From the NCBI RefSeq assembly GCF_014201145.1, contig NZ_JACHDP010000001.1, positions 62,001-126,000 of the forward strand: a stretch of DNA of 64,000 nt, read 5' to 3'. The notes beneath the pieces were generated by a model, which saw nothing but the letters and a program-made list of their open reading frames with translations, was not told the DNA's origin and did not search any database. Source of the stretch: Micromonospora parathelypteridis. GTDB lineage: Bacteria; Actinomycetota; Actinomycetes; Mycobacteriales; Micromonosporaceae. Position numbers and translations under genes: made by a program. Position 1 is the stretch's first letter; the number at the start of each line of letters is the position of its first letter. Positions 1 through 64,000 of the stretch are shown piece by piece.

Positions 1-836
1 TCGTCGGACTGCGCGGCGCCCGGTTGACCGGGCTCACCCTCATGGTCGACCGGGCGTCGAACGTCATCGTCCGCAACCTGACCCTCGTCGACGCCCGCGA
101 CTGCTTCCCGGCCTGGTCACCGACCGACGGCGAAGCCGGCAACTGGAACAGTCAGTACGACCAGATCTCGGTGCGTCGCAGCGAGAACGTCTGGGTCGAC
201 CACAACACCTTCACCGACGGCGACAACCCGGACAGCGCCCAGCCGGTCCACTTCGGGCGGCCGTACCAGGTGCACGACGGGTCGCTGGACGTCACGCACA
301 CCGCGAGTCTGGTCACCGCGTCCTGGAACCGCTTCACCGGACGGGACAAGCTGATGCTGATCGGCTCGTCCAACACCGTCGGCCCCGACGTGGGTCGGCT
401 GAAGGTCACCCTGCACCACAACCTCTTCGACAGCGTCCTGCAACGGCTGCCCCGGGTGCGCTTCGGTCAGGTCGACGTCTACAACAACCACTACCGGCTC
501 GGTGGGGACGACTTCCAGTACGCGCTCGGCGTCGGCGTCCAGTCGGCGATCTACGCGCAGAACAACTTCTTCACCCTGGACGCGCCGGTCGACCCGGGCG
601 ATCTGCTCTACGACTGGGGTGGCACCGCGTTGACCGAGCGGGGGTCGTGGGTGCGTCAGGGCAGCGGCCCGGCGCGACCGGTCGACCTGCTGGCGGCGTA
701 CAACGCGGCGCACGACCCCGACCTGGGCTCCGACGCGGGCTGGACTCCGACCTGGCGCCGCGACCCGGTCCTGCCGGCCCCACTGGTCCCCCTCCTGGTC
801 GGCCCTCTCGCCGGCGCCGACCGGCTGCCGATCTGA
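1..836 (+). CDS. Pectate lyase, family PL1 (3' part only)
   Basis: The open frame runs in from the left edge (codons from base 3) and ends at TGA 834-836, so the N terminus and signal peptide lie outside the window. The visible ~277 residues carry PL1 signatures: NVWVDHNTF with the vWiDH-type motif, a Ca-site-like stretch rich in Asp/Asn, and QRLPRVRFGQ with the catalytic-Arg RxPxxR-type motif, followed by YNNHY of the right-handed beta helix. Family knowledge says it cleaves polygalacturonate outside the cell by Ca-dependent beta-elimination. An inverted repeat lies just downstream. Confidence 0.9.
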   Translation, partial: VGLRGARLTGLTLMVDRASNVIVRNLTLVDARDCFPAWSPTDGEAGNWNSQYDQISVRRSENVWVDHNTFTDGDNPDSAQPVHFGRPYQVHDGSLDVTHTASLVTASWNRFTGRDKLMLIGSSNTVGPDVGRLKVTLHHNLFDSVLQRLPRVRFGQVDVYNNHYRLGGDDFQYALGVGVQSAIYAQNNFFTLDAPVDPGDLLYDWGGTALTERGSWVRQGSGPARPVDLLAAYNAAHDPDLGSDAGWTPTWRRDPVLPAPLVPLLVGPLAGADRLPI

Positions 837-876
837 GGCCTGCCCGCATTGCGGATCAGACAAGCGTTGATCGACT

Positions 877-934
877 CCGTTTCGCCGATATTGCGGTGTC
901 CGGGCACGCGGACAGCCCGATGTCGGCGAAACGG
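877..934. repeat. Two-layer inverted repeat after pectate lyase gene
   Basis: Outer arms CCGTTTCGCCGA (877-888) and TCGGCGAAACGG (923-934) are perfect 12-bp complements. Inside them TGTCCG (897-902) pairs with CGGACA (909-914). This could be a terminator for the lyase or an operator for the downstream HD gene. No T-run follows, so the role is open. Confidence 0.6.
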
Positions 935-991
935 GTCGGGTCGGCGACGAACGGGCACATCGACGTGGAGAAGATCGGCTATAAGTGACGC

Positions 992-1720
992 ATGGACTTC
1001 CCGCCGCACCTGGGCAGCATGCCGATGCACGCGATCACCGAGATCCACGGCGAACCGGGCCTGCTGGAGCGCTTCCGGTTGGAGGTCCAGCAGTTCGACG
1101 ACGGTGCCCGGGCGCGGCTGACCGCCGCGCTCGACCTCGCCGCCGAGCTGCACCGCGACGACCGACGCGTCCGGGAGCCGTACCTCAATCACCTGCTGCG
1201 GGTGGCGATCCGGTTGATGCACCACTACCAGGTCCGTGACGTGGACGTGATCGTCGCCGGCCTGCTGCACGACGCGGTCGAGGACCACCCGTCCGAACTG
1301 GCCGACGGTGACCCGGAGGGCGATCCGACCGAGGCCGCGCTGGCCGCGCTCGCCGCGCGCTTCGGCCCGCGGGTGGCCACCCTGGTCGCCGCCGTCACCA
1401 ACCCGCTGTACGACCCCGCGCGGGACCGCAACGCGCAGTACCGGGAGCACCTGGCGGTCAGCCTGGACCGGGAGCCGTGGGCCCGGGTGATCAAGGTGTC
1501 GGACTTCACCGACAACGGGGTGGGCGTGATCCACACGGTCGGGCCGAAGGTCGTGTCGTCGGCCCGGAAGTACCGGCCGATGGTGCCGCTCTTTCGGGAT
1601 CTGATCGGCCGGCCGGACACACCGTTGTCACCGGCGGTGAAGCGGCACATCTTCGGCCAACTCGACCTTGCCGAGGAGCGGTTCAGCGCCATCCTGGACC
1701 AGCCCGCCCGCTCGAACTGA
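992..1720 (+). CDS. RelA/SpoT-type HD domain phosphohydrolase-like protein
   Basis: 242 residues, a single-domain protein. An HD signature is visible: NHLLRVAIRL supplies the first His and LLHDAVEDH the HD pair followed by ED, the arrangement seen in SpoT/MESH1-type (p)ppGpp hydrolases; a later Lys/Asp stretch (VIKVSDFTDN) matches the distal conserved Asp. No synthetase or TGS/ACT domain is present, so it would be a stand-alone alarmone-type hydrolase; hydrolysis of (p)ppGpp is inferred. No Shine-Dalgarno is visible; TATAAG sits 6 nt before the ATG, suggesting a leaderless mRNA. The neighbouring TIR-like gene reads in the same direction 92 bp downstream. Confidence 0.8.
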   Translation: MDFPPHLGSMPMHAITEIHGEPGLLERFRLEVQQFDDGARARLTAALDLAAELHRDDRRVREPYLNHLLRVAIRLMHHYQVRDVDVIVAGLLHDAVEDHPSELADGDPEGDPTEAALAALAARFGPRVATLVAAVTNPLYDPARDRNAQYREHLAVSLDREPWARVIKVSDFTDNGVGVIHTVGPKVVSSARKYRPMVPLFRDLIGRPDTPLSPAVKRHIFGQLDLAEERFSAILDQPARSN

Positions 1721-1774
1721 CCCGCTCCGGCGTGCCCGGCACGGGCTGTCCAATTCTTCCCAGAGGAGCAGGAA

Positions 1775-1813
1775 ATGGTCCTGTACCTTCTGCCCGGTCC
1801 GGTGCGGCGCTGA
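1775..1813 (+). CDS. 12-codon leader ORF coupled to the TIR-like gene
   Basis: ATG 1775 follows a strong GAGGAG ribosome site and encodes MVLYLLPGPVRR, ending at TGA 1811-1813. That stop overlaps the ATG (1813-1815) of the next gene as TGATG. The downstream gene has no ribosome site of its own, so its translation probably depends on re-initiation after this peptide. Whether the peptide itself acts is unknown. Confidence 0.6.
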   Translation: MVLYLLPGPVRR

Positions 1814-2934
1814 TGCTGCGGATCATGCTCTGCGGCGCGCACGACACGGACCGCATCCGTGAGGACTTCGTCAAGGTCGCCGCCGGTTTCGGCGCGGAGG
1901 TGTGGCACTACCTGTCGGGTGACATCCTCTACATCAATCACGGACAGGCGAGCTGGGACACCAATTCCCGGGACACGGTACGCAACGCTCACCTCTGCGT
2001 GTTCGTGGTCCTCGAATCGTACGGCTCGATCACCTGGCGGACGGAGCTTCGCGAGGCCCTCTCCACCGGCAAGCCGATCCTCGTGCTGTGCCTGGACCGG
2101 ACTTACCAGACCTACCAGGCGCTGACCAGGAACGTGGCACTGTCCGCGGTGACCGACCCGGGTCAGCAGCACCTCATCGCCACTCTTCGCGAGGTCGAGT
2201 CGGAGCGGAAGCTGACCGTCGTCAGCTTCTCCTACGGATCGTTCGAGGAGACGCTGCGACGTCACCTGTCCCGGCTGTTCGAGTTGGCGCTGCGCCAGGT
2301 CCAGGTACGCAACAGTCGCGTCGCCCTGCGGCAGATCTTCACCGACAGTGCCGGGCTGAGCGCCGCCCAGCTCGTGACCACCGCGGAGATCGCGACCGAC
2401 GAGTTCGAGGAGAAGACGCTACGTAAGCAGGCGATCCATGCCCTGGCCGCCCACGGCGCCGCGGACGAGGACACCATCGTCACATTGCTGTCGAGCATGG
2501 AGCAGGGGGTGCAGCGCCTCACCGTCGAACTGCTTCCGCGGCTGTACACGACGCGGACGGTCGACCCGGAGTTCTTCGCCCACTGCATCGCCCTGGCGAA
2601 CCGGTCGGCCGATGTCGGGGTGGCCCGGCGCCTCATCCCGGCCCTACTGGACATCGACCTGGCCGCGGCGGTCCGGGCCCTGGAGACGCTGGAACTGGTG
2701 GAGTCCGGAGCCCGCCGGCGGCTGGCCGAGACGTTGGAGGCGTACGAGCCGCAGATCACCGATCCGGAGCTCGTCGACACGGTGTGTGGGCTGCTCGACC
2801 GCTGCCTGACGAGCGAGTCCGAGGCGGATTGGAAGGCGCGCTGCCGTGCGTTCCACGAACGGCTGACGGCGACGGTGCCGGGTGCAGCGGGACGGCCAAA
2901 CGGGATCCCGGACCAACCCGCCCACCCCGACTGA
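1813..2934 (+). CDS. TIR-like/nucleotide-sensor-like protein with C-terminal helical repeats
   Basis: 373 residues. The N-terminal ~165 residues look like an alpha/beta flavodoxin-like or TIR-like domain: MLRIMLCGAHDTDRIRE opens the first strand, a hydrophobic strand CVFVVLE is followed by a Glu in WRTELREALSTGKPILVLCLD, as in TIR or DUF4062-type domains. From about residue 190 the sequence becomes amphipathic helices resembling HEAT repeats. Such layouts are typical of bacterial conflict and NAD-cleaving effectors, but no catalytic assignment is safe here. Start chosen at ATG 1813 because it is coupled by TGATG overlap to a leader ORF. A longer in-frame extension from 1477 only overlaps the HD gene and is rejected. 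Confidence 0.6.
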   Translation: MLRIMLCGAHDTDRIREDFVKVAAGFGAEVWHYLSGDILYINHGQASWDTNSRDTVRNAHLCVFVVLESYGSITWRTELREALSTGKPILVLCLDRTYQTYQALTRNVALSAVTDPGQQHLIATLREVESERKLTVVSFSYGSFEETLRRHLSRLFELALRQVQVRNSRVALRQIFTDSAGLSAAQLVTTAEIATDEFEEKTLRKQAIHALAAHGAADEDTIVTLLSSMEQGVQRLTVELLPRLYTTRTVDPEFFAHCIALANRSADVGVARRLIPALLDIDLAAAVRALETLELVESGARRRLAETLEAYEPQITDPELVDTVCGLLDRCLTSESEADWKARCRAFHERLTATVPGAAGRPNGIPDQPAHPD

Positions 2935-3085
2935 CCTGCCGCTGCGTCACCCGACCGGGTTCCGCGACAAGTTCTCAGATCCTCGACGAAGCCTCTCGCA
3001 TTACGGTTGGTTTGCGCCGGATGGGAGGGAAGCGACCTCTCGGTCGAATCTTCCGGCGAAGTCCCCACTCGAGAGGATTCCGACC

Positions 3086-4579
3086 ATGCGCGACCTTTCT
3101 CGTCGCGATCTGCTCAAGGCGACGGCCGTCGGCGCCGGAGCGGTCGCCCTCCCGAGCATGATCGCCGGGAGCACGGCGATCGCGGCCGACGGCCCCGGAC
3201 CGTTCGTCGGTGACAAGTTCCCGCCGGCGGAGCTGACCGGCCGGATCGTCCGCCCACAGAGCCCCGACTACGCGGACGCGAGCATCGGCTGGGACGAGCT
3301 CTTCGTCCACTACCCGCTGGTCATCGTCTTCGCCCAGGAGACCCGGGACGTGGTGAACGCCCTCACCTGGGCGCGGCAGCACAACGTCGCTCTGCGGGTC
3401 CGCAGCGGCCGGCACAGCCTGGAGGGCTGGTCGAACGTCGACAACGGCATCGTGATCGACGTCAGCGAGCTGAAGGACACCCACATCGACACCGCCAGTC
3501 GCATCGCACGGGTCGGCGCCGGGCTCAACCAGTCCGAGGCCATCACCGCACTCGGGGAGTACGACCTGGCGGCGACCACGGGAACCGAGGGCACCGTGGG
3601 CCTTTCCGGTGCGACCCTCGGCGGCGGCTTCGGCTTCCTCACCCGCTATCTCGGAATGGCCTGCGACAACCTGATCGGTGCCGAGATCGTCGTCGCGGCG
3701 GGTGCCGACGGCGCGAAGGTGCTCCAGGTGGACCCGTGGAACCACCCGGACCTGCTCTGGGCGCTGCGCGGAGCCGGAAACGGCAACTTCGGCATCGTCA
3801 CCTCGCTGACCTACAAGGTGGCGCCGCTCAAGAGCGTCGCCTACGTCCAGGCGACCTGGGAGGGCCTCGACGACCTGCACGGGGTCTTCGACTCCTGGCA
3901 GCGCAGCGCACCGTTCGCCGACCCCCGCCTCGGCAGCCAACTCGAGGTCCACCCGACCGAGGTCCTGCTGTTCGGGGTGCTCGCCGAAGGATCAGAGGCG
4001 GAGGCGAGGAAGCTGCTGGCCCCGATCCTCTCGGTCGGCAACCCCACGGTGACGGTGCAGATCGGAGGCTGGAGCGAGACCTATGCCGGCTTCCAGATTC
4101 CGACCGCGGACGAGCCCGCGAACTGGAAGTTCTTCTCACAGTTCACCAGGGATCCGTTCCCGGAGAAGGCGATCAGCATCATCCGCGCGTTCATGGAGGA
4201 CTCCCCCTCCGCCGACAGCAACTTCTTCACCCAGGCCTTCGGCACCGGGGCGCAACGGCAGGAACCGTTCGGGGGCGCGGCCTTCCCGCACCGCGACGCG
4301 CTCTTCTACTCCGAGCCCGGCGCCGGCTGGGGCACTCGCGGGGAGCCCGACAGCGGCGATGCCGTCACCCCGATCGCCCAGACCTGGATCGCCGAGTTCA
4401 GCCAGGCACTGCGGCCCTACGTGGACGGCGCCTACGTCAACGTGCCGAACATCGGGATGGCGGAATGGGAGACCGCCTACTGGGGTCGCAACTTCGAGCG
4501 GCTACGCAAGATCAAGGCGGAGTACGACCCGCACAACGTCTTCCAGTACGAGCAGAGTATTCCGCCCGCGACGCACTGA
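3086..4579 (+). CDS. Tat-exported FAD-linked oxidase (berberine-bridge-like)
   Basis: 497 residues. A twin-Arg signal (RRDLLKATAVGAGA...) spans residues ~6-34. A PCMH/VAO-type FAD domain follows: RVRSGRHSLEGW gives the His (H110) that normally binds FAD covalently, and GLSGATLGGGFGFL is the pyrophosphate-binding loop. The second FAD-linking Cys of bicovalent BBE enzymes is absent at its usual place before that loop, so a single His link is expected. The C terminus YDPHNVF is the BBE-domain signature. Likely an extracytoplasmic sugar or small-alcohol oxidase; substrate unknown. ATG 3086 has GAGAGGA 8 nt upstream. The last 103 bp overlap antisense the end of the convergent glycosyltransferase frame. 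Confidence 0.85.
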   Translation: MRDLSRRDLLKATAVGAGAVALPSMIAGSTAIAADGPGPFVGDKFPPAELTGRIVRPQSPDYADASIGWDELFVHYPLVIVFAQETRDVVNALTWARQHNVALRVRSGRHSLEGWSNVDNGIVIDVSELKDTHIDTASRIARVGAGLNQSEAITALGEYDLAATTGTEGTVGLSGATLGGGFGFLTRYLGMACDNLIGAEIVVAAGADGAKVLQVDPWNHPDLLWALRGAGNGNFGIVTSLTYKVAPLKSVAYVQATWEGLDDLHGVFDSWQRSAPFADPRLGSQLEVHPTEVLLFGVLAEGSEAEARKLLAPILSVGNPTVTVQIGGWSETYAGFQIPTADEPANWKFFSQFTRDPFPEKAISIIRAFMEDSPSADSNFFTQAFGTGAQRQEPFGGAAFPHRDALFYSEPGAGWGTRGEPDSGDAVTPIAQTWIAEFSQALRPYVDGAYVNVPNIGMAEWETAYWGRNFERLRKIKAEYDPHNVFQYEQSIPPATH

Positions 4580-5745
4580 ACCGCAGGACGGGCGGTGCGG
4601 GGGGGCACGGCGCCCACCGGGAGCAGCACGAGCATCCCGATGCTGACCCACACGTACGCGTTGGCGCCGACGAACCCCAGCGGCCCGGCCGAGCCGTTGG
4701 CGAAGACCCAGACCAGCCCGCTGCAGAGCACGACGTACCCGGCGACGCCGGCGCGCGCCCGACGACGGGTCGTCGCGTCGGCCGGCGGCCACGGCAGCGT
4801 CGACGCGGCGAGCACCACCAGCCCCGGCACCAGCCACACCAGGTGGTGCACCCAGGTGACCGGGCTGACCAGACAGGCGCTGACGCCGGTCAGCGCGAAA
4901 CCGGCCCGATCGTCGCCATGGTGTACCGCCCGGCGTACCCGCACCGCCCAGACCACCAGCACGGCGGCGACCAGCACCAGCCACAGCCGCCGGTCCGGGT
5001 GCGCCGGGTCGAGCCGGGCGACGAGACCGAGCAACGACTGGTTCGACACGTACGCCAACTCACCGACCCGGTCGGTGTCCCACAGCGCCTCGGTGAAGAA
5101 CGTGCGGGTGGCGTTCGGCGCGAACACCGCTGCGACCATGGTGGCCCCGACGGCGGTGCCGATGGCCGTGGTGGCGGCCCGCCACCGTCCGGTGACCAGC
5201 AGGTACCCGATGAAGATCGCCGGGGTGAGCTTGACCGCCGCGGCCAGCCCGGTCCCGACACCGGCCAGCCGGCTACCCCGCTCCAGCAACCACAGGTCCA
5301 GGTAGACCAGCCCCAGCAGCAGCAGGTTGACCTGCCCGAAGCTGACCGTGTCCCGCACCGGGTTGAGCCCGGCCAGCAGACAGCAGGCCAACGCCAGCGC
5401 GTACCAGCGGCTCCACCCGTGACGCCGGGCCAACGGCTCCACGAGCAGGTGCAGCAGGAACGCGACGGCGAGCGCGGTGAGCACCAGGTTCGCCACGATC
5501 GTCGGGTACCAGGCCAGCGCGGCCATCGGCAGCATGCTGGCGGCGGCGAACGGCGGATAGGTGAAGCCGTACCCGTTCGCGGTGCTCCACGCGTACAGGT
5601 CGCCGCCGCGTGCCCAGTTCCCGACCGCACCGTGGTAGACACCGACGTCGAACCAACCCCGGTGCCCGGGCAGCACCGCGATCGCCACCGCGAGCACGGC
5701 GGCAAGCCCGAGCACCGTCACCACCCGCTGCCGGGTCACGTTCAT
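4477..5745 (-). CDS. Membrane glycosyltransferase, DUF2029/GT87 (PimE-like mannosyltransferase)
   Basis: 422 residues with about ten hydrophobic segments. Family marks include HRGWFDVGVYHGAV near the N terminus, TYPPFAA in the first large loop, and NPVRDTVSFGQVNLLLL further on; these fit polyprenol-phosphate-mannose-dependent GT-C enzymes such as PimE (alpha-1,2-mannosyl transfer at the outer face of the membrane). ATG 5745 overlaps the stop of the upstream gene (ATGA), so the two are translationally coupled. The final ~30 residues run antisense through the end of the FAD oxidase gene, an unusual convergent overlap; an original earlier stop may have been lost. Confidence 0.8.
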   Translation of the reverse strand: MNVTRQRVVTVLGLAAVLAVAIAVLPGHRGWFDVGVYHGAVGNWARGGDLYAWSTANGYGFTYPPFAAASMLPMAALAWYPTIVANLVLTALAVAFLLHLLVEPLARRHGWSRWYALALACCLLAGLNPVRDTVSFGQVNLLLLGLVYLDLWLLERGSRLAGVGTGLAAAVKLTPAIFIGYLLVTGRWRAATTAIGTAVGATMVAAVFAPNATRTFFTEALWDTDRVGELAYVSNQSLLGLVARLDPAHPDRRLWLVLVAAVLVVWAVRVRRAVHHGDDRAGFALTGVSACLVSPVTWVHHLVWLVPGLVVLAASTLPWPPADATTRRRARAGVAGYVVLCSGLVWVFANGSAGPLGFVGANAYVWVSIGMLVLLPVGAVPPRTARPAVQCVAGGILCSYWKTLCGSYSALILRSRSKLRPQ

Positions 5746-7211
5746 CGGGCCACCTCGACCGGTGCCGGCAGCATCAGCAGGCGCAGCGATCCGACCGCGA
5801 GCAGCCCCACCAGCACCCCGGCCGCGGCCAGCGCCGCCTGCGCCGCGTCCGGTCCGAAGCCACTGGGCAGCGCCACGAACGCGAGCACCACCGCGCCCAC
5901 CGCCGCCGCCGGCCGGACCCGCCCGTGCGGCGCCGCCGCCGCGATCAGCACCAGACCCCAGAGCGCGTACCAGGGCCGGGTCGCCGGGCCGAGCAACGCC
6001 GCCGCCACCAGCACCAACCCCATCGCGTACGCCGGGCCGAGCCGCCGCCGTTGCCACCACGCGGCGACCGCCACAGCCAGCGCGGCAGCCACGCCCAGAC
6101 CCAGGCACAGCCGCATCGGGGCGTCGCCCAGGTGCAGACCGAACCGCCCGGCCGCGCGCAGCGCCACCCGACCCAGCGCGCTGGAGACCGACCAGCTGTG
6201 CCGGTACATCGGGGTGCCGAGCGCGCCGACCCACCCGTACCCAATGCCGGTGGCCCAGGTGACCACGGCGGCGGTGCCCACCGCGACCCCCGCGGTGCGG
6301 GCCAGCGAGGCCGGCATCCCGCGGTGTCGCGCGGCGAGCGAGACGACCACCAGCAGCCCGACCACCGCCGGCACCTTGACCAGGGCGGCCAGCGTCACCA
6401 GCACGGTCGCCGTGCCGTAGCGGTGCTCGAACGCAAGGCTGAGCCCGGCCACCAACAGCCCCACCATCACCGCCTCGTTGTGCGCGCCGGCGATCAGGTG
6501 CAGCGGTACGAGGGGGTTGAGCACGCCCAGCCAGAGCGCGGCAGCCGGGTCGACGCCACAGTGCCGGGCCAGACGCGGCAGGTACGCCACCAGCAGCGCC
6601 ACCCCGGCCAACGCCACCAGGCGCAGACCGAGCACGCCCAACACCAGCTTGCCACCGGTCACGCCACTGACCATCGCCGCCACCGCGAGGAACACCGGCC
6701 CGTACGGCGCAGGGGTCTGCTGCCACATCTGCGGCACCTCGACGGCCAACGCGCCGCCCAACTGAGCAACCCCGTGCCGGTACACGTCGATGTCGGCGAG
6801 GACCATCGCGCCCTGCGCCAGATAGCTGTACGCGTCCCTGCTGAACAGCGGCGGCGCCACCAGCAACGGCCCAGCCCAGCAGGCCAGGGTGAGCGCGGCG
6901 GACCGCCGTACCGCCGCGGGTTGGGGTGCCGGCGCGGCCCGCCCGGCTGTTCGTGCGGCCCGCAGTTCCCGGCCCGCCCACCACCAGGCGGCGACGAGCA
7001 GGGTCAGGCCGACGTACCCGCAGAGCAGCGCCGGCCCGGCGAGCTGCCGCAGCGCGCTCCACCAGGGGGCGTGCCCGCCGACCGGCAGCGCGCCGGCGGC
7101 CAGGCCGGCGCAGGCCAGCAGCGCGGCACCGACGCCCCCGAGCAGCCGGTACGCGACGACGGTCGGCAGTGTGCGCACCCGGGCAGGATGTCGCTCCCGG
7201 CTGACCGGCAC
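5742..7211 (-). CDS. Polyprenol-phosphomannose-dependent alpha-1,6-mannosyltransferase (MptA/MptB-like)
   Basis: 489 residues, GTG start, around 12 predicted membrane segments. FSRDAYSYLAQGAM followed by DIDVYRHG is the acidic first-loop region of the MptB/MptA GT-C family, and PYGPVFL and NPLVPLHLIAGAHNE are further family blocks. Known members elongate the alpha-1,6-mannan core of lipomannan using decaprenyl-phosphomannose outside the cytoplasmic membrane. It overlaps the downstream GT87 gene by 4 bp, so the pair likely acts on one mannosylated lipid or polymer; the exact product is inferred. Confidence 0.85.
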   Translation of the reverse strand: MPVSRERHPARVRTLPTVVAYRLLGGVGAALLACAGLAAGALPVGGHAPWWSALRQLAGPALLCGYVGLTLLVAAWWWAGRELRAARTAGRAAPAPQPAAVRRSAALTLACWAGPLLVAPPLFSRDAYSYLAQGAMVLADIDVYRHGVAQLGGALAVEVPQMWQQTPAPYGPVFLAVAAMVSGVTGGKLVLGVLGLRLVALAGVALLVAYLPRLARHCGVDPAAALWLGVLNPLVPLHLIAGAHNEAVMVGLLVAGLSLAFEHRYGTATVLVTLAALVKVPAVVGLLVVVSLAARHRGMPASLARTAGVAVGTAAVVTWATGIGYGWVGALGTPMYRHSWSVSSALGRVALRAAGRFGLHLGDAPMRLCLGLGVAAALAVAVAAWWQRRRLGPAYAMGLVLVAAALLGPATRPWYALWGLVLIAAAAPHGRVRPAAAVGAVVLAFVALPSGFGPDAAQAALAAAGVLVGLLAVGSLRLLMLPAPVEVAR

Positions 7212-7341
7212 ACGACGCCCCGACGATCAGCAGGCGACGGAGTGGTGTCGGTGTCGGGTGCGGCGGTGACGGCGTGGCGACGGGCATATCGGTCACCGGT
7301 TGTTAGCGTGAGTCGCGGATCCGTGACCGTGGAGGGGTGCC

Positions 7342-8172
7342 ATGACGGACGCCCCCGATGGGAGGCCGAGGCCTGCGGACCAGTGGCGACACCGAGGCGT
7401 TCGCGGGCTGACCATCGCGCGTGACGCGAGTGTCCGGGGTTGGCGGTGGTGGGCGCGTACCTGGGATCGGCTGGTCGCCGCATTGCAGGACGAGGCGCCC
7501 GTCGGGTCCGCCGCCGCACCGTCGCCGTCCGGCCCGCTCGTGGAACAGCGCGACGCGCCCCGGCTGATCGCGGTGCCCGCACGCGGGTACGTGTACTCGT
7601 TCTACATCCGCGCCACCTTCGCCTGGTCGTCGCCGGCGAGTCTGCGGGCCGAGATACTCAGCTGGTACGTGCAGTACTTCCAGCCCAACGCGATCCAACG
7701 GCTGACGCGGATCGCCGCCGACGCCGCCCGGGACCTACCGCCGCACCGGGCCGGGGACCTCGAACTGGCGTTGCAGCAGGCGCTCGCCGAGGACCCCGTG
7801 TGGCACTACCAACGGGGTGACATCGACATCACCTGCCGCCCCGACGCCGCCGTCCGCCTCGACGAACGGATCATGCCGGCGCTCCAGCCGCACGTCGACC
7901 GGCTCGTCGAGCTGGAATACCAGTTCGACGAGCAGCTACGCAGGGCACGGTACGCCGAGGAGTTGAGCCGTCAATGGGTGACACTTCTCGGTGCCCATGC
8001 CGAGGACCAGGACGTTGCCGACGCCCGCGCGCACCTGCTCGCGGCGCAGAAGGACGCCGCCCGCTGGATCACCGAACTCCTCCGCCGCCACACCGAGCAC
8101 CCGGCCGACTCAGTGAGCGCGCCGCCAATCCCGCCCCAGCAGACCCGCGAGACCTCGACGCCGCCGAACTGA
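7342..8172 (+). CDS. SPFH/band-7-like protein of a KAP NTPase locus
   Basis: 276 residues. GGAGGGG sits 4 nt before the ATG. After a variable N terminus, PARGYVYSFYIRATFAWSS begins a mixed strand region, followed by charged helices with many Arg/Glu (residues ~105-240) and LDERI in the last strand, a pattern like actinobacterial SPFH-type proteins found beside regulatory NTPases. The C terminus is a Pro/Thr-rich tail. No catalytic motif was found. It is followed 50 bp downstream by the KAP-receiver fusion, which suggests a joint function, for example a membrane-microdomain scaffold. The fold call is by eye only. Confidence 0.45.
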   Translation: MTDAPDGRPRPADQWRHRGVRGLTIARDASVRGWRWWARTWDRLVAALQDEAPVGSAAAPSPSGPLVEQRDAPRLIAVPARGYVYSFYIRATFAWSSPASLRAEILSWYVQYFQPNAIQRLTRIAADAARDLPPHRAGDLELALQQALAEDPVWHYQRGDIDITCRPDAAVRLDERIMPALQPHVDRLVELEYQFDEQLRRARYAEELSRQWVTLLGAHAEDQDVADARAHLLAAQKDAARWITELLRRHTEHPADSVSAPPIPPQQTRETSTPPN

Positions 8173-8189
8173 GACGCCGTCGGCGCGGG

Positions 8190-8216
8190 TTGCGCGCGTG
8201 AATCTGACGGTACCGT
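8190..8216 (+). promoter_or_regulatory. Likely leaderless promoter of the KAP-receiver gene
   Basis: TTGCGC (8190-8195) and TACCGT (8211-8216) are 15 bp apart, and TACCGT ends 6 nt before the ATG at 8223. No ribosome site is present, so the transcript probably starts at or next to the A of ATG. Confidence 0.45.
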
Positions 8217-8222
8217 GGTCGC

Positions 8223-9992
8223 ATGTCGACAGCCGGGCGAAGCAGCCGTCGATTCCTCCTCCTCGACGACCTGCCGGTTTCGGACGGGACAGACGACCTG
8301 CTCGGTACTGGCACGGTGGCGTCGAGCCTGGCTGATCTCATCTACGGCTCGCGAAGCCACACACCGTTCGCGCTGGCCATCGACGGCCAGTGGGGCGCCG
8401 GCAAGAGCACCCTGATGAAGCAGTTGTCCGCAGGGCTGCAGACCCGCACGGACATGGAGGTCGTCTGGTTCAACGCCTGGACGGCCACCGGCGGGGGTGC
8501 CCTCACCGGCATGTTGGAGACGGTCCTCAACAGCCTCGACCGCAACGTCGTACGGCGGTCGCTTCGCCGGCTCAACAGCAACGGTTTCGTCGCCGGCGCA
8601 CTTCGCATCGGCGTCGGCATGGCCGCCGGGTTCTTCCGCGTTGATCGGGCACTCGATCAGCTGTGGGAGCGGATGGCGGTGGACGCGTCCGCCCGCCAAC
8701 AGGTCCGTCGGTTGCTCGAGGAGGCGATGACCACCTGGACTGACGGGAGAGATGGCACGCCCCGGCGGACGATCACGATCTTCGTGGACGACCTCGATCG
8801 CTGCGACCACCGCACGGCGCTCGAGATCTTCGAAGCCATGAAGCTATACCTCGACCTACCCGGCATCGCTTTTGTGCTGGGCTGTGACCTCAGTGTCCTC
8901 ACCCGACTGGCACTGCCGGGAGCGGACGAGCCAGCACAGGTACGAAGCTATCTGGAAAAGATCATCCAGGTTCATTACCGCATCCCACGCCCGGCCGAGG
9001 CGCAGGTCCACTCGATGATCATTGGGTACGCCAACCGGTCCCGCACGGACAGCCTGCTGACCGATGACATGGTGGCGTTGATCGGACGTCAGACCGTTGG
9101 AAACCCCCGCCGAGTCAAGCGGCTCATCAACAGCTTCGTGGCCGAGTACGACCTCGACCAGGACTGGCACGAGATCGGTGCGGAAGGCTTGATGAAGGTG
9201 GTGATACTCCAACATCTGTACCCGGACTTCTACCACGACGTCCTCGCGGGCAAAGACGACACCGCCGGCGACGTGCTCAACTACCGGCTGACGAGAGACT
9301 GGCTGCGACGCGCTGCTGCGCTGCCTCCGCAGCAACGCGAGGCGGCACACCGACTCCTCACGCACCACGACGTCGCGCTGCCGACATCGCTCGACGATCA
9401 CAGCTACGATGCCGGCGACTGCGCGCGAGCGAATGCTCAACTGGCCGAACGGGTGCCCGCCCTCTGGCCCGCCCTCATCGACAACGACGACCTCCTCGAC
9501 CTGCTTCGCAGCTTCGGCGACCAGGCCGAGCGCGGCCACCTGCAGAGCAGGCTCCGTCGCCGCCCGTTGAGCACTGCGCCGACGACACTCTCTGGCCGAG
9601 GCAAGGAGCCCCGCCTCGATGGCATTCGTCTGTTGTGGGTCGACGACAATCCGGCCGGCAACGAAGCGCTCATCAACACCATCACGGCGCGAGGTGCTCA
9701 GGTCAGGACGGCCGTGTCCGGCGAACAGGCCCGGGCTCTGCTGCCGAACTTCAATCCGAACCTGCTGCTCTCCGACGTCGGGCGGGGCGGGGCGGAGGTG
9801 GGCTTCACCGACCTGGTGGCGCTTCGCAAGGACGGTTACGCCGGGCCCGCTCTCTTCTATACCTCCCATTTCAGTACGACGTTGAACGAGAAGGCGATCG
9901 CCGCCGGGGCGGTCGGGGTGACCGCCTCACCCACCACCGTCATGGAGTGGCTGGAACGGCATTCCGCGAACGCAGCGACCTCGCCAGGCTGA
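8223..9992 (+). CDS. KAP family P-loop NTPase fused to a receiver domain
   Basis: 589 residues. Residues 55-63 GQWGAGKST are Walker A; 186-194 IFVDDLDRC is the KAP-type Walker B with the double Asp; NPRRVKRLIN further on is the sensor/lid region. Most KAP proteins carry membrane helices inserted in the P-loop domain; here only a weak hydrophobic stretch (~122-140) is seen. From ~470 to 585 a receiver-like domain follows: LLWVDDNP supplies the acidic pair (D474, D475), LLLSDVG the phospho-acceptor (D518), ALFYTSHFS the switch Thr/Ser. The usual Lys of receivers is replaced (VTASPTT), so it may be a pseudo-receiver. The fusion suggests phosphorelay or ligand control of the NTPase. Confidence 0.85.
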   Translation: MSTAGRSSRRFLLLDDLPVSDGTDDLLGTGTVASSLADLIYGSRSHTPFALAIDGQWGAGKSTLMKQLSAGLQTRTDMEVVWFNAWTATGGGALTGMLETVLNSLDRNVVRRSLRRLNSNGFVAGALRIGVGMAAGFFRVDRALDQLWERMAVDASARQQVRRLLEEAMTTWTDGRDGTPRRTITIFVDDLDRCDHRTALEIFEAMKLYLDLPGIAFVLGCDLSVLTRLALPGADEPAQVRSYLEKIIQVHYRIPRPAEAQVHSMIIGYANRSRTDSLLTDDMVALIGRQTVGNPRRVKRLINSFVAEYDLDQDWHEIGAEGLMKVVILQHLYPDFYHDVLAGKDDTAGDVLNYRLTRDWLRRAAALPPQQREAAHRLLTHHDVALPTSLDDHSYDAGDCARANAQLAERVPALWPALIDNDDLLDLLRSFGDQAERGHLQSRLRRRPLSTAPTTLSGRGKEPRLDGIRLLWVDDNPAGNEALINTITARGAQVRTAVSGEQARALLPNFNPNLLLSDVGRGGAEVGFTDLVALRKDGYAGPALFYTSHFSTTLNEKAIAAGAVGVTASPTTVMEWLERHSANAATSPG

Positions 9993-10033
9993 ACAGGTCA
10001 TCCAGGGAGCCAGCGAATCCGACAGTCGATACC

Positions 10034-10039
10034 TACAGT
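10034..10039 (+). promoter_or_regulatory. -10 element of a leaderless CoaD-like gene
   Basis: TACAGT ends 6 nt before ATG 10046 and there is no Shine-Dalgarno. The -35 is not clear. Confidence 0.4.
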
Positions 10040-10045
10040 CGGGCC

Positions 10046-10474
10046 ATGAGCACCGACGTACGCGTGCGAGCCGTCTACCCCGGCAGCTTTGACCCCTTCA
10101 CGCCCGGGCATCTGAACGTGGTGAACCGGGCACGAGCCCTCTTCGACGAGGTGGTCGTGCTCGTCGCGGTCAACGGCACCAAGCATCCGGGCACCGACGA
10201 AGAGGAGCGCGCGGCCGCGGTTCGGGCCGTTCTGCCGGTCGAGTGGACCACCGTCACCGTTGCGGCCTGGCGCGGGTTGACCTCCACCTACTGCCGTCGC
10301 CACAAAGCAGGAGTGATCGTCCGCGGCGTGCGTAACACCACCGACCTTCAGAACGAGTACGAGCTCGCCGCGATGAACCAGTCGCTGGGTGTCCCCACGG
10401 TCCTTCTGCCTGCGCAGCCCGAACTGGCTGCGGTGTCGTCGACTGCGGTGCGCAGGCTGGCGTCCGAGCGCTGA
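10046..10474 (+). CDS. Phosphopantetheine adenylyltransferase-like nucleotidyltransferase
   Basis: 142 residues, slightly short of the usual ~160 of CoaD. YPGSFDPFTPGHLNVV holds the TxGH nucleotide-binding motif, IVRGVRNTTDLQNEYELAAMN matches the CoaD RGLR-D-E block, and AVSSTAVRRLA matches the SSSlVRe end motif. The reaction would be ATP + 4'-phosphopantetheine to dephospho-CoA. Its place beside conflict-type NTPases, away from the usual housekeeping coaD neighbours, suggests a paralogue with a specialised substrate. It is convergent with the NACHT gene; a short GGGCCC-centred hairpin lies between them (10476-10492). Confidence 0.75.
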   Translation: MSTDVRVRAVYPGSFDPFTPGHLNVVNRARALFDEVVVLVAVNGTKHPGTDEEERAAAVRAVLPVEWTTVTVAAWRGLTSTYCRRHKAGVIVRGVRNTTDLQNEYELAAMNQSLGVPTVLLPAQPELAAVSSTAVRRLASER

Positions 10475-10520
10475 TGCGGCGGGCCCTGCCGCTGGATCCG
10501 CGTGGCCGTGGTCGTCGGCG

Positions 10521-13500
10521 TCAGCCGCCGTGCCACATGGGGGCGCTGCGGGTGACGGTCTGCGCAACGATGGCCGGCTCGGCGAGGACGGCGACCAGCC
10601 GCCGGGATGCCGCCACCGCGAGCGGGCCCAACGTCTGGTGCTCGATGACCGCGTGACAGAGCTGGAGTCCCAGCTCGGCCAGCTCGCGTCGACCTAGTTC
10701 GATCCGCCACGGGTGGTCGCGCCGCCGCGCCAGCACAGCCCGGATACGACGGCGCAGTTCGGCCCGTTCGTCGGTGTTCTGCCGCATCACCTCGACCGAC
10801 CAGCGCCACGTCTCGGCGAGGAGCAACAAATCGACCCGGTCGGGCGGTTGATCGGCGAGGAGCAACTCCTGATGGCAGACGAGCAGCGCCTCGACCGGCT
10901 CGGTGTCGTCGATGAGCAGCCCGGCGAGCAGGCCCGCGCCGATGGGTGCCGGTTCCCCGACGTCCTGCCTGGTGGCGCTGAGCAAGTGGTCCAACCGGGT
11001 ACGCGCCGCGCTGGTGTCCCCACTGACCAGTTGCAGGACGGCCAGGAACTCCTCCACTCCGGGCGCCGCCCGGCCTGCCGTGCTCGCGTCCGGATCTCGC
11101 CCCGCCACGCCCACGTCCGTCGCCGCACGGCTCAGCCCTTCGGCGGCGGCGAGCAGCTGTGTCACCGGCGCACCGTCCGCGATCAGCCGTGCGATCCGCT
11201 GCCGCTGACCTGCCAACGGCGCCGGCTCGGCGGGCGGTGGGATGAGCGCCAGCAGGCCCGCCAACCGGGTCCACTCCCCCGCCGCCGCACCAGCCAGCAG
11301 CGCCCGACGCAGCGCCGCCACGGTCAGATCGTCGGCGTGACCGATGCTGGCGGCCCGCGCTTGCGCGACGTCCGCGAAGACGCCGAGCGCCTCCGGCCAG
11401 TAGCCAGCCCGGGCGAGCTCGACGCCGAACTCCTCGCGCAGTCGGCTGCCGCGTCGCGCGCTCACCGAACCTCCGGCGAGTCGGCTCTGCAGACGGCCGT
11501 GCCGGAACCGGTACGCCCCGGCGCCGTCGCGCAGCAGGCCCACGGTCTCGGCGTACGCCAGGAAGGCGAGCAGCCGGTGCGGTGTACGGCCACGGAGGGC
11601 GAGGGCGGCACGGGTGATGGCGAAGCGCATCCACGCCCCACCGCCGCGCCGGTGCAGCCACCAGCCGAGCCCGAGCCCCACTCCGGCGTAGACCAGCGCC
11701 GGCAGCGGCGGCACGGCGGACAACACCCCGGTGAGGCGCAGCGCCGCGACGCCGACGAGCAGCCGGAGGACGCCGGTAGCGGCGCTGGCCAGCGCCGAGG
11801 CAACGCTGGCGGCACGGTCCGCCTCGACTGTCTCGATCACGCTGGTCGCGCCGAGTTCGGCCGCGGGCGCGGCGACGTCCACCCCCAGCCCGGCCCGGAC
11901 GGCCCGGTACGCCCAGACCAGCAGTCCGACCACGACGGCGGCCCGGACCGAGTCGGGCCACGGCGGCAGCGCCGGAACACGGTTCAGCAGTGCGACCAGT
12001 TGCGGAGTGGGGGTGACGGCAGAGAGGACGGCGAGCGTGACGAGTGCCCAGAACACACCGCTGATCTGCCCGCTGAGCAGCCCGACACGAAAGGCCCGGA
12101 ATCCGCCGACGAACGCCACCCGGCGGGGCTGTTCCCGACCGGCCCGGCCCGAGCCGCGGACCAGCGCGACGACGGCGGCCAGCAGGAAGGCCACGAGCGC
12201 CAGGGTGTCCGTCTCGCGGACCAGAACGTCCAGGAGATTCCGGGTGGGTGGGTGAGTGACCAGCTTCGCCGTCGCCGTGAGGGCGTCCGCGGCGAGCGTC
12301 AGCGTCAGCCACACCGCCGCCGCGGTACGCGCGCCGGCGACGAGCGCCCAGAACGGGCCGGCTTGCGCGGTCGGCAGCTGCCACCAGCGAAACTCCCGGA
12401 CGTCCAGGGACTCCAGATGCGCGGCGAGGAAGGCGAGGTAGCGCCGGGCGGTCTCGGGTTCCCACCGCCGAAGGCCCTGGGTGCCGCGACGGGACCGCAG
12501 CGCGGCGTCCACGGCCCTGGTCAGCAGATCGTCCTCGACCGAGCGCCGGCCCCTCTCGCGGGCCAGCGGCACGAGGTCCCGGGGGTCGGTCCCCGGCTGG
12601 TCGAAGGCGCTGCGGGCCATCGCCACCATCAGTGGGGTGGAGAGCGCGGCGGTCAGTTGTGGGTCGTCCCCGAGCGCGGCGGCGACCGTGGACCAGTTGT
12701 CGACCTGATGCAACGAGGCCGCGTCGACCAGGTAGTCGGCCACTTCGCCGGGCGCCGGGGGTTCGAGCATGACCACGGCGGCGCCACGCAGCTTCTCCCC
12801 CTGCGTCAGGTAGTGCTCGTAGACCGAGGTCCGGCAGGTGAGGACGAAACGCTGGGTGGGCAGCGCGTTGAGCTCGTCGAGGCAGGCGATCAGCCGATCT
12901 TCGGGCACCTCGTCCAGCCCGTCCAGGACGGGCACGACCAGGTTGGTCTCGACGAGGTCGCGCAGCACGGCCTCGCGGCGCGGGTGGCCGGCGGCGAGCT
13001 GGGGGTAGCGCCGCCCAATCCGGTCGACCAGCCAGTCGTGGAAGGACTCTCGGTCGGGATCCCAGGAGTCAGCCGGCACCAACGCTGGTACGGGTGCATC
13101 CGGCTCGCGGTGCAGGGGCAACTCCCGGGCCATCCGCAGCGCGATGATCGACTTGCCGGAGCCGGCCGGCCCCAACACCACCAGCCGCCCGGACGGTATG
13201 TCGCGGTAGCGGCTCCACAGTGTGCGGTCCCCGCCGGCGAGGTCCATCGGGGCGGCGTCGCTGGCGCGGCCGATCGCCCGCCAGGAGGGGAGGAATCGGC
13301 CGGGAGCGGTGCGCCACCGCACCGGCAGCGGATACGGCTCGTCGACGCTGCGCAGCAACGCTTCGTCCGTCGGGTCGCGGCGGATCAGCTCCAACAGTTC
13401 GTCGGCGGCGGCGCGACGGTGGGCGGCGGCCTCGGCGAGACCGGTCGCCCCGGCGCGGAAGACCTGATCCAGCAGGACATAGACGGCGATCACCCCGGCG

Positions 13501-13658
13501 ACGATGCCCCAGGTCCAGTTGACCTTCTCGAAGCCGTAGCGCAGCCACACCCACGCCGTGCCGCCCCCAGCCAGCACCGCCACGACGGTCAGCGATCCCC
13601 ACTTCCACCCCCGACGTCGCACCGCACGATTGTGGTCGACTTGGGACCGCCAGGACAC
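10521..13658 (-). CDS. Membrane NACHT-type STAND NTPase
   Basis: 1045 residues from GTG 13658 (an alternative GTG is at 13622; neither has a good ribosome site). Two hydrophobic segments lie at residues ~24-40 and ~50-66. GPAGSGKS (~163-170) is Walker A and VLDGLDE (~244-250) the NACHT-type Walker B. CRTSVYEHYLTQGE and LSTPLMVAMA are STAND helical-lid blocks. After ~400 there is a set of five or so membrane helices, then an Ala/Leu-rich helical-repeat C terminus. STAND NTPases act as oligomerising signal switches in immunity and regulation; the membrane anchoring suggests sensing or disruption at the membrane. It lies 20 bp behind a small membrane protein read in the same direction. Confidence 0.75.
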   Translation of the reverse strand: MSWRSQVDHNRAVRRRGWKWGSLTVVAVLAGGGTAWVWLRYGFEKVNWTWGIVAGVIAVYVLLDQVFRAGATGLAEAAAHRRAAADELLELIRRDPTDEALLRSVDEPYPLPVRWRTAPGRFLPSWRAIGRASDAAPMDLAGGDRTLWSRYRDIPSGRLVVLGPAGSGKSIIALRMARELPLHREPDAPVPALVPADSWDPDRESFHDWLVDRIGRRYPQLAAGHPRREAVLRDLVETNLVVPVLDGLDEVPEDRLIACLDELNALPTQRFVLTCRTSVYEHYLTQGEKLRGAAVVMLEPPAPGEVADYLVDAASLHQVDNWSTVAAALGDDPQLTAALSTPLMVAMARSAFDQPGTDPRDLVPLARERGRRSVEDDLLTRAVDAALRSRRGTQGLRRWEPETARRYLAFLAAHLESLDVREFRWWQLPTAQAGPFWALVAGARTAAAVWLTLTLAADALTATAKLVTHPPTRNLLDVLVRETDTLALVAFLLAAVVALVRGSGRAGREQPRRVAFVGGFRAFRVGLLSGQISGVFWALVTLAVLSAVTPTPQLVALLNRVPALPPWPDSVRAAVVVGLLVWAYRAVRAGLGVDVAAPAAELGATSVIETVEADRAASVASALASAATGVLRLLVGVAALRLTGVLSAVPPLPALVYAGVGLGLGWWLHRRGGGAWMRFAITRAALALRGRTPHRLLAFLAYAETVGLLRDGAGAYRFRHGRLQSRLAGGSVSARRGSRLREEFGVELARAGYWPEALGVFADVAQARAASIGHADDLTVAALRRALLAGAAAGEWTRLAGLLALIPPPAEPAPLAGQRQRIARLIADGAPVTQLLAAAEGLSRAATDVGVAGRDPDASTAGRAAPGVEEFLAVLQLVSGDTSAARTRLDHLLSATRQDVGEPAPIGAGLLAGLLIDDTEPVEALLVCHQELLLADQPPDRVDLLLLAETWRWSVEVMRQNTDERAELRRRIRAVLARRRDHPWRIELGRRELAELGLQLCHAVIEHQTLGPLAVAASRRLVAVLAEPAIVAQTVTRSAPMWHGG

Positions 13659-13678
13659 CCCGCACGGAGCCGCCGCTC

Positions 13679-14251
13679 TCAGCCGCCGGCCACGTCCGAC
13701 TCCGCGGTGGACCGGCCGAGCAGCGCCCGCCGCAGCGCCGCGGACTGCTCCACCGACCCACCCCGGACACCGAGGCTCCCCCGGGCCGCCCGGTAGTAGC
13801 CGTCGCGCGCCTCGTTGACCTGCGTCAGCACCTCGGAGATGTCCGGCGGCGCCTCGACGATCCCCCGGGCGAGCCGCTCGACCTGCCAGACCGCGTCGCG
13901 CCACCTCGCGGCGGCGACGACCGTCGGCTCATCGCCGAGCAGCAGCAGGTTCTCCCAGACGATGGTGCGGCGAGCATCCGACTCGGCCAGCCGGGCAAGG
14001 CCCTCCTCCCGGTCGATCGGATGGCTGTGCGACCCCGGCCGCAGATCGGCAGTCATCCGCAACGCCACCGCATGATTCTCCTTGAGGGCGTGCGCATAGT
14101 CGACGTACGCGTCGAGCCGCCGCTCGTCCCAGCGGACGCCCTGGCTGCGCCGCCACCGGGCGCGGTCGGCCAACGAGGTGGCGAGGATCGTGCCCAGGGT
14201 GCCGACCAGTACACCGAGGAGCGCCGGAAGCTGCGTCAGAAGCGTGCTCAC
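13679..14251 (-). CDS. Small membrane-anchored helical protein upstream of NACHT gene
   Basis: 190 residues from GTG 14251 (a TTG at 14278 is also possible). One N-terminal membrane segment (LPALLGVLVGTLGTILATSL) is followed by a basic turn (RARWRRSQGVRWDERR) and long amphipathic helices. No known catalytic motif. Its stop is 20 bp before the NACHT start, so the two are probably one operon. The layout closely resembles the 147-residue protein at 62117-62560 in this window, suggesting one actinobacterial family. Confidence 0.6.
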   Translation of the reverse strand: MSTLLTQLPALLGVLVGTLGTILATSLADRARWRRSQGVRWDERRLDAYVDYAHALKENHAVALRMTADLRPGSHSHPIDREEGLARLAESDARRTIVWENLLLLGDEPTVVAAARWRDAVWQVERLARGIVEAPPDISEVLTQVNEARDGYYRAARGSLGVRGGSVEQSAALRRALLGRSTAESDVAGG

Positions 14252-14374
14252 GCCGCCGAGGCTGCCAGTCCCGGGCAAGCCCCGCCATTGTCCTGGTCGA
14301 CCTTGCTCGGGATACAGGCCCGGATGCCGTGGGCGCGTAGATGGCCGCGGTGGGCGGCGATGGACTCCTGTGAT

Positions 14375-14932
14375 TCAGTGCGCGCGGCGGTAGTGCATGG
14401 CCACCGCGCCGTTGCGGAGCGGCTTCGCCGAGAGCAGCTCGAGCTGGCGCGTGCCGGGCAGCCCGCCCTGGTACAGCGTCGGGCCGTGACCGGCGATCCT
14501 GGGATGGACGAGCAGCTTGTACTCGTCGATCAGGTCCAGCCGGTCGAGCTCGGTCGCGAGCTTGCCGCTGCCGAGGAGGACCCCGGCCGGGGTCGCGTCC
14601 TTGAGCTTCTGCACGCCCTCGCGCAGATCGCCGGCGATGTGGTGGCTGTTCGTCCACGGGAAGTCCTTGCGCGTCGACGACACCACGTACTTGGGTTTGG
14701 CCCCCAGCTTGACCGCCCACTCGCGCATGGCCGGCGGCGCATCCACATCGCCGCGGGCGACGGCCGGCCAGTAGCTCTCCATCATCTCGTAGGTGACGCG
14801 ACCCCACAGCATTGCCCCGCCCTCGTCCATGAGACGGGTGAAAAGGGCGTGCGTCTCGTCGTCGGCGATCCCCTCCTCGTGGTCGACGCAACCGTCCAGG
14901 GTGACGTTGAGGCTGAAGGTGAGGAGTCCCAT
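14375..14932 (-). CDS. Dihydrofolate reductase/RibD C-terminal-like reductase
   Basis: 185 residues from ATG 14932; an upstream in-frame extension is less family-like. GLLTFSLNVTLDGCVDHEEG is the typical first strand and loop of the RibD-C/DHFR-like family, LWGRVTYEMMESYW the NADPH-binding helix block, and PKYVVSST and LLGSGKLATEL the later nucleotide-binding strands. Members reduce NADPH-dependent substrates of mostly unknown identity. No functional neighbour is seen. Confidence 0.85.
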   Translation of the reverse strand: MGLLTFSLNVTLDGCVDHEEGIADDETHALFTRLMDEGGAMLWGRVTYEMMESYWPAVARGDVDAPPAMREWAVKLGAKPKYVVSSTRKDFPWTNSHHIAGDLREGVQKLKDATPAGVLLGSGKLATELDRLDLIDEYKLLVHPRIAGHGPTLYQGGLPGTRQLELLSAKPLRNGAVAMHYRRAH

Positions 14933-15243
14933 GGCCGGCGAGTCTAACGCCATTTCTAGGTCGACAAAGTGCAGCATCACCCATTTGATCCCGTTGTCTA
15001 CCGGCAGCGGCACGCTGTCGCGTCGGGGGTCCGTTGCATGATCGTGCCCGTCATTACGACTCAACCTGGTGAGGTGCCGGAGTCACGTGCGAACGAGGTC
15101 TGACGGGGTCCTTCGGCTCCTGATCAAGAAGATCGTGGAACTCGGCGTCTCGGACCATGTCCGGGGCTTCGGTGCTGTCACGGTCGTTCGCGGTCGGCCC
15201 GTTTCACGCAGACGGGTTTGTCCCAGGCGCTGCACGGGACGCG
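14933..15243. other. Gene-free stretch
   Basis: About 310 bp between the reductase start and the winged-helix stop. Frames here are short and lack family resemblance. No hairpin or repeat stood out. Confidence 0.5.
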
Positions 15244-15531
15244 CTAGGTGGCGTGGATCAGCGCCAGCAGGGCAGAGCGGTGCTGTTCGTAAGCCTTCTG
15301 CCCAGCCTGGGTCATCCGGTAGGTCGTGCTGCCCCCGCGGCCACGGCCGACCTTCGTCGAGCTGACGTAGCCGGCCGCCTCCAACGCGGACATCTGCTTG
15401 GACAGGTCCGACTCGCTGATCTGCAGATGGTCCTTCAAGAATCGGAACGAGACCGAGGGTGCGTTGGCCAGCACAGCCATGGCCGCCAACCGCTTGGGCA
15501 CGTGGATGATCGGGTCCAGGCCATCGATCAC
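15244..15531 (-). CDS. Winged-helix transcriptional regulator (MarR/ArsR-like, short)
   Basis: 95 residues from GTG 15531, whose codon overlaps the stop of the upstream membrane-protein gene (GTGA). PKRLAAMAVLANAPSVSF, LKDHLQISESDLSKQMSALE (helix-turn-helix) and the wing YVSSTKVGRGRGGSTTYRMT match the small winged-helix regulators often paired with a membrane protein. It probably represses its own operon; the dyad cluster at 15996-16019 is the likely operator. Confidence 0.85.
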   Translation of the reverse strand: MIDGLDPIIHVPKRLAAMAVLANAPSVSFRFLKDHLQISESDLSKQMSALEAAGYVSSTKVGRGRGGSTTYRMTQAGQKAYEQHRSALLALIHAT

Positions 15532-15992
15532 CGAAGCCGCGCCCGGGTCGCGGCAGCCGCCACGGCATAACGCCGTTCGTAGAACGCAAGGCCAGCCGTC
15601 ACCAGGACGAACGCTGTCCCGGCGGCGGCGGGAACGCCGACCAGCCACCAGACGAGGCCGACGATGAGGGCGACGACGGGCAGGCTGGCCACGTACTCGC
15701 GCCACATCCGGGCGATCTCGACGGGGGGTGTCCCCTTGCCGGGCATCGGCAGCGCGCCGTGCCGACGCTGCATCCAGACGACGAACAGGATCTCGACGGC
15801 GATCAGCGCGGCGAGCGACACCACGAACAGCCCGACGTTCTCGCGCCACCAGGTGAACGTGCCGATCATGGCGGCAGCCCAGGCTCCGATGGATGGCGCG
15901 TACCACCATGGGCTGGGCGGATAGTCGATGTACGGGGCAGCGGCCCCGCGCTCGGCCGCTGCGAGTTCTTCTGCCAGGCCAATACTTTCCAT
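15528..15992 (-). CDS. Four-helix-type membrane protein paired with regulator
   Basis: 154 residues from ATG 15992 (ATG 16004 is possible but sits inside the operator-like dyad). About four hydrophobic segments, the clearest around LFVVSLAALIAVEILFVVW and VALIVGLVWWLVGV; a cytosolic acidic N terminus. Coupled by 4-bp overlap to the winged-helix regulator, an arrangement common in actinobacteria. Function unknown. Confidence 0.7.
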   Translation of the reverse strand: MESIGLAEELAAAERGAAAPYIDYPPSPWWYAPSIGAWAAAMIGTFTWWRENVGLFVVSLAALIAVEILFVVWMQRRHGALPMPGKGTPPVEIARMWREYVASLPVVALIVGLVWWLVGVPAAAGTAFVLVTAGLAFYERRYAVAAAATRARLR

Positions 15993-15995
15993 GCC

Positions 15996-16019
15996 GGAAA
16001 GCATAAGAGAAAGCTTTCC
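15996..16019 (-). promoter_or_regulatory. Operator-like dyad upstream of membrane protein/regulator operon
   Basis: GGAAAGC (15996-16002) and GCTTTCC (16013-16019) form an inverted repeat with a 10-nt spacer; within it GAAAGCTTTC (16009-16018) is itself a perfect palindrome. The AT-rich site just upstream of the start codon fits autoregulation by the winged-helix protein. Confidence 0.5.
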
Positions 16020-16062
16020 AGTTGTGCAAGTGATGGGTCCGGCAGGCCACGACACCATGCCG

Positions 16063-17004
16063 TCAGTTCCTGCGGGTCGCCAGGATGGCCAGGGTTTCCC
16101 GGCGTACCGCGTCGACCTCGTAGACCAGGCGACGGTGGGTGAAGCGGACCACCAGGATGCCGATGGTCGCCAGCAGCGCGTCCCGGCGCAGGTCGATCTC
16201 CCGCTGGCGTGGGTCGCCGTGGGTGGTGGCCCCGTCGAGTTCGATGTTGACCCGCTCCCGCTCGGCGAACATGTCGAGGTAGCTGGTGCGTCGACCGAGC
16301 CGTATCGGCACCTGCCTGCGGAACGCCGGCATCGCCGGCCCGGTGAAGACCTTCTCGTGCCCCCAGATCTCCAGTGGGCTGCGGCAGCCGTCGGCGAGCT
16401 TCCCCAGCAACGTTCGGAGCGCTGCTCGGTCGATCAACTTTGGCGCGCCTTCCAGGGCATCCGTCAGCCGCTCAGGCGTGGCCAGCCAATCGTTGACCGC
16501 CCGAATCACTGGCGCCCGCCGCTCCAGGGGCGGCAACGTCGGCCATGAGTCGACGAGTGCCTGCTCAAGCCGGGTGACCGTCAGGCCCCGCCGGACCACC
16601 ACCTGCGGCGGCTCGATGGCGAGCCCACGGCGCCGATGAACGACCAGTCCGGCTCGGGTGCGCAGGCTGGCGCTCGCCGGTGCGCTGAGATGCACCAGGT
16701 CGCCCACCGCCTGCGGGCGCACCCCCCACACGCTCAGCGCGCTGAGGTGACTGAGCGCACCGGAGCCGTCGGCCCAGGCGAGTGCCGCGCGCTGGCCCAG
16801 GGCTGGTTCGAGTCGACTCAGGACAGGATCGCCGGGTGAGGCACCGACCAGGTGGGCCGCCACGAACACCTCGGGCAGTACGCGCACCAGTTCACCGTTA
16901 TGGCAAGCCTGCTGCAGCGCCCACTGTGGCACCACCTGCCGAGCAGTTCCGAACGTCACCAGCCCTCGGCCCACCCTGAGCAGCTCCCGAAGCACGACAT
17001 TCAC
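16063..17004 (-). CDS. DUF559/AbiEi-like protein with Vsr-type endonuclease fold
   Basis: 313 residues from GTG 17004. The N-terminal part (TARQVVPQWALQQACHNGEL to VLPEVFVAAH) resembles the AbiEi/type-IV-antitoxin-like winged region; the C-terminal 100 residues (YLDMFAERERVNIELDGATTH, DLRRDALLATIGILVVRFTH) are the DUF559 restriction-endonuclease-like core with the E...D residues. These are numerous single genes in actinomycetes with no known target. No AbiEii toxin partner is adjacent. Confidence 0.8.
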   Translation of the reverse strand: MNVVLRELLRVGRGLVTFGTARQVVPQWALQQACHNGELVRVLPEVFVAAHLVGASPGDPVLSRLEPALGQRAALAWADGSGALSHLSALSVWGVRPQAVGDLVHLSAPASASLRTRAGLVVHRRRGLAIEPPQVVVRRGLTVTRLEQALVDSWPTLPPLERRAPVIRAVNDWLATPERLTDALEGAPKLIDRAALRTLLGKLADGCRSPLEIWGHEKVFTGPAMPAFRRQVPIRLGRRTSYLDMFAERERVNIELDGATTHGDPRQREIDLRRDALLATIGILVVRFTHRRLVYEVDAVRRETLAILATRRN

Positions 17005-17193
17005 AGAGCGAACCGTGCAGCCGTACCCCAGTCCCCCGCAACCGCCGACGAGGTCCCTGTGCACGCCTACCGGCCTGTGGACAACGCCCGCCGAAGCGAG
17101 ACTTCTGCTAGTCGCACCGATCGGTGGCAGTTCAGCAGGGCAGACGTCGGCGTGTCGAGTTGCTCAGCTGCCAACGATCAAAGAATCCGCCAC

Positions 17194-18972
17194 TCAGGCC
17201 GCCAGCGTTGCGTAGCGGCCGTTGCGGTTCAGGAGGCTGTCGTGGGTGCCGGCCTCGACGATGCGGCCGTGGTCGAGCACCGCGATCTGGTCGGCGTCGC
17301 GCACGGTGGAGAGCCGGTGCGCGATGGTGATCGTGGTCCGACCCTCGGCGAGCACGTCGAACGCCCTCTGCACGGCCCGTTCGGTCTCGGTGTCCAGCGC
17401 GCTGGTGGCCTCGTCGAGGACCAGGATGCGCGGGTCGCGCAGCAGCGTACGGGCGATCGCGAGCCGCTGCTTCTCGCCGCCGGAGAACCGGTGGCCGCGT
17501 GAGCCGACCATGGTGTCGTACCCGTCGGGCAGCCCGGCGATGAGGTCGTGGATCTGGGCGGCGCGGGCGGCGTCCTCGATCTCCGCGTCGGTGGCGCCCG
17601 GTCGGGCGTAGCGCAGGTTCTCCCGGACGGTGGTGTGCAACAGGTACGTCTCCTGGCTGACCACGCCGACGATCGCGGCCAGGTCGGCCAGGCGCAGGTC
17701 ACGCAGGTCGACGCCGTCGACGGTGACGCGGCCGCCGGTCGGGTCGTGCAGGCGGCTGACCAGCCCGGCGAGGGTGCTCTTGCCGGAGCCGGTCTCGCCG
17801 ACCAGGGCGAGGCTGGTGCCGGCGGGCACGTCCAGGGTGACCCCGGCGAGCGCCGCGGTGTCGCTGCCCGGGTAGCCGAAGGTGACGTCCTCCAGGCGCA
17901 GGTGGCCGCGGACCCGGGTGGGGTCGAGGCGGACCGGTTCGGCGGGGTCGGCCACGTCGATCGGCAGGTCTAGGTATTCGAAGATCCGGGCGAACAGGGC
18001 CAGCGAGGCGGTGAGCGAGACGCCCACGTTGAGCAGCCCCATCAGTGGCCGGAACAGGCCGCCCTGCAGGGCGGTGAAGGCGACCAGGGTGCCGATGCTC
18101 AGCGTGCCGGCGGTGCCGGGCAGTCCTGCGGCGAGGTAGATGACCGCCGGTACGGCGGCGAAGATGATGCTCATCGAGGCCATGCGCCAGCGGCCGGCCA
18201 ACTCGCTGTGCAACTCCAGGTCGACCAGGCGGGCCGAGGAGGCGGTGAACCGGTCGATCAGCGCGGGGCCGGTGCCGAGGGTCTTGGCCAGCTGCACGCC
18301 ACTGATCGAGAGCCCTTCCTCGACGGTGACGTTGAGGTCGGCGAGTTCGCGCTGCCGTTGGGCGGTGATCTCGCGGCGCATCCGGGCGACCCGACGGGTC
18401 AGCCAGATCGCTGGCGGCAGCACCACGAGCGAGACCAGGGAGAGCTGCCAGGAGAGCGCGACCATGGCGACCGCGGTGGCGACCACGGTGGTGAGGTTGG
18501 CCGCGACGGCGGTGGCGGTGGAGGTGACCACCGACTGCATACCGCCGATGTCGTTGGTGATGCGGGACTGCACCTCGCCGGTGCGGGTGCGGGTGAAGAA
18601 GCCCAGCGACTGGCGCTGCAGGTGGCTGAAGACGTCGGTGCGGAGCCGGTGCATGACCTGCTGCCCGACCTGGGTGGAGATCCAGGTCTGGACGACGCCG
18701 AGGGCGGAGGTCACCGCGGCCACGGCGACCATGCCGAGGACCAACCAGACCAGCAGGGTCACGTCGCCCTGCGGCAGGGCCCGGTCGATGACGGTACGCA
18801 GCAGGAACGGGGTGGCCATCGCGATGATCGAGGAGATCACGATGATCGCGGTGACGGCGGCCAGCGCGGGCCGGTGGGGGGTGAACAGACGGCCGATGCG
18901 GCGTAGCGACACCTGGCGTGCCTGCGTCTTCTCTTCCGCGCTGACGGTGCGATGGCCGCGGTCGCGGCCCAT
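17194..18972 (-). CDS. ABC transporter, fused permease/ATPase (exporter)
   Basis: 592 residues from ATG 18972. Six membrane segments occupy residues ~25-310, then the nucleotide-binding domain: Walker A LVGETGSGKSTLA, Q-loop GVVSQETYL, signature FSGGEKQR, Walker B ILVLDEATSALD and the switch His in TITIAHRL. The type is a homodimeric multidrug-like exporter. It is divergent from a MarR gene with a three-half-site operator between them, so drug-responsive derepression is likely; the substrate is unknown. Confidence 0.92.
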   Translation of the reverse strand: MGRDRGHRTVSAEEKTQARQVSLRRIGRLFTPHRPALAAVTAIIVISSIIAMATPFLLRTVIDRALPQGDVTLLVWLVLGMVAVAAVTSALGVVQTWISTQVGQQVMHRLRTDVFSHLQRQSLGFFTRTRTGEVQSRITNDIGGMQSVVTSTATAVAANLTTVVATAVAMVALSWQLSLVSLVVLPPAIWLTRRVARMRREITAQRQRELADLNVTVEEGLSISGVQLAKTLGTGPALIDRFTASSARLVDLELHSELAGRWRMASMSIIFAAVPAVIYLAAGLPGTAGTLSIGTLVAFTALQGGLFRPLMGLLNVGVSLTASLALFARIFEYLDLPIDVADPAEPVRLDPTRVRGHLRLEDVTFGYPGSDTAALAGVTLDVPAGTSLALVGETGSGKSTLAGLVSRLHDPTGGRVTVDGVDLRDLRLADLAAIVGVVSQETYLLHTTVRENLRYARPGATDAEIEDAARAAQIHDLIAGLPDGYDTMVGSRGHRFSGGEKQRLAIARTLLRDPRILVLDEATSALDTETERAVQRAFDVLAEGRTTITIAHRLSTVRDADQIAVLDHGRIVEAGTHDSLLNRNGRYATLAA

Positions 18973-19014
18973 GGGGGTGGGTTCCAAGGGGCACTGCCTT
19001 TCGTTCGGATATGC

Positions 19015-19035
19015 TGAGGTTACCTCAACATGAGG
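19015..19035. promoter_or_regulatory. MarR-type operator: three TGAGG half sites
   Basis: TGAGGT-T-ACCTCA (19015-19027) is a perfect dyad, and its right arm CCTCA (19023-19027) also pairs with TGAGG (19031-19035). It sits between the divergent ABC exporter and MarR genes, where it could control both. Confidence 0.7.
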
Positions 19036-19066
19036 GAACAACCGCATCGGCTGCTACGGTATTCCG

Positions 19067-19498
19067 GTGACCGAGGACACCCCCCACACCGGCGACGACG
19101 AGAGCCTGGCCGAGACGTTCTGGGCGGTGGCGTCCCGTTTGCGCCGGCAGACGCGGGAGTCGTTGGCACCCTGGGACATCACTCCCAGCCAGTCTCGGGC
19201 ACTCGGAGTGCTGGGCCGGCACGGCGAGGTCCGCCCCGGCACGCTCGCCGAGCACCTGCGCATCGCGGCACGCTCGGCCACCGAGGTCGTCGACGACCTC
19301 CAGACCCGTGGGCTCGTCGAACGCCGTCCCGACCCGGTCGACCGGCGGGCGACCCTGGTCGCGCTCACCGAGGAGGGCAACCGCGTCAGCGCCGCCATCC
19401 GGACCGCCCGCCGGGCCGAGGCCGACCGCTTCTTCGGCCACCTCAACGACGCCGACCGCGCCGAGCTGTCCCGCATCCTGCGCACCCTGCGCGCATAA
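19067..19498 (+). CDS. MarR family transcriptional regulator
   Basis: 143 residues, GTG start. LAETFWAVASRLRRQTR is the dimer helix; ITPSQSRALGVLGRHGEV, GTLAEHLRIAARSATEVVDD (helix-turn-helix) and GLVERRPDPVDRRATLVALT (wing with the DxR motif) are classical MarR features. No ribosome site; TACGGT (19055-19060) ends 6 nt before GTG, indicating a leaderless mRNA. It likely represses the divergent ABC exporter and itself. Confidence 0.92.
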   Translation: MTEDTPHTGDDESLAETFWAVASRLRRQTRESLAPWDITPSQSRALGVLGRHGEVRPGTLAEHLRIAARSATEVVDDLQTRGLVERRPDPVDRRATLVALTEEGNRVSAAIRTARRAEADRFFGHLNDADRAELSRILRTLRA

Positions 19499-19586
19499 CG
19501 ACCGCGCACCTGGGTAGCCAGCGGCCCCCGTCCGGTCGGCGGGACCGGCCAGCACGGCCGGGGTGAGGCGACGGGAGGCCCGGCTG

Positions 19587-21371
19587 ATGTGCGGGATCAG
19601 CGGGGAGGCGCGATTCGACGGCCGGTCGCCCGACGCGGCGGCGGTCACCCGGATGACCGAGGCGATGCGCTCGCGCGGCCCGGACGACGAGGGCCTGTTC
19701 GCCGACGGCTGGGTGACCCTCGGGCATCGCCGCCTGACCATCATCGACCTGTCCGCCGCTGGCGGCCAGCCGATGGTCCGCGACGACCTGGGCCTGGCAC
19801 TGGTCTTCAACGGCTGCATCTACAACTACCCGGAGCTGCGCGAGGAGCTACGCCGCGCCGGGTACGCCTTTCACTCCACCGGGGACACCGAGGTGATCCT
19901 GGTGGCGTACGCGCACTGGGGTGAGCGTTTCGTCGACCACCTGGTCGGCATGTTCGCGATCGGGCTGGTCGACCGGGTGCGGCGGCGCCTGATCCTGGCC
20001 CGCGACCGGCTCGGCATCAAACCGCTCTACCTCGCCGAGACACCCGGGCGGCTCCGGTTCGCCTCCACCCTGCCCGCACTGTTGCGGGCCGGTGACGTCG
20101 ACACCGGCATCGACCCGGTGGCGCTGCACCACTACCTGTCCTGGCACTCCATCGTGCCCGCGCCACGCACCGTGCTGCGCGGCGTGCGCAAGCTGCCGCC
20201 GGCCACCCTGCGGGTGATCGAGGCGGACGGTCGCAGCCGCGACGAGGTGTACTGGCGGCCCGACTACGTGCGGGAGCCCGCCGACGCGGGGATGGACGCC
20301 TCCGACTGGCGCGCCGCCATCGGGGACGCGTTGCGCGCGGCGGTACGCCGACGGCTGGTCGCCGACGTACCGGTCGGCGTGCTGCTCTCCGGTGGCCTGG
20401 ACTCCAGCCTCATCGTGGCTCTGCTCGCCGAGGCCGGTCAGCAGCACCTGCGTACGTTCAGCATCGGCTTCGACAGCCGCGACGGCGAGTCCGGCGACGA
20501 GTTCCACTACTCCGACCTGGTGGCCCGCGCGTACGACACCGACCACCACCGGATCCGGTTGGCCGATGACGATCTGGTGCCGGCCGTACGGCGTGCGGTG
20601 CTGGCGATGACCGAGCCGATGGGCAGCCACGACGTGGTCGCCTTCCACCTGCTCTCCGAACAGGTGGCGCGGCACGTGAAGGTCGCACAGTCCGGGCAGG
20701 GCGCCGACGAGGTGTTCGCCGGTTACGGCTACCACCAGCCGCTGGTCGAGGCGCCCCGGCACAGCGCCGCCGAGACGTTCGCCGCCGCGTTCTTCGACCG
20801 CGACCACGACGAGCTGCGCGGCATCGTCGGCCCGGCGTACGCGCTGGAGCACGACGCCAGCCGGGACCTGCTCGCCGGGCATCTTGCCGCGCCCGGCGCA
20901 CAGACCGCGCTGGACGCCGTGCTGCGCCTGGACACCCATCTGATGCTCCCCGACGACCCGGTCAAGCGGGTGGACAGCATGAGCATGGCGTGGGGCCTGG
21001 AGGTGCGCACTCCCTTCCTCGACCAGGATTTGGTCACCCTGGCCGCGCACTGCCCGCCGGAGCACAAGGTCGCCCAGAGCGGCAAGGGCGTCCTCAAGGA
21101 GGTCGCCCGGGAGGTGCTGCCCGCCGAGGTGATCGACCGGCCCAAGGGCTACTTCCCCGTACCGGCGCTGCGCAACGTGGACGGCCCGGTGCGCGAGATG
21201 GTCGCCGAGGCGTTGCAGGCGCCGGCCGCGCGCGAGCGCGGGCTGTTCCGCCCGGAGTACGTGGCACGGCTGCTCGCCGAGCCGGACCGGGCCGAGGCGG
21301 CGGCCGGCAGCAACAAACTGTGGCAGCTCGGGCTCCTGGAGCTGTGGCTGCAGACGCACGACATCCGCTGA
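19587..21371 (+). CDS. N-acetylglutaminylglutamine amidotransferase (AsnB-like)
   Basis: 594 residues. Start fixed at ATG 19587 because the catalytic Cys must be residue 2 (MCGISGEARFDG), with GGGAGG upstream. Class-II glutaminase motifs: RGPDDEG, GHRRLTIIDLS, VFNGCIYNY; the synthetase half has the PP-loop VLLSGGLDSS and QGADEVFAGYGYH. The GE.RFDG opening and PALLRAGDVDTGIDPVALHHYLSWH match the NAGGN amidotransferase subfamily, which makes an osmoprotective dipeptide amide, better than general asparagine synthetase. The usual GNAT/ATP-grasp dipeptide ligase is not adjacent; a YbdK-type ligase is convergent 12 bp away. Confidence 0.8.
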   Translation: MCGISGEARFDGRSPDAAAVTRMTEAMRSRGPDDEGLFADGWVTLGHRRLTIIDLSAAGGQPMVRDDLGLALVFNGCIYNYPELREELRRAGYAFHSTGDTEVILVAYAHWGERFVDHLVGMFAIGLVDRVRRRLILARDRLGIKPLYLAETPGRLRFASTLPALLRAGDVDTGIDPVALHHYLSWHSIVPAPRTVLRGVRKLPPATLRVIEADGRSRDEVYWRPDYVREPADAGMDASDWRAAIGDALRAAVRRRLVADVPVGVLLSGGLDSSLIVALLAEAGQQHLRTFSIGFDSRDGESGDEFHYSDLVARAYDTDHHRIRLADDDLVPAVRRAVLAMTEPMGSHDVVAFHLLSEQVARHVKVAQSGQGADEVFAGYGYHQPLVEAPRHSAAETFAAAFFDRDHDELRGIVGPAYALEHDASRDLLAGHLAAPGAQTALDAVLRLDTHLMLPDDPVKRVDSMSMAWGLEVRTPFLDQDLVTLAAHCPPEHKVAQSGKGVLKEVAREVLPAEVIDRPKGYFPVPALRNVDGPVREMVAEALQAPAARERGLFRPEYVARLLAEPDRAEAAAGSNKLWQLGLLELWLQTHDIR

Positions 21372-21383
21372 GCGCGCCCCCGG

Positions 21384-22517
21384 TCAGCCGGCCGTGGTGC
21401 GCACGGCCAGGTCGTCGATCACCGCGCGCAGGTCACCGGTCCGTTCCAGCACCCGACGCTGCCGGGTCGCGCCGGTTCCGTCACGGCGCAGCCGGCCCAG
21501 TTGCGCCAGCACGTACCCCAGGTCGCCGTGGCGCAGCAGGGCGGGCGCGATCACCGCCATCAGGTCGTCGACGAGGGCCCAGGCCGGTCGGGTGCCACCG
21601 GCCCGCAGATCGATCAGCTCGCCGTCGAGGCCGTCGTGGGCCGCCCGCCAGTGCGCCGCGGCGACCAGGCAGTCACGCACGGGCGGGGCGGTCACCCCGG
21701 CGCGTACGTCGTCGACGAGGGAGGCGACGAGAGACCGGACCAGCGCGGCGACCAGCACCGCGTCGTCCACGTCGGGGCAGACGTCGCCGACCCGGATCTC
21801 CACCGTGGGGTACGCCGACGACGGTCGGGCGTACCAGTAGACCATCGCCGCGTCGAGCATGATGCCGGCGGCGATCAGCTCGTCGACGGTCCGGTCGTAG
21901 TCGGCGGCCGAGTCGAAGTACGGCGTCGGGCCGATGCTGGGCCAGCGTTCCAGCTGCATCGACCGCCAGCTGGCATGACCGGTGTCCCGCCCGTCGTGCA
22001 GGGGCGAGTTGGTGGTGATCGCCTGCACCACCGGCAGCCACACCCGCAGGTGGTTGCAGACCTGCACGGCCAACTCCCGGTCGGGCAGCCCGACGTGCAC
22101 GTGACAGCCGCACACCGCGGGGTCGTGCGCCACCGGCCCGTACCGGCGGGACATCGCGTGGTAGCGAGGCTCGTCGGGCACTGTCCGACGCGGCTCGGCC
22201 ACCGGGGTCGCTCCGACGGCCACGAGCCGGGCCCCGGCCGCCGTGGCGGCGTCGGCGGCGGATCGGCGCAGCGCCACCATCTGCGCGCGTAGCTCGGTGA
22301 GGTCGGCGCAGACCGGGGTGACCATCTCGACCATGCTGTGCCGGAACTCCTGGCGGCTCTGGTCGCGGGCGGGACCGCGCAGCGCGGCGAGCACCTGGTC
22401 GGCCACCGGCAGGTTCCGCCCACTGTCCGGGTCGAGCAGCAGGAACTCCTCCTCCACGCCGATCGTGAGGATGGACAGGTCGGGCACCGTGTCGGCGGTC
22501 GCCGCGCGGTAGGCCAT
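21384..22517 (-). CDS. Carboxylate-amine ligase, YbdK/GCS2 family
   Basis: 377 residues. ATG 22517 is preceded by GGAGG with 5-nt spacing and is preferred over ATG 22529. IGVEEEFLLLDPDSG is the ATP/Mg-binding Glu cluster; GCHVHVGLPD, ITTNSPLHDGRDTGHASWR and TVEIRVGDVCPDV are further family blocks. Relatives make gamma-glutamyl amide bonds weakly; the natural substrate is usually unknown. Being convergent with the NAGGN amidotransferase, it may or may not be linked to dipeptide synthesis. Confidence 0.88.
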   Translation of the reverse strand: MAYRAATADTVPDLSILTIGVEEEFLLLDPDSGRNLPVADQVLAALRGPARDQSRQEFRHSMVEMVTPVCADLTELRAQMVALRRSAADAATAAGARLVAVGATPVAEPRRTVPDEPRYHAMSRRYGPVAHDPAVCGCHVHVGLPDRELAVQVCNHLRVWLPVVQAITTNSPLHDGRDTGHASWRSMQLERWPSIGPTPYFDSAADYDRTVDELIAAGIMLDAAMVYWYARPSSAYPTVEIRVGDVCPDVDDAVLVAALVRSLVASLVDDVRAGVTAPPVRDCLVAAAHWRAAHDGLDGELIDLRAGGTRPAWALVDDLMAVIAPALLRHGDLGYVLAQLGRLRRDGTGATRQRRVLERTGDLRAVIDDLAVRTTAG

Positions 22518-22784
22518 GGCCGCCTCCATCCGCTCCTACGGCCGTGGGTGGACCCCACGACCGGGGCGGCACGGTTTCCCGGCCGAGCACCGGGACAAAC
22601 GCGTGCTCAGGATGTCGCCAGGCCCGCCGCGCGGGCGGTGGGAAAGGGCCGTTCAGCCGCGTTGTCCGTCAACGCGAAGGCTGTCCAGGTACGCGTCGAC
22701 GGCCTCCCGCCACGGCCGAGCCGGGCCAGCAGGTCGGCGCGGACTACGGGTAGGCGTAAGAGACGGGCCGTGAGCGCGCGCTGC

Positions 22785-23048
22785 TCACGCCTCAGCGACG
22801 TACACGCCCGACCCCCGTACGCCGACCACGATGCCGCGCGCTTTCAGCGCCTCCACGGCACGCGCCACCGTGCGGCGGGCCGACCCATACTCGGCCGCCA
22901 ACTCGTCGTACGTCGGGAGGCGCTGCCCGCGTGGGAACTCGCCTGAGCCGATGCGCCGTAAGAGATCAGCTTCGATCTCCTGCGCGGTATGTGGGATCGG
23001 CACCTTCACAGGCTGCGCCTTCCCAGCGTAGAGCCTACTTGCACCCAT
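22785..23048 (-). CDS. Short GntR-type DNA-binding protein
   Basis: 87 residues, only the winged helix: AQEIEADLLRRIGSGEFPRG, QRLPTYDELAAEYGSARRTV and the wing RGIVVGVRGSGVYVAEA. No effector-binding domain, so ligand control is unlikely. It is divergent from the small Cys/His protein at 23191, a pairing seen in streptomycete-type genomes. Confidence 0.88.
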   Translation of the reverse strand: MGASRLYAGKAQPVKVPIPHTAQEIEADLLRRIGSGEFPRGQRLPTYDELAAEYGSARRTVARAVEALKARGIVVGVRGSGVYVAEA

Positions 23049-23167
23049 TGCACTACTGGCACTTGTGGCATTACTGTCGATCTCGCGCGGTGCGTAGTAG
23101 ATCCGGGATCGGTGCGCGTCGCTGCGCTCATGGGGCGTCCGCTGGTCTCGCCGATCACGCGGGCGCC

Positions 23168-23183
23168 CCCTCCTAGAGGAGGG
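23168..23183 (+). promoter_or_regulatory. Hairpin that contains the ribosome site of the small gene
   Basis: CCCTCCT-AG-AGGAGGG is a perfect 7-bp inverted repeat. Its 3' arm AGGAGGG is the Shine-Dalgarno for ATG 23191, so pairing would block initiation. As DNA it could also be a GntR site, since it lies between the divergent genes. Confidence 0.5.
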
Positions 23184-23190
23184 AGTAGCC

Positions 23191-23391
23191 ATGTTCAGTG
23201 CGCGGGCCGACGGTGGCCAGCCATTGCGAGTGCCGGTCGATATCGAGGTGTGGGCATGGGGCGTTGTGGTGCCCGGCCGGGTCACCTGCGACCGATGCTG
23301 GCGGGCGCTGCGCATCGACACAGGCACCACGCCCGGAGAAATCGCAAAGGCGGTCGCCGACCACCGGGAGCAGTGTGCGGGGACGCCGTAG
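23191..23391 (+). CDS. Small Cys/His protein, unknown
   Basis: 66 residues with a strong ribosome site. A CDRC pair near residue 32 and a later HREQC give a C-x2-C...H-x3-C set that could bind zinc. Mostly beta-like N terminus, no membrane segment. The family is not named; it sits beside a short GntR gene. Confidence 0.65.
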   Translation: MFSARADGGQPLRVPVDIEVWAWGVVVPGRVTCDRCWRALRIDTGTTPGEIAKAVADHREQCAGTP

Positions 23392-23421
23392 TTGAGGCCG
23401 GTGGGAGGAGATTCGTCAGTC

Positions 23422-24777
23422 ATGCGCCGGACGGTTGTGGGTAAGCGCCGCGGCGTGACCGACGGCATCCGGGTGGTCGTGGTCGGCGCCGGCTTCTCCG
23501 GACTGGCCGCCGCGCTGGCGCTCACCCGTGCAGGAGCCGAGGTGCGAGTGCTGGAGGCCCGCGACCGGGTCGGCGGTCGGGTGTTGACCCGTTGGCTGCC
23601 CGACGGCACCCAACTCGACCTGGGGGCGCAGTGGATCGGCCCGACCCAGGACCGGATGTACGCGCTGGTCGCCGAGCACGGCCTGGTCACCTTCGCATCG
23701 GCGGCGCTCGGCGCGCCCACCCTGCTCTGGGCCGGCCAGCGCCGGGCCGGGCCGCCCGCGCAGGCCGGCCGGGTGCTCGGGCTGCTCGACGAGTACGCCG
23801 CACGACTGGACCCGGACGCACCCTGGCAGGCGCCGGAGGCCGCGCAGTGGGACCGGACGATCCTCGGCGGCTGGCTGCGCGCGACGGCCGGGGACGGCGA
23901 CACCGCCGACTACCTGGGGCGGCTGCTCGCCGGTGGGCTGCTGGCCACCGGCGCGGACGAGGTGTCCCTGTTGCAGCTGCTGTTCTACCTGCGCAGCGCC
24001 GGCGGGACCGGGCCGTTGCTGGGGATGGCCGGGGGCGCGCAGCAGGACCGGATCGTGGGCGGGCCGTCGGCGCTGGCCGAGCGGATGGCTCTGGCCCTGC
24101 CCCCGGGGACCCTGACGCTGGCCACACCGGTGCGGTCGATCGAGCAGACCATCGACCGGGTGACGGCGTGGACCGACACCGGGCGCGTCGACGGCGACGC
24201 GGTGGTGGTCGCGCTGGCGCCGGCACTGGCCGGCCGGATCCGGTACGACCCACCGCTGCCCGCGCTCCGCGACGGGCTGACCCAGCGGATGCCGATGGGT
24301 TCGGCGCTGAAGGTGCACGCGGTCTACCCGGAGCCGTTCTGGCGTGCCGACGGGCTGTCCGGGGTGTCCACCAGCAGCGCTGGTCCGCTCACCGAGACGG
24401 TCGACAACTCCACCCCGACCTCGCCGCTCGGGGTGCTGACCGGGTTCAGTTACTCGGTGGATGCCGCCGCGCTGCGCGAGATGTCATCCGACGAGCGTCG
24501 GCGGTGCCTGCTGGACGCGTTCGCCTGCGTGGTCGGGCCGCGAGCCCGGGACCCGGTGGACCTGGTCGAGTACGACTGGTCGGCCGAGGAGTGGACGCGG
24601 GGTTGTTTCTGCGGTGGGCTCACCCCGGGTACCTGGGGCACCTACGGTCCTCGACTACGGGCGTCGGTGGGGCGGGTGCACTGGGCGGGCACCGAGACGG
24701 CGACCCGCTGGACCGGCTACCTGGAGGGCGCGGTGCGGGCCGGTGAGCGGGCGGCGGCCCAGGTGCTGTCGGGTTGA
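23422..24777 (+). CDS. Flavin-containing amine oxidase
   Basis: 451 residues from ATG 23422 (GGAGGAG ~11 nt upstream; GTG 23455 is possible). The Rossmann start VVVVGAGFSGLAAALALTR with LEARDRVGGR binds FAD; GAQWIGPTQDRMY is the second FAD block and WAGTETATRWTGYLEGAVRAG the C-terminal FAD-binding motif of monoamine oxidases. It oxidises a primary or polyamine to an aldehyde with H2O2; substrate unknown. A strong hairpin follows the stop. Confidence 0.9.
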   Translation: MRRTVVGKRRGVTDGIRVVVVGAGFSGLAAALALTRAGAEVRVLEARDRVGGRVLTRWLPDGTQLDLGAQWIGPTQDRMYALVAEHGLVTFASAALGAPTLLWAGQRRAGPPAQAGRVLGLLDEYAARLDPDAPWQAPEAAQWDRTILGGWLRATAGDGDTADYLGRLLAGGLLATGADEVSLLQLLFYLRSAGGTGPLLGMAGGAQQDRIVGGPSALAERMALALPPGTLTLATPVRSIEQTIDRVTAWTDTGRVDGDAVVVALAPALAGRIRYDPPLPALRDGLTQRMPMGSALKVHAVYPEPFWRADGLSGVSTSSAGPLTETVDNSTPTSPLGVLTGFSYSVDAAALREMSSDERRRCLLDAFACVVGPRARDPVDLVEYDWSAEEWTRGCFCGGLTPGTWGTYGPRLRASVGRVHWAGTETATRWTGYLEGAVRAGERAAAQVLSG

Positions 24778-24806
24778 GGTGCTGACGGATTGAGGTGGCA
24801 CGCGGA

Positions 24807-24843
24807 GGGGCCGGCCCGGTCTCGGCGGGACCGGGCCGGCCCC
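24807..24843. terminator. Strong bidirectional hairpin between convergent genes
   Basis: GGGGCCGGCCCGGT (24807-24820) and ACCGGGCCGGCCCC (24830-24843) are perfect 14-bp arms around a 9-nt loop, between the amine oxidase stop and the beta-helix enzyme stop. Confidence 0.7.
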
Positions 24844-24865
24844 GGCCCACGGTGCGCCCCGGCCA

Positions 24866-24889
24866 GCCCGGTCGGTCAGTCGACCGGGC
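24866..24889 (-). terminator. Second hairpin next to the beta-helix enzyme stop
   Basis: GCCCGGTCG (24866-24874) and CGACCGGGC (24881-24889) pair perfectly with a 6-nt loop, 18 bp past the stop of the minus-strand gene. Confidence 0.55.
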
Positions 24890-24906
24890 CGGCGCGGGGG
24901 GCCCGG

Positions 24907-27540
24907 TCAGGGGTAGTTGGTCAGGTACACCGTCTGGTTGGCCGCGTTGGCGGTGCCGCCGACGTTGTTGATCACCCGGTTGATGGTGCCGACGCCGCCG
25001 AGCGAGACGGTCACCATGTTGGTGAACCGCACGTTCGGGTTGGTGGGCACCTCGAAGGACCGCTCCTCGACCACGGCGGGATTGACGTTGAAGTAGCTGT
25101 AGCTGCCCAGTCCCCACGCCCCGTGGCTGGTCACCGAATCCGCGACCTTGTACGCGGCGTAACCCCGGGTCGTCCCGTTCATCCAGGCGGCCTGGTTGGG
25201 CGGGTCGTACGGCAGCTCGTTCTGGTAGAAGTACGTCCGGCCACCGTTGCCGTTCCAGATGGTCTGGTACTTCTGGTAGTGCTCGACGAAGAGGCCGTAC
25301 ATGGTGACGTTGTCGCCGTTGACCGTGAGCCCGGTGTCGGCGGTGTTCAGCGTCCACCCGGTGGGTACGCCGGAGGCCGCGTGGTCGGCCCGCCACAACC
25401 ACATGTGGTCGCCGATCACGTTGTCGCTGTTGACGGTCAGCGTGTTGGTGGCCTTGCCGACGTGTGGCCCGCCGATGCGGAAGAACACGTCGTGCAGCGA
25501 GGTCGGGTTCGTGGCGTGGCTGGCGGACGAGCCGGACGGCCCGACCTCCATCAGCACCGGCGAGTTGGTCGTGCCGGCCTCGAACATGATGCCGGCGACC
25601 TTGACGCCGTCCACATCGGCCACCCGCATCCCGACGGTGCCGTTGTCGGCCTGGATGGTCGCCAGGCCGAGGCCGAGGATCACCGTGTCGGCCCGGTTCA
25701 CCTGGATCGGCTCGGTGACGTGGTGCACGCCCGGGGTGAAGAGCAGGTGCTTGCCCTGGGCGAGGGCCGCGTTGATGGTGGCGGCGCTGGTGCCGGTCTG
25801 GACGACGAAGAACTGCGACAGCGAGATGGACGAGCCGGCCGGGGTCTTGTTGTACCAGCTGGTGCCGGTCGAGTTGGTGCGCAGCGCCGGCACGAAGACC
25901 CGGTACTCACCGGTGCCGTCGACGTAGAGGAACGGCTTCTCCCGCACCTGCGGGGTCTGGCCGATGACGGTGTGCGACGGGTTGGGGAAGCTCGGCGCCG
26001 GCGCGCCGACGACGCCCTGGAAGACCATGTTCCACACCGAGCCGGTCCAGCCGTTGCCGAACTCGCTGTTGCGGGAGTACCACTGCTGCTGGGAGCCGGA
26101 GACGACCAGCCCGTCGATGCGGGTGTCGGCCAGCAGGCCACCACTGGACCAGCCGTCGCCGCCGTTCCAGAGCTGGATCTGGTTCTGCGCGCCCCGCAGG
26201 TGCATCCGCCGGTACGGCGCGGCCTGGGACACCGCCCAGCGCTCCACGGTCTGCCCGGCGGGCAGGGTGACCGAGAGGTTCTCGGCGGCCCGCCAGAAGT
26301 TCTGGGTGGCGTTGCCGCCCATCCAGAAGGCCTCGGCGCGGACGTGGCCGTTGAGGTTGACGTCGTCCGGGCTCATCCCGAGCCCGGCGACCTGGGTGAA
26401 GAAGCCGAGGTTGACGTCGGCGGTGTAGGTGCCGGGCTTGAACAGCACCGAGTAGCGCTGCGGGCCGAACTGGTTGGTCTCCTGCTGGGTGAAGAGGGTG
26501 TTCAGTCGACTCTGGATGGTCGACGTCGGGGTGCTCGGGTCGAAGACGAACGTGTTCGGCCCGAGGTTGGGGTTGTACGGGTCGGTCGTGCCGACCGGGG
26601 GCTCGCTGGTCCCGCCGGTCGTGTTCACCGCCAGCTCCCACAGCGAGTAGCCGTAGGCGGTGCCCCGGGCGGTGCCGTACATCCGCAGGTAGCGGCCAGT
26701 GCCGGAGACGGTGAGGGACTGTGTCCCACCGGTGCCGGTGGTCGTCGAGTAGATGCTGGTCCAGGTGGACCCGTCGGCCGAGGTCTGGAGCTGGAAGGCC
26801 CGGGCGTACGCGGCCTCCCAGGTGAGCACCACCCGGCAGATCGTCCGGGTGCTGCCGAGGTCGACGCGCAGCCACTGTGGGTCGCTGGCGGCGCTGGCCC
26901 ACCTGGTGCCCGGGTTGCCGTCGACCGCGGCGGACGCCGCGAGGCCGGCGTCCTGGTTGGACGAGGCGGTCGCCGGGCTGCCCTGCGCGACGTTGGTGCT
27001 GCCGCAGGTCGGTGTGGTGCCGCCGGTCTCGCCGTAGACCTGGAACTCCCAGAGCGAGTAGCCGTAGCCGGTGCCCCGGGCGGTGCCGTTCATCCGTACG
27101 TAGCGGCCGGCACCGGTGACGGTGAGGTTCTGGGTGCCGCCGGTACCGGTGGTCGTCGAGTAGATGGTGGTCCAGGTGGCGCCGTCGTCGGAGGTCTGGA
27201 GCTGGAAGGCCCGACCGTAGGCGCCCTCCCAGAGCAGGTTCACCTGGCTGATGGTGGCCCGGGAGCCCAGGTCGACCTGGAGCCACTGCGGGTCGCTGAA
27301 CGCGCTGGCCCAGCGTGTGCCGGTGTTGCCGTCGACGGCGGCAGCGGCCGGGGTGCCGGCGTTCTCGGTGGACGAGGCGGTGGCGGGGCGGCCCTGGGAG
27401 AGCAGGGTGGGCGCGGCCTGCGCGGGTGTGGTGGCGCCGGTCGGGCTGAGCGCCGCGACCAGGGCCACGGTGAGCCCGACGAGCAGGTGCCGGACGGCCC
27501 GCCGGGGACGCGGACGTGCGGATGTTGCATGAGATGTCAT
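24907..27540 (-). CDS. Secreted CBM32-CBM32-beta-helix enzyme, GH55-like beta-1,3-glucanase candidate
   Basis: 877 residues. A Sec signal ends near residue 43 (TTPAQAA). Two F5/8-type-C (CBM32) domains follow at ~45-170 and ~180-315; they are near repeats of each other (both have WLQVDLGS/WLRVDLGS, AFQLQTS, IYSTTTGTGGTQ and GYGYSLWE). The remaining ~550 residues are a tandem right-handed beta helix (YSVLFKPGTYTADV, KHLLFTPGVHHVTEPIQV, GDHMWLWRADHA) as in GH55 and pectate-lyase-superfamily enzymes. The neighbouring sugar importer and GH1 beta-glucosidase make beta-1,3-glucan the best substrate guess. Upstream lie a LacI-type palindrome and an AT-rich dyad. Confidence 0.75.
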   Translation of the reverse strand: MTSHATSARPRPRRAVRHLLVGLTVALVAALSPTGATTPAQAAPTLLSQGRPATASSTENAGTPAAAAVDGNTGTRWASAFSDPQWLQVDLGSRATISQVNLLWEGAYGRAFQLQTSDDGATWTTIYSTTTGTGGTQNLTVTGAGRYVRMNGTARGTGYGYSLWEFQVYGETGGTTPTCGSTNVAQGSPATASSNQDAGLAASAAVDGNPGTRWASAASDPQWLRVDLGSTRTICRVVLTWEAAYARAFQLQTSADGSTWTSIYSTTTGTGGTQSLTVSGTGRYLRMYGTARGTAYGYSLWELAVNTTGGTSEPPVGTTDPYNPNLGPNTFVFDPSTPTSTIQSRLNTLFTQQETNQFGPQRYSVLFKPGTYTADVNLGFFTQVAGLGMSPDDVNLNGHVRAEAFWMGGNATQNFWRAAENLSVTLPAGQTVERWAVSQAAPYRRMHLRGAQNQIQLWNGGDGWSSGGLLADTRIDGLVVSGSQQQWYSRNSEFGNGWTGSVWNMVFQGVVGAPAPSFPNPSHTVIGQTPQVREKPFLYVDGTGEYRVFVPALRTNSTGTSWYNKTPAGSSISLSQFFVVQTGTSAATINAALAQGKHLLFTPGVHHVTEPIQVNRADTVILGLGLATIQADNGTVGMRVADVDGVKVAGIMFEAGTTNSPVLMEVGPSGSSASHATNPTSLHDVFFRIGGPHVGKATNTLTVNSDNVIGDHMWLWRADHAASGVPTGWTLNTADTGLTVNGDNVTMYGLFVEHYQKYQTIWNGNGGRTYFYQNELPYDPPNQAAWMNGTTRGYAAYKVADSVTSHGAWGLGSYSYFNVNPAVVEERSFEVPTNPNVRFTNMVTVSLGGVGTINRVINNVGGTANAANQTVYLTNYP

Positions 27541-27610
27541 GACATCGCCTGTCGATAGGGGGTTACGGATGCCGCGCGGGTGGGATCGGGCTCGCCCCGT
27601 GGTGCCGTCG

Positions 27611-27657
27611 GTGGTGCCGCCGATGCGGTGCCGCCGTTCGTGGTGCCGCCGATGCGG
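27611..27657. repeat. 18-bp direct repeat, 29-bp period
   Basis: GTGGTGCCGCCGATGCGG occurs at 27611-27628 and 27640-27657, upstream of the beta-helix enzyme gene. Possibly only slippage in GC-rich DNA. Confidence 0.6.
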
Positions 27658-27669
27658 CGCCGCGGGCCG

Positions 27670-27716
27670 GAGAGCGCTCTCGTAGGAGTGTTGCGGCGAG
27701 ATTGCGGCGGCGTCAA
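27670..27716 (-). promoter_or_regulatory. Promoter with LacI/CebR-type operator for the beta-helix enzyme
   Basis: GAGAGCGCTCTC (27670-27681) is a perfect 12-bp palindrome with the CGCT centre and GAG arms of the LacI-family CebR/BglR sites. On the minus strand TTGACG (27711-27716) and AACACT (27687-27692) are 18 bp apart, placing the operator at the transcription start. Confidence 0.55.
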
Positions 27717-27727
27717 GACATCGATCT

Positions 27728-27740
27728 ATAACTTCGTTAT
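27728..27740. promoter_or_regulatory. AT-rich dyad, ROK operator candidate
   Basis: ATAAC-TTC-GTTAT lies in an AT-rich island (about 27720-27770) between the beta-helix enzyme and ROK genes. It is upstream of the enzyme promoter and may bind the ROK protein. Confidence 0.4.
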
Positions 27741-27795
27741 TTATCCCGAGGATTCTTTTTGTGTAATTCGCCGTCGGCGGTGCCGTCGTTCCCGC

Positions 27796-28995
27796 TCAGC
27801 GGCGGACGCCACCCTCGGTGAGGAAGCGGGCGATCGGCAGCGTGGCGGCGCCGAGCGCCACCGCGTCCACGCCGAGTCGACACAGCTCGATCGACGCCTG
27901 CTCGTACGGCTGGCGCAGCGCCTGCCGTCCGGCGGCCTCCCGGACGGCAGGCAGCAGGTCGCCCAGCGCCATCGCCGCCCAGCCACCGAGCACCACCCGC
28001 TCCGGGTTGAACAGGTTGATCAGGTTGGCCACCCCGGCGCCGAGGTAGCCGGCGGTGTCGTCCAGCACCCGCCGGGCGGTGGCAGAGGTCTCGGCGGCGG
28101 TGACCAGCGCGGCGATCTGGGACTCCTCGTCCTCGCCCGGGACCGGTCGACCCCGGCGCGCCTCCCGGTACCGGTCGATGATCGCCTCCGCGCCCACGTA
28201 CGCCTCCAGGCAGCCGCGCGCGCCGCACCGGCAGGCCCGCCCGCCGTACACGAGGGTGGTGTGTCCCCACTCCCCCGCGCTGCTGGACGCGCCCCGGTAG
28301 GTCGCGCCGTTGGTGACCACCGACGCGCCCACGCCGGAGCCGACCAGCGCGAAGACGGCGTGCCGGGCGCCGCGGCCGGCGCCGAACCACATCTCGGCCT
28401 GGCCGAGGGTCTTCGCGCCGTTGTCGATGTGCAGCGGCAGATCGGTGCCGGCGCCGATCAGGCGCTCCAGCGGCACCCGGTCCCAGCCGAGGGCCTGGGC
28501 GTGCACGACGGCCTCGGTGCCCTGCTCGACCACCCCCGAGACGCCGATGCCGACGCCGAGCACGTCACCGGGGGCCACCCCGGCCTGACCCGTGACCGCG
28601 TCGATTCCGGCCAGCACGTGCCCGGCCACCAGGTGCGGCTCGGTACGGGCCGGGTCGAGCGGGTACTCGATGCTGGCCAGCAGGGTCATCGCGAAGTCGA
28701 ACAACTCCACCCGGACCCGGGTCTCGCCGACGTCCACGCCGACCACGAAGGCGAAGCGGGGCGCGATCCGCAACAGCATGCTGGGCCGGCCACCGTCGGA
28801 CTCGGCAGCCCCGGCCTCGGCGACCAGCCCTTCGTCGATCAGGTCGGCCACCACGTTGCTGACCGCCGGCTGACTCAGCCCGGTGCTGCGCACCAGGTCC
28901 TGCCGAGTGAGCGGGCCGTCGAGGAAGAGCTTGGTCAGCAGTGCGGACCGGTTACGCAACCGCACGCTGCGGTTGGTGGCACGCGCCAGCTCCAC
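27796..28995 (-). CDS. ROK family transcriptional repressor
   Basis: 399 residues, GTG start. Residues ~15-80 form a winged helix (LTRQDLVRSTGLSQPAVSNV). The ROK kinase-like part follows: VVGVDVGETRVRVELFD (ATP-site-like), GVGIGVSGVV, LPLHIDNGAKT, and the zinc motif GHTTLVYGG with CRCGARGCLE. It lies between the beta-helix enzyme and the divergent sugar importer, so it probably represses these in the absence of a beta-glucoside or glucose-type ligand. Confidence 0.93.
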   Translation of the reverse strand: MELARATNRSVRLRNRSALLTKLFLDGPLTRQDLVRSTGLSQPAVSNVVADLIDEGLVAEAGAAESDGGRPSMLLRIAPRFAFVVGVDVGETRVRVELFDFAMTLLASIEYPLDPARTEPHLVAGHVLAGIDAVTGQAGVAPGDVLGVGIGVSGVVEQGTEAVVHAQALGWDRVPLERLIGAGTDLPLHIDNGAKTLGQAEMWFGAGRGARHAVFALVGSGVGASVVTNGATYRGASSSAGEWGHTTLVYGGRACRCGARGCLEAYVGAEAIIDRYREARRGRPVPGEDEESQIAALVTAAETSATARRVLDDTAGYLGAGVANLINLFNPERVVLGGWAAMALGDLLPAVREAAGRQALRQPYEQASIELCRLGVDAVALGAATLPIARFLTEGGVRR

Positions 28996-29046
28996 TCGTC
29001 ACCTCGTTCCCGTCGGCCGTTCGAGGCGACTGTAACCGCCTCGTGC

Positions 29047-29091
29047 TTGACGACCCACCGACCAGCCACTTTAATGACGACATAATTTAAG
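29047..29091 (+). promoter_or_regulatory. Promoter and ROK operator of the sugar importer operon
   Basis: TTGACG (29047-29052) and TTTAAT (29070-29075) are 17 bp apart, a clear sigma-70-type promoter. An imperfect dyad (29069-29091; outer arms CTTTAAT and ATTTAAG) overlaps the -10, as expected of a repressor site. About 140 nt of leader follow. Confidence 0.6.
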
Positions 29092-29232
29092 CCGTGATGT
29101 AACTCCCGGGAAACGCCGACGGACCCCGACGGCGCACCCCCGAACCCTGTCCGCAGCCGGCCGCCCGTCGTCCCCGACCCCTATCGGCGACGGAGGTCGG
29201 CGGACCCCCACCACGCACCGGAAGGGCTGACC

Positions 29233-30531
29233 GTGTCGAGACGACACCTCGGGATATTCACCGCCGCCGTACTGGCCGCCGCCTCACTGACGGCCTGTGG
29301 CGGCTCCGGCGACGACTCCGCCGACGCACCCAAGACGCTCACCTACTGGGCCAGCAACCAGGGCGCCAGCCTGGAGGCCGACAAGACGATCCTCCAGCCG
29401 GAGCTGGACAAGTTCGAGAAGCAGACCGGGATCAAGGTCACCGTCGAGGTGGTCCCCTGGTCGGACCTGCTCAACCGCCTGCTCGCCGCCGCCACCTCCG
29501 GCAAGGGCCCGGACGTGGTCAACATCGGCAACACCTGGTCGGCGTCCCTGCAGGCCACCGGCGCCCTTGTCGAGTTCGACGACGCCGCGCTGCAGGCCGT
29601 CGGCGGCAAGGACCGGATCGTGCCCGCCGCGCTCGCCGCCGCCGGCGCCCCCGGCAAGCCGCCGGCCGCCGTGCCGCTCTACAGCATGGCGTACAGCCTG
29701 TACTACAACAAGAAGTCGTTCGCCGACGCCGGCATCACCGCGCCGCCGACCACCTGGGAGCAGCTCGCCGAGTACGGCAAGAAGCTCAGCACCGGCGGCA
29801 AGTGGGGCCTGGCGATCGAGGGGGCCAACCCGTCGGAGAACGCCCACCACGCCTTCACCTTCAGCCAGCAGTACGGCGGTGAGTGGTTCGACTCGGCCGG
29901 CAAGCCGACCTTCGACACCCCGCAGAACGTCTCGGCGATCAAGCGCTACATCGACTTCATGGCCGCCGACAAGATCACCAACCCGAGCAACGCCGAGTAC
30001 GCGCAGAACCAGTCGGTCTCCGACTTCGCCAACGGCAAGGCCGCCATGCTGCTGTGGCAGTCCGCCGGGTCGAACCTGAAGACGCAGAACATGCCCGCCG
30101 ACGCGTACGGGGTTGCCCCGGTGCCGTTCCTGGCCAGCCCGCCGGCCGGCGGCAAGAAGGTCAACAGCATGGTCGCCGGCATCAACATGGCGGTCTTCAA
30201 GCACACCAAGAACAAGGACGGCGCGCTGAGCTTCGTGAAGTTCATGACCAGCGACGAGGAGCAGACGATCCTCAACAAGACGTACGGCTCGCTGCCAGCG
30301 GTGAAGACCGCGGGCTCCGACCCGGCGTTCAGCGCCACCGAGCAGAAGAACATCCAGGAGACCCTGGTCAACACCGCGGCCCCGCTGCCGCAGGTGCCCG
30401 AGGAGAGCACCTTCGAGACCCTGGTCGGCACCGCGATGAAGGAGCTGTTCGCGGACGCGGCCAGCGGCAAGCCGGTCACCGAGGCGTCGGTGAAGGCGAA
30501 GCTGACCGACGCGCAGCAGAAGATGCGCTGA
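29233..30531 (+). CDS. Sugar ABC transporter substrate-binding lipoprotein
   Basis: 432 residues, GTG start with GGAAGG upstream. The signal ends in the lipobox LTAC (Cys ~22), so it is lipid-anchored outside the membrane. TLTYWASNQG, KGPDVVNIGNTW and YNKKSFADAGITAPPTTWEQ are family-1 solute-binding features. First gene of a binding protein-permease-permease-beta-glucosidase operon; no ATPase gene is present, so a shared MsiK-type ATPase is expected. Likely ligand: beta-glucan oligosaccharides. Confidence 0.92.
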   Translation: MSRRHLGIFTAAVLAAASLTACGGSGDDSADAPKTLTYWASNQGASLEADKTILQPELDKFEKQTGIKVTVEVVPWSDLLNRLLAAATSGKGPDVVNIGNTWSASLQATGALVEFDDAALQAVGGKDRIVPAALAAAGAPGKPPAAVPLYSMAYSLYYNKKSFADAGITAPPTTWEQLAEYGKKLSTGGKWGLAIEGANPSENAHHAFTFSQQYGGEWFDSAGKPTFDTPQNVSAIKRYIDFMAADKITNPSNAEYAQNQSVSDFANGKAAMLLWQSAGSNLKTQNMPADAYGVAPVPFLASPPAGGKKVNSMVAGINMAVFKHTKNKDGALSFVKFMTSDEEQTILNKTYGSLPAVKTAGSDPAFSATEQKNIQETLVNTAAPLPQVPEESTFETLVGTAMKELFADAASGKPVTEASVKAKLTDAQQKMR

Positions 30532-30601
30532 CCCAGGCGTCACCGGTGGCCGTGGTCGGGCGCTGAGCCCGGGCACGGCCACCGACTCCGAGAGGACCCC
30601 G

Positions 30602-31594
30602 ATGGCAACCAGCACTACCGCGCCGGACGCCGACCGACGCGAACCCCGGTCCGGGTCACCGGCCCGGAGGCCGGCCCGCCGGCCCCGCGGCCCCCGCCGC
30701 TCGCTCCTGCCGTATCTGCTGCTCGCGCCGGCCGTCGTGCTGGAACTCGCCATCCACGTGATCCCGATGGTGGTCGGGGTCTGGATGAGCCTGCTGGAGC
30801 TGACCCAGTTCCACATCCGCGACTGGTCCACCGCGCCCTTCGTCGGGTGGGAGAACTACCGGGCGACGCTCGACCTGAACAGCGCCGCCGGCAAGGAACT
30901 GCTGCACTCGTTCTGGGTCACGCTGGTCTACAGCGTGCTCTCGGTCGGGTTCGCCTGGCTGCTCGGCATCTCGGCGGCAGTCGTCCTGCAACGGCCGTTC
31001 CGCGGGCGGGCGATCCTGCGGGCGCTGTTCCTCACCCCCTACGCGCTGCCGGTCTACGCCGCGGTGATCACCTGGAGCTTCCTGCTGCAACGTGACACCG
31101 GCCTGGTCAACCACGTCCTCGTCGACCAGCTCGGGCTGCTCAACGAGCGGCCGTTCTGGCTGATCGGCGACAACAGCTTCTGGTCGCTGCTGGTGGTGTC
31201 GGTGTGGCGCAACTGGCCGTTCGCGTTCCTCTGCCTGATGGCCGGCCTGCAGAACGTGCCCGGCGAGATGTACGAGGCCGCCGCGATCGACGGCGCCGGG
31301 TTCTGGCGCCGGCTGCGCTCGGTGACCCTGCCGATGCTGCGGCCGGTGAACCTGGTGCTGCTGCTGGTGCTGTTCCTGTGGACCTTCAACGACTTCAACA
31401 CCCCGTTCGTGCTCTTCGGCGGCTCCGCGCCGGAGCAGGCCGACCTCATCTCCATCCACATCTACCGCAGCTCCTTCAAGACCTGGGACTTCGGCTCCGG
31501 CTCGGCGATGTCGGTGGCGCTGCTGCTGTTCCTGCTGATCGTCTCGGCCGCGTACCTGCTGATCACCAACCGACGGAGGGACGACCATGCGTGA
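30602..31594 (+). CDS. Sugar ABC transporter permease (MalF type)
   Basis: 330 residues, six membrane segments after a basic Pro/Arg-rich N terminus. The EAA loop YEAAAIDGAGFWRRLRSVTLP contacts the ATPase. Start ATG 30602 with GAGAGGA. It overlaps the next permease by 8 bp. Confidence 0.93.
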   Translation: MATSTTAPDADRREPRSGSPARRPARRPRGPRRSLLPYLLLAPAVVLELAIHVIPMVVGVWMSLLELTQFHIRDWSTAPFVGWENYRATLDLNSAAGKELLHSFWVTLVYSVLSVGFAWLLGISAAVVLQRPFRGRAILRALFLTPYALPVYAAVITWSFLLQRDTGLVNHVLVDQLGLLNERPFWLIGDNSFWSLLVVSVWRNWPFAFLCLMAGLQNVPGEMYEAAAIDGAGFWRRLRSVTLPMLRPVNLVLLLVLFLWTFNDFNTPFVLFGGSAPEQADLISIHIYRSSFKTWDFGSGSAMSVALLLFLLIVSAAYLLITNRRRDDHA

Positions 31595-32426
31595 GACCGC
31601 CGGTGAGCGCTGGGGCCGGCGCATCGTGCTGACCCTGCTCGCCCTCTTCGTCCTCATCCCGCTCTACGTGATGGTCACCTCCGCGGCGAAGCCGTTGCAG
31701 GACGTGCAGAACGGTTTCACCTGGTGGCCCAGCCGGCCCACCCTGCAGCCGTTCGTGGACATGTGGAGCACCGTGCCGCTGGCCCGGTACCTGGTGAACA
31801 GCCTGGTGGTGTCGAGCATCGCGGCGGTCTGCTCGGTGGCGGTGGCCATCTTCGCCGCCTTCGCGGTCAGCCGGTACCGGTTCCGCGGCCGGGGTGTCTT
31901 CTCGGTGACGGTGCTGTCCACCCAGATGTTCCCCGGCATCCTGTTCCTGCTGCCGCTGTTCCTCATCTACGTCAACCTCGGCAACGCCACCGGCATCGAG
32001 CTGTACGCCAGCCGTACCGGCCTGGTGATCACGTACCTGACCTTCTCGCTGCCGTTCTCGATCTGGATGCTGGTCGGCTACTTCGACTCGATCCCCCGTG
32101 GACTGGACGAGGCGGCGCAGGTCGACGGGGCCGGGCCGCTGCGCATCCTGTTCCGGGTCATCCTGCCGGCCGCCGTGCCCGGCGTCGTCGCGGTCACCGT
32201 GTACGCGTTCATGACCGCCTGGGGCGAGGTGCTCTTCGCCTCGGTGATGACCGACGAGGGCAGCCGCACCCTGGCCGTCGGCCTGCAGGGCTACTCCACC
32301 CAGTTCAACGTCTACTGGAACCAGATCATGGCCGCCTCGCTGGTGGTCAGCATCCCGGTCGTCATCGGGTTCCTGGCCCTGCAGCGCTACTTCGTCGCCG
32401 GCCTCACCGCCGGCGCGGTCAAGTGA
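31587..32426 (+). CDS. Sugar ABC transporter permease (MalG type)
   Basis: 279 residues, six membrane segments; the EAA loop is [26 protein letters not shown]-like [16 protein letters not shown] near the N terminus is typical of MalG-type permeases. Translationally coupled to the preceding permease (8-bp overlap). Confidence 0.93.
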
Positions 32427-32455
32427 GTCATCCAACCCCAGAGGAGAACCTTCCC

Positions 32456-33832
32456 GTGCCCGACCTGTCCAAGCTGCCACCGGACTTCCTCTGGGGTGTC
32501 GCCACGGCGGCGTACCAGATCGAGGGGGCCGTCGACGTCGACGGCCGGGCGCCGTCCATCTGGGACACCTTCTCGGCGACCCCCGGCAACGTCGACAACG
32601 GCGACACCGGCGCGGTGGCATGCGATCACTACCACCGGTGGCCGGAGGACCTGGCGCTGCTGCGCCGGCTCGGCGTGGACGCGTACCGCTTCTCGGTGGC
32701 CTGGCCCCGGGTGATGCCCGACGGCGTCGGGCGGGTCAACCCCGCCGGGCTGGACTTCTACGACCGGCTCGTGGACACCCTGCTCGCCGACGGGATCCGG
32801 CCGTTCGTCACGCTCTACCACTGGGATCTGCCGCAGGCCCTGCAGGACCGGGGCGGCTGGCCGGAGCGTGCCACCGCCGAGGCGTTCGCCGACTACGCGG
32901 GGGTTGTCGCCGCCCGCCTCGGCGACCGGGTGGCCGACTGGAGCACCGTCAACGAACCACTCTGCGTGTCCTGGATCGGGCACCTGGAGGGCAAGATGGC
33001 CCCCGGCGACCGGGATCTGACCCGCGCGGTGCACACCTCGCACCACGTGCTGCTCGGGCACGGTCTGGCCACCCAGGCGGTCCGGGCCAACGCGGCCCGG
33101 CCGGCGTCGATCGGGCTGGTGCTCAACCTCAGCCCGATCGAGGCGGCGACCGACCGGCCGGAGGATGTCGCGGCTGCCCGACGGGCGGACGGGCACGTCA
33201 ACCGGTGGTGGCTGGACCCGATCCACGGGCGCGGCTACCCCGCCGACATGATCGCCACCTACGGGGTCGAGCCGCCGGTACGCGGCGACGACCTGACGGT
33301 GATCGCCACGCCCACCGACTACCTCGGGGTGAACTACTACTTCCGGCAACTGGTGGTGGACGACCCGACCGGCGCGGCGCCGTACGCCCGGCAGGTGCCG
33401 GTGCCCGGATCGGTGGAGACCGCGATGGGTTGGGAGAACTACCCGCCCGGGCTGGAGCGGCTGCTGGTCGACGTGCACGAGGAGTACCGGCCGGGCCGGA
33501 TCATCGTCACCGAGAGCGGCTCGGCGTGGCAGGACGAGGTCACCGCGGACGGCACGGTGGAGGACAAGGAGCGCACCGACCATCTGGAGCAGCACCTGGC
33601 CGCCTGCGCGTCGGCGGTGGCCCGGGGGGTGCCGCTGGACGGCTACTTCGTCTGGTCGCTGCTGGACAACTTCGAGTGGGCGTACGGCTACGACAAGCGC
33701 TTCGGGCTGGTGCACGTCGACTACGCCACCCAGCGCCGGACGGTGAAGGCGAGCGGTCTGCGTTACGCCGAGCTGATCCGCGCCCATCAGCGTCTCGCCG
33801 GGGCGACCGGCTCCGCCACGCAGGTGGCCTGA
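32456..33832 (+). CDS. Beta-glucosidase, GH1
   Basis: 458 residues from GTG 32456 with GAGGAG upstream. [19 protein letters not shown] and [14 protein letters not shown] open the TIM barrel; STVNEPL carries the acid/base Glu and IVTESGSAW the nucleophile Glu; [20 protein letters not shown] is the aglycone-site block. It has no signal peptide, so it hydrolyses imported beta-oligosaccharides in the cytoplasm, completing the pathway begun by the secreted beta-helix enzyme. Last gene of the operon, followed by a terminator. Confidence 0.95.
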
Positions 33833-33849
33833 ACGGGGGCGGTGAGGCC

Positions 33850-33888
33850 GGCCGCCCGGGGTGTTGCGTAGGCGACCCCCGGGCGGCC
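33850..33888 (+). terminator. Rho-independent terminator of the sugar operon
   Basis: GGCCGCCCGGGG (33850-33861) and CCCCGGGCGGCC (33877-33888) are perfect arms around a 15-nt loop, followed by a pyrimidine-rich GTTCTCTTCT. Confidence 0.85.
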
Positions 33889-33931
33889 GTTCTCTTCTAC
33901 GGAACGCCCAGTTGCCGCCGCCCTGAGCGGT

Positions 33932-33937
33932 TAGCCT
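33932..33937 (+). promoter_or_regulatory. -10 of leaderless TMEM175-like gene
   Basis: TAGCCT ends 6 nt before ATG 33944; TTGCCG (33912-33917) is a poor, closely spaced -35. No ribosome site. Confidence 0.4.
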
Positions 33938-33943
33938 TCCCCA

Positions 33944-34612
33944 ATGGCCGAAGCCCCCGACGAGGTCGCCGATCGCGGCACCGGCTCACGCCTGTCCAGC
34001 ACCGACCGGATGACCGCGTTCAGCGACGGCGTGTTCGCCATCGTGATCACCCTGCTGGTGCTCGACCTGCGGGTGCCGGAGTTCCACGAGGGCGAGCTGC
34101 TGGCGGGGCTGCGCGGCGAAGGCGCCTCCTACCTGGCGTTCGTCGTGTCGTTCGTCTACATCGGGGTGCTCTGGCTCAACCACCACGCGCTGCTCAGGCT
34201 GATCCGCGCGACGACCCTCACCCTGAGCTGGATCAACCTCGCGGTCCTCTTCGGCGCGGTGATCATTCCGTTCCCCACCGCGGTGCTGGCGTCCGCGCTC
34301 ACCCACGGGGACACCGCCGACCAGCGCGCGGGCGTCGCCCTGTACGCGTTGGCGGCCGCGCTGATGTCGGCACCGTGGCTGGTGTTCTTCGGCTACCTGC
34401 ACCGCCACCCCGAGCTGCTTGATCGTGGGGTCAGCCCTCAGCATGTCCGGACGCAACGGCTGCGACCGGTCACCGGCCTGGTCCTGTACGGGTTGAGCGG
34501 CCTGCTCGGCTGGTTCGTCAACCCGGTGCTGGGCCTGATCGGCATCATCGTCATGATCGCCTATCACGCGGTGACCAGCGAGGGGTTGCGGCGGCGGGGC
34601 GCGCGGCGCTGA
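33944..34612 (+). CDS. TMEM175 (DUF1211) family potassium channel-like protein
   Basis: 222 residues, six membrane segments. RMTAFSDGVFAIVITLLVLD contains the FSDGVFAI filter motif of the family, and LNHHALLRL is the next conserved block. Bacterial members are tetrameric leak K channels. No partner genes. Confidence 0.9.
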   Translation: MAEAPDEVADRGTGSRLSSTDRMTAFSDGVFAIVITLLVLDLRVPEFHEGELLAGLRGEGASYLAFVVSFVYIGVLWLNHHALLRLIRATTLTLSWINLAVLFGAVIIPFPTAVLASALTHGDTADQRAGVALYALAAALMSAPWLVFFGYLHRHPELLDRGVSPQHVRTQRLRPVTGLVLYGLSGLLGWFVNPVLGLIGIIVMIAYHAVTSEGLRRRGARR

Positions 34613-34643
34613 CCGTTTTCGCCCCTGTATGTACCGGTAAAGC

Positions 34644-34649
34644 TAGTCT
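34644..34649 (+). promoter_or_regulatory. -10 of leaderless aldehyde oxidoreductase operon
   Basis: TAGTCT ends 6 nt before GTG 34656; no Shine-Dalgarno. Confidence 0.4.
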
Positions 34650-34655
34650 GGGCCG

Positions 34656-35204
34656 GTGCAGGGTGGACCAGAGAACGCGACGACGACCGACGAGCGGCAC
34701 TCGTCCCAGGTGGTGTTCGAGGTCAACGGCGCGGCGCGCGAGGTACGGCTGGACAACCGCACCACCCTGCTCGACACGCTGCGCGAGCACCTCGGCCTGA
34801 CCGGGGCGAAGAAGGGCTGCGACCACGGCCAGTGCGGCTCCTGCACGGTGCTGCTGGACGGCCGCCGCGTGAAGAGCTGCCTGGTGTTCGCGGTCACGCT
34901 GGATGGCCGCTCGGTGGTGACCGTCGAAGGGCTGGCCGGGCCGGACGAGCTGTCCCCGTTGCAGGCCGCGTTCATCGCGCACGACGCGTTCCAGTGCGGC
35001 TACTGCACCCCCGGGCAACTCTGCTCCGCCCGCGGCATGCTCGACGAGGTCGCCCGGGGCTGGCCGAGCGCGGTCACCGGCGACCTGAGCGGGCCGGCCG
35101 AGCTGACCGACGCGGAGATCCGCGAGCGGATGGCCGGCAACCTGTGCCGCTGTGCCGCGTACCCGCACATCGTGGCGGCCGTGCGCGAGACGGCGACGCG
35201 ATGA
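34656..35204 (+). CDS. Aldehyde oxidoreductase 2Fe-2S subunit (PaoA-like)
   Basis: 182 residues. KKGCDHGQCGSCTVLLDG...SC is the plant-ferredoxin-type cluster, FQCGYCTPGQ and GNLCRC the second 2Fe-2S cluster of the xanthine-dehydrogenase family. Unlike E. coli PaoA there is no Tat signal, so the complex is cytosolic. The stop overlaps the next start (ATGA). Confidence 0.93.
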   Translation: MQGGPENATTTDERHSSQVVFEVNGAAREVRLDNRTTLLDTLREHLGLTGAKKGCDHGQCGSCTVLLDGRRVKSCLVFAVTLDGRSVVTVEGLAGPDELSPLQAAFIAHDAFQCGYCTPGQLCSARGMLDEVARGWPSAVTGDLSGPAELTDAEIRERMAGNLCRCAAYPHIVAAVRETATR

Positions 35205-36190
35205 GGGAGTTCCGCTACCACCGGCCGGTCGATGTGGCCGACGCGGTCGCCGTGCTCAGCGCGGAACCGCAGGCGGCCTACCTGGGCGGCGGGACCAACC
35301 TGGTGGACCTGATGAAGCTCGGGGTGCAGCGCCCCGACGTGCTCGTGGACGTGACCGGGCTTCCGCTGGACACCGTCGAGGAGTTGCCCGACGGCGGGCT
35401 GCGGATCGGCGCGACCGTCCGCAACAGCGATCTCGCCGCCCACCCGGTGGTCCGCCGGGACTACCCGGTGCTGGCCCGCGCCCTGCTCGCCGCCGCCTCC
35501 GGGCAGCTACGCAACATGGCCACCACCGGCGGCAACCTGCTGCAGCGCACCCGCTGCGTCTACTTCCAGGACACCGGCAAGGCGTGCAACAAGCGTGCGC
35601 CGGGCAGCGGTTGCGCGGCGTTGCACGGCCAGAACCGCGACCTGGCGGTGCTCGACTGGTCCGAGCAGTGCGTGGCGACGCACCCGTCCGACCTGGCCGT
35701 CGCGCTGACCGCACTCGACACGGTGGTGGAGGTGCACGAGACCGACGGCACCCGCGACATCCCGATCACCGCCCTGTACCGCTCCCCCGGTGCGCACCCC
35801 GAGCGGGAAACCACTCTGGCCCGGGGTGCGCTGATCACCGCCGTCCGGTTGCCGCCGCTGCCGGCCGCGCGCCGCTCGACGTATCTCAAGGTGCGTGACC
35901 GGGCCTCGTTCGCCTTCGCCGTCGGTTCGGTGGCCGCGGTGCTGGACCTCGACGGGGACGTGGTCCGCGACGTACGGCTGGCCTATGGGGCGGTGGCACA
36001 CCGGCCGTGGCGGGCCCACCGGGCCGAGGCCGAGCTGCGGGGTCGGACGTTCAGCCCGGAGCTGGCGGGACGGGCCGCCGACGCCGAGCTGGCCGAGGCG
36101 CGCCCGTTACGACACAACGGGTTCAAGGTGCCACTCACCCGGGCCATCACCGTGCGGGCGCTCAGCGAGCTGGCCGAGGGAGCGCCGTGA
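35201..36190 (+). CDS. Aldehyde oxidoreductase FAD subunit (PaoB-like)
   Basis: 329 residues. AYLGGGTNLVDLMK and LRIGATVRNSDLAAH bind FAD, TGGNLLQRTRC follows. The Cys-rich insert RCVYFQDTGKACNKR plus PGSGCAAL is the 4Fe-4S-binding loop that marks PaoB/YagS and is missing in ordinary CO/xanthine dehydrogenase M subunits. Coupled by 4-bp overlaps to both neighbours. Confidence 0.93.
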   Translation: MREFRYHRPVDVADAVAVLSAEPQAAYLGGGTNLVDLMKLGVQRPDVLVDVTGLPLDTVEELPDGGLRIGATVRNSDLAAHPVVRRDYPVLARALLAAASGQLRNMATTGGNLLQRTRCVYFQDTGKACNKRAPGSGCAALHGQNRDLAVLDWSEQCVATHPSDLAVALTALDTVVEVHETDGTRDIPITALYRSPGAHPERETTLARGALITAVRLPPLPAARRSTYLKVRDRASFAFAVGSVAAVLDLDGDVVRDVRLAYGAVAHRPWRAHRAEAELRGRTFSPELAGRAADAELAEARPLRHNGFKVPLTRAITVRALSELAEGAP

Positions 36191-38283
36191 GCCCCGGCGC
36201 GGTCGGCCGGGCGTACCCCCGGCTTGAGGGCAAGGAGAAGGTCACCGGCACAGCCCGGTACGCGGTGGAGTACCCGGTGGACGAGGTGACCTACGGCTGG
36301 GCGGTGCCGTCGGCGGTGGTGCGGGGCCGCATCACCCGGATCGACACGGCGGAGGCGCTCGCGTCGCCCGGTGTGCTGGCCGTCCTGCACCACGGCAACG
36401 CGCCCCGCCTCGCGCCCGGCCCGCAGCCGGAGGTGTGGCTGTTGCAGGAGCCCGCGGTGCACTACCGGGGCGAGTTCATCGCGGTGGTGGTGGCCACCAG
36501 CCTGGAGGCGGCCCGCGAGGGCGCCCGGCTGGTCCGGATCGACTACGACGCCGGAGCGCACAGCACGGTGCTCGCCGCCGACCACCCCGGCCTGTACCGG
36601 CCGGACAAGGTCAACCCCAGCTATCCGACCGACACCGCCGAGGGCGATTTCGACGCCGGGTACGCGGCCGCCCCGGTGCGGGTGGACGTCACGTATCGAA
36701 CGCCGGCCTACCACAACAACCCGATGGAGCCGCACGCCACGACGGCGCAGTGGCGCGACGGGCGGCTACTGGTGCACGACTCCACCCAGGGCGCCTCGCT
36801 GGTGCGGGCCACGCTGGCCGACATGTTCGAAATGCCACCGGAGTCGATCCGGGTCGTCGCCGAGCACGTCGGTGGTGGCTTCGGCAGCAAGGGGTACGCC
36901 AAGGCCTCGGTGGTGCTGGCCGCCCTCGCGGCCCGCCACGTGGACCGGCCGGTGAGGCTGGCGCTGACCCGTCAGCAACTGTTCGGGCCCATCGGCTACC
37001 GCACCCCGATCATCCAGCGGGTCCGGCTCGCCGCCGACGCCGACGGGCGACTCACCGCGATCTGCCACGACGCGATCAGCCAGACCTCGACCGTCCGGGA
37101 ATTCGCCGAGCAGACCGCCGTCTACACCCGCAGCATGTACGCCGCACCGCACCGACGCACCACGCACCGACTGGTCCGTCTCGACGTCCCCACACCGTTC
37201 TGGATGCGCGCTCCCGGCGAGTGCCCCGGCGCGTACGCGCTGGAGTCGGCGATGGACGAGCTGGCCATCGCCGCCGGCATCGACCCGGTGGAGTTGCGGA
37301 TCCGCAACGACGCACAGGTCGACCCCGACCAGGGGCGGCCGTTCACCAGCCGCAACCTGGTGGCCTGCCTGCGCGAGGGTGCTCAGCGCTTCGGCTGGGC
37401 GGACCGGGACCCGACGCCCCGCGCCCGACGCGACGGGCGCTGGCTGATCGGCACCGGGGTGGCCGGGTCGAGCTACCCGGCCCGGAACAGGCCGTCGTCG
37501 GCCACGGCCACCGCCCGGCCCGACGGCAGCTTCCTGGTGCGGATCAACGCCACCGACATCGGCACCGGCGCCCGAACGGCGGTCTGGCAGGTGGCCGCCG
37601 ACGCGCTCGGGGTGCCGCCGGAGCGGGTGGAGATCCGCATCGGTGACAGCGACCTGCCGACCGCGGCGGTGGCCGGAGGCTCGATGGGCACGGCCAGTTG
37701 GAGCTGGGCGGTGATCCGGGCCGGGCAGGCGCTGCGCGAGAAGCTTCGGAACCTTCCCGGAGACACCCCGGCCGACGAGGTGACCGCCGAGGTGAGCACC
37801 GACGACGAGGTGGGCGGGCAGCCCACCCTGCCCCGGTACGCATACGGGGCGCAGTTCGCCGAGGTGCGGGTGGACGCGGACACCGGTGAGGTGCGGCTGA
37901 ACCGGATGCTCGGGGTGTTCGCGGCCGGGCGGATCGTCAACCCGACGACGGCGCGCAGCCAACTCCTCGGCGGCATGACGATGGGGCTGTCGATGGCGCT
38001 GCACGAGGAGGGCCTGCTCGACGAGCGGTACGGCGACTGGGTCAACCACGACCTGGCCACCTATCACATCACCGCATGCCCGGATGTGGAGTCCATCGAG
38101 GCGTACTGGTTGGACGAACAGGACGACGAGTTGAACCCCGCCGGGGTGAAGGGCATCGGCGAGATCGGCATCGTCGGCGCCGCGGCGGCCGTCGCCAACG
38201 CGGTGCACCACGCCACCGGCGTGCGAATTCGGGACCTGCCGATCCGGTTGGACAAGCTCGTCGGGGTATCAGCACTCGCTTAA
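36187..38283 (+). CDS. Aldehyde oxidoreductase molybdenum subunit (PaoC-like)
   Basis: 698 residues, GTG start overlapping the upstream stop. Moco blocks: GGGFGSKGYAK, MRAPGECPGAYALESAMDEL and GGSMGTASWSW; the catalytic Glu lies in GIGEIGIVG near the C terminus. The three subunits would oxidise aldehydes or N-heterocycles with water as oxygen source. No XdhC/PaoD-type maturation gene is in the operon. Confidence 0.93.
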   Translation: MSPGAVGRAYPRLEGKEKVTGTARYAVEYPVDEVTYGWAVPSAVVRGRITRIDTAEALASPGVLAVLHHGNAPRLAPGPQPEVWLLQEPAVHYRGEFIAVVVATSLEAAREGARLVRIDYDAGAHSTVLAADHPGLYRPDKVNPSYPTDTAEGDFDAGYAAAPVRVDVTYRTPAYHNNPMEPHATTAQWRDGRLLVHDSTQGASLVRATLADMFEMPPESIRVVAEHVGGGFGSKGYAKASVVLAALAARHVDRPVRLALTRQQLFGPIGYRTPIIQRVRLAADADGRLTAICHDAISQTSTVREFAEQTAVYTRSMYAAPHRRTTHRLVRLDVPTPFWMRAPGECPGAYALESAMDELAIAAGIDPVELRIRNDAQVDPDQGRPFTSRNLVACLREGAQRFGWADRDPTPRARRDGRWLIGTGVAGSSYPARNRPSSATATARPDGSFLVRINATDIGTGARTAVWQVAADALGVPPERVEIRIGDSDLPTAAVAGGSMGTASWSWAVIRAGQALREKLRNLPGDTPADEVTAEVSTDDEVGGQPTLPRYAYGAQFAEVRVDADTGEVRLNRMLGVFAAGRIVNPTTARSQLLGGMTMGLSMALHEEGLLDERYGDWVNHDLATYHITACPDVESIEAYWLDEQDDELNPAGVKGIGEIGIVGAAAAVANAVHHATGVRIRDLPIRLDKLVGVSALA

Positions 38284-38304
38284 ATAAGCAGTTGGTGATA
38301 TAAA
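38278..38304 (+). promoter_or_regulatory. Dyad and leaderless promoter of the ArsR gene
   Basis: GCTTA-AA-TAAGC (38278-38289) spans the stop of the molybdenum subunit gene. TATAAA (38299-38304) ends 6 nt before GTG 38311, so the ArsR gene is probably leaderless with the dyad at its -35 region, suited to autorepression. Confidence 0.5.
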
Positions 38305-38310
38305 GGCGTC

Positions 38311-38676
38311 GTGCACGCCTTCGACGTGCTGGGCGATCCGGTCCGGCGCCGCATCCTGGAACTGCTCGCCAGCGGCGAGCAGACCGCCGGCGCGGTCAGC
38401 GCGGTCATCCGCGACGAGTTCGGCATCTCCCAGCCAGCCGTGTCCCAGCACCTCAAGGTGTTGCGGGACAACGGCTTCGCCACCGTGCGACCGGAGGGCA
38501 CCCGGCGGCTCTATGCGGTCGACCCACGCCCACTGCGCGAGGTCGACGGCTGGCTGGAGCACTTCCGCCGATTCTGGACCCCACCCCTGGCGGCACTCGC
38601 CACCGAGCTGGCCCGGGGCCGACGCGAGCGTCGGCTGGGCGGGCCCGCCGACCCACCCGACGAGAGGAACACCTGA
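38311..38676 (+). CDS. ArsR family transcriptional regulator
   Basis: 121 residues. FDVLGDPVRRRILELLASGE, FGISQPAVSQHLKVLRDNG (helix-turn-helix) and the wing ATVRPEGTRRLYAVDP are ArsR features; REVDGWLEHFRRFW is the C-terminal helix of the subgroup that is paired with AHSA1 proteins. No metal-binding Cys pair. The stop overlaps the AHSA1 start (TGATG). Confidence 0.93.
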   Translation: MHAFDVLGDPVRRRILELLASGEQTAGAVSAVIRDEFGISQPAVSQHLKVLRDNGFATVRPEGTRRLYAVDPRPLREVDGWLEHFRRFWTPPLAALATELARGRRERRLGGPADPPDERNT

Positions 38677-39317
38677 TGATCGACGCGATCGAGCAGATCA
38701 ACGCCGTCCAGCGGCGGGTCGGCAGCCGCACCCTGGAGGCCGGCGAGGCCCGCGTGAGCACGCTCAGCCAGACCTACCAGGCGACGCTCGATGATCTGTG
38801 GGACGCCTGCACCAACGCCGAACGCATCCCGCGCTGGTTCATGCCGATCACCGGTGACCTGCGGCTGCACGGCAAGTACCAGCTCCAGGGCAATGCCGGC
38901 GGCACCATCGAAACCTGCGACCCACCGCACAGCTTCACCGCCACCTGGGAGTACGGCGACGAGGTGAGCTGGATCGAGGTGCGGCTCACCCCGGTCGACG
39001 CCGAGCGGACCCGCTTCGAGTTGGACCACATCGCGCACGTCGACCAGGACCGGTGGGCACAGTTCGGGCCGGGTGCCGTCGGTGTCGGCTGGGACCTGGG
39101 GCTGCTCGGTCTCGCCTCCCACCTGGCCGCCGACGGCAGCGGCGTCAGCCCGGAGCAGAGCGCCGAGTGGAGCGCGTCCGACGAGGGGCGACGGACCATG
39201 GAGCTGAGCAGTCACCTGTGGGGCGAGGCGAGCATCGCCGCCGGCACCGACGCCGACGAGGCGAAGGCCGCCGCCGCACGCACCACCGCCTTCTACACCG
39301 GAGCCCCGGAGGCCTGA
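38676..39317 (+). CDS. SRPBCC/AHSA1 domain protein
   Basis: 213 residues. TLSQTYQATLDDLWDACTNAERIPRWF is the opening helix and strand of the START-like fold (written here as motif start TLSQTYQATL and end IPRWF), GGTIETCDPPHSFTATWEYG the central sheet. Such proteins bind hydrophobic ligands and are cotranscribed with ArsR-like regulators. Role unknown. Confidence 0.88.
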   Translation: MIDAIEQINAVQRRVGSRTLEAGEARVSTLSQTYQATLDDLWDACTNAERIPRWFMPITGDLRLHGKYQLQGNAGGTIETCDPPHSFTATWEYGDEVSWIEVRLTPVDAERTRFELDHIAHVDQDRWAQFGPGAVGVGWDLGLLGLASHLAADGSGVSPEQSAEWSASDEGRRTMELSSHLWGEASIAAGTDADEAKAAAARTTAFYTGAPEA

Positions 39318-39374
39318 GCAAAGAGCGGCGGCGCGGCGGCAGGAGCAGCGGCGGCGGGGGTAGCGTGCTGCGGC

Positions 39375-39890
39375 ATGACAGGCTCGCCGTACTCGCACTG
39401 CTCCTTCTGTGGCGCCGCCTACCCGGAGGCCGCCGGGTGGCCGCGGGTCTGCGCGCTCTGCGGCGAGACCGTCTGGCGCAACCCCCTGCCCGTCGCGGTC
39501 GCGGTGCTGCCGGTCCGCACCGCCGAGGGCCTGGGCGTGGTGGTGGTCCGCCGGGACATCGAGCCGGCCCGCGGCCTGCTCGCGCTGCCCGGCGGCTTCA
39601 TCGAGTACGGCGAGGAGTGGTCCGACGCCCTCGTCCGTGAACTGCGGGAGGAGACCGGGCTGATCGCGGCGGCCGAGGACGCCCAGCTCTTCGCGGTGCA
39701 CGGCGCTCCCGCCGGCGGCACGATGATGATCTTCGGGGTGCTGCCCGAACGAGCTGCCGAGGACCTGCCCCCGTCCGCGCCGACCGAAGAGGCCAGCGAG
39801 TGGCTGGTGCTCACCGATCCGGTCGAGCTGGCGTTCTCCACCCACACTCGGGTCCTGGCCGACTTCCTGACCCCCAGCCACCTCGCCTGA
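39375..39890 (+). CDS. Nudix hydrolase with N-terminal zinc ribbon
   Basis: 171 residues. CSFCGAAY and CALCGETVW form a four-Cys zinc ribbon as in NudC-like pyrophosphatases; the Nudix box is GGFIEYGEE then LVRELREETGL. Cleaves a nucleoside diphosphate derivative, perhaps ADP-ribose or NADH. TAGCGT 8 nt before ATG suggests a leaderless start. Confidence 0.88.
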   Translation: MTGSPYSHCSFCGAAYPEAAGWPRVCALCGETVWRNPLPVAVAVLPVRTAEGLGVVVVRRDIEPARGLLALPGGFIEYGEEWSDALVRELREETGLIAAAEDAQLFAVHGAPAGGTMMIFGVLPERAAEDLPPSAPTEEASEWLVLTDPVELAFSTHTRVLADFLTPSHLA

Positions 39891-39933
39891 CCCCACGCCG
39901 CCCCGAACACGCCGCCCCCAACGCCCCCGACGG

Positions 39934-40015
39934 TGCAAGATCGTGCTCGATCCTGGTTCTAGTGGCATCAAGAGCCGACGAGACCACTACTTCCAGGATC
40001 GAGCACGATCTTGCA
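39934..40015. repeat. 82-bp palindromic element, copy 1
   Basis: Arms 39934-39965 and 39984-40015 (32 nt each) match at 29 positions; the mismatch is a block of three. The core is GATCGTGCTCGATCC and the inner end TAGTGG/CCACTA; loop 18 nt. It sits between the convergent Nudix and ABC genes. A related element is at 49508-49586. Confidence 0.85.
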
Positions 40016-40059
40016 TGGGGCGGCGCGGCGTGGGCAGCGCGGCAGCAGGCGGGTGAGGC

Positions 40060-42003
40060 TCAGCGGGGCAGGGCGTTGTCGGCGCCCGTCAGGTAGCCGC
40101 TGGCCTGAAGGTCGAACAGCTCGCGGTAGAGGCCGTTCGCGGCCATCAGCTCGTCGTGGCGGCGCTGCTGGACGATCCGGCCCCGATCCATCACGAAGAT
40201 CCGGTCGGCGTGCCGGACGTTGGCCAGCCGGTGGGTGATCAGGACGACCGCCCGATCAGGGCGCCGGCGCAGGTGCTGGAACAGGGCGTGTTCGGCACGC
40301 GCGTCCAGGGCTGCCGAGGGTTCGTCACAGATCAGCAGGGCGGCATCCCGGTAGAGGCCGCGAGCCGCGACGAGCCGCTGCCACTGCCCGCCGGACAGTT
40401 CATGGCCGTCCTTGAACTCCCGGTCGAGCAGGGTGTCGTAGCCGTGCGGCAGACCGACGATCATCTCGTGCGCGGCGGCTGCGGCAGCCGCCTCCTGGAC
40501 GCTGGGGCCGGATCGCTCCGGCGGGCGGTCGTGCCGCCCGACGCGGATGTTCTGCCCGGCGGTGAAGGGGAACTTCCACCACTCCTGGGTCATCACTGCC
40601 ACCTGGGCGCCAAGGGCTCGGGGGTCCAGCTCGGCGGCGTCGACGCCGTCCCAGCGGATCACCCCGCCCGTCGGCTGGTAGAGCCCCGCGATCAGTTTGG
40701 CCAGGGTGGTCTTGCCGGAGCCGTTCTCGCCGACCAGTGCGATCACCTCGCCCCGGCGGACGCTCAGGCTGACCCGGTCCACTGCCGGCGAGTCGGTGTC
40801 CGGGTAACTCAGGCTCACGTCGGTCAGCTCGATCACGCCGACACCGTCGGCCATCCGGTCGCCGCCGATCGGCACCCGCGCGTGGGCGCGGGCCAGGAAG
40901 TCCCGATAGTCCTGGTAGTAGAGGGCGTCCTCGTACAGCGAGTTGGTGGCGACGACCGAAACGCCCAGGCTGGTCCGCGCGGACTGCAGGGCGAGCAACG
41001 CGGTGGCCGCGGCGGCGAGGGCGACCATCCCGTTGAGCAACAGGCCGCCGAGGACCGCGTACACCCCGAAGGTGGCCAGCCCCGCCACCGTCGCGCCGAC
41101 CACCCGCGTGCCGGTCTGCGAGCGGACCAGCCGCAGCTGGGCCCGGGTCTCGACGGCCATCACCCCGCGATACTCGGCGAGCAGGAAATCGCGCATCTGG
41201 TACGCGCGCACCTCGGCAGCGGTGTGCCGGTTGGCCATCAGGTGGGCCAGCATCCACATCCGGCGCCGCCGGGTGATCCGGGCCAGCATCGCCAGATACT
41301 CCCGGCGGGCCATCCGCACCGCCGTGATCGCCTGCGGCACCGCGGCGAGCAGCAGGCAGGGCAGCAGCAACGGTTGGATCACGGTCACCGCCACGGCGGT
41401 GGCGAGCATCCCGACCACGCCGGTCACCAGGTTGACGGTGTGGTCGACGATGTACGCCGCCTCCGCCATTCCCCGGTCCCGCGCGCGGTCCATCTCCTCG
41501 GCGAAGCCGGCGTCGTCGAACGCGGCGAGGTCCACCGCAGTGGTGGCCTCGAACAACCGCAGCTCCACCTGATAGTTGATCTGCGGGATAAGCCGGGCCT
41601 GGGCCCAGCCGGCCGCGATCGTCAGGCCGCCGCGCGCCGACACCGCCGCCGCGGCCACGATCAGCGCCGGCAGAGCCGAGCGGACCCGATCCGGTGTGGG
41701 ACCGGCGGCGAACAACTCGCGCAGCACACTGGTCGTGGCGAGCAGGCCGAACGTCGTCATCACGCCGGCGGCGATGTTCAGGCCGATGGAGGCGACCGTG
41801 TCCCGACGGTTGGTGGCCCAGCCCAGCCCGACCGCCTCCCGGACCAGCCGGGGCAGTCGGCGGGCAACCGCCCAGAAGCTGGTGTGGGCGAACTCCTGCG
41901 CGTGGTGCAACCAGTCGCGATCCTCCAACTCCGGCAGCATGGTGCCGGTGGGCGGGTCGCCCGGCTGATCGTCGCTCTGGGGAGCGCTGCGCTGGCGGGC
42001 CAT
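40060..42003 (-). CDS. ABC transporter, fused permease/ATPase
   Basis: 647 residues from ATG 42003 (GTGGAG 4 nt upstream). Six membrane segments to residue ~340, then Walker A LVGENGSGKTTLAK, Q-loop VMTQEWWKFPF, signature LSGGQWQR, Walker B LLICDEPSAALD and the switch His in VLITHRL. The N-terminal soluble extension (~60 residues) and Trp-rich Q-loop resemble actinobacterial exporters linked to peptide or antibiotic export. No substrate gene is nearby. Confidence 0.9.
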   Translation of the reverse strand: MARQRSAPQSDDQPGDPPTGTMLPELEDRDWLHHAQEFAHTSFWAVARRLPRLVREAVGLGWATNRRDTVASIGLNIAAGVMTTFGLLATTSVLRELFAAGPTPDRVRSALPALIVAAAAVSARGGLTIAAGWAQARLIPQINYQVELRLFEATTAVDLAAFDDAGFAEEMDRARDRGMAEAAYIVDHTVNLVTGVVGMLATAVAVTVIQPLLLPCLLLAAVPQAITAVRMARREYLAMLARITRRRRMWMLAHLMANRHTAAEVRAYQMRDFLLAEYRGVMAVETRAQLRLVRSQTGTRVVGATVAGLATFGVYAVLGGLLLNGMVALAAAATALLALQSARTSLGVSVVATNSLYEDALYYQDYRDFLARAHARVPIGGDRMADGVGVIELTDVSLSYPDTDSPAVDRVSLSVRRGEVIALVGENGSGKTTLAKLIAGLYQPTGGVIRWDGVDAAELDPRALGAQVAVMTQEWWKFPFTAGQNIRVGRHDRPPERSGPSVQEAAAAAAAHEMIVGLPHGYDTLLDREFKDGHELSGGQWQRLVAARGLYRDAALLICDEPSAALDARAEHALFQHLRRRPDRAVVLITHRLANVRHADRIFVMDRGRIVQQRRHDELMAANGLYRELFDLQASGYLTGADNALPR

Positions 42004-42151
42004 CGACTCCACGGACCCTCCTCCGGGCGGTATCACGAACGCCGCCCGACACTACTGCCCGCGACCACTCAATGTCTTTAGGTAGTCGGCGCGTCGCACG
42101 GGTGTGCCAATGGCGTGTCGTCGCCAACCGGATGATTCCGAGTCGCCCAGG

Positions 42152-42784
42152 TCAGCCAGCCGGCGTCTCCGAGCGGAAACTGTGACCCAGTTCGGCGCCG
42201 AGCCCGAAGTAGTGGCGGAAGTTGTAGATCAACGGATGCCAGGCCGCCGGGTCGACATGGTTGGTGCCCGGCACGACGATGCGGGCGTCGGCGTGTACCG
42301 CCAGGACGTGGGCCTCGACGATGAGGAACGTTTCCGTGACGTCGGCGTGGATCCGGATGGCGCGGGCCTCCAGGTGCAGCGGGCACTCGGCCACCCGGGG
42401 CGGTCGGACGCAGCGCGACGGTTGCGACCGCAGGCCGGCGACCTCGAACTTCGCCGGCTCGTGCCGGAACCGGTCCCGCTTGACCGCGGGCACCGGGTGC
42501 CGTCCGGTCAGCGGCGCCAGCCGCTCGACAGCCTCCCACTGGTCGGCAGCGGGAAGATTGATCACCAGGTCGGGGCGGGCGGCGAGATTCTGCGCGGTCT
42601 GCCCCTCGTCGCCGAGGCCCAGCACGACGACCTGGCCGAGGGCCCACGCCGAGGAGATCGGGGCCAGGTTGGCGCTGCCGTCGTCGTTCTCGGTGCTCAG
42701 CAGCACCACCGGGGTACCGAAGTAGAGGATGCTCGGGTTGATCGTCAGATGCTCGGTGGCGGTTGGCGTGTTGCTGATCGTCAT
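42152..42784 (-). CDS. Flavin reductase-like FMN-binding split-barrel protein
   Basis: 210 residues from ATG 42784. ILYFGTPVVLLSTEN, NLAPISSAWALGQVVVLGLG and CPLHLEARAI match the flavin-reductase/DIM6-NTAB family that binds FMN in a split barrel. A TACGGT 8 nt before the ATG suggests leaderless expression; ATG 42808 is an alternative. It follows the kinase gene in the same direction. Confidence 0.85.
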   Translation of the reverse strand: MTISNTPTATEHLTINPSILYFGTPVVLLSTENDDGSANLAPISSAWALGQVVVLGLGDEGQTAQNLAARPDLVINLPAADQWEAVERLAPLTGRHPVPAVKRDRFRHEPAKFEVAGLRSQPSRCVRPPRVAECPLHLEARAIRIHADVTETFLIVEAHVLAVHADARIVVPGTNHVDPAAWHPLIYNFRHYFGLGAELGHSFRSETPAG

Positions 42785-42863
42785 AGTCGCCGACCGTACG
42801 GCCGTCATGGTTCGGCGTGCGCCGAAGCAACCGCCCCAGGAACAGACCCGCCAGCTCTGCGGG

Positions 42864-44300
42864 TCAGGATGGTGACGGGCCTTCGGTGATCGGCAGGAGC
42901 ACCTGGAACGTCGTGCGTCCGGGCTCGGTCTCCACCCGGATGTCGCCGTGGTGCTTGTGCACCACGATCCGGTACGAGATGTCCAGCCCCAGGCCGGTGC
43001 CCGTGCCGACCGGCTTGGTGGTGAAGAACGGCTCGAAGATGCGCGGACGCACCTCCGGCGGGATACCCGGGCCGGTGTCGGTGATCTCCACCGCCAGCAG
43101 GTCACCGCTGAGTCCGGTGCGGACGGTCAGCACCCCCTTCTCCCCCATCGCACCCAACGCGTTGTCGATCAGGTTGGTCCACACCTGGTTCAGCTCGGCC
43201 GCGTACGCCGGAACCGGCGGGAGGCTGCGGTCGTACTCGCGGACCAGCTTGACCTCGGCGGGGATCTTCCCCTTGAACATCACCAGCGTGGCGTCGAGCA
43301 GATCGTGCACGTCCACCACTCGGTGCGGTGCGCGATCCAGCTGCGAGTACTGCTTGGCGGCGTCGACGAGACCGGAGATCCGGGTGACCGCGTCGCCGAT
43401 CTCGCGCATCAGCAGCTCGGTGTCGACCGTGTACGTGAGCCAGCGAACCGCCGCTTCCAGATCCGCGGCGCCAACCGCCGCCTTCACCTGCGCCAACCAG
43501 GCCGCGTCGAGCCCGCCACCCACCAGGATCGGCGCCAGGTCCCACGCGCCGCTGACCCCGTGCTCCTCCAGCCAGTCGGTGAGGGCGTCCTCGGCGTCGG
43601 CGGTGGCCATCGGGGTCAACTTCGGCGCGGTGGCGACCCGGGCCACCGCCTCCTCCTGCAACGCGACGAGGCCGTGCAGGGCCCTGCCGTCGAGCCGGCC
43701 GTCGGCGACCATGGCGAGCTTGTGTCGCATCCCGGCGACACGCTCGCGCAGCACCGAGGTGGCCCGCACCGCCGCCGCGGCCGGATTGTTCAGCTCGTGG
43801 GTCAGACCCGCCGAGAGCGAGCCGAGGGCCAACAACCGTTCCCGTTCGCCGACGACGGTCTGCGAATTCCGCATACCGAAGAACAGCCCCTCCAGCAGGT
43901 GCATGGGCATCGGGAACCAGGTCCGCAGGGCGTGCGCGAAGTCCTCCGCCGGCAACACGAAGAAGTCCGCGTCGGTCACCGCCCGCAGACTGTTGCGGTA
44001 GGTCTGGTCGACCTGGTCTCCCAGGTACGCCTGGACGGCCCCGCCGTACACCCCACGCTGATCGGTCCGGCTGACCTCGACGTCGTCGCCGCGCACCTGC
44101 CGGCTCAGCGCCACCGCACCCCGCATCAACACGAAGAAGCAGGTGGCGGGCTCACCCTCGGCGTACACCAGGGTGCCGCCCGCGCGCTGCTCGACCCGCC
44201 CACGCTCGGCCAGCCAGGCGAGCTGCCCGTCGTCGAGGGCCTCGAACAGGAACAGGGTGCGTAGCTCCGCCGGCGTCAGCCGGTCCGATTCGATGCTCAT
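42864..44300 (-). CDS. Sensor histidine kinase with cyclic-nucleotide-binding-type domain
   Basis: 478 residues, no membrane segment. Residues ~10-125 form a cNMP-binding fold (LFEALDDGQLAWLAERG, GTLVYAEGEPATCFFVLMRG). The phospho-acceptor H168 is in GLTHELNNPAAA; the ATPase has NLIDNALGAM (N box), DTGPGIP (G1) and GTGTGLGLDIS (G2). ATG overlaps the stop of the receiver-reductase gene, so the two are a coupled cytosolic pair. Confidence 0.9.
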   Translation of the reverse strand: MSIESDRLTPAELRTLFLFEALDDGQLAWLAERGRVEQRAGGTLVYAEGEPATCFFVLMRGAVALSRQVRGDDVEVSRTDQRGVYGGAVQAYLGDQVDQTYRNSLRAVTDADFFVLPAEDFAHALRTWFPMPMHLLEGLFFGMRNSQTVVGERERLLALGSLSAGLTHELNNPAAAAVRATSVLRERVAGMRHKLAMVADGRLDGRALHGLVALQEEAVARVATAPKLTPMATADAEDALTDWLEEHGVSGAWDLAPILVGGGLDAAWLAQVKAAVGAADLEAAVRWLTYTVDTELLMREIGDAVTRISGLVDAAKQYSQLDRAPHRVVDVHDLLDATLVMFKGKIPAEVKLVREYDRSLPPVPAYAAELNQVWTNLIDNALGAMGEKGVLTVRTGLSGDLLAVEITDTGPGIPPEVRPRIFEPFFTTKPVGTGTGLGLDISYRIVVHKHHGDIRVETEPGRTTFQVLLPITEGPSPS

Positions 44301-45955
44301 TGGGCCTCCAGGTAACGGTGCACGAGGGAGACGGCCATCGCGCCTTCGCCGACTGCCGAGGCGACCCGCTTGACCGACTCGGCCCGCACGTCCCCGGCGG
44401 CGAAGACCCCCGGCACACTGGTCTCCAGGTGGTACGGGTCGCGCGACAGCGACCAGCCGGCCGGCCGTCGCCCCCCGGCGAGCAGGTCCGGGCCGGTGAC
44501 GATGAAGCCGCGGCCGTCGCGGACCAGCACGCCGTCCAGCCAGTCGGTCCGGGGCTCCGCGCCGATGAAGATGAACAGCCAGGAGGTGTCGACCGAGCGG
44601 GCCTCCCCGGTGCGGGTGTCGCAGAGGGTGAGCCGTTGCAGGTGGTCCTCCCCCGCCGCGCCGACGACGGCCGTGTGCGGGTGCACGGTGATCCGATCGA
44701 TCCGTTCCAACTGGTCGATCAGGTAACGCGACATCGAGGCGGTCAGGTCCGCGCCTCGGATCAGCAGGTGCACCCTCGACGCGTACCGGGAGAAGTGCAC
44801 CGCCGCCTGGCCTGCGGAGTTGGCCCCGCCGACGATGTAGACGTCCTGCTCCACGCAGCTCGGCGCCTCGGTCGCGGCGGCGCCGTAGAACACCCCCCGG
44901 CCGGTGAAGTCGGCCAGCCCGGGAGCGTCGAGCACCCGGTACGACACTCCGGTGGCCAGCACCACGGTGTGCGCCGCGATCTCGGTGCCGTCGCCGAAGC
45001 GCAAAAGCCGGGCGCCCCCGGCCTCACTCAGGCCCACCACCTCCCGGGCGCTGAGCAACTCGGCGCCGAACTTGACCGCCTGCCGCCGGGCCCGATCGGT
45101 CAACTGCGCGCCGGAGACGCCGTCCGGGAAGCCCAGGTAGTTTTCGATTCGACTGCTCTGCCCGGCCTGCCCGCCGGTCGCCCGTCGCTCGACGAGCACG
45201 GTGCGCAGCCCTTCCGACGCGCCGTACACCGCCGAGCCGAGGCCGGCCGGGCCACCGCCGATCACCACCAGGTCGTAGAAGTCGGACGCGGGCACCACGG
45301 TCAACCCGGCCAGCGCGGCCAACTCGGTCTCGCTCGGGGCGATCAACGCCTTGCCCTCGGCCGTCACCACCAGCGGCACGTCCGCCTCGGTGGCCCCGGC
45401 CGCGTCGAGCAGGCGGATGCCCTCCGGGTCGTCGGACAACATCCAGCGGTACGGCACCAGGTTGCGGGCCAGGAAGTCGCGGACCTTGAACGACGGCGCC
45501 GACCAACGGTGCCCGACGACCCGGATCTCGGCGCTCGCCGCGTCCGGGGTGACCGCCCACGCCTCCAGCAGCCCGTCGACCACCGGATAGAGCTTCTCCT
45601 CGGGCGGATGCCAGGGCTTGAGCAGGTAGTGGTCCAGGTCGACCACGTTGATGGCCTCGATCGCGGCGTCGGTGTCCGCGTACGCGGTGAGCAGCACCCG
45701 GCGGGCGGCCGGAAAGATGTCCATGGCCGCCTCGAGGAACTCGACACCGGTCATCTCCGGCATCCGGTGGTCGGCCAGCAGCAGCGCCACCTGTTCGCCG
45801 CGCAGTTTGACCTCCCGCAGCGCGTCCAGCGCCTCGGGCCCGGAGGAGGCCCGCAGGACCCGGTAGCGGTCGCCGTAGCGGCGCCGGATGTCCCGGGCCA
45901 CCGCCCGGGACACCACGGGGTCGTCGTCGACGCTCAGGATCACCGGGTTCGCCAT
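44297..45955 (-). CDS. Receiver domain fused to thioredoxin-reductase-like FAD oxidoreductase
   Basis: 552 residues. Receiver 1-125: D10-D12 acidic cluster, phospho-acceptor D62 in LLLADHRMPEMTG, T89 and K113. A thioredoxin-fold-like stretch (SAPSFKVRDFLARNLVPYRW...PLVVTAEGK) spans ~140-220. Then a TrxR-type two-dinucleotide domain: VVIGGGPAGLGSA (FAD), VYIVGGANSAGQAA (NADPH), VFAAGDVR. The redox CxxC of thioredoxin reductase is absent from the expected site, so its reduction chemistry differs. The upstream-coupled kinase could phosphorylate D62 and tie redox flux to a nucleotide signal. Confidence 0.92.
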   Translation of the reverse strand: MANPVILSVDDDPVVSRAVARDIRRRYGDRYRVLRASSGPEALDALREVKLRGEQVALLLADHRMPEMTGVEFLEAAMDIFPAARRVLLTAYADTDAAIEAINVVDLDHYLLKPWHPPEEKLYPVVDGLLEAWAVTPDAASAEIRVVGHRWSAPSFKVRDFLARNLVPYRWMLSDDPEGIRLLDAAGATEADVPLVVTAEGKALIAPSETELAALAGLTVVPASDFYDLVVIGGGPAGLGSAVYGASEGLRTVLVERRATGGQAGQSSRIENYLGFPDGVSGAQLTDRARRQAVKFGAELLSAREVVGLSEAGGARLLRFGDGTEIAAHTVVLATGVSYRVLDAPGLADFTGRGVFYGAAATEAPSCVEQDVYIVGGANSAGQAAVHFSRYASRVHLLIRGADLTASMSRYLIDQLERIDRITVHPHTAVVGAAGEDHLQRLTLCDTRTGEARSVDTSWLFIFIGAEPRTDWLDGVLVRDGRGFIVTGPDLLAGGRRPAGWSLSRDPYHLETSVPGVFAAGDVRAESVKRVASAVGEGAMAVSLVHRYLEAQ

Positions 45956-46106
45956 GGCGCCATGAAATCACCTGTCGAGGGTGGGCCGCACCATGGCCTG
46001 GGCTCCGACGCACGGTTGACCGGGTCGGGGATGGGTAAGCCGGGGAGCCGCGCGGGTGGCCGCACATCGACGACCGGCCGGCTGCCGCGCACACCTCGGG
46101 GGGCCC

Positions 46107-48359
46107 ATGGCGGACGTGTCGCCGACCGGAACGACGACGTCGGGCGGGATCGTGGAGTTGCGGGTGCACGGCGTCTCCGGGTCGGGCGCGGACCAGGTGT
46201 TGAACCGGCCGTACGTGCACCAGGTCGCCGGGGACCGCAGCGGAGGGTTTTACCGACCGCGTCCCGGCTATCCGGATTCGACCGGGACCGGCGGGGTGAC
46301 GTTGGAGGCGTACCGCTGGAGCGACCTACCGTCCGGCACGGCCGTGCGGACGCTGTCGCTGGTGTTCCTGCTGCCGTTCATGCTCTGCAACGTGGCGCTC
46401 TGGATGCATCCGGCGATCCACGGCTGGAAGAACGTGGTCGTCGCGTTGTGCCGGGTGCTCGCCCTCACCCTCACCATGCTCTACGTGCTCTCCATCGTCG
46501 GGGTGGCGGTGGACCTGATCGCCTGGCGCTGCATGGGCACACCGGCGTGCATGGGCGGCCGAAGCTGGCTGTCCTGGCTCAGCGGCCGTCCGATCGGGCT
46601 GCGCCTGGGAGTGCTGGCGCTGGTGCCGGTCGCCGCGATCGGGCTCGTCTGGTGGCTGAGCACCCGTCTCAGCCACTCGTTCGACGCGTTCCGCACGCGC
46701 GAGCCGGCAGCCTCGAAGCACCGGTTGAGCGCGGTCGGCCAGTGGGACGGCGCACCGCTGGTGGGTCGACTGCGCTCGGTGCACGTCGCGGCCGCCTTCG
46801 CCACGCTGGACGGCAGCTTGCTGGCCGCGCGGTCCAGCCAGCACCGCTCGCCGACGATGGTGGTGCTGCTGGCGGCAACCGGGGGGTTGCTGCTCACCTG
46901 CCTGGTGCTGGTCGCCGCGGTACGGAGCATCGACCGGACCGACCCGACGCCCGGCATGGACGCCTTCTTCCGCGGGCTGCGCACGATCGCCTGCGGCGTG
47001 ACGATCCTGGTGATCGTGCACGTCGTCATCAGCCCGGCGCCGTGGTCGGAGAGCCGCGCGTTGCCCGGGTACGGCGCGATCGTGGCCTGGCTGTTCGTCA
47101 GCCAGACGGTGCTGGTGGTGATCCTCGCGGCCTTGGTGATCTGGCGGCGGGGCGGCAGACACCCCGACGGCGGAGGACGTCCCGCGCCGCTGCGTGCGCT
47201 GGGCGCGCCGGTCCTGGTCACGATCGCCGCCGGGCTCGCGGTGGCGTTCTCCGCCGAGTTGGTCTACCGGACCGCAGACGTGTTGGACCGCGACGGCACG
47301 ACCGCGGACGGCCTCGTGACCAGCCCGCCACTGGCGTACAAATGGGCGATCTTCGGGTTTTTCCTGGCGGTGTTGAGCGCGTTGCTGGCGGCCGGAGTGG
47401 TCACGCTGCTGACCCGCGGCCGTCGGTGGCGGGCCGCCCGGGCGATCGTGGCGGCGGACTTCCCGCACGCGCCGCCGGAGGCGGCCGAGCGGCTTCGCCA
47501 GGTCGAGCAGGCGGTTGCCCGGGCACGGTTCACCGAACGGCTGGAGCCGCTCACCGTGGTCTACGCCGGGCTGGCCGCGCTCGGGCTGGCGACCAGCGCG
47601 CTCGGGCTGTTCCACATCCTTCCCGGTGACGTGTTGCAGCAGTACGTCGGCCTACCCGAGAACTTCGTCAACTTCTTCATCGGAACGGGCAGTTACGTGA
47701 TCGCCGCGCTCCTGCTCGGGCTGGTGATCGGCGGCCTATTCGCGTACCGAACGGTGGGATTCCGCCGGTACGTGGGCGTGCTGTGGGATCTGGGCACCTT
47801 CTGGCCCCGCGCGGCACACCCCTTCGCCCCGCCCTGCTACGCCGAGCGGGCCGTGCCGGAGTTGGCCAAGCGGATCTCCTACCTGGTGGAGCAGGGTCAC
47901 GGCGTGCTGCTGACCGGGCACAGCCACGGCTCGGTGCTGCTCGCCGCCACGGTGCTGCAACTGCCGGCCCGGATCACCGACCGGTGCGCCCTGCTGACCC
48001 ACGGGTCACCGCTGCGCCGGTTGTACGCGCGGCTGTTTCCCGCATCCGTCAACGTGTCGGCGCTTGAGGAGATCGGCGAGCGGGTCGGTTGGCGCTGGGT
48101 GAACCTGTGGCGCGACACCGACCCGATCGGCGGTTGGATCTTCGCTCCGCACCGGGACGGGGACAACGAGACACCGGCCGGACCGGCGGCGGCGGTGGAC
48201 CGGCGGTTGACCGACCCGCTGGACGTGGTGCCCCCACCCAGCGACAGCGTTCCCCCGCCGATCATGGCGCACTGGCCGTCGGAGTCACAGGAGGCGTTCG
48301 CGGAGGCGGCGCGGGACCTGATCGCGCGGCTTCGCGCCGGCCGCCCCGGGACGGGCTGA
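46107..48359 (+). CDS. Large membrane protein with C-terminal alpha/beta-hydrolase (lipase-like) domain
   Basis: 750 residues from ATG 46107. [15 protein letters not shown] opens the protein (a strand and oxyanion-hole-like HGV). Around eight membrane segments lie at ~80-560. The C-terminal domain has GHSHGS (604-609), a nucleophile elbow, and ALLTHGSPL. It may be a membrane esterase or lipase split by membrane helices; the substrate is unknown. Position next to smpB seems incidental. Confidence 0.65.
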
Positions 48360-48372
48360 TCGGGCGGCCGGA

Positions 48373-48378
48373 TATCGT
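48373..48378 (+). promoter_or_regulatory. -10 of leaderless smpB
   Basis: TATCGT ends 6 nt before GTG 48385; no ribosome site. Confidence 0.4.
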
Positions 48379-48384
48379 CGGCGG

Positions 48385-48876
48385 GTGAGCCCGTCGAAGC
48401 AGCCCGAACGCCGGTTGATCGCCTCGAACAAGAAGGCCCGGCACGAGTACACCGTGCTGCGCACCTATGAGGCGGGCATCGTGCTGGTCGGCACCGAGGT
48501 GAAGTCGCTGCGCGAGGGGCGAGCCTCGCTGGTCGACGCGTTCGCGCACGAGCGCGACGGCGAGATCGTGCTGTACGGCCTGCACATCGCCGAGTACGCC
48601 TACGGCACGTGGACCAACCACACTCCCCGCCGCAACCGCAAGCTGCTGCTGCACCGGGCCGAGATCGACCGGATCCTGGACAAGGTCCGCGAGGGCGGGG
48701 TGACCCTGGTCCCGCTGTCGATGTACTTCGAGAACGGCTTCGCCAAGGTCGAGCTGGCCCTGGCGAAGGGCAAGCGCTCCTATGACAAGCGGCAGACGCT
48801 GGCCGAGCGGGACGCCAACCGGGAGATCGCCCGTGAACTGGGCCGGCACCTCAAGGGCCACCCCCGCCAGCCCTGA
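48385..48876 (+). CDS. smpB: SsrA-binding protein SmpB
   Basis: 163 residues, GTG start. [35 protein letters not shown] and the tail [20 protein letters not shown] are diagnostic. It delivers tmRNA to stalled ribosomes. The tmRNA gene, often close by in actinobacteria, was not found in the following ~140 bp. Confidence 0.98.
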
Positions 48877-48977
48877 GCTGCCCTCTCTCGCGCGTCTTCC
48901 ACCACGGGTTCCGGCGCGGCACGCCGGGAAGTCGTTGACGTCATCCACCCAGCGTGGTCTGCTCTGTTCGCACCGTT

Positions 48978-48996
48978 AATGACAACGGTATTCATT
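48978..48996 (+). promoter_or_regulatory. Zur-like box upstream of SCO5389-family gene
   Basis: AATGACAACGGTATTCATT is a 19-bp palindrome with two mismatched pairs, centred on G48987, resembling actinobacterial Zur sites (TGA-N9-TCA). It overlaps a plausible promoter TTCGCA (48967-48972)/TATTCA (48989-48994). Confidence 0.45.
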
Positions 48997-49017
48997 GTCT
49001 GGAAGCGGAGGAGAACC

Positions 49018-49410
49018 ATGTCGCTCACCGTCCCGCCCGCCCTGCTCGACGCCGCCGAACGCGGCCCCGTCGACGACGAGGCGTTCATCGCCTGCGTCCG
49101 CGACTCCCTCCCGTACGCCTGGGCCACCGTCAGCCGGGTGGTGGCCGAGCTTGCGGCCGGCGACGCCGACCTGGCGGACAACACCGTTCCGCCGCCCACC
49201 GACGCCGACCGGGGTCAACTGCTTCGAGCGCTGGCGAGCGACGCGATCCGCGCCGGCCTGGAACGACACTTCGGCGTACGCCTGGCCTTCCAGAACTGCC
49301 ACCGGGTCGCCGCGTTCCGCCTCTCGGCAGTCGACGGGGAGCGCTACCGCCGCTTCGTGTCGACCCGTGGCCAACTGCTCAACCAGTCCCCCGAGTTGCG
49401 CAACTGCTGA
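49018..49410 (+). CDS. SCO5389 family protein
   Basis: 130 residues; GGAGGAG 4 nt before ATG 49018. LLDAAERGPVDDEAFIACVR, SLPYAW, TVPPPTDADRGQLLRALASD, FGVRLAFQNCHRVAAF and the C terminus QLLNQSPELRNC match the conserved actinomycete family named after S. coelicolor SCO5389. Its function is unknown. Cys/His residues (NCH, terminal C) and the upstream Zur-like box hint at a zinc link. Confidence 0.85.
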   Translation: MSLTVPPALLDAAERGPVDDEAFIACVRDSLPYAWATVSRVVAELAAGDADLADNTVPPPTDADRGQLLRALASDAIRAGLERHFGVRLAFQNCHRVAAFRLSAVDGERYRRFVSTRGQLLNQSPELRNC

Positions 49411-49416
49411 GAACCT

Positions 49417-49452
49417 CGCGGCGGGCGGGCTCCCGCGAGCCCGCCCGCCGCG
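49417..49452 (+). terminator. 16-bp perfect GC hairpin
   Basis: CGCGGCGGGCGGGCTC (49417-49432) and GAGCCCGCCCGCCGCG (49437-49452) pair perfectly around CCGC, six bases past the SCO5389-family stop. No U-tract follows, as is common in actinomycetes. Confidence 0.75.
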
Positions 49453-49500
49453 CGCCCCGCCCGCCGCGCACCCCGCCCGCCGCGCGCCCCGCCTCGCGCC
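49441..49500. repeat. 16-bp GC-rich tandem repeat
   Basis: The unit CCCCGCCCGCCGCGCR occurs about 3.5 times (49441-49454 partial, 49455-49470, 49471-49486, then decaying). Its first part also forms the 3' arm of the hairpin. Confidence 0.7.
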
Positions 49501-49507
49501 CCGCCGC

Positions 49508-49586
49508 CATGATCGTGCTCGATCCAGGATGTAGTGGCCTCACCGATACGCCGACACCACTACATCCTGGTTCGAGCACGATCATG
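49508..49586. repeat. Palindromic element, copy 2
   Basis: Arms at about 49509-49537 and 49557-49585 (29 nt) match at 28 positions around a 19-nt loop. It shares GATCGTGCTCGATCC and GTAGTGG with the copy at 39934-40015 and again lies between convergent genes. Confidence 0.85.
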
Positions 49587-49655
49587 CGGACGCAAGCGGG
49601 TCTGGGTGGCGGTATCGGCCGCCGAGACGCACGCCTAACCGGCGACCGGCTGACG

Positions 49656-50069
49656 TCAGCCGGCGAGCAGGTCGTTGTGCGCGGCGCGCAGCCGGGCCAG
49701 CGTCGGGTCACTGCCCGGGACGACCCGACGATCCAGCTCGGCCCACGCCTCGGCCAGCGCCGCGCGGATCGCACCGAGCTCGGCGGCGTGCCGCTGACCG
49801 CTGCGCCGGTGCTGCTCCTCAAGGCGCCGTGCCCAGCCGGCGGTGACCGTGGCGAGCCGGTCGGCGTCGGCGCGGGCCTGCGCGCCGCTGCGGGCGGCCG
49901 CGGCGGGGACGATCGCGGCGACCGGGCGGGGATCGCCGTCGCGGGTGACGACGGTGACCGCGTCGGTCAGCTCGGCCAGCGCGACGAGCTGACTGAACCG
50001 GGTGCGCGCCTCACGCAGCGGCACGGAACGCGGCGGGTCGGGGTGCGGGGTGAGCGCGGGGACGGCCAT
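49656..50069 (-). CDS. Phd/YefM-type antitoxin-like protein
   Basis: 137 residues. VPLREARTRFSQLVALAE and VTVVTRDGDPRPVAAIVP are the Phd/YefM fold; the C-terminal half is a long Ala/Arg helix that would clasp a toxin. No RelE, Doc or PIN toxin gene is adjacent, so it is either an orphan or a stand-alone regulator. Confidence 0.75.
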   Translation of the reverse strand: MAVPALTPHPDPPRSVPLREARTRFSQLVALAELTDAVTVVTRDGDPRPVAAIVPAAAARSGAQARADADRLATVTAGWARRLEEQHRRSGQRHAAELGAIRAALAEAWAELDRRVVPGSDPTLARLRAAHNDLLAG

Positions 50070-50098
50070 GAATGCATGGTGCCGCGCGGGTATGACAA

Positions 50099-50671
50099 CT
50101 ATTCGCTGTCGTCAGTGACGGTGCGTGGCGCGGCCAACCACTCGTCGGCCAGCACCGACCAGACCTCAAGGTCGATGCGACCGTGCGGGCCGGGGCTGAC
50201 CTGGCGGAGGGTGCCGTCGAGGCGCAGGCCGAGTCGATGGGCGAGGGCCTTGCTGCGGATGTTGTCGGCGTTGGTCCGCCACTCCACCCGGGAAATGCCG
50301 CGCTCGCGGACCGCCCAGTCGACGATCCGACGGACCGCCGGCGCGACCAGGCCCCTCCCCTGCGCCTCCGGCTCCACCCAGCAGCCGACCTCGCAGACGC
50401 CCCTGGTCACGTCGAACGACACGAACATGACCCCGCCGACGAGAACGCCCCGCCGCCACAGGCCCCAGATGCCGCCGGTGTCGCTGGCCCAGCGGTCGGC
50501 GTAGCGCTGCAACACCGCTCGCGCGGACGGCAGGTCGGTGGCGACGAAGGCCGGCGACACCCAGGGCAGGATGTGCTCCCGCGCCCGATCGAGGTGGTCG
50601 AGGAACTCCTCGGCCCGCCACGGGTCCAGCGGGCGCAGCTCGACTTCCTCGCTCAGCGGCAGGGCGAACAC
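50099..50671 (-). CDS. GNAT acetyltransferase, RimJ/RimL type
   Basis: 190 residues from GTG 50671. LRPLDPWRAEEFLDHLDRA begins the fold; GCWVEPEAQGRGLVAPAVRR has the acetyl-CoA pyrophosphate loop QGRGLV; NIRSKALAHRLGLRLDGTLR is the RimJ-like end block. Acetylates an amino group, possibly a ribosomal protein N terminus. An upstream extension would run into the 31-bp tandem repeat and is not favoured. Confidence 0.88.
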   Translation of the reverse strand: MFALPLSEEVELRPLDPWRAEEFLDHLDRAREHILPWVSPAFVATDLPSARAVLQRYADRWASDTGGIWGLWRRGVLVGGVMFVSFDVTRGVCEVGCWVEPEAQGRGLVAPAVRRIVDWAVRERGISRVEWRTNADNIRSKALAHRLGLRLDGTLRQVSPGPHGRIDLEVWSVLADEWLAAPRTVTDDSE

Positions 50672-50687
50672 CAGGCCTCCACTCGAC

Positions 50688-50749
50688 TGCGCTTCGGACG
50701 ACGGGCAGCAGCCTCGCATGCGCTTCGGACGACGGGCAGCAGCCTCGCA
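50688..50749. repeat. Exact 31-bp tandem duplication
   Basis: Two adjacent identical 31-bp units (50688-50718, 50719-50749) upstream of the GNAT gene. On the minus strand the unit encodes RGCCPSSEA in one frame. Confidence 0.85.
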
Positions 50750-50809
50750 CAGGCCCCTCGGTCACGCCCGTACCGGGGCACGCCGGGATCATCGACGGGT
50801 GCGGCCCGA

Positions 50810-52036
50810 TCAGATGATCATGTGGGTCCAGTAACTGAGCCAGAGCACGAACAGCGCGCCCTGCACCACGGCGAGCGCCGCGGTCAGCCACACGTCGACG
50901 CTGGCGTGGCGGGCCCAGCGGGCCAGCACCAGGGCCACCGGGAACGCCGCGAGCAGGTAGCGCAGCAGACTCCGGTACACCGCCGGGCCCATCGACAGAG
51001 GCACCAGCACCATGAGTACGCCGTACACCAGGTAGGCCAGCTCCCGGCGGCGGAACCCGGCGACCAGCACGCCCAGCACGGCCACCGCGAAGAGGACCCG
51101 GGCGGCGTCGCGCGGTTCCCCGGCCAGCCCGTCCAGCAGCACCGGCACCGGGTTCTGCACCTCGATGCCCCATCCGACCTGCTGGGCGTGCTGGTAGGCG
51201 AACCAGTCTCCGCCGCGCCACCGGCAGAACGCCATGAAGGTGAACCAGCCGGCCGGCAACAGCAGCAACGGCCAGCCGATCCGCAGGTAGCCGAGCAGCG
51301 CGCGCGGGCCGAGCCGCCAGTCGTGCTGACGGAGCAGGACCAGGGCCAGCGGCAGCGCGACGAGCAGGCCAACCGAGCGACTCATCGCCAGGAAGTAGCC
51401 GAGGACGCCGACCAGCAGCCACTGGCGTCGCTCGGCGTGGTAGAACGCGGCCAACGCGAGACAGACGAAGAGCGACTCGGTCAGCGCCGCCTGGAAGAGG
51501 AACGCGGTCGGCAGCAGCACCAGGTAACGGGTGAAGCGGCGGGCCGCCTGCGCGTCGCCGAGCAGCAGCTCGGCCAGCCGGTAGCCGTACCAGAGCGCGA
51601 GCAGGAACGCGACGTTGCTGATCAACAGCAGGGCCAGCGCGGTGTCACCGCCGAGCAGCACGCCCACCGGCCGGGCCAGGAACGGATAGAGCAACGGGAA
51701 GCCGAAGTCGTTCCACGGCCCGGTCAGGGGCAGCTCGCTCAGCCGCAGGTAGAGCAGCCCGTCCCAGGCGAACCAGAAGGAGATCCATCGGTGCCCGGAG
51801 ATCTCCCGCTGCTGCGCCCACATCAACGCCTCGTCGGCCGGCGGTGCCCCGGGGACGCCGTCCCAGGCGTGCAGGACCAGCAGCCCGAGCAGGGTCAGCA
51901 GCAGCTTCGCGCCGAGGAACAGGCCGATCACGTACGACCAGGGCGCCGGCACGCGGCGGACCGTGCGCGCTCCGGCCCGGCCTGCCTCGACAAAACGGAC
52001 GGCCAGCGTCGCCGCGCCGCTCCGCCACCGGTGCAT
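50810..52036 (-). CDS. Membrane mannosyltransferase, PIG-V-like
   Basis: 408 residues with about nine membrane segments. WFAWDGLLYLRLSELPL contains the WDG.xY loop motif of PIG-V/GT-C enzymes, and FGFPLLYPFLARP the following block. Probably adds mannose from a polyprenyl-phosphate donor outside the membrane. It is divergent from the FAD oxidoreductase gene. Confidence 0.82.
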   Translation of the reverse strand: MHRWRSGAATLAVRFVEAGRAGARTVRRVPAPWSYVIGLFLGAKLLLTLLGLLVLHAWDGVPGAPPADEALMWAQQREISGHRWISFWFAWDGLLYLRLSELPLTGPWNDFGFPLLYPFLARPVGVLLGGDTALALLLISNVAFLLALWYGYRLAELLLGDAQAARRFTRYLVLLPTAFLFQAALTESLFVCLALAAFYHAERRQWLLVGVLGYFLAMSRSVGLLVALPLALVLLRQHDWRLGPRALLGYLRIGWPLLLLPAGWFTFMAFCRWRGGDWFAYQHAQQVGWGIEVQNPVPVLLDGLAGEPRDAARVLFAVAVLGVLVAGFRRRELAYLVYGVLMVLVPLSMGPAVYRSLLRYLLAAFPVALVLARWARHASVDVWLTAALAVVQGALFVLWLSYWTHMII

Positions 52037-52208
52037 CCGCCCCGCTCCCCCGCCCGCCCACCCGTCGCACAGGAGTGTCGTCCACGCCGTCGCACGCCGC
52101 CACGCGCCACTCCGGAGCGGAAACGATCGTTGACCAAGAGTGACATTCGACGCAGAACGGGTACGCGCGGCACCTCAACCACGGCAGGTGAGCAGGGAGC
52201 ACTGCGGC

Positions 52209-53768
52209 ATGGGCGAGCAGCACGGCACGGTGGTCATCGGTGCGGGGCCGGCGGGGCTCACCGCGGCGTACGAGCTGCTCCGGCACGGCCGGCCGGTCCG
52301 GGTCTTCGAGGCCGACGAGGTGGTCGGCGGGATCAGCCGGACCGTGGAACGCGACGGATGGCGGTTCGACATCGGCGGGCACCGGTTCTTCACGAAGGTG
52401 CCCCGGGTGGAGGCGTTCTGGCACGAGATCCTGCCGGACGAGGACTTCCTGACCCGGCCCCGGATGAGCCGGATCTTCTACCGCGGCGCGCTGTTCAACT
52501 ACCCACTCAGCGCCGTGAACGCGCTGCGCAACCTGGGGCTGCCGGAGGCGGCCCGCTGCCTCGGCTCGTACGCCCGCGCCCGGCTGCGCCCACCAGAGGA
52601 CCAGTCGCACTTCGAGGGCTGGGTGTCGGCCCGGTTCGGCTGGCGGTTGTATTCGATCTTCTTCAAGACGTACACCGAGAAGGTCTGGGGGATGCCGGCG
52701 GACCGGCTGCAGGCCGACTGGGCCGCGCAGCGGATCAAGAACCTGTCGCTGGCCAAGGCGATCCGCAACGCGTTGCTGCCCCGGCGTCGACGCACGGATG
52801 TGACCAGCCTGATCGAGCAGTTCCAGTACCCGAAGTACGGGCCGGGAATGATGTGGGAGCGCTGCGCCGAGCAGGTGTGCCACCAGGGCGGGCGGGTGTC
52901 GACCGGCACCTGGGTCACCGCCGTGCACCACGACCCGGTGCGACGGCGGGCGATCAGCGTGACGGTCAACGGCGCGGACGGGCAGCGTACCGAACCGGCC
53001 GACCATGTGATCTCGTCGATGCCGATCTCGGAGCTGGTGGCCGCGCTGCGTCCGGCGGCGCCGCCGGAGATCCTGGCCTGCGCCGCCGACCTGCGCTACC
53101 GCGACTTCCTGACGGTCGCGCTGGTGGTGCCGGCGGAGTTCTCTTTCCCCGACAACTGGATCTACGTGCACGACCCGGGGGTACGGGTGGGCCGGATCCA
53201 GAACTTCGGCTCCTGGTCGCCGCACCTCGTCAAGGACGGACGCACCTGCCTCGGCCTGGAGTACTTCGTCTTCCAAGACGACGAGATGTGGCGTACCCCC
53301 GATGCCGACCTCGTGGCGTTGGGCACCGCGGAGTTGGAGCGGTTGGGGTTGGTGCGACCGGGCGTGGTGGAGGCCGGCTACGTCGTGCGGATGCCCAAGG
53401 CCTACCCGGTGTACGACGAGCGCTACCAGCACAACGTGGACGTCATCCGGGCATGGCTGAGCGAGGCGGTGCCGAACGTGCACCCGGTGGGGCGCAACGG
53501 CATGCACCGCTACAACAATCAGGACCACTCGATGTTGACCGCGATGCTCACGGCCGAGAACATCGCCACCGGCAGTACGCACGACGTCTGGTCGGTCAAC
53601 GTGGAGCAGGACTACCACGAGGAATCGTCGAGCAGCGACGGCCGACGGGGCACCGGCCGGGACGCGCCGGTGCTGCCCAGCCGGATCACCACGGCCCCGA
53701 TCACTGCGCCCGTCGGTGTCCGTGCCGGCGGCGACGGCGACCGGTCGGCGCAGGTGCCGCTGGCCTGA
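52209..53768 (+). CDS. NAD(P)/FAD-dependent oxidoreductase, UDP-galactopyranose mutase-like
   Basis: 519 residues from ATG 52209 (AGGGAG upstream). [20 protein letters not shown] with [15 protein letters not shown] binds [16 protein letters not shown] is the conserved GGH block; [23 protein letters not shown] and [11 protein letters not shown] define the family found in glycan and exopolysaccharide loci. The exact reaction is unknown. The variable Ser/Arg-rich C-terminal tail is not family-like. Confidence 0.85.
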
Positions 53769-53820
53769 CGGGACGACCCGGCGCAGCCCGGGCGAGCGCC
53801 AACTCGACCTCCACCCCTCA

Positions 53821-53843
53821 TGGACCGTGACTGATACGGTCCA
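53821..53843 (+). promoter_or_regulatory. Dyad overlapping the -10 of the Trypco2-protease operon
   Basis: TGGACCGT (53821-53828) and ACGGTCCA (53836-53843) are perfect 8-bp arms with a 7-nt spacer. TACGGT (53835-53840), a likely -10, lies inside, so a bound repressor would block transcription. Confidence 0.55.
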
Positions 53844-53887
53844 ATGCGTGACTGCCGGGCCGGTCGCAAGAGGGGGAGGGCGAGCCA

Positions 53888-54217
53888 GTGGATATCGACG
53901 ACGAGGACAATCAGGGGTGGGGCCTCGCTGACGCGATCGAGGCCCTCAAGGCCGACCTGGCGGCAGCCGCCGTCACGCGGACCAGCTATCCGAAGTTTCC
54001 GGTGACGTCGGCGACGGTCGAGTTGAAGGTCGTCGCGACGCGCAGCAAGACCGGCAAGGCCGGGTTCAAGGTGCCGTTCATCCACACCGAACTGGGCGGC
54101 GAACTGGGTCACACAAATGAGGTCCTCAGCACCATCACCGTGCAACTCGGAGCTCCCGTGGATGCTGTGGGCAAGCAGGTGAGCATCTCGGATTCGGCTG
54201 ACGAGTTGAAGCGGTGA
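53888..54217 (+). CDS. Trypsin-co-occurring domain 2 (Trypco2) protein
   Basis: 109 residues, GTG start with GGGGGAGGG 7 nt upstream. WGLADAIEALKADLAAA is the family's opening helix; VTSATVELKVVAT and AGFKVPFIH are the strands of its small beta domain. Trypco2 proteins occur next to trypsin-like proteases in actinobacterial conflict loci. It is 21 bp upstream of such a protease-NTPase, so the two are probably one operon; the protein may be a regulatory subunit, ligand sensor or protease substrate. Confidence 0.85.
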   Translation: MDIDDEDNQGWGLADAIEALKADLAAAAVTRTSYPKFPVTSATVELKVVATRSKTGKAGFKVPFIHTELGGELGHTNEVLSTITVQLGAPVDAVGKQVSISDSADELKR

Positions 54218-54238
54218 GGCGATCCGTAGCTTACGTCG

Positions 54239-57200
54239 ATGCAAGCCGCAGAACGTGTCCTCGGGATAGCCGCCGATAGAGGAGCTGGCCATCCCGACGG
54301 CCGATATGGTTTCGGATCCGGCTTCCTTGTCTCCGGCCGCGCCGTTCTCACCTGCGCACACGTGGTCGCCGGCGCCCAAACGGTGCTGCTGAACGACGCC
54401 TTGGGCAACGCGTACACCGGACACGTCGTACACCTGGGCGACCCACGCCCACCAGGCACGGGGATAGCTTCCGACCTGGCCATTGTCGATATCGACGACC
54501 CTGCGGTGGATGCTCCACCCTTTCCGCTCGCCGAGATCGACCGCACCGGGATGGGGTCGCTGGAGTCGGTGCGCGTCGTGGGTTGGCCTCAGTTCATGGA
54601 CAGTCCGAACGGGCACGACCGGAGCACCTACTCCGCGGTGGGCAAGATCGAGGACATGACCCGGCGGCGTGAAGGGCTGCTACGTGTCGACGTCAGCGGC
54701 AGCTCTCCGGCTAATGTCGAATCGGGATCCCCCTGGCAGGGGTTCTCGGGAGCGCCGGTCCTCGTCGACGGGCACCTGGTCGGGGTCGTGACCACGCACG
54801 GCTTGCCGGAAGGTCCCAGCGCACTGACCGCCATACCCCTCGCCACGGCTCTCCCGGACGACTGGTGGCCGGCGTTTGGCGCACGTCGCACCTCACCCCT
54901 GCACATGGTGCGACCCGGGCCACCCGGCCCCGCGTGCGTCGTCCACCACCAGACCGTACTGCGATCACTGAGCGGCTATCGGTCCAGCTTGCTCGACGAC
55001 GTCATGCCGTACGTCGCGCCCGACCCCAAGGCCAGCTGGCACCCTGGCAACATCTGGCAGCGGTTGAGTGCCGAGGACGGCCCGAACGCCATCCTGCTGA
55101 ATGGACACGGCGGCATCGGAAAGAGCCGCACTCTGCTCGAAGTTGCCGGCTTGGCCGTCGGGCAGAGCTGGACGGTGCTGCACGTGCGCCCAGGGAACGC
55201 CGCGGGGGTGGTGGACCACCTGACCGCTGTCGTCCGGTCGAGTTTCGCGCCTGTGCTACTGGTCGTCGACTACCTCAACCAGAGCATGGCCAAGGACCTC
55301 GACCTCCCGCAGCTGCACGCCCTGATCCAGCAGAACCGACGCGGCTCCAGCCCGCACCTTGCCATTCTCGCCAGCGCCCGTACGGGCTGGTTGCTCACAC
55401 CGGCCCACGCCCGCGGCGTTGCCGCCCTCGAGCAGATCCAGCTCGAGCCCGAGGCCGAGGACCTGCGAGCCATCTGCGCATCCCTGGTGCAGGCCGTCGC
55501 CCCCGTGGCCACCAAGAAACTGGGTGTGGACACCATGCTGGGGTACACCGACAGCGTTCGGCCCATCCTCACGCTCCTGGTGGCGCGGCAGATCGAGAAT
55601 CGGGTCATCCGGAATCTGCCGGTGCTTCCGCGCGCCACCATGGACGCCCACGACCTCCGGCAATGGCTGGAGCTTCGCCTCGACGAGGACGGCCTCGTGC
55701 CACGGCTCGACTCGTCCGAGAGTTTGTGGGGCCCGCAGGTGGAGGTCCACATCCGGGCGGCGGCAGCCGTATTCCTCGCCACGCCGGGCGACGAGCCGGC
55801 GCTCGTGGAGGCTGCGTCGCACATCTTCAACGAAGGTGCGACGGCGGCGAATCTGCTGCATCTGCTCATCAGGATGGGCTGGCTCGTCAGCAGTGACGAC
55901 GTCCTCGACTCCGTACACGACGTCGTCACGGACTTCCTGGTCACCGGAGTCGTGTTCTGGAGCACCACTGGCGCCCCGCGCCCGGCATTGACCGCACAAC
56001 TCTTGGACGCCGTCGGCCGGCGGCCGGCCTCCCTGGAGCACGCGCTCGTCGCGCTCGGCCGGCTCGCGGACGACATCGACAATGGGGATCGCGCGGCCGA
56101 CCTGATTGGTGAGATCAACCGTTGGTTCGGAGAACATCGCGAACCGGTGGTTCAACTGCTCCTGCGGGACCCGCGGATCGGTGCCCGGACGGCAGCGGTG
56201 CTGGTGAGCAGCGGCATGCTCACGACGGCCTGGAAGACGTACTGGGACCACGCGTTCAGCCCTCTGCTGACGACGCTTGGCCGCGCGCCGGAGGCCTTCT
56301 CCCTTTTACTGGCCGCGGTGCGTGACGTGCCCCCCAAAAGCCGGGACGTCGCCGCTGAGTTGGCCGATCACACGCTCGCCTGGCTCACCGGACGCTCGTT
56401 GGCCGGGGTGGAACAGCTCCTCCGGCTGCTACTCCTCCGCGACGATCTCCCCGCGGACCGAGCCAGGGCCGCTGTGCGGTTGGCCAACGAATGGCTGCGC
56501 CACCACTCCCGCGACGTTCGATCCGACTTCCTCCTCAGGTGCGCGCTGAGGCGCGACGTCGTGGATCACGAGGCGGATCCCGACCTCGAACGACTCACCG
56601 GTTTCGCCCTGGAGTGGCTGGCCGCGAACGGCACGCAACTGAGAGCGACCTATCTGCTGCGAGCTATGAGCAGGGTCAGACACCTGCCCACCGCCGCCGT
56701 CGTGCCGCTCGTCACCCGCGCACTGTCCTGGCTGGGCAGCTACGGCGAGACCATCGAAGCGACCTATGTGCTGCCGGGTTTCCTCAACCAAACGGCGGTA
56801 CCGCAGGAACGGGTCCCCGACTTTGTCAAAGCGGCCCGAACCTGGCTCGCGCATTCCAGTACGCGGCCGGAAGCCCGCTACGTTCTGGCGCACCTGCTGA
56901 CCCGCCAGGACCTCGACGCCACAGTCGTTGCGGAAACGTTCGATCACGTGCGGGAGTGGGTCGAGCAGAACTCGGACGATCCCACTGCTGACTACCTGAT
57001 CCGACGCGCATTGGCACACCCCGCACTGCCGTCGGAAATGACTACGGTCGTTTGCGCGACCGCGTCCAAATGGTTGTCGAACTACGGGATCCTCGAGACG
57101 GCGAACTATCTTCTGCAGGTGCTCGTTCCCGCCGACGGGCTACCCGAAGAGCTGCGCGCCACCACGTTCACCACCGCACAGAACTGGCTGCGAACGCACG

Positions 57201-59386
57201 GCCAACACCTCGACTCGGCCCACCTCCTGCAGGTACTCATCCCCGCCAACGGGCTACCCAGAGAGCTGCGCGCCACCACGTTCACCACCGCCCAGGCCTG
57301 GCTGGAAACGCACGGCCAACACCTCACCGCAAACTTCCTCCTGCAGGTGCTCGTTCCCGCCAAAGGGCTGCCCGACGAGCTGCGCGTCGCCACGTTCACC
57401 ACCGCACAGAACTGGCTGCAAACGCACGGCACACACCTCGACTCGGCCCACCTCCTGCAGGTGCTCATCCCCGCCAACGGGCTACCCAGAGAGCTGCGCG
57501 CCACCGCGTTCACCACCGCACAGACCTGGCTGCACACCCACGGCACACACCTCACCGCGAACTACCTTCTACAGCTGCTCATCCCCGTCAAAGGGCTGCC
57601 CGACGAGCTGCGCACCACCACGTTCACCACCGCACAGACCTGGCTGCAAACGCACGGCCAACACCTCGGCACGAATTACCTCCTGCAGCTGCTCATCGCC
57701 GCCAAGGAGCTGCCCGAAGAGCTGCGCACCACCACGTTCACCACCGCACAGGCCTGGCTGCAAACGCACAGCGAGCACCTCAGCACGAACTTCCTCCTGC
57801 AGGTGCTCATCCCCGCCAAGGAGCTGCCCGAAGAGCTGCGCACCACCACGTTCACCACCGCACAGACCTGGCTGCACACCCACGGCACACACCTCGACGC
57901 GCGGCACCTGCTGGAAACGTTGCTGCGGGCCGACGGGCTGCCCGAGGGGTTGCGCCGCACCACGTTCACCACCACACAGGCCTGGCTCCAGACGCACCGC
58001 GAGCACCCCACCGCGAACTACCTCCTCCAGGTGCTCGTCCCCGCGAACGGGCTGCCAAAGAAGCTGCGCACCACCACGTTCACCACCGCACAGACCTGGC
58101 TGCACACCCACGGCACACATCTCGACGCGCGGCACCTGCTGGAAACGATGCTGCAAACCGACGGGCTGCCCGACGGGTTGCGCGGCACCGCGTTCACCAC
58201 CGCGCGAACCTGGCTACACACCCACGGCACACACCTCACCGCGCAATACCTGCTCCAGGTGCTCGTCCTCGCCAAAGAGCTGCCCGAAGAGCTGCGCACC
58301 ACCACGTTCACCACCGCACAGACCTGGCTGCCCATCCACGGCACACACGTCACCGCGCGGCACCTGCTGGAAGCGCTGCTGGAAGCCGACGTCGTTCCGG
58401 CCGCGGTTCGGGAGTCGGCCGTCAACGCGGCGGCAGCCTGGCTGGACCTGTGGTGGCAGAGGGCGGCGGCCGTGGGGGTCCTACGCGCACTACTCCGGGT
58501 TGAGCCGCCGAGCAACGATGCTCTGGACGTCCATAACGGTGAGAATGTTCCGAGCGCCAGGGTGATCGAGCGGGCACTGCAATGGCTGTCGCGTTTCGGA
58601 CTCTCCACGGAGGCTCGTTCGGTCATCGAGCCCTTGCTGCGGTCTCGTGCTCTGCACGAGCAGGCACGCCAACAGGTGCTCCGAACTGCGGTGGTCTGGC
58701 TGAACGAGCAGGCAGATTCGGATCGTGCTTGCGACATCATCCGCGAGGTCCTGGACAGTTCGGACCTGCCGGAGGATCTTCTGGTCGACGCGATCGAAGC
58801 GGCTCGGACCTGGCTGACGCGACCGGAGGTCGACTATTTTCGAGCCCGACACCTCATCGCGGCGCTATTTCGGCGGCAGTCGGAACACCCGGACAGGGTC
58901 CGGGCGATCACCTCCCCATACCTGATCGTCGTTGAGCGTGGAATCGACGCGGCCCAGGCCCGCCATGCACTCTTCGTCTATCTCACCGAACCAAACCTGG
59001 ATCGCGAGGTCCGGGAGACGGTTCTCCGCCTCACTCGCGAGTGGTTGGTGCGGTTTGCCGAGCAACCCTCTGCTCACCTCGTCCTCGCCGCCACGGCAGC
59101 ACGCGGCGATCTGACCACGGACGAGGCAGGGTGGTTCGAGTACTGCGTGCGAACGTGGCTGGGCAGAAATGCACAGGAGCCGCGCGCGCGGCCACTCGCC
59201 CAAGCGCTGCTCGACGGCGCGCTGACGTTCCCACCGGCGCTGCACCAGGAACTGACCGAAACTGCGCAGATCAGCAGCGACGACTCCGATGATCGCAGTG
59301 CCGGACCTGACACCCGTCAACCCGCAAGCGTGAAAACCCAGCGTCCGTCGCCCCGACAGTCTGGAGCACTCCGCAGCGCGGACTGA
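54239..59386 (+). CDS. Trypsin-like protease - P-loop NTPase - amplified helical-repeat protein
   Basis: 1715 residues. Residues 1-215 are a trypsin-like serine protease: catalytic H41 in LTCAHVVAG, D78 in SDLAIVDI, S169 in GFSGAPV, all intact; no signal peptide, so it is cytosolic. Residues ~275-640 hold a STAND-like NTPase: Walker A GHGGIGKS (288-295), Walker B VLLVVDYLN (D343), then LAILASART. From ~700 to 1690 a solenoid of 38-residue helical repeats follows; units from 968 to 1385 are nearly identical, consensus LPEELRTTTFTTAQTWL plus a second helix with HLL. The order protease-switch-sensor suggests that ligand binding by the solenoid triggers NTP-driven assembly and proteolysis. The stop is 2 bp from the convergent MFS stop. 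Confidence 0.88.
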   Translation: MQAAERVLGIAADRGAGHPDGRYGFGSGFLVSGRAVLTCAHVVAGAQTVLLNDALGNAYTGHVVHLGDPRPPGTGIASDLAIVDIDDPAVDAPPFPLAEIDRTGMGSLESVRVVGWPQFMDSPNGHDRSTYSAVGKIEDMTRRREGLLRVDVSGSSPANVESGSPWQGFSGAPVLVDGHLVGVVTTHGLPEGPSALTAIPLATALPDDWWPAFGARRTSPLHMVRPGPPGPACVVHHQTVLRSLSGYRSSLLDDVMPYVAPDPKASWHPGNIWQRLSAEDGPNAILLNGHGGIGKSRTLLEVAGLAVGQSWTVLHVRPGNAAGVVDHLTAVVRSSFAPVLLVVDYLNQSMAKDLDLPQLHALIQQNRRGSSPHLAILASARTGWLLTPAHARGVAALEQIQLEPEAEDLRAICASLVQAVAPVATKKLGVDTMLGYTDSVRPILTLLVARQIENRVIRNLPVLPRATMDAHDLRQWLELRLDEDGLVPRLDSSESLWGPQVEVHIRAAAAVFLATPGDEPALVEAASHIFNEGATAANLLHLLIRMGWLVSSDDVLDSVHDVVTDFLVTGVVFWSTTGAPRPALTAQLLDAVGRRPASLEHALVALGRLADDIDNGDRAADLIGEINRWFGEHREPVVQLLLRDPRIGARTAAVLVSSGMLTTAWKTYWDHAFSPLLTTLGRAPEAFSLLLAAVRDVPPKSRDVAAELADHTLAWLTGRSLAGVEQLLRLLLLRDDLPADRARAAVRLANEWLRHHSRDVRSDFLLRCALRRDVVDHEADPDLERLTGFALEWLAANGTQLRATYLLRAMSRVRHLPTAAVVPLVTRALSWLGSYGETIEATYVLPGFLNQTAVPQERVPDFVKAARTWLAHSSTRPEARYVLAHLLTRQDLDATVVAETFDHVREWVEQNSDDPTADYLIRRALAHPALPSEMTTVVCATASKWLSNYGILETANYLLQVLVPADGLPEELRATTFTTAQNWLRTHGQHLDSAHLLQVLIPANGLPRELRATTFTTAQAWLETHGQHLTANFLLQVLVPAKGLPDELRVATFTTAQNWLQTHGTHLDSAHLLQVLIPANGLPRELRATAFTTAQTWLHTHGTHLTANYLLQLLIPVKGLPDELRTTTFTTAQTWLQTHGQHLGTNYLLQLLIAAKELPEELRTTTFTTAQAWLQTHSEHLSTNFLLQVLIPAKELPEELRTTTFTTAQTWLHTHGTHLDARHLLETLLRADGLPEGLRRTTFTTTQAWLQTHREHPTANYLLQVLVPANGLPKKLRTTTFTTAQTWLHTHGTHLDARHLLETMLQTDGLPDGLRGTAFTTARTWLHTHGTHLTAQYLLQVLVLAKELPEELRTTTFTTAQTWLPIHGTHVTARHLLEALLEADVVPAAVRESAVNAAAAWLDLWWQRAAAVGVLRALLRVEPPSNDALDVHNGENVPSARVIERALQWLSRFGLSTEARSVIEPLLRSRALHEQARQQVLRTAVVWLNEQADSDRACDIIREVLDSSDLPEDLLVDAIEAARTWLTRPEVDYFRARHLIAALFRRQSEHPDRVRAITSPYLIVVERGIDAAQARHALFVYLTEPNLDREVRETVLRLTREWLVRFAEQPSAHLVLAATAARGDLTTDEAGWFEYCVRTWLGRNAQEPRARPLAQALLDGALTFPPALHQELTETAQISSDDSDDRSAGPDTRQPASVKTQRPSPRQSGALRSAD
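57140..58393 (+). repeat. Eleven in-frame 114-bp tandem repeats
   Basis: Units begin at 57140 and every 114 bp to 58280, each encoding 38 residues; no indel disturbs the period. Identical stretches such as TTCACCACCGCACAGAC recur across units. Flanking units (before 57140, after 58394) keep the 38-residue length but have diverged, so the centre was recently amplified or homogenised. Confidence 0.95.
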
Positions 59387-59388
59387 GG

Positions 59389-60636
59389 TCAGCCGACCCG
59401 GGCATCTTCGGCCAACGCGGCCGCCTCGGGCGCGGGGTCAGCTGTCCGCCTGGGCAGCAGGAGTGGGGTGGCGAGCAGGAGTACGCCGGACATGGTGATC
59501 GCGGCGAGCGGGCTGGTGAGGGTGGCGAGAATGCCCCAGACGACCATCAGAGCGGCCTGGAGGAGTTTGCCGGCGGCACTCCAGGTGCTGAGGATCCGGG
59601 CGGTGTGGCCTGCGGGAGTCCGTTGCAGGCGTTCGGTCGCGTAGATCGGGTTGAAGATGCCCATGCACGTGATCAGCAGGCCCTCGACGACGATCACGGT
59701 GATGAGTCCGGGAATGCCGGGTTGGACGAACGCGAGACCGAGGGGGAAGAGCGACCGGAGCCAACCGGAGATGGTCATGATCCGGTGCCGGCCGTAGCGG
59801 GTCACGAGCCGCGCGGACAGTCGGGCGCCCACGAAGCCGCCGAGTGCGGGGATGCCGAACGCGAGACCGTACTGCCAGGCCGGAAAGTGGTACTGGCCCA
59901 GCAGAAGGACGGCCAGGACCGGGACGGTGGCCATGATGAGGCCGCCGACCAGGACCGAGTTGAGGAACAGACCCTTCAGTACGGGGTCGCGCAGGATGAA
60001 CCGCCAGCCGTCGAGAAGATCTGCCCCGCGCAGCCGGGTGATCCGGTCGCGGGGTGCTGCGACGTCGCCGCCGCGGATGCGGAGGACCCCGAGCGCGGAC
60101 AGCAGGTAGCTGAAGGCGTCGGCCATGATCGTGACGACCGGGCCGAGCAACCCGATCAGGGCGCCGCCGAGGGGTGGGCCCGCCGCGGTCGCCACCCAGT
60201 TCGTGCCCTCGAATCTGCCGTTCGCCGCCAGGAGATGCTCACCACGGACGAGATACTTCAGGTACGCGCCGGACGCGGCGGCGAAGGTGATGCTCGCGGT
60301 TCCGGAGATGACTGAGACAACCAGCAGTTGGCCGTACGACAGTGAGCCGAGGACGTACGCGATCGGGACACTCGCCATCGCGGCGAACCGGATCAGGTCC
60401 ATCCCGATCATCACCGGGCGCTTGGCGCGGTGCTCCACCCACGGTCCGAGCGAGAAGGCGACAATTGCCGCAACGGCGAGCCCGGCCGCCTCCAGGAGCG
60501 AGACGGCGAACGCCGACGAGTGCAGCACCTGGACCGCGAGCAGCGGGAACGCGCCGAAAGCGATCCACGTGCCGTACGTGCTGACGGCGTAGGCCGACCA
60601 CAGCCAACCGAAGTTGCGTCCCAACCGTACGCGCAT
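59389..60636 (-). CDS. MFS transporter
   Basis: 415 residues from ATG 60636 (GAGGGAG 5 nt upstream). About twelve membrane segments; FGWLWSAYAVSTYGTW is the usual first helix and LGPWVEHRAKRPVMIGMDLIR the loop-2/3 motif of the MFS_3-type (macrolide-efflux-like) exporters. Divergent from a LysR gene with a dyad between them, which suggests inducible efflux. Confidence 0.9.
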   Translation of the reverse strand: MRVRLGRNFGWLWSAYAVSTYGTWIAFGAFPLLAVQVLHSSAFAVSLLEAAGLAVAAIVAFSLGPWVEHRAKRPVMIGMDLIRFAAMASVPIAYVLGSLSYGQLLVVSVISGTASITFAAASGAYLKYLVRGEHLLAANGRFEGTNWVATAAGPPLGGALIGLLGPVVTIMADAFSYLLSALGVLRIRGGDVAAPRDRITRLRGADLLDGWRFILRDPVLKGLFLNSVLVGGLIMATVPVLAVLLLGQYHFPAWQYGLAFGIPALGGFVGARLSARLVTRYGRHRIMTISGWLRSLFPLGLAFVQPGIPGLITVIVVEGLLITCMGIFNPIYATERLQRTPAGHTARILSTWSAAGKLLQAALMVVWGILATLTSPLAAITMSGVLLLATPLLLPRRTADPAPEAAALAEDARVG

Positions 60637-60723
60637 GCGACTCCCTCGCGACAACCGATGTTCGGGTCTCCGCATCCCACTGCACCGGTCGGCTCAGGAT
60701 CAAACAACCGACCCCGGGCGAGT

Positions 60724-60740
60724 CACAACCATCGGTTGTG
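60724..60740. promoter_or_regulatory. LysR-type binding site between MFS and LysR genes
   Basis: CACAACC-ATC-GGTTGTG is a perfect 7-bp-arm dyad. Further ACAACCGA copies occur nearby at about 60650 and 60705. CATAAT (60747-60752) ends 6 nt before the LysR start, a leaderless -10. Confidence 0.6.
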
Positions 60741-60758
60741 CGCCTGCATAATGGTCCG

Positions 60759-61727
60759 GTGGATACCGAGGCGGTGCGATCGTTCGTCCGCGCGGCCGAG
60801 CTCGGGCAGCTGCAACATGCCGCCGACGAGCTCGGCGTGACGCAACAGGCCGTGTCGAAGCGGATCGCCACTCTCGAACGCGACCTCGGCGTCCGGCTGT
60901 TCACGCGTACCGCCCGAGGGGTCGAGCTGACACTCGACGGCCAGGCTCTTCTCCCGCACGCCCGGGACGTCGTCGCGGGCGTCGATCGCGGCATGGCCGC
61001 GATCAGACCAGGCTCGCGGACCCTTCGGATCGACGTCCTCGGCCTACGGTCCGCACAGGCCGTCGTCCTGCACGACTACTGGCGGTCGCATCCCGAAACC
61101 GACCTCGACGTGGTGACCCTCCGGGTCGACGACCCACGCGCGGCGGTCGCCGCCGTCCAGGCGGGTGACATCGACGCCTCGTTCCGCTCGGTCACCGACC
61201 CGGCCACACTGCCGAGCGACGTGCACATGATCCACGCGTTCGACTCCCCGACGGAGCTGCTCGTCGGCCCGAGGCATCCGCTCGCCTCCGCACGAACGCT
61301 GACACCAGCCCAACTGCGCCGACACCGGATCTGGGTGCCGGGCATCGCGCCGCGAAGCGAATGGGCAGACTTCTACGATCAGCTCGCCACCGCCTTCGAT
61401 CTTCGCGTGGACGCGGCGGGCCCGAACTTCGGCAACGAGGTGCTCCTCGACATCCTCGCCGACTCCGCCGACGTGGCAACCCTCGTCGGCTCACGCGACC
61501 GGTACATCTGGCCCACGAACCACGACCTACGTCGCATCCCGATCGTGAAGCCGACGCTGGCCTACCCGCTCTCGCTCATCCTCCCCCGAGCGAATCCACA
61601 CCCCGGGCTCCAGGCGGTCATCGACCACTTCGCGAGCCTGGCACCGCTGCCCACGACGACCTGGCGCCCGACCTGGGCGACGACACCACGCCACCGCGAG
61701 GGAGCCGTCGAACACCACCGACGTTGA
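60759..61727 (+). CDS. LysR family transcriptional regulator
   Basis: 322 residues from GTG 60759; an upstream GTG 60738 lies inside the operator-like dyad and is rejected. EAVRSFVRAAELGQLQHAADELGV and TQQAVSKRIATLERDLGVRLF are the LysR helix-turn-helix; a periplasmic-binding-fold effector domain follows from ~90. Likely controls the divergent MFS exporter. Confidence 0.92.
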   Translation: MDTEAVRSFVRAAELGQLQHAADELGVTQQAVSKRIATLERDLGVRLFTRTARGVELTLDGQALLPHARDVVAGVDRGMAAIRPGSRTLRIDVLGLRSAQAVVLHDYWRSHPETDLDVVTLRVDDPRAAVAAVQAGDIDASFRSVTDPATLPSDVHMIHAFDSPTELLVGPRHPLASARTLTPAQLRRHRIWVPGIAPRSEWADFYDQLATAFDLRVDAAGPNFGNEVLLDILADSADVATLVGSRDRYIWPTNHDLRRIPIVKPTLAYPLSLILPRANPHPGLQAVIDHFASLAPLPTTTWRPTWATTPRHREGAVEHHRR

Positions 61728-62116
61728 CGGTCAATTGCCGCAGCGCGCCTGCGGGTCGGTGGTGGATCTCAGCGGATGCGGTGCGCTCCGCGTCGACCAG
61801 TGTGTCGCCGGCATTCGTGGGATCGTTCGTCTGATCGGCGGCAGAAGCGGATAGCGGCAAGCAGATCGCATGGCACGGCACGCGTGGACGTCGATATGCT
61901 CGTGTAGGTGCGGCACGATGACGATCATGGGCGCGCCGATCCGCACATGTTCGTCCTGAAAGCGACGTAGCACGGATCCTTCAATCCACGCAGGGCCACC
62001 GAAGGGGCCGTGCCCAGAGTGGACACCTGCGCAGACGTCCCTGATCTTCTCAGTAGGGCGTTAACGATCTTCACCGTCGAGCGCGAGCGAAGTATGACCG
62101 CACGAAGGGGATGGGT
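61728..62116. other. Gene-free stretch
   Basis: About 390 bp with only short frames lacking family resemblance and no clear repeat. Base composition is slightly less GC-rich than the flanks, so it may hold gene remnants; nothing can be named. Confidence 0.45.
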
Positions 62117-62560
62117 ATGGGCTGGATCGCGGTGGTTGGAACCTTGGCCGGGACCGTCATTGGGATGATCGGAACGATCGCTGGCCAACGAGTGGCTGCC
62201 AGCGCGGCGGAATCCCGCGAGCGACTCCAGCGCCGTGCAGCTCTACGTGGCGAGCGCAAAATCGCGGTCGACGCCTTCCTCGAGGCCGCCCAAGAAACCG
62301 AGGTGGCGGCCGCCAATCGCAAATCCCTTTCCGACAAGGAGAAGGATCACGTCGCTAAGCAACTGTGGTCTCGCCACAAGCAACTTACGTTGATTTGTTC
62401 GGACGAACTCAGCACTGCGGCAGACAATCTTGCGAACGAGCTCGGCCACTGCCTGTGGCAGGGCGCGCCTGACGGGCAGCGGGTTTATGAGGCTATCGGA
62501 GAGCAGACACGTCTGTTCCGGCAAGCCGCGAAGGCCGAGTTGACGTGGTCAGAGCAATGA
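62117..62560 (+). CDS. Small membrane-anchored helical protein
   Basis: 147 residues. ATG 62117 has AAGGGG 6 nt upstream; ATG 62111 abuts it and is less likely. One N-terminal membrane segment (WIAVVGTLAGTVIGMIGTIA) precedes long charged helices (ERLQRRAALRGERKIAVDAF). Same layout as the 190-residue protein at 13679-14251 beside the NACHT gene. GC is lower than in neighbours, hinting at recent gain. Function unknown. Confidence 0.65.
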   Translation: MGWIAVVGTLAGTVIGMIGTIAGQRVAASAAESRERLQRRAALRGERKIAVDAFLEAAQETEVAAANRKSLSDKEKDHVAKQLWSRHKQLTLICSDELSTAADNLANELGHCLWQGAPDGQRVYEAIGEQTRLFRQAAKAELTWSEQ

Positions 62561-62697
62561 GCAGCTCGGCGCCGGACTCACCGTCATCGACATAGGCGGA
62601 TGGCCGTCGCCCGGGCCAGTCGGTCAGGCCGTTCCAGCACCGCCGATGTCCTCGATCAGGGAACCGGCACCGCACACGCCCTGGCCTGCGCAGCCGC

Positions 62698-63543
62698 TCA
62701 GGGCTTGCGGGCCACCGCGCCGTAGATGGAGGCGTCGGCCAGGGGCGGCCGCTGCTCCGGTGGCACCTGCGGCCGCCACTCGGCGACCGGAACGATGCCC
62801 GGCTCGGCCAGCTCCAGACCGGCGAAGAAGCGGGCGAACTCGGCGCGGTCGCGAGGCACGGCGTCCTGCTTCATTCGGCCGGCCGCGAACTCGGCCTCCA
62901 TCCGTTTGACGATCTCGGTGGGGATGTGGTCGGTGGTGAAGTGGGTCAGCGCCAGCCAACTCCCGGAGGGCAGCGCGTCGAGCAGCCGGGCAACCTGCTC
63001 GTGTGGGCGGTCGTCGTCGGTGAGGAAGTGCGTCACGGCGACCAGCACCAGGGCCACCGGCCGGGACAGGTCCAGTGTGGCGTGCAGCTGCGGGTCGGCG
63101 AGGATCTGCTCCGGTGCGCGCAGGTCGGCGTCCAGGTAGGCGGTGGCGCCGGCCGGGTTGCTGGTCAGCAGTGCGCGGGCGTGGACCAGCACCATCGGGT
63201 CGTTGTCGACGTAGACCACGTGGGCCTCGGGGGCGACCGACTGGGCGACCTCGTGGGTGTTGTCGGCGCTCGGGATGCCCGTGCCGACGTCGAGGAACTG
63301 CCGGACTCCAGCCTCCTCGGCGAGGAACCGCACCGCCCGGCCGAGGAAGGCCCGGTTCTCCCGTGCGAGGGTGCGCACGCCCGGGTAGACGGCGGCGATC
63401 TGGTCGCCGGACTCCCGGTCGACGGCGAAATTGTCCTTGCCGCCGAGCCAGTAGTTGTAGCGGCGGGCCGGGTGCACGGTCGTGGTGTCGATCGGCTCGA
63501 CACCACGGCTTTCGGACAGATCCGAGGTGGATGGCACCGTCAC
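62698..63543 (-). CDS. SAM-dependent methyltransferase, Methyltransf_19/DUF574 type
   Basis: 281 residues from GTG 63543 with GGGGAGG 4-5 nt upstream. ARRYNYWLGGKDNFAVD is the family hallmark, FLDVGTGIPSADNTHEVAQ the SAM-binding loop, VVYVDNDPMVLVHARALL the acidic second strand and VTHFLTDDD the later block. These are abundant in actinomycetes, often of unknown substrate. Confidence 0.95.
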   Translation of the reverse strand: MTVPSTSDLSESRGVEPIDTTTVHPARRYNYWLGGKDNFAVDRESGDQIAAVYPGVRTLARENRAFLGRAVRFLAEEAGVRQFLDVGTGIPSADNTHEVAQSVAPEAHVVYVDNDPMVLVHARALLTSNPAGATAYLDADLRAPEQILADPQLHATLDLSRPVALVLVAVTHFLTDDDRPHEQVARLLDALPSGSWLALTHFTTDHIPTEIVKRMEAEFAAGRMKQDAVPRDRAEFARFFAGLELAEPGIVPVAEWRPQVPPEQRPPLADASIYGAVARKP

Positions 63544-63702
63544 GAGACCTCCCCAGGTCAACCGGCTACGCCGCCGCATGGCTCGACGCCCACCCGGACC
63601 ATGGTAGGTGCTCCCCGTGGCGGCGCGGTGCCCGTCGCTCGTCGGGACCGGCGGACCGCGCGCGGGTGCCGCCCGAGCAGGAAACCGCTTACCAGGCGGC
63701 TA

Positions 63703-63758
63703 TTGACGGTCATCACTGGCTGTCAGTACCGTGATGCGGGCAGTGTGAAAGCGCTTTC
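63703..63758 (+). promoter_or_regulatory. Promoter with LacI-type operator for the ThuA-like gene
   Basis: TTGACG (63703-63708) and TACCGT (63727-63732) are 18 bp apart; GAAAGCGCTTTC (63747-63758), a perfect palindrome typical of LacI-family sugar regulators, lies just downstream of the expected start. Confidence 0.65.
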
Positions 63759-63789
63759 CGACCCTCACCGTCCGACAGGGAGCGCCCCC

Positions 63790-64000
63790 ATGCCCCGATA
63801 CCTCCGTGCGTTCTGCCTCGCCCTGCTCGCCGTCGCCACCGTGGTGAGCACCACCACCGCCCTGCCCGCCGAGGCCGCCCCCCGCTTCCGGGTGCTGGTC
63901 TTCTCCAAGATCACCAACTTCTACCATGACTCGATCCCGGCCGGCGTCGCCGCGATCCAGCAGCTCGGCACCACCCACAACTTCGAGGTCGTCGCCACCA
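63790..64000 (+). CDS. Secreted ThuA-like domain protein (5' part)
   Basis: First 70 residues only; the gene runs past the right edge. A Sec signal (CLALLAVATVVSTTTALPAEA) is followed by FRVLVFSKITNFYHDSIPAG, the opening strand of ThuA-like (trehalose-utilisation) glutamine-amidotransferase-fold domains, often fused to sugar-binding or PKD/CBM modules in actinomycetes. The LacI-type operator upstream suggests carbohydrate control. Confidence 0.8.
   Translation, partial: MPRYLRAFCLALLAVATVVSTTTALPAEAAPRFRVLVFSKITNFYHDSIPAGVAAIQQLGTTHNFEVVAT

Follow-up and report, generated by a model that had tools for sequence, protein, structure and literature searches.

Two adjacent forward-strand genes of Micromonospora parathelypteridis make up the unit described here, and coordinates refer to the window, the whole 64,000-nucleotide stretch of DNA that was analyzed. 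The upstream gene (53888–54217) encodes a 109-amino acid Trypco2 protein, and the downstream gene (54239–59386) a 1715-amino acid protein with no internal stop, in which a trypsin-like protease, a STAND NTPase, and a solenoid follow one another. The genes are 21 bp apart, and Trypco2 is kept upstream in both genome orthologues (L084 and L085), in agreement with the original prediction of a Trypco2 gene leading the large gene in one operon. That prediction had set the limits of the unit at 53821 and 59386; the end is that of the large gene, whereas the Trypco2 gene begins at 53888, not 53821. A single read-through chain of Trypco2 and trypsin was dropped because two in-frame stops separate the genes. 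Ahead of the unit, on the same strand, lies an inverted repeat with perfect 7-bp arms (GGACCGT-N7-ACGGTCC, 53822–53842), a candidate promoter/operator that contains the hexamer TACGGT (53835–53840). The −10 consensus is TANNNT, and aligned hexamers of this form precede Trypco2 by ~50 bp in the window (TACGGT), L084 (TAGGGT), and L085 (TAAAAT). The hexamer in the inverted repeat may therefore be counted as a candidate promoter of the Trypco2 operon.

The Trypco2 protein matches its profile (PF19631) with 56.6 bits (cut-off 24.2, E 3e-15). Modeled alone by AlphaFold2, it gave a poor model (pLDDT 51.7) with a helix at residues 13–29 and two strands, and the alignment has just two invariant columns, L13 and A27. 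The only other Trypco2 match in the genome (G000:C1:6608496-6608732, L075) is in an ORF that adjoins, by eye, a CHAT-peptidase-like ORF.

Residues 1–213 of the large protein (54239–54877) constitute an HtrA/Deg-like serine protease domain. A profile scan found a Trypsin_2 match at residues 26–183 (49.5 bits, cut-off 27.6), and the domain has the double β-barrel fold and the His-Asp-Ser triad of the trypsin-like/HtrA-type class. An intact triad had been foreseen at H41, D78, and S169; the triad is indeed intact and H41 is correct, but the other two residues were off by one and are D79 and S170. Among 27 aligned trypsin types (the window protein included and L031 left out), the histidine is conserved in 27, the aspartate in 26, and the serine in 27. 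A sequence search of solved structures with a profile of residues 1–1190 yielded 187 matches, and the 60 listed are all proteases, as are the 50 listed from a structural search, which cover residues 1 to about 222. The closest solved folds among the matches listed are HtrA/Deg quality-control proteases. The search of solved structures by sequence gave nothing convincing for Trypco2 or for the repeat array.

STAND and NLR proteins are characterized by a P-loop, a Walker B motif, a winged helix with His-Asp, C-terminal repeats, and an N-terminal effector. All of these features are present in the large protein, which would be expected to bind nucleotide and oligomerize. The NTPase core match (residues 277–382; 55067–55384) is to nSTAND_NTPase5 (PF25199, cut-off 34), with 29.9 bits in the protein scan and 34.1 bits in a whole-genome search, and this family also matches at E ≤ 0.01 in 42 of 47 relatives. 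The core contains a Walker A motif (GHGGIGKS, 289–296), a Walker B motif (LLVVDYL, 340–346), and ASART from residue 378; G289, G294, K295, and D344 are invariant in 34 aligned sequences. Also invariant in these sequences are H560, D561, V563, and D565 of the winged-helix-like region (55745–55954), which AlphaFold2 models as strands 549–552 and 555–558 and helix 561–572. These residues belong to the motif VHDVVTD (559–565), which we take to be akin to the MHD motif of NLRs. The prediction of a STAND-like P-loop NTPase is thus borne out by the Walker motifs and the conserved His-Asp motif. The AlphaFold2 model of residues 1–1190 (mean pLDDT 85.7, pTM 0.64) supports the order protease, NTPase, solenoid and covers the larger part of the full-chain structural check proposed at the outset. 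Profiles, motifs, and model together account for every part named beforehand, namely Trypco2, trypsin, NTPase, and amplified solenoid.

The remainder of the protein is an α-α solenoid (residues about 582–1660; 55982–59218), modeled to residue 1190 and in keeping with the ~1000 residues of helical repeats anticipated. Its larger part is composed of 38-residue units. There are 24 units anchored by a tryptophan, starting near residue 715, and 19 of the 23 spacings are exactly 38 residues. A core of 11 tandem units (residues 973–1390; 57155–58408) stands out. Tandem Repeats Finder (TRF) detected in it a 114-bp period repeated 11 times (score 1358) and a 228-bp period repeated 5.6 times (score 1504). 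Mean identity among the core units is 77% in nucleotides (maximum 95%); amino acid identity among window units averages 65% (best pair up to 0.89). The flanking units are mostly degenerate, with best matches of 24–34% identity. Core units that agree in a residue use different codons for it in 0.18 of comparisons (n=1294), as compared with 0.57 expected from the codon use of the gene. In the eleven flanking units, same-residue codons differ in 0.67 of comparisons versus 0.64 expected, which rules out codon bias as the source of silent homogeneity. The silent homogeneity of the core therefore indicates that it was recently amplified or homogenized, consistent with the freshly amplified 38-residue repeat of the original prediction.

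Other arrays were compared with this one. The core comprises 11 units in the window protein and 13, 7, and 10 in orthologues P0001, P0002, and P0003, and in P0001 some units are identical to one another. Tryptophan-anchored core units are nearest to a unit of their own array in 8 of 11 cases in the window and in 11 of 12, 5 of 5, and 5 of 5 in the three orthologue arrays. Across the whole unit in the window core, pS is 0.247 and pN 0.218. Restricting the count to the 13 most variable positions of the three orthologue arrays gives a window pN of 0.350, or 1.42 times the silent rate (5–95% over resampled units, 1.22–1.70), these being uncorrected counts over non-independent units. Such an excess of residue change over silent change is suggestive of selection in the window core. 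It is not general, since the same 13-position test gave 0.99 (0.82–1.27) in a Phytohabitans array. In helix A, the variable positions share one face (p 0.0024, mean of four arrays); with slightly altered helix limits, helix A gave p values of 0.02 to 0.11 in single arrays and helix B was not significant. This bias was discounted as evidence of a sensor, as exposed faces vary in any solenoid. Array statistics for L013, L003, and L037 were set aside owing to loss of register, and the repeat-period script found no period in the L002 array. The recent multiplication of the repeat tail hints at a fast-evolving sensor.

The NTPase-plus-repeat chassis occurs with several effectors. One genome scan led to 43 named loci, and the classified set consists of 47 proteins, the window protein included, whose ORF has both motifs; outside it lie L030 (one of the 43) and 16 of 20 further stretches, all with no qualifying ORF by the motif rule, and many scan matches that were not fetched. 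Of the 47 effectors, 28 are trypsins, eight caspases, one a transglutaminase, and one Mrr (a weak match in L038, 17.7 bits, cut-off 21), and nine are unassigned. The trypsin domain is part of the same ORF in 27 proteins and lies just upstream in another frame in L031. In that locus, the stretch ahead of 9605 encodes Trypco1 and the trypsin domain in the other frame, the relative being split, frameshifted, or affected by a sequencing error.

The effector and the gene upstream of it change together. A six-frame check of the 2 kb upstream of 46 loci placed Trypco1 or Trypco2 ahead of 22 of the 28 trypsin types (Trypco2 in 19, Trypco1 in three) and none of the 19 others; this stretch lacks Trypco in the six remaining trypsin types. 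EACC1 occurs upstream of six of the eight caspase types and of no other type. For Trypco and trypsin, the Fisher p value is 2.6e-8, with relatedness ignored and many rows being near relatives; well-supported branches provide only four independent pairs, of which about 3.4 are as expected and none against (median p 0.25). Trypco2 goes with the trypsin module. On the NTPase tree, in which some rows have long branches, the effector label changes nine times, and the well-supported branches force at least four changes for trypsin and at least three for caspase. Homogenized arrays, defined as at least four tryptophan-anchored units at 70% or more amino acid identity, occur in 12 of 47 loci and need six changes on this tree. 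Those measured have periods of 37 or 38 residues and differing unit sequences. L102 (7730–9316; 9313 on) combines a transglutaminase-like effector, an upstream LCAT/PGAP1-like hydrolase gene, and a homogenized 37-residue array. Four loci (L010, L011, L012, and L028) have upstream of the protease a gene that is not Trypco and overlaps the protease start by 4 bp (L010:8520–9488). By eye, its product shows hydrophobic segments of membrane-like character; direct scans of L010 and L028 detected pentapeptide repeats, and four members matched in a further scan. It is a candidate membrane substrate of the protease.

Orthologues with at least 55% identity over residues 1–703 occur in three of 300 family genomes, its own included. 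More distant kin are not rare, because a match of some kind is present in 83 of the 300, in many of them confined to the trypsin domain. Sequence databases hold the orthologues under 'serine protease', 'S1 family peptidase', and 'trypco2 family protein'.

The unit occupies a variable chromosomal slot. The FAD gene on its left has a match at E ≤ 1e-150 in 25 of 61 genomes, its own included. The slot was compared in wide regions of five of the six relatives with at least 91% identity, and in all five no DNA match to the gene pair was found between the conserved flanks. The slot is empty in G278, where about 22 bp separate the two flanks (window 53772 and 63678), and in the remaining four relatives it is filled with unrelated DNA, 3 to 8 kb in length. 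In G308, the slot (L158, 3516–8030) encodes a 1504-amino acid protein with a caspase (24.4 bits, cut-off 21.4), a P-loop (weak nSTAND1/AAA_16), and WD40 repeats, which by these matches is another NLR-like layout in the same place. The other slot fillers scanned are ordinary (an FAD monooxygenase, TetR, GNAT, and a weak PP2C-like protein), and the slot is for this reason better termed variable than a defense island. Comparison of the window with the 19-kb regions L084 and L085 shows common DNA only in the gene pair, plus ~70 bp upstream in L084, so the pair looks like the transferable unit. Association of homologues with phages or plasmids, which the original prediction had put forward for survey, did not hold up: a search of 72,556 plasmid and 50,697 phage records turned up no relative, nor was there one among 23 pattern matches in IMG/VR, and cargo of a phage or plasmid was rejected on these grounds. 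Adjoining the unit are an MFS transporter and a divergent LysR regulator (59388–61732), which look like a separate mobile pair because they are paired elsewhere in two relatives (L159 and L160).

Elsewhere in the window, a 589-amino acid protein (8223–9992), presumably a KAP-family NTPase, matches PADLOC QatA (1.4e-30) and PifA (1.1e-26). A 658-amino acid protein (40060–42036) matches mad3 of PADLOC at residues 538–631 (7.6e-28), probably through a shared ATPase domain; within its gene, ARAGORN placed an odd and probably false tRNA-Asp (anticodon atc, 41533–41619). An exact 31-bp tandem duplication lies at 50688–50749 (TRF score 124).

Neither protein of the unit has a specific match in PADLOC, the large one matching only weakly to RT-Protease_XI (by its trypsin part) and Cas8c; the 43 window genes match 16 PADLOC families at E ≤ 1e-5, none of them in the large protein. 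The layout resembles that of AVAST type 1 (Avs1), in which, according to excerpts of PMC12799240, a trypsin-like protease is fused to a STAND defense protein behind an upstream partner gene, modules are exchanged, the upstream pro-nuclease is cut, and infection sensing is tied to oligomerization and proteolysis. Unlike the MBL-fold pro-nuclease of Avs1 in that text, the upstream gene here encodes Trypco2; the NTPase is nearest to nSTAND_NTPase5, the array is recently amplified, and no PADLOC Avs model is among the matches listed at E ≤ 1. The pairing of trypsin and Trypco is itself already described (Kaur et al. 2020, PMC7159879, in part), including in VMAP ternary systems, which likewise have a trypsin domain with a neighboring Trypco gene and exchangeable peptidase modules. 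Assignment to a VMAP ternary system was rejected, as the protein has no Pfam match to VMAP-C and the six neighboring genes scanned none to vWA or MoxR. EACC1 caspase systems, sometimes with STAND, share the two-gene layout (portions of PMC7159879 and PMC8195603), and six of the eight caspase members of the present chassis have EACC1 upstream; the window unit differs in having trypsin as effector and Trypco2 as partner. The CARD-NLR/LypABC system of Caulobacter, which causes lysis, also has trypsin-like peptidases and an NLR-like ATPase with TPR-like repeats, but in the sections consulted of PMC13236601 these are separate proteins, and the main text of that paper never mentions 'trypco'. Fungal NLRs with highly conserved repeats are alike in their swappable N-terminal effectors, NOD, concerted repeats, and variable positions, and unlike in being eukaryotic with other effectors and repeat types, the unit here being a bacterial protease with a 37–38-residue α-α repeat (PMC4986451, in part). 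That source defines highly conserved repeats by over 85% internal identity and a length of at least 100 amino acids; in the window the best pair of units exceeds this identity and the mean falls below it, and P0001 holds identical units. The architecture had been suggested to be undescribed. Its parts, the Trypco pairing, and the trypsin-STAND layout are known, at least from excerpts of PMC7159879 and PMC12799240, whereas the full combination of an nSTAND5-type chassis, fused trypsin, Trypco2, and amplified 38-residue array was absent from the literature searched, which contained few subscription papers. Parts and logic are familiar, and the combination may be new.

We consider the two-gene unit to be probably a bacterial NLR-like (STAND) conflict receptor, because its relatives swap effectors, the pair is conserved, and its chromosomal slot is variable. 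These features and the parts themselves agree with the conflict-type system originally proposed, of which completeness, sensing, killing, and defense, including antiphage action, are the conjectural portion. In the resting state, the NTPase would be closed. The solenoid, above all its amplified array, would bind a foreign or altered protein, upon which the NTPase would open and the chains oligomerize. The HtrA-type protease domains would thereby be brought together and activated by a rearrangement, not by cleavage of a zymogen, and the active proteases might cut proteins of the cell or invader, leading to growth arrest or death. This sequence from ligand binding through assembly to protease activation is drawn by analogy with Avs1, the HtrA-like protease, and STAND proteins, which pass from a closed ADP form through opening to ATP-bound multimers (PMC6468293, in part).

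The role of Trypco2 is harder to assign. There is about an even chance that it is the protease's own regulator, keeping the protease inactive until assembly; this role is favored because Trypco2 accompanies the protease and lacks a conserved catalytic-looking residue. It may instead be the first substrate of the protease, a tentative assignment that, by the precedent of Avs1, would come a close second, and it is unlikely to be an adaptor. Trypco2 has been named a trypsin-co-occurring or adapter domain (excerpts of PMC7159879 and PMC10907252). Mirror-tree correlations of Trypco2 (r 0.87 with trypsin, 0.90 with the NTPase) did not single out its partner domain. A somewhat doubtful variant makes Trypco2 the executioner, a small pro-effector cut by the activated trypsin like the Avs1 pro-nuclease. 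The gene order is that of Avs1 (PMC12799240, in part), Trypco tracks trypsin and not the chassis, and the four loci with another upstream gene look as if the substrate were exchangeable; yet a 109-residue protein whose two invariant columns are not catalytic-looking makes a poor candidate, and Trypco2 also adjoins the CHAT-like peptidase ORF in the same genome.

For the unit as a whole, it is rather unlikely that it serves allorecognition between filamentous actinomycetes, like fungal NLRs with amplified repeats, instead of defense against phages. The number and sequence of units vary between orthologue arrays, core units are mostly nearest to their own array, and fungal NLR repeats undergo concerted evolution and positive selection (PMC4986451, in part). 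No partner locus or incompatibility phenotype is known, however, and the mean amino acid identity of window units falls short of the fungal 85%. The resemblance to HtrA/Deg proteases among the matches listed would also suit a housekeeping or developmental protease, acting in quality control as HtrA does or in programmed lysis at sporulation. Such a function is improbable for a gene with close orthologues in so few family genomes, absent from the syntenic slot in all five relatives, and built on a chassis that swaps effectors. More improbable still is a toxin-antitoxin-like pair, in which Trypco2 would neutralize a constitutively dangerous protease and so stabilize the locus: the small upstream gene, the short gap, and the conserved pairing are as such a pair would have them, but the conserved NTPase and long solenoid would be superfluous.

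Read as a conflict receptor, the unit joins three elements that mostly occur separately: a STAND/NLR switch with a fused HtrA-type protease, a Trypco2 partner, and a sensor array at an early stage after its amplification. The family is a natural experiment on the roles of Trypco1, Trypco2, and EACC1, since the chassis stays the same as effector and partner change in concert. A speculative extension, to which we assign a low probability, is that a protease-headed NLR-like receptor of filamentous actinomycetes repeatedly rebuilds its sensor by amplifying in tandem and homogenizing 37–38-residue helical units, independently in several lineages and with different effectors. Such a receptor would be what fungal incompatibility NLRs are in eukaryotes, serving allorecognition or keeping pace with rapidly changing invaders, and Trypco2 would act as the safety catch of the protease. 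Should array polymorphism be found within a species, repeat shuffling would be a route of evolution that bacterial NLR-like sensors share with fungal incompatibility receptors.
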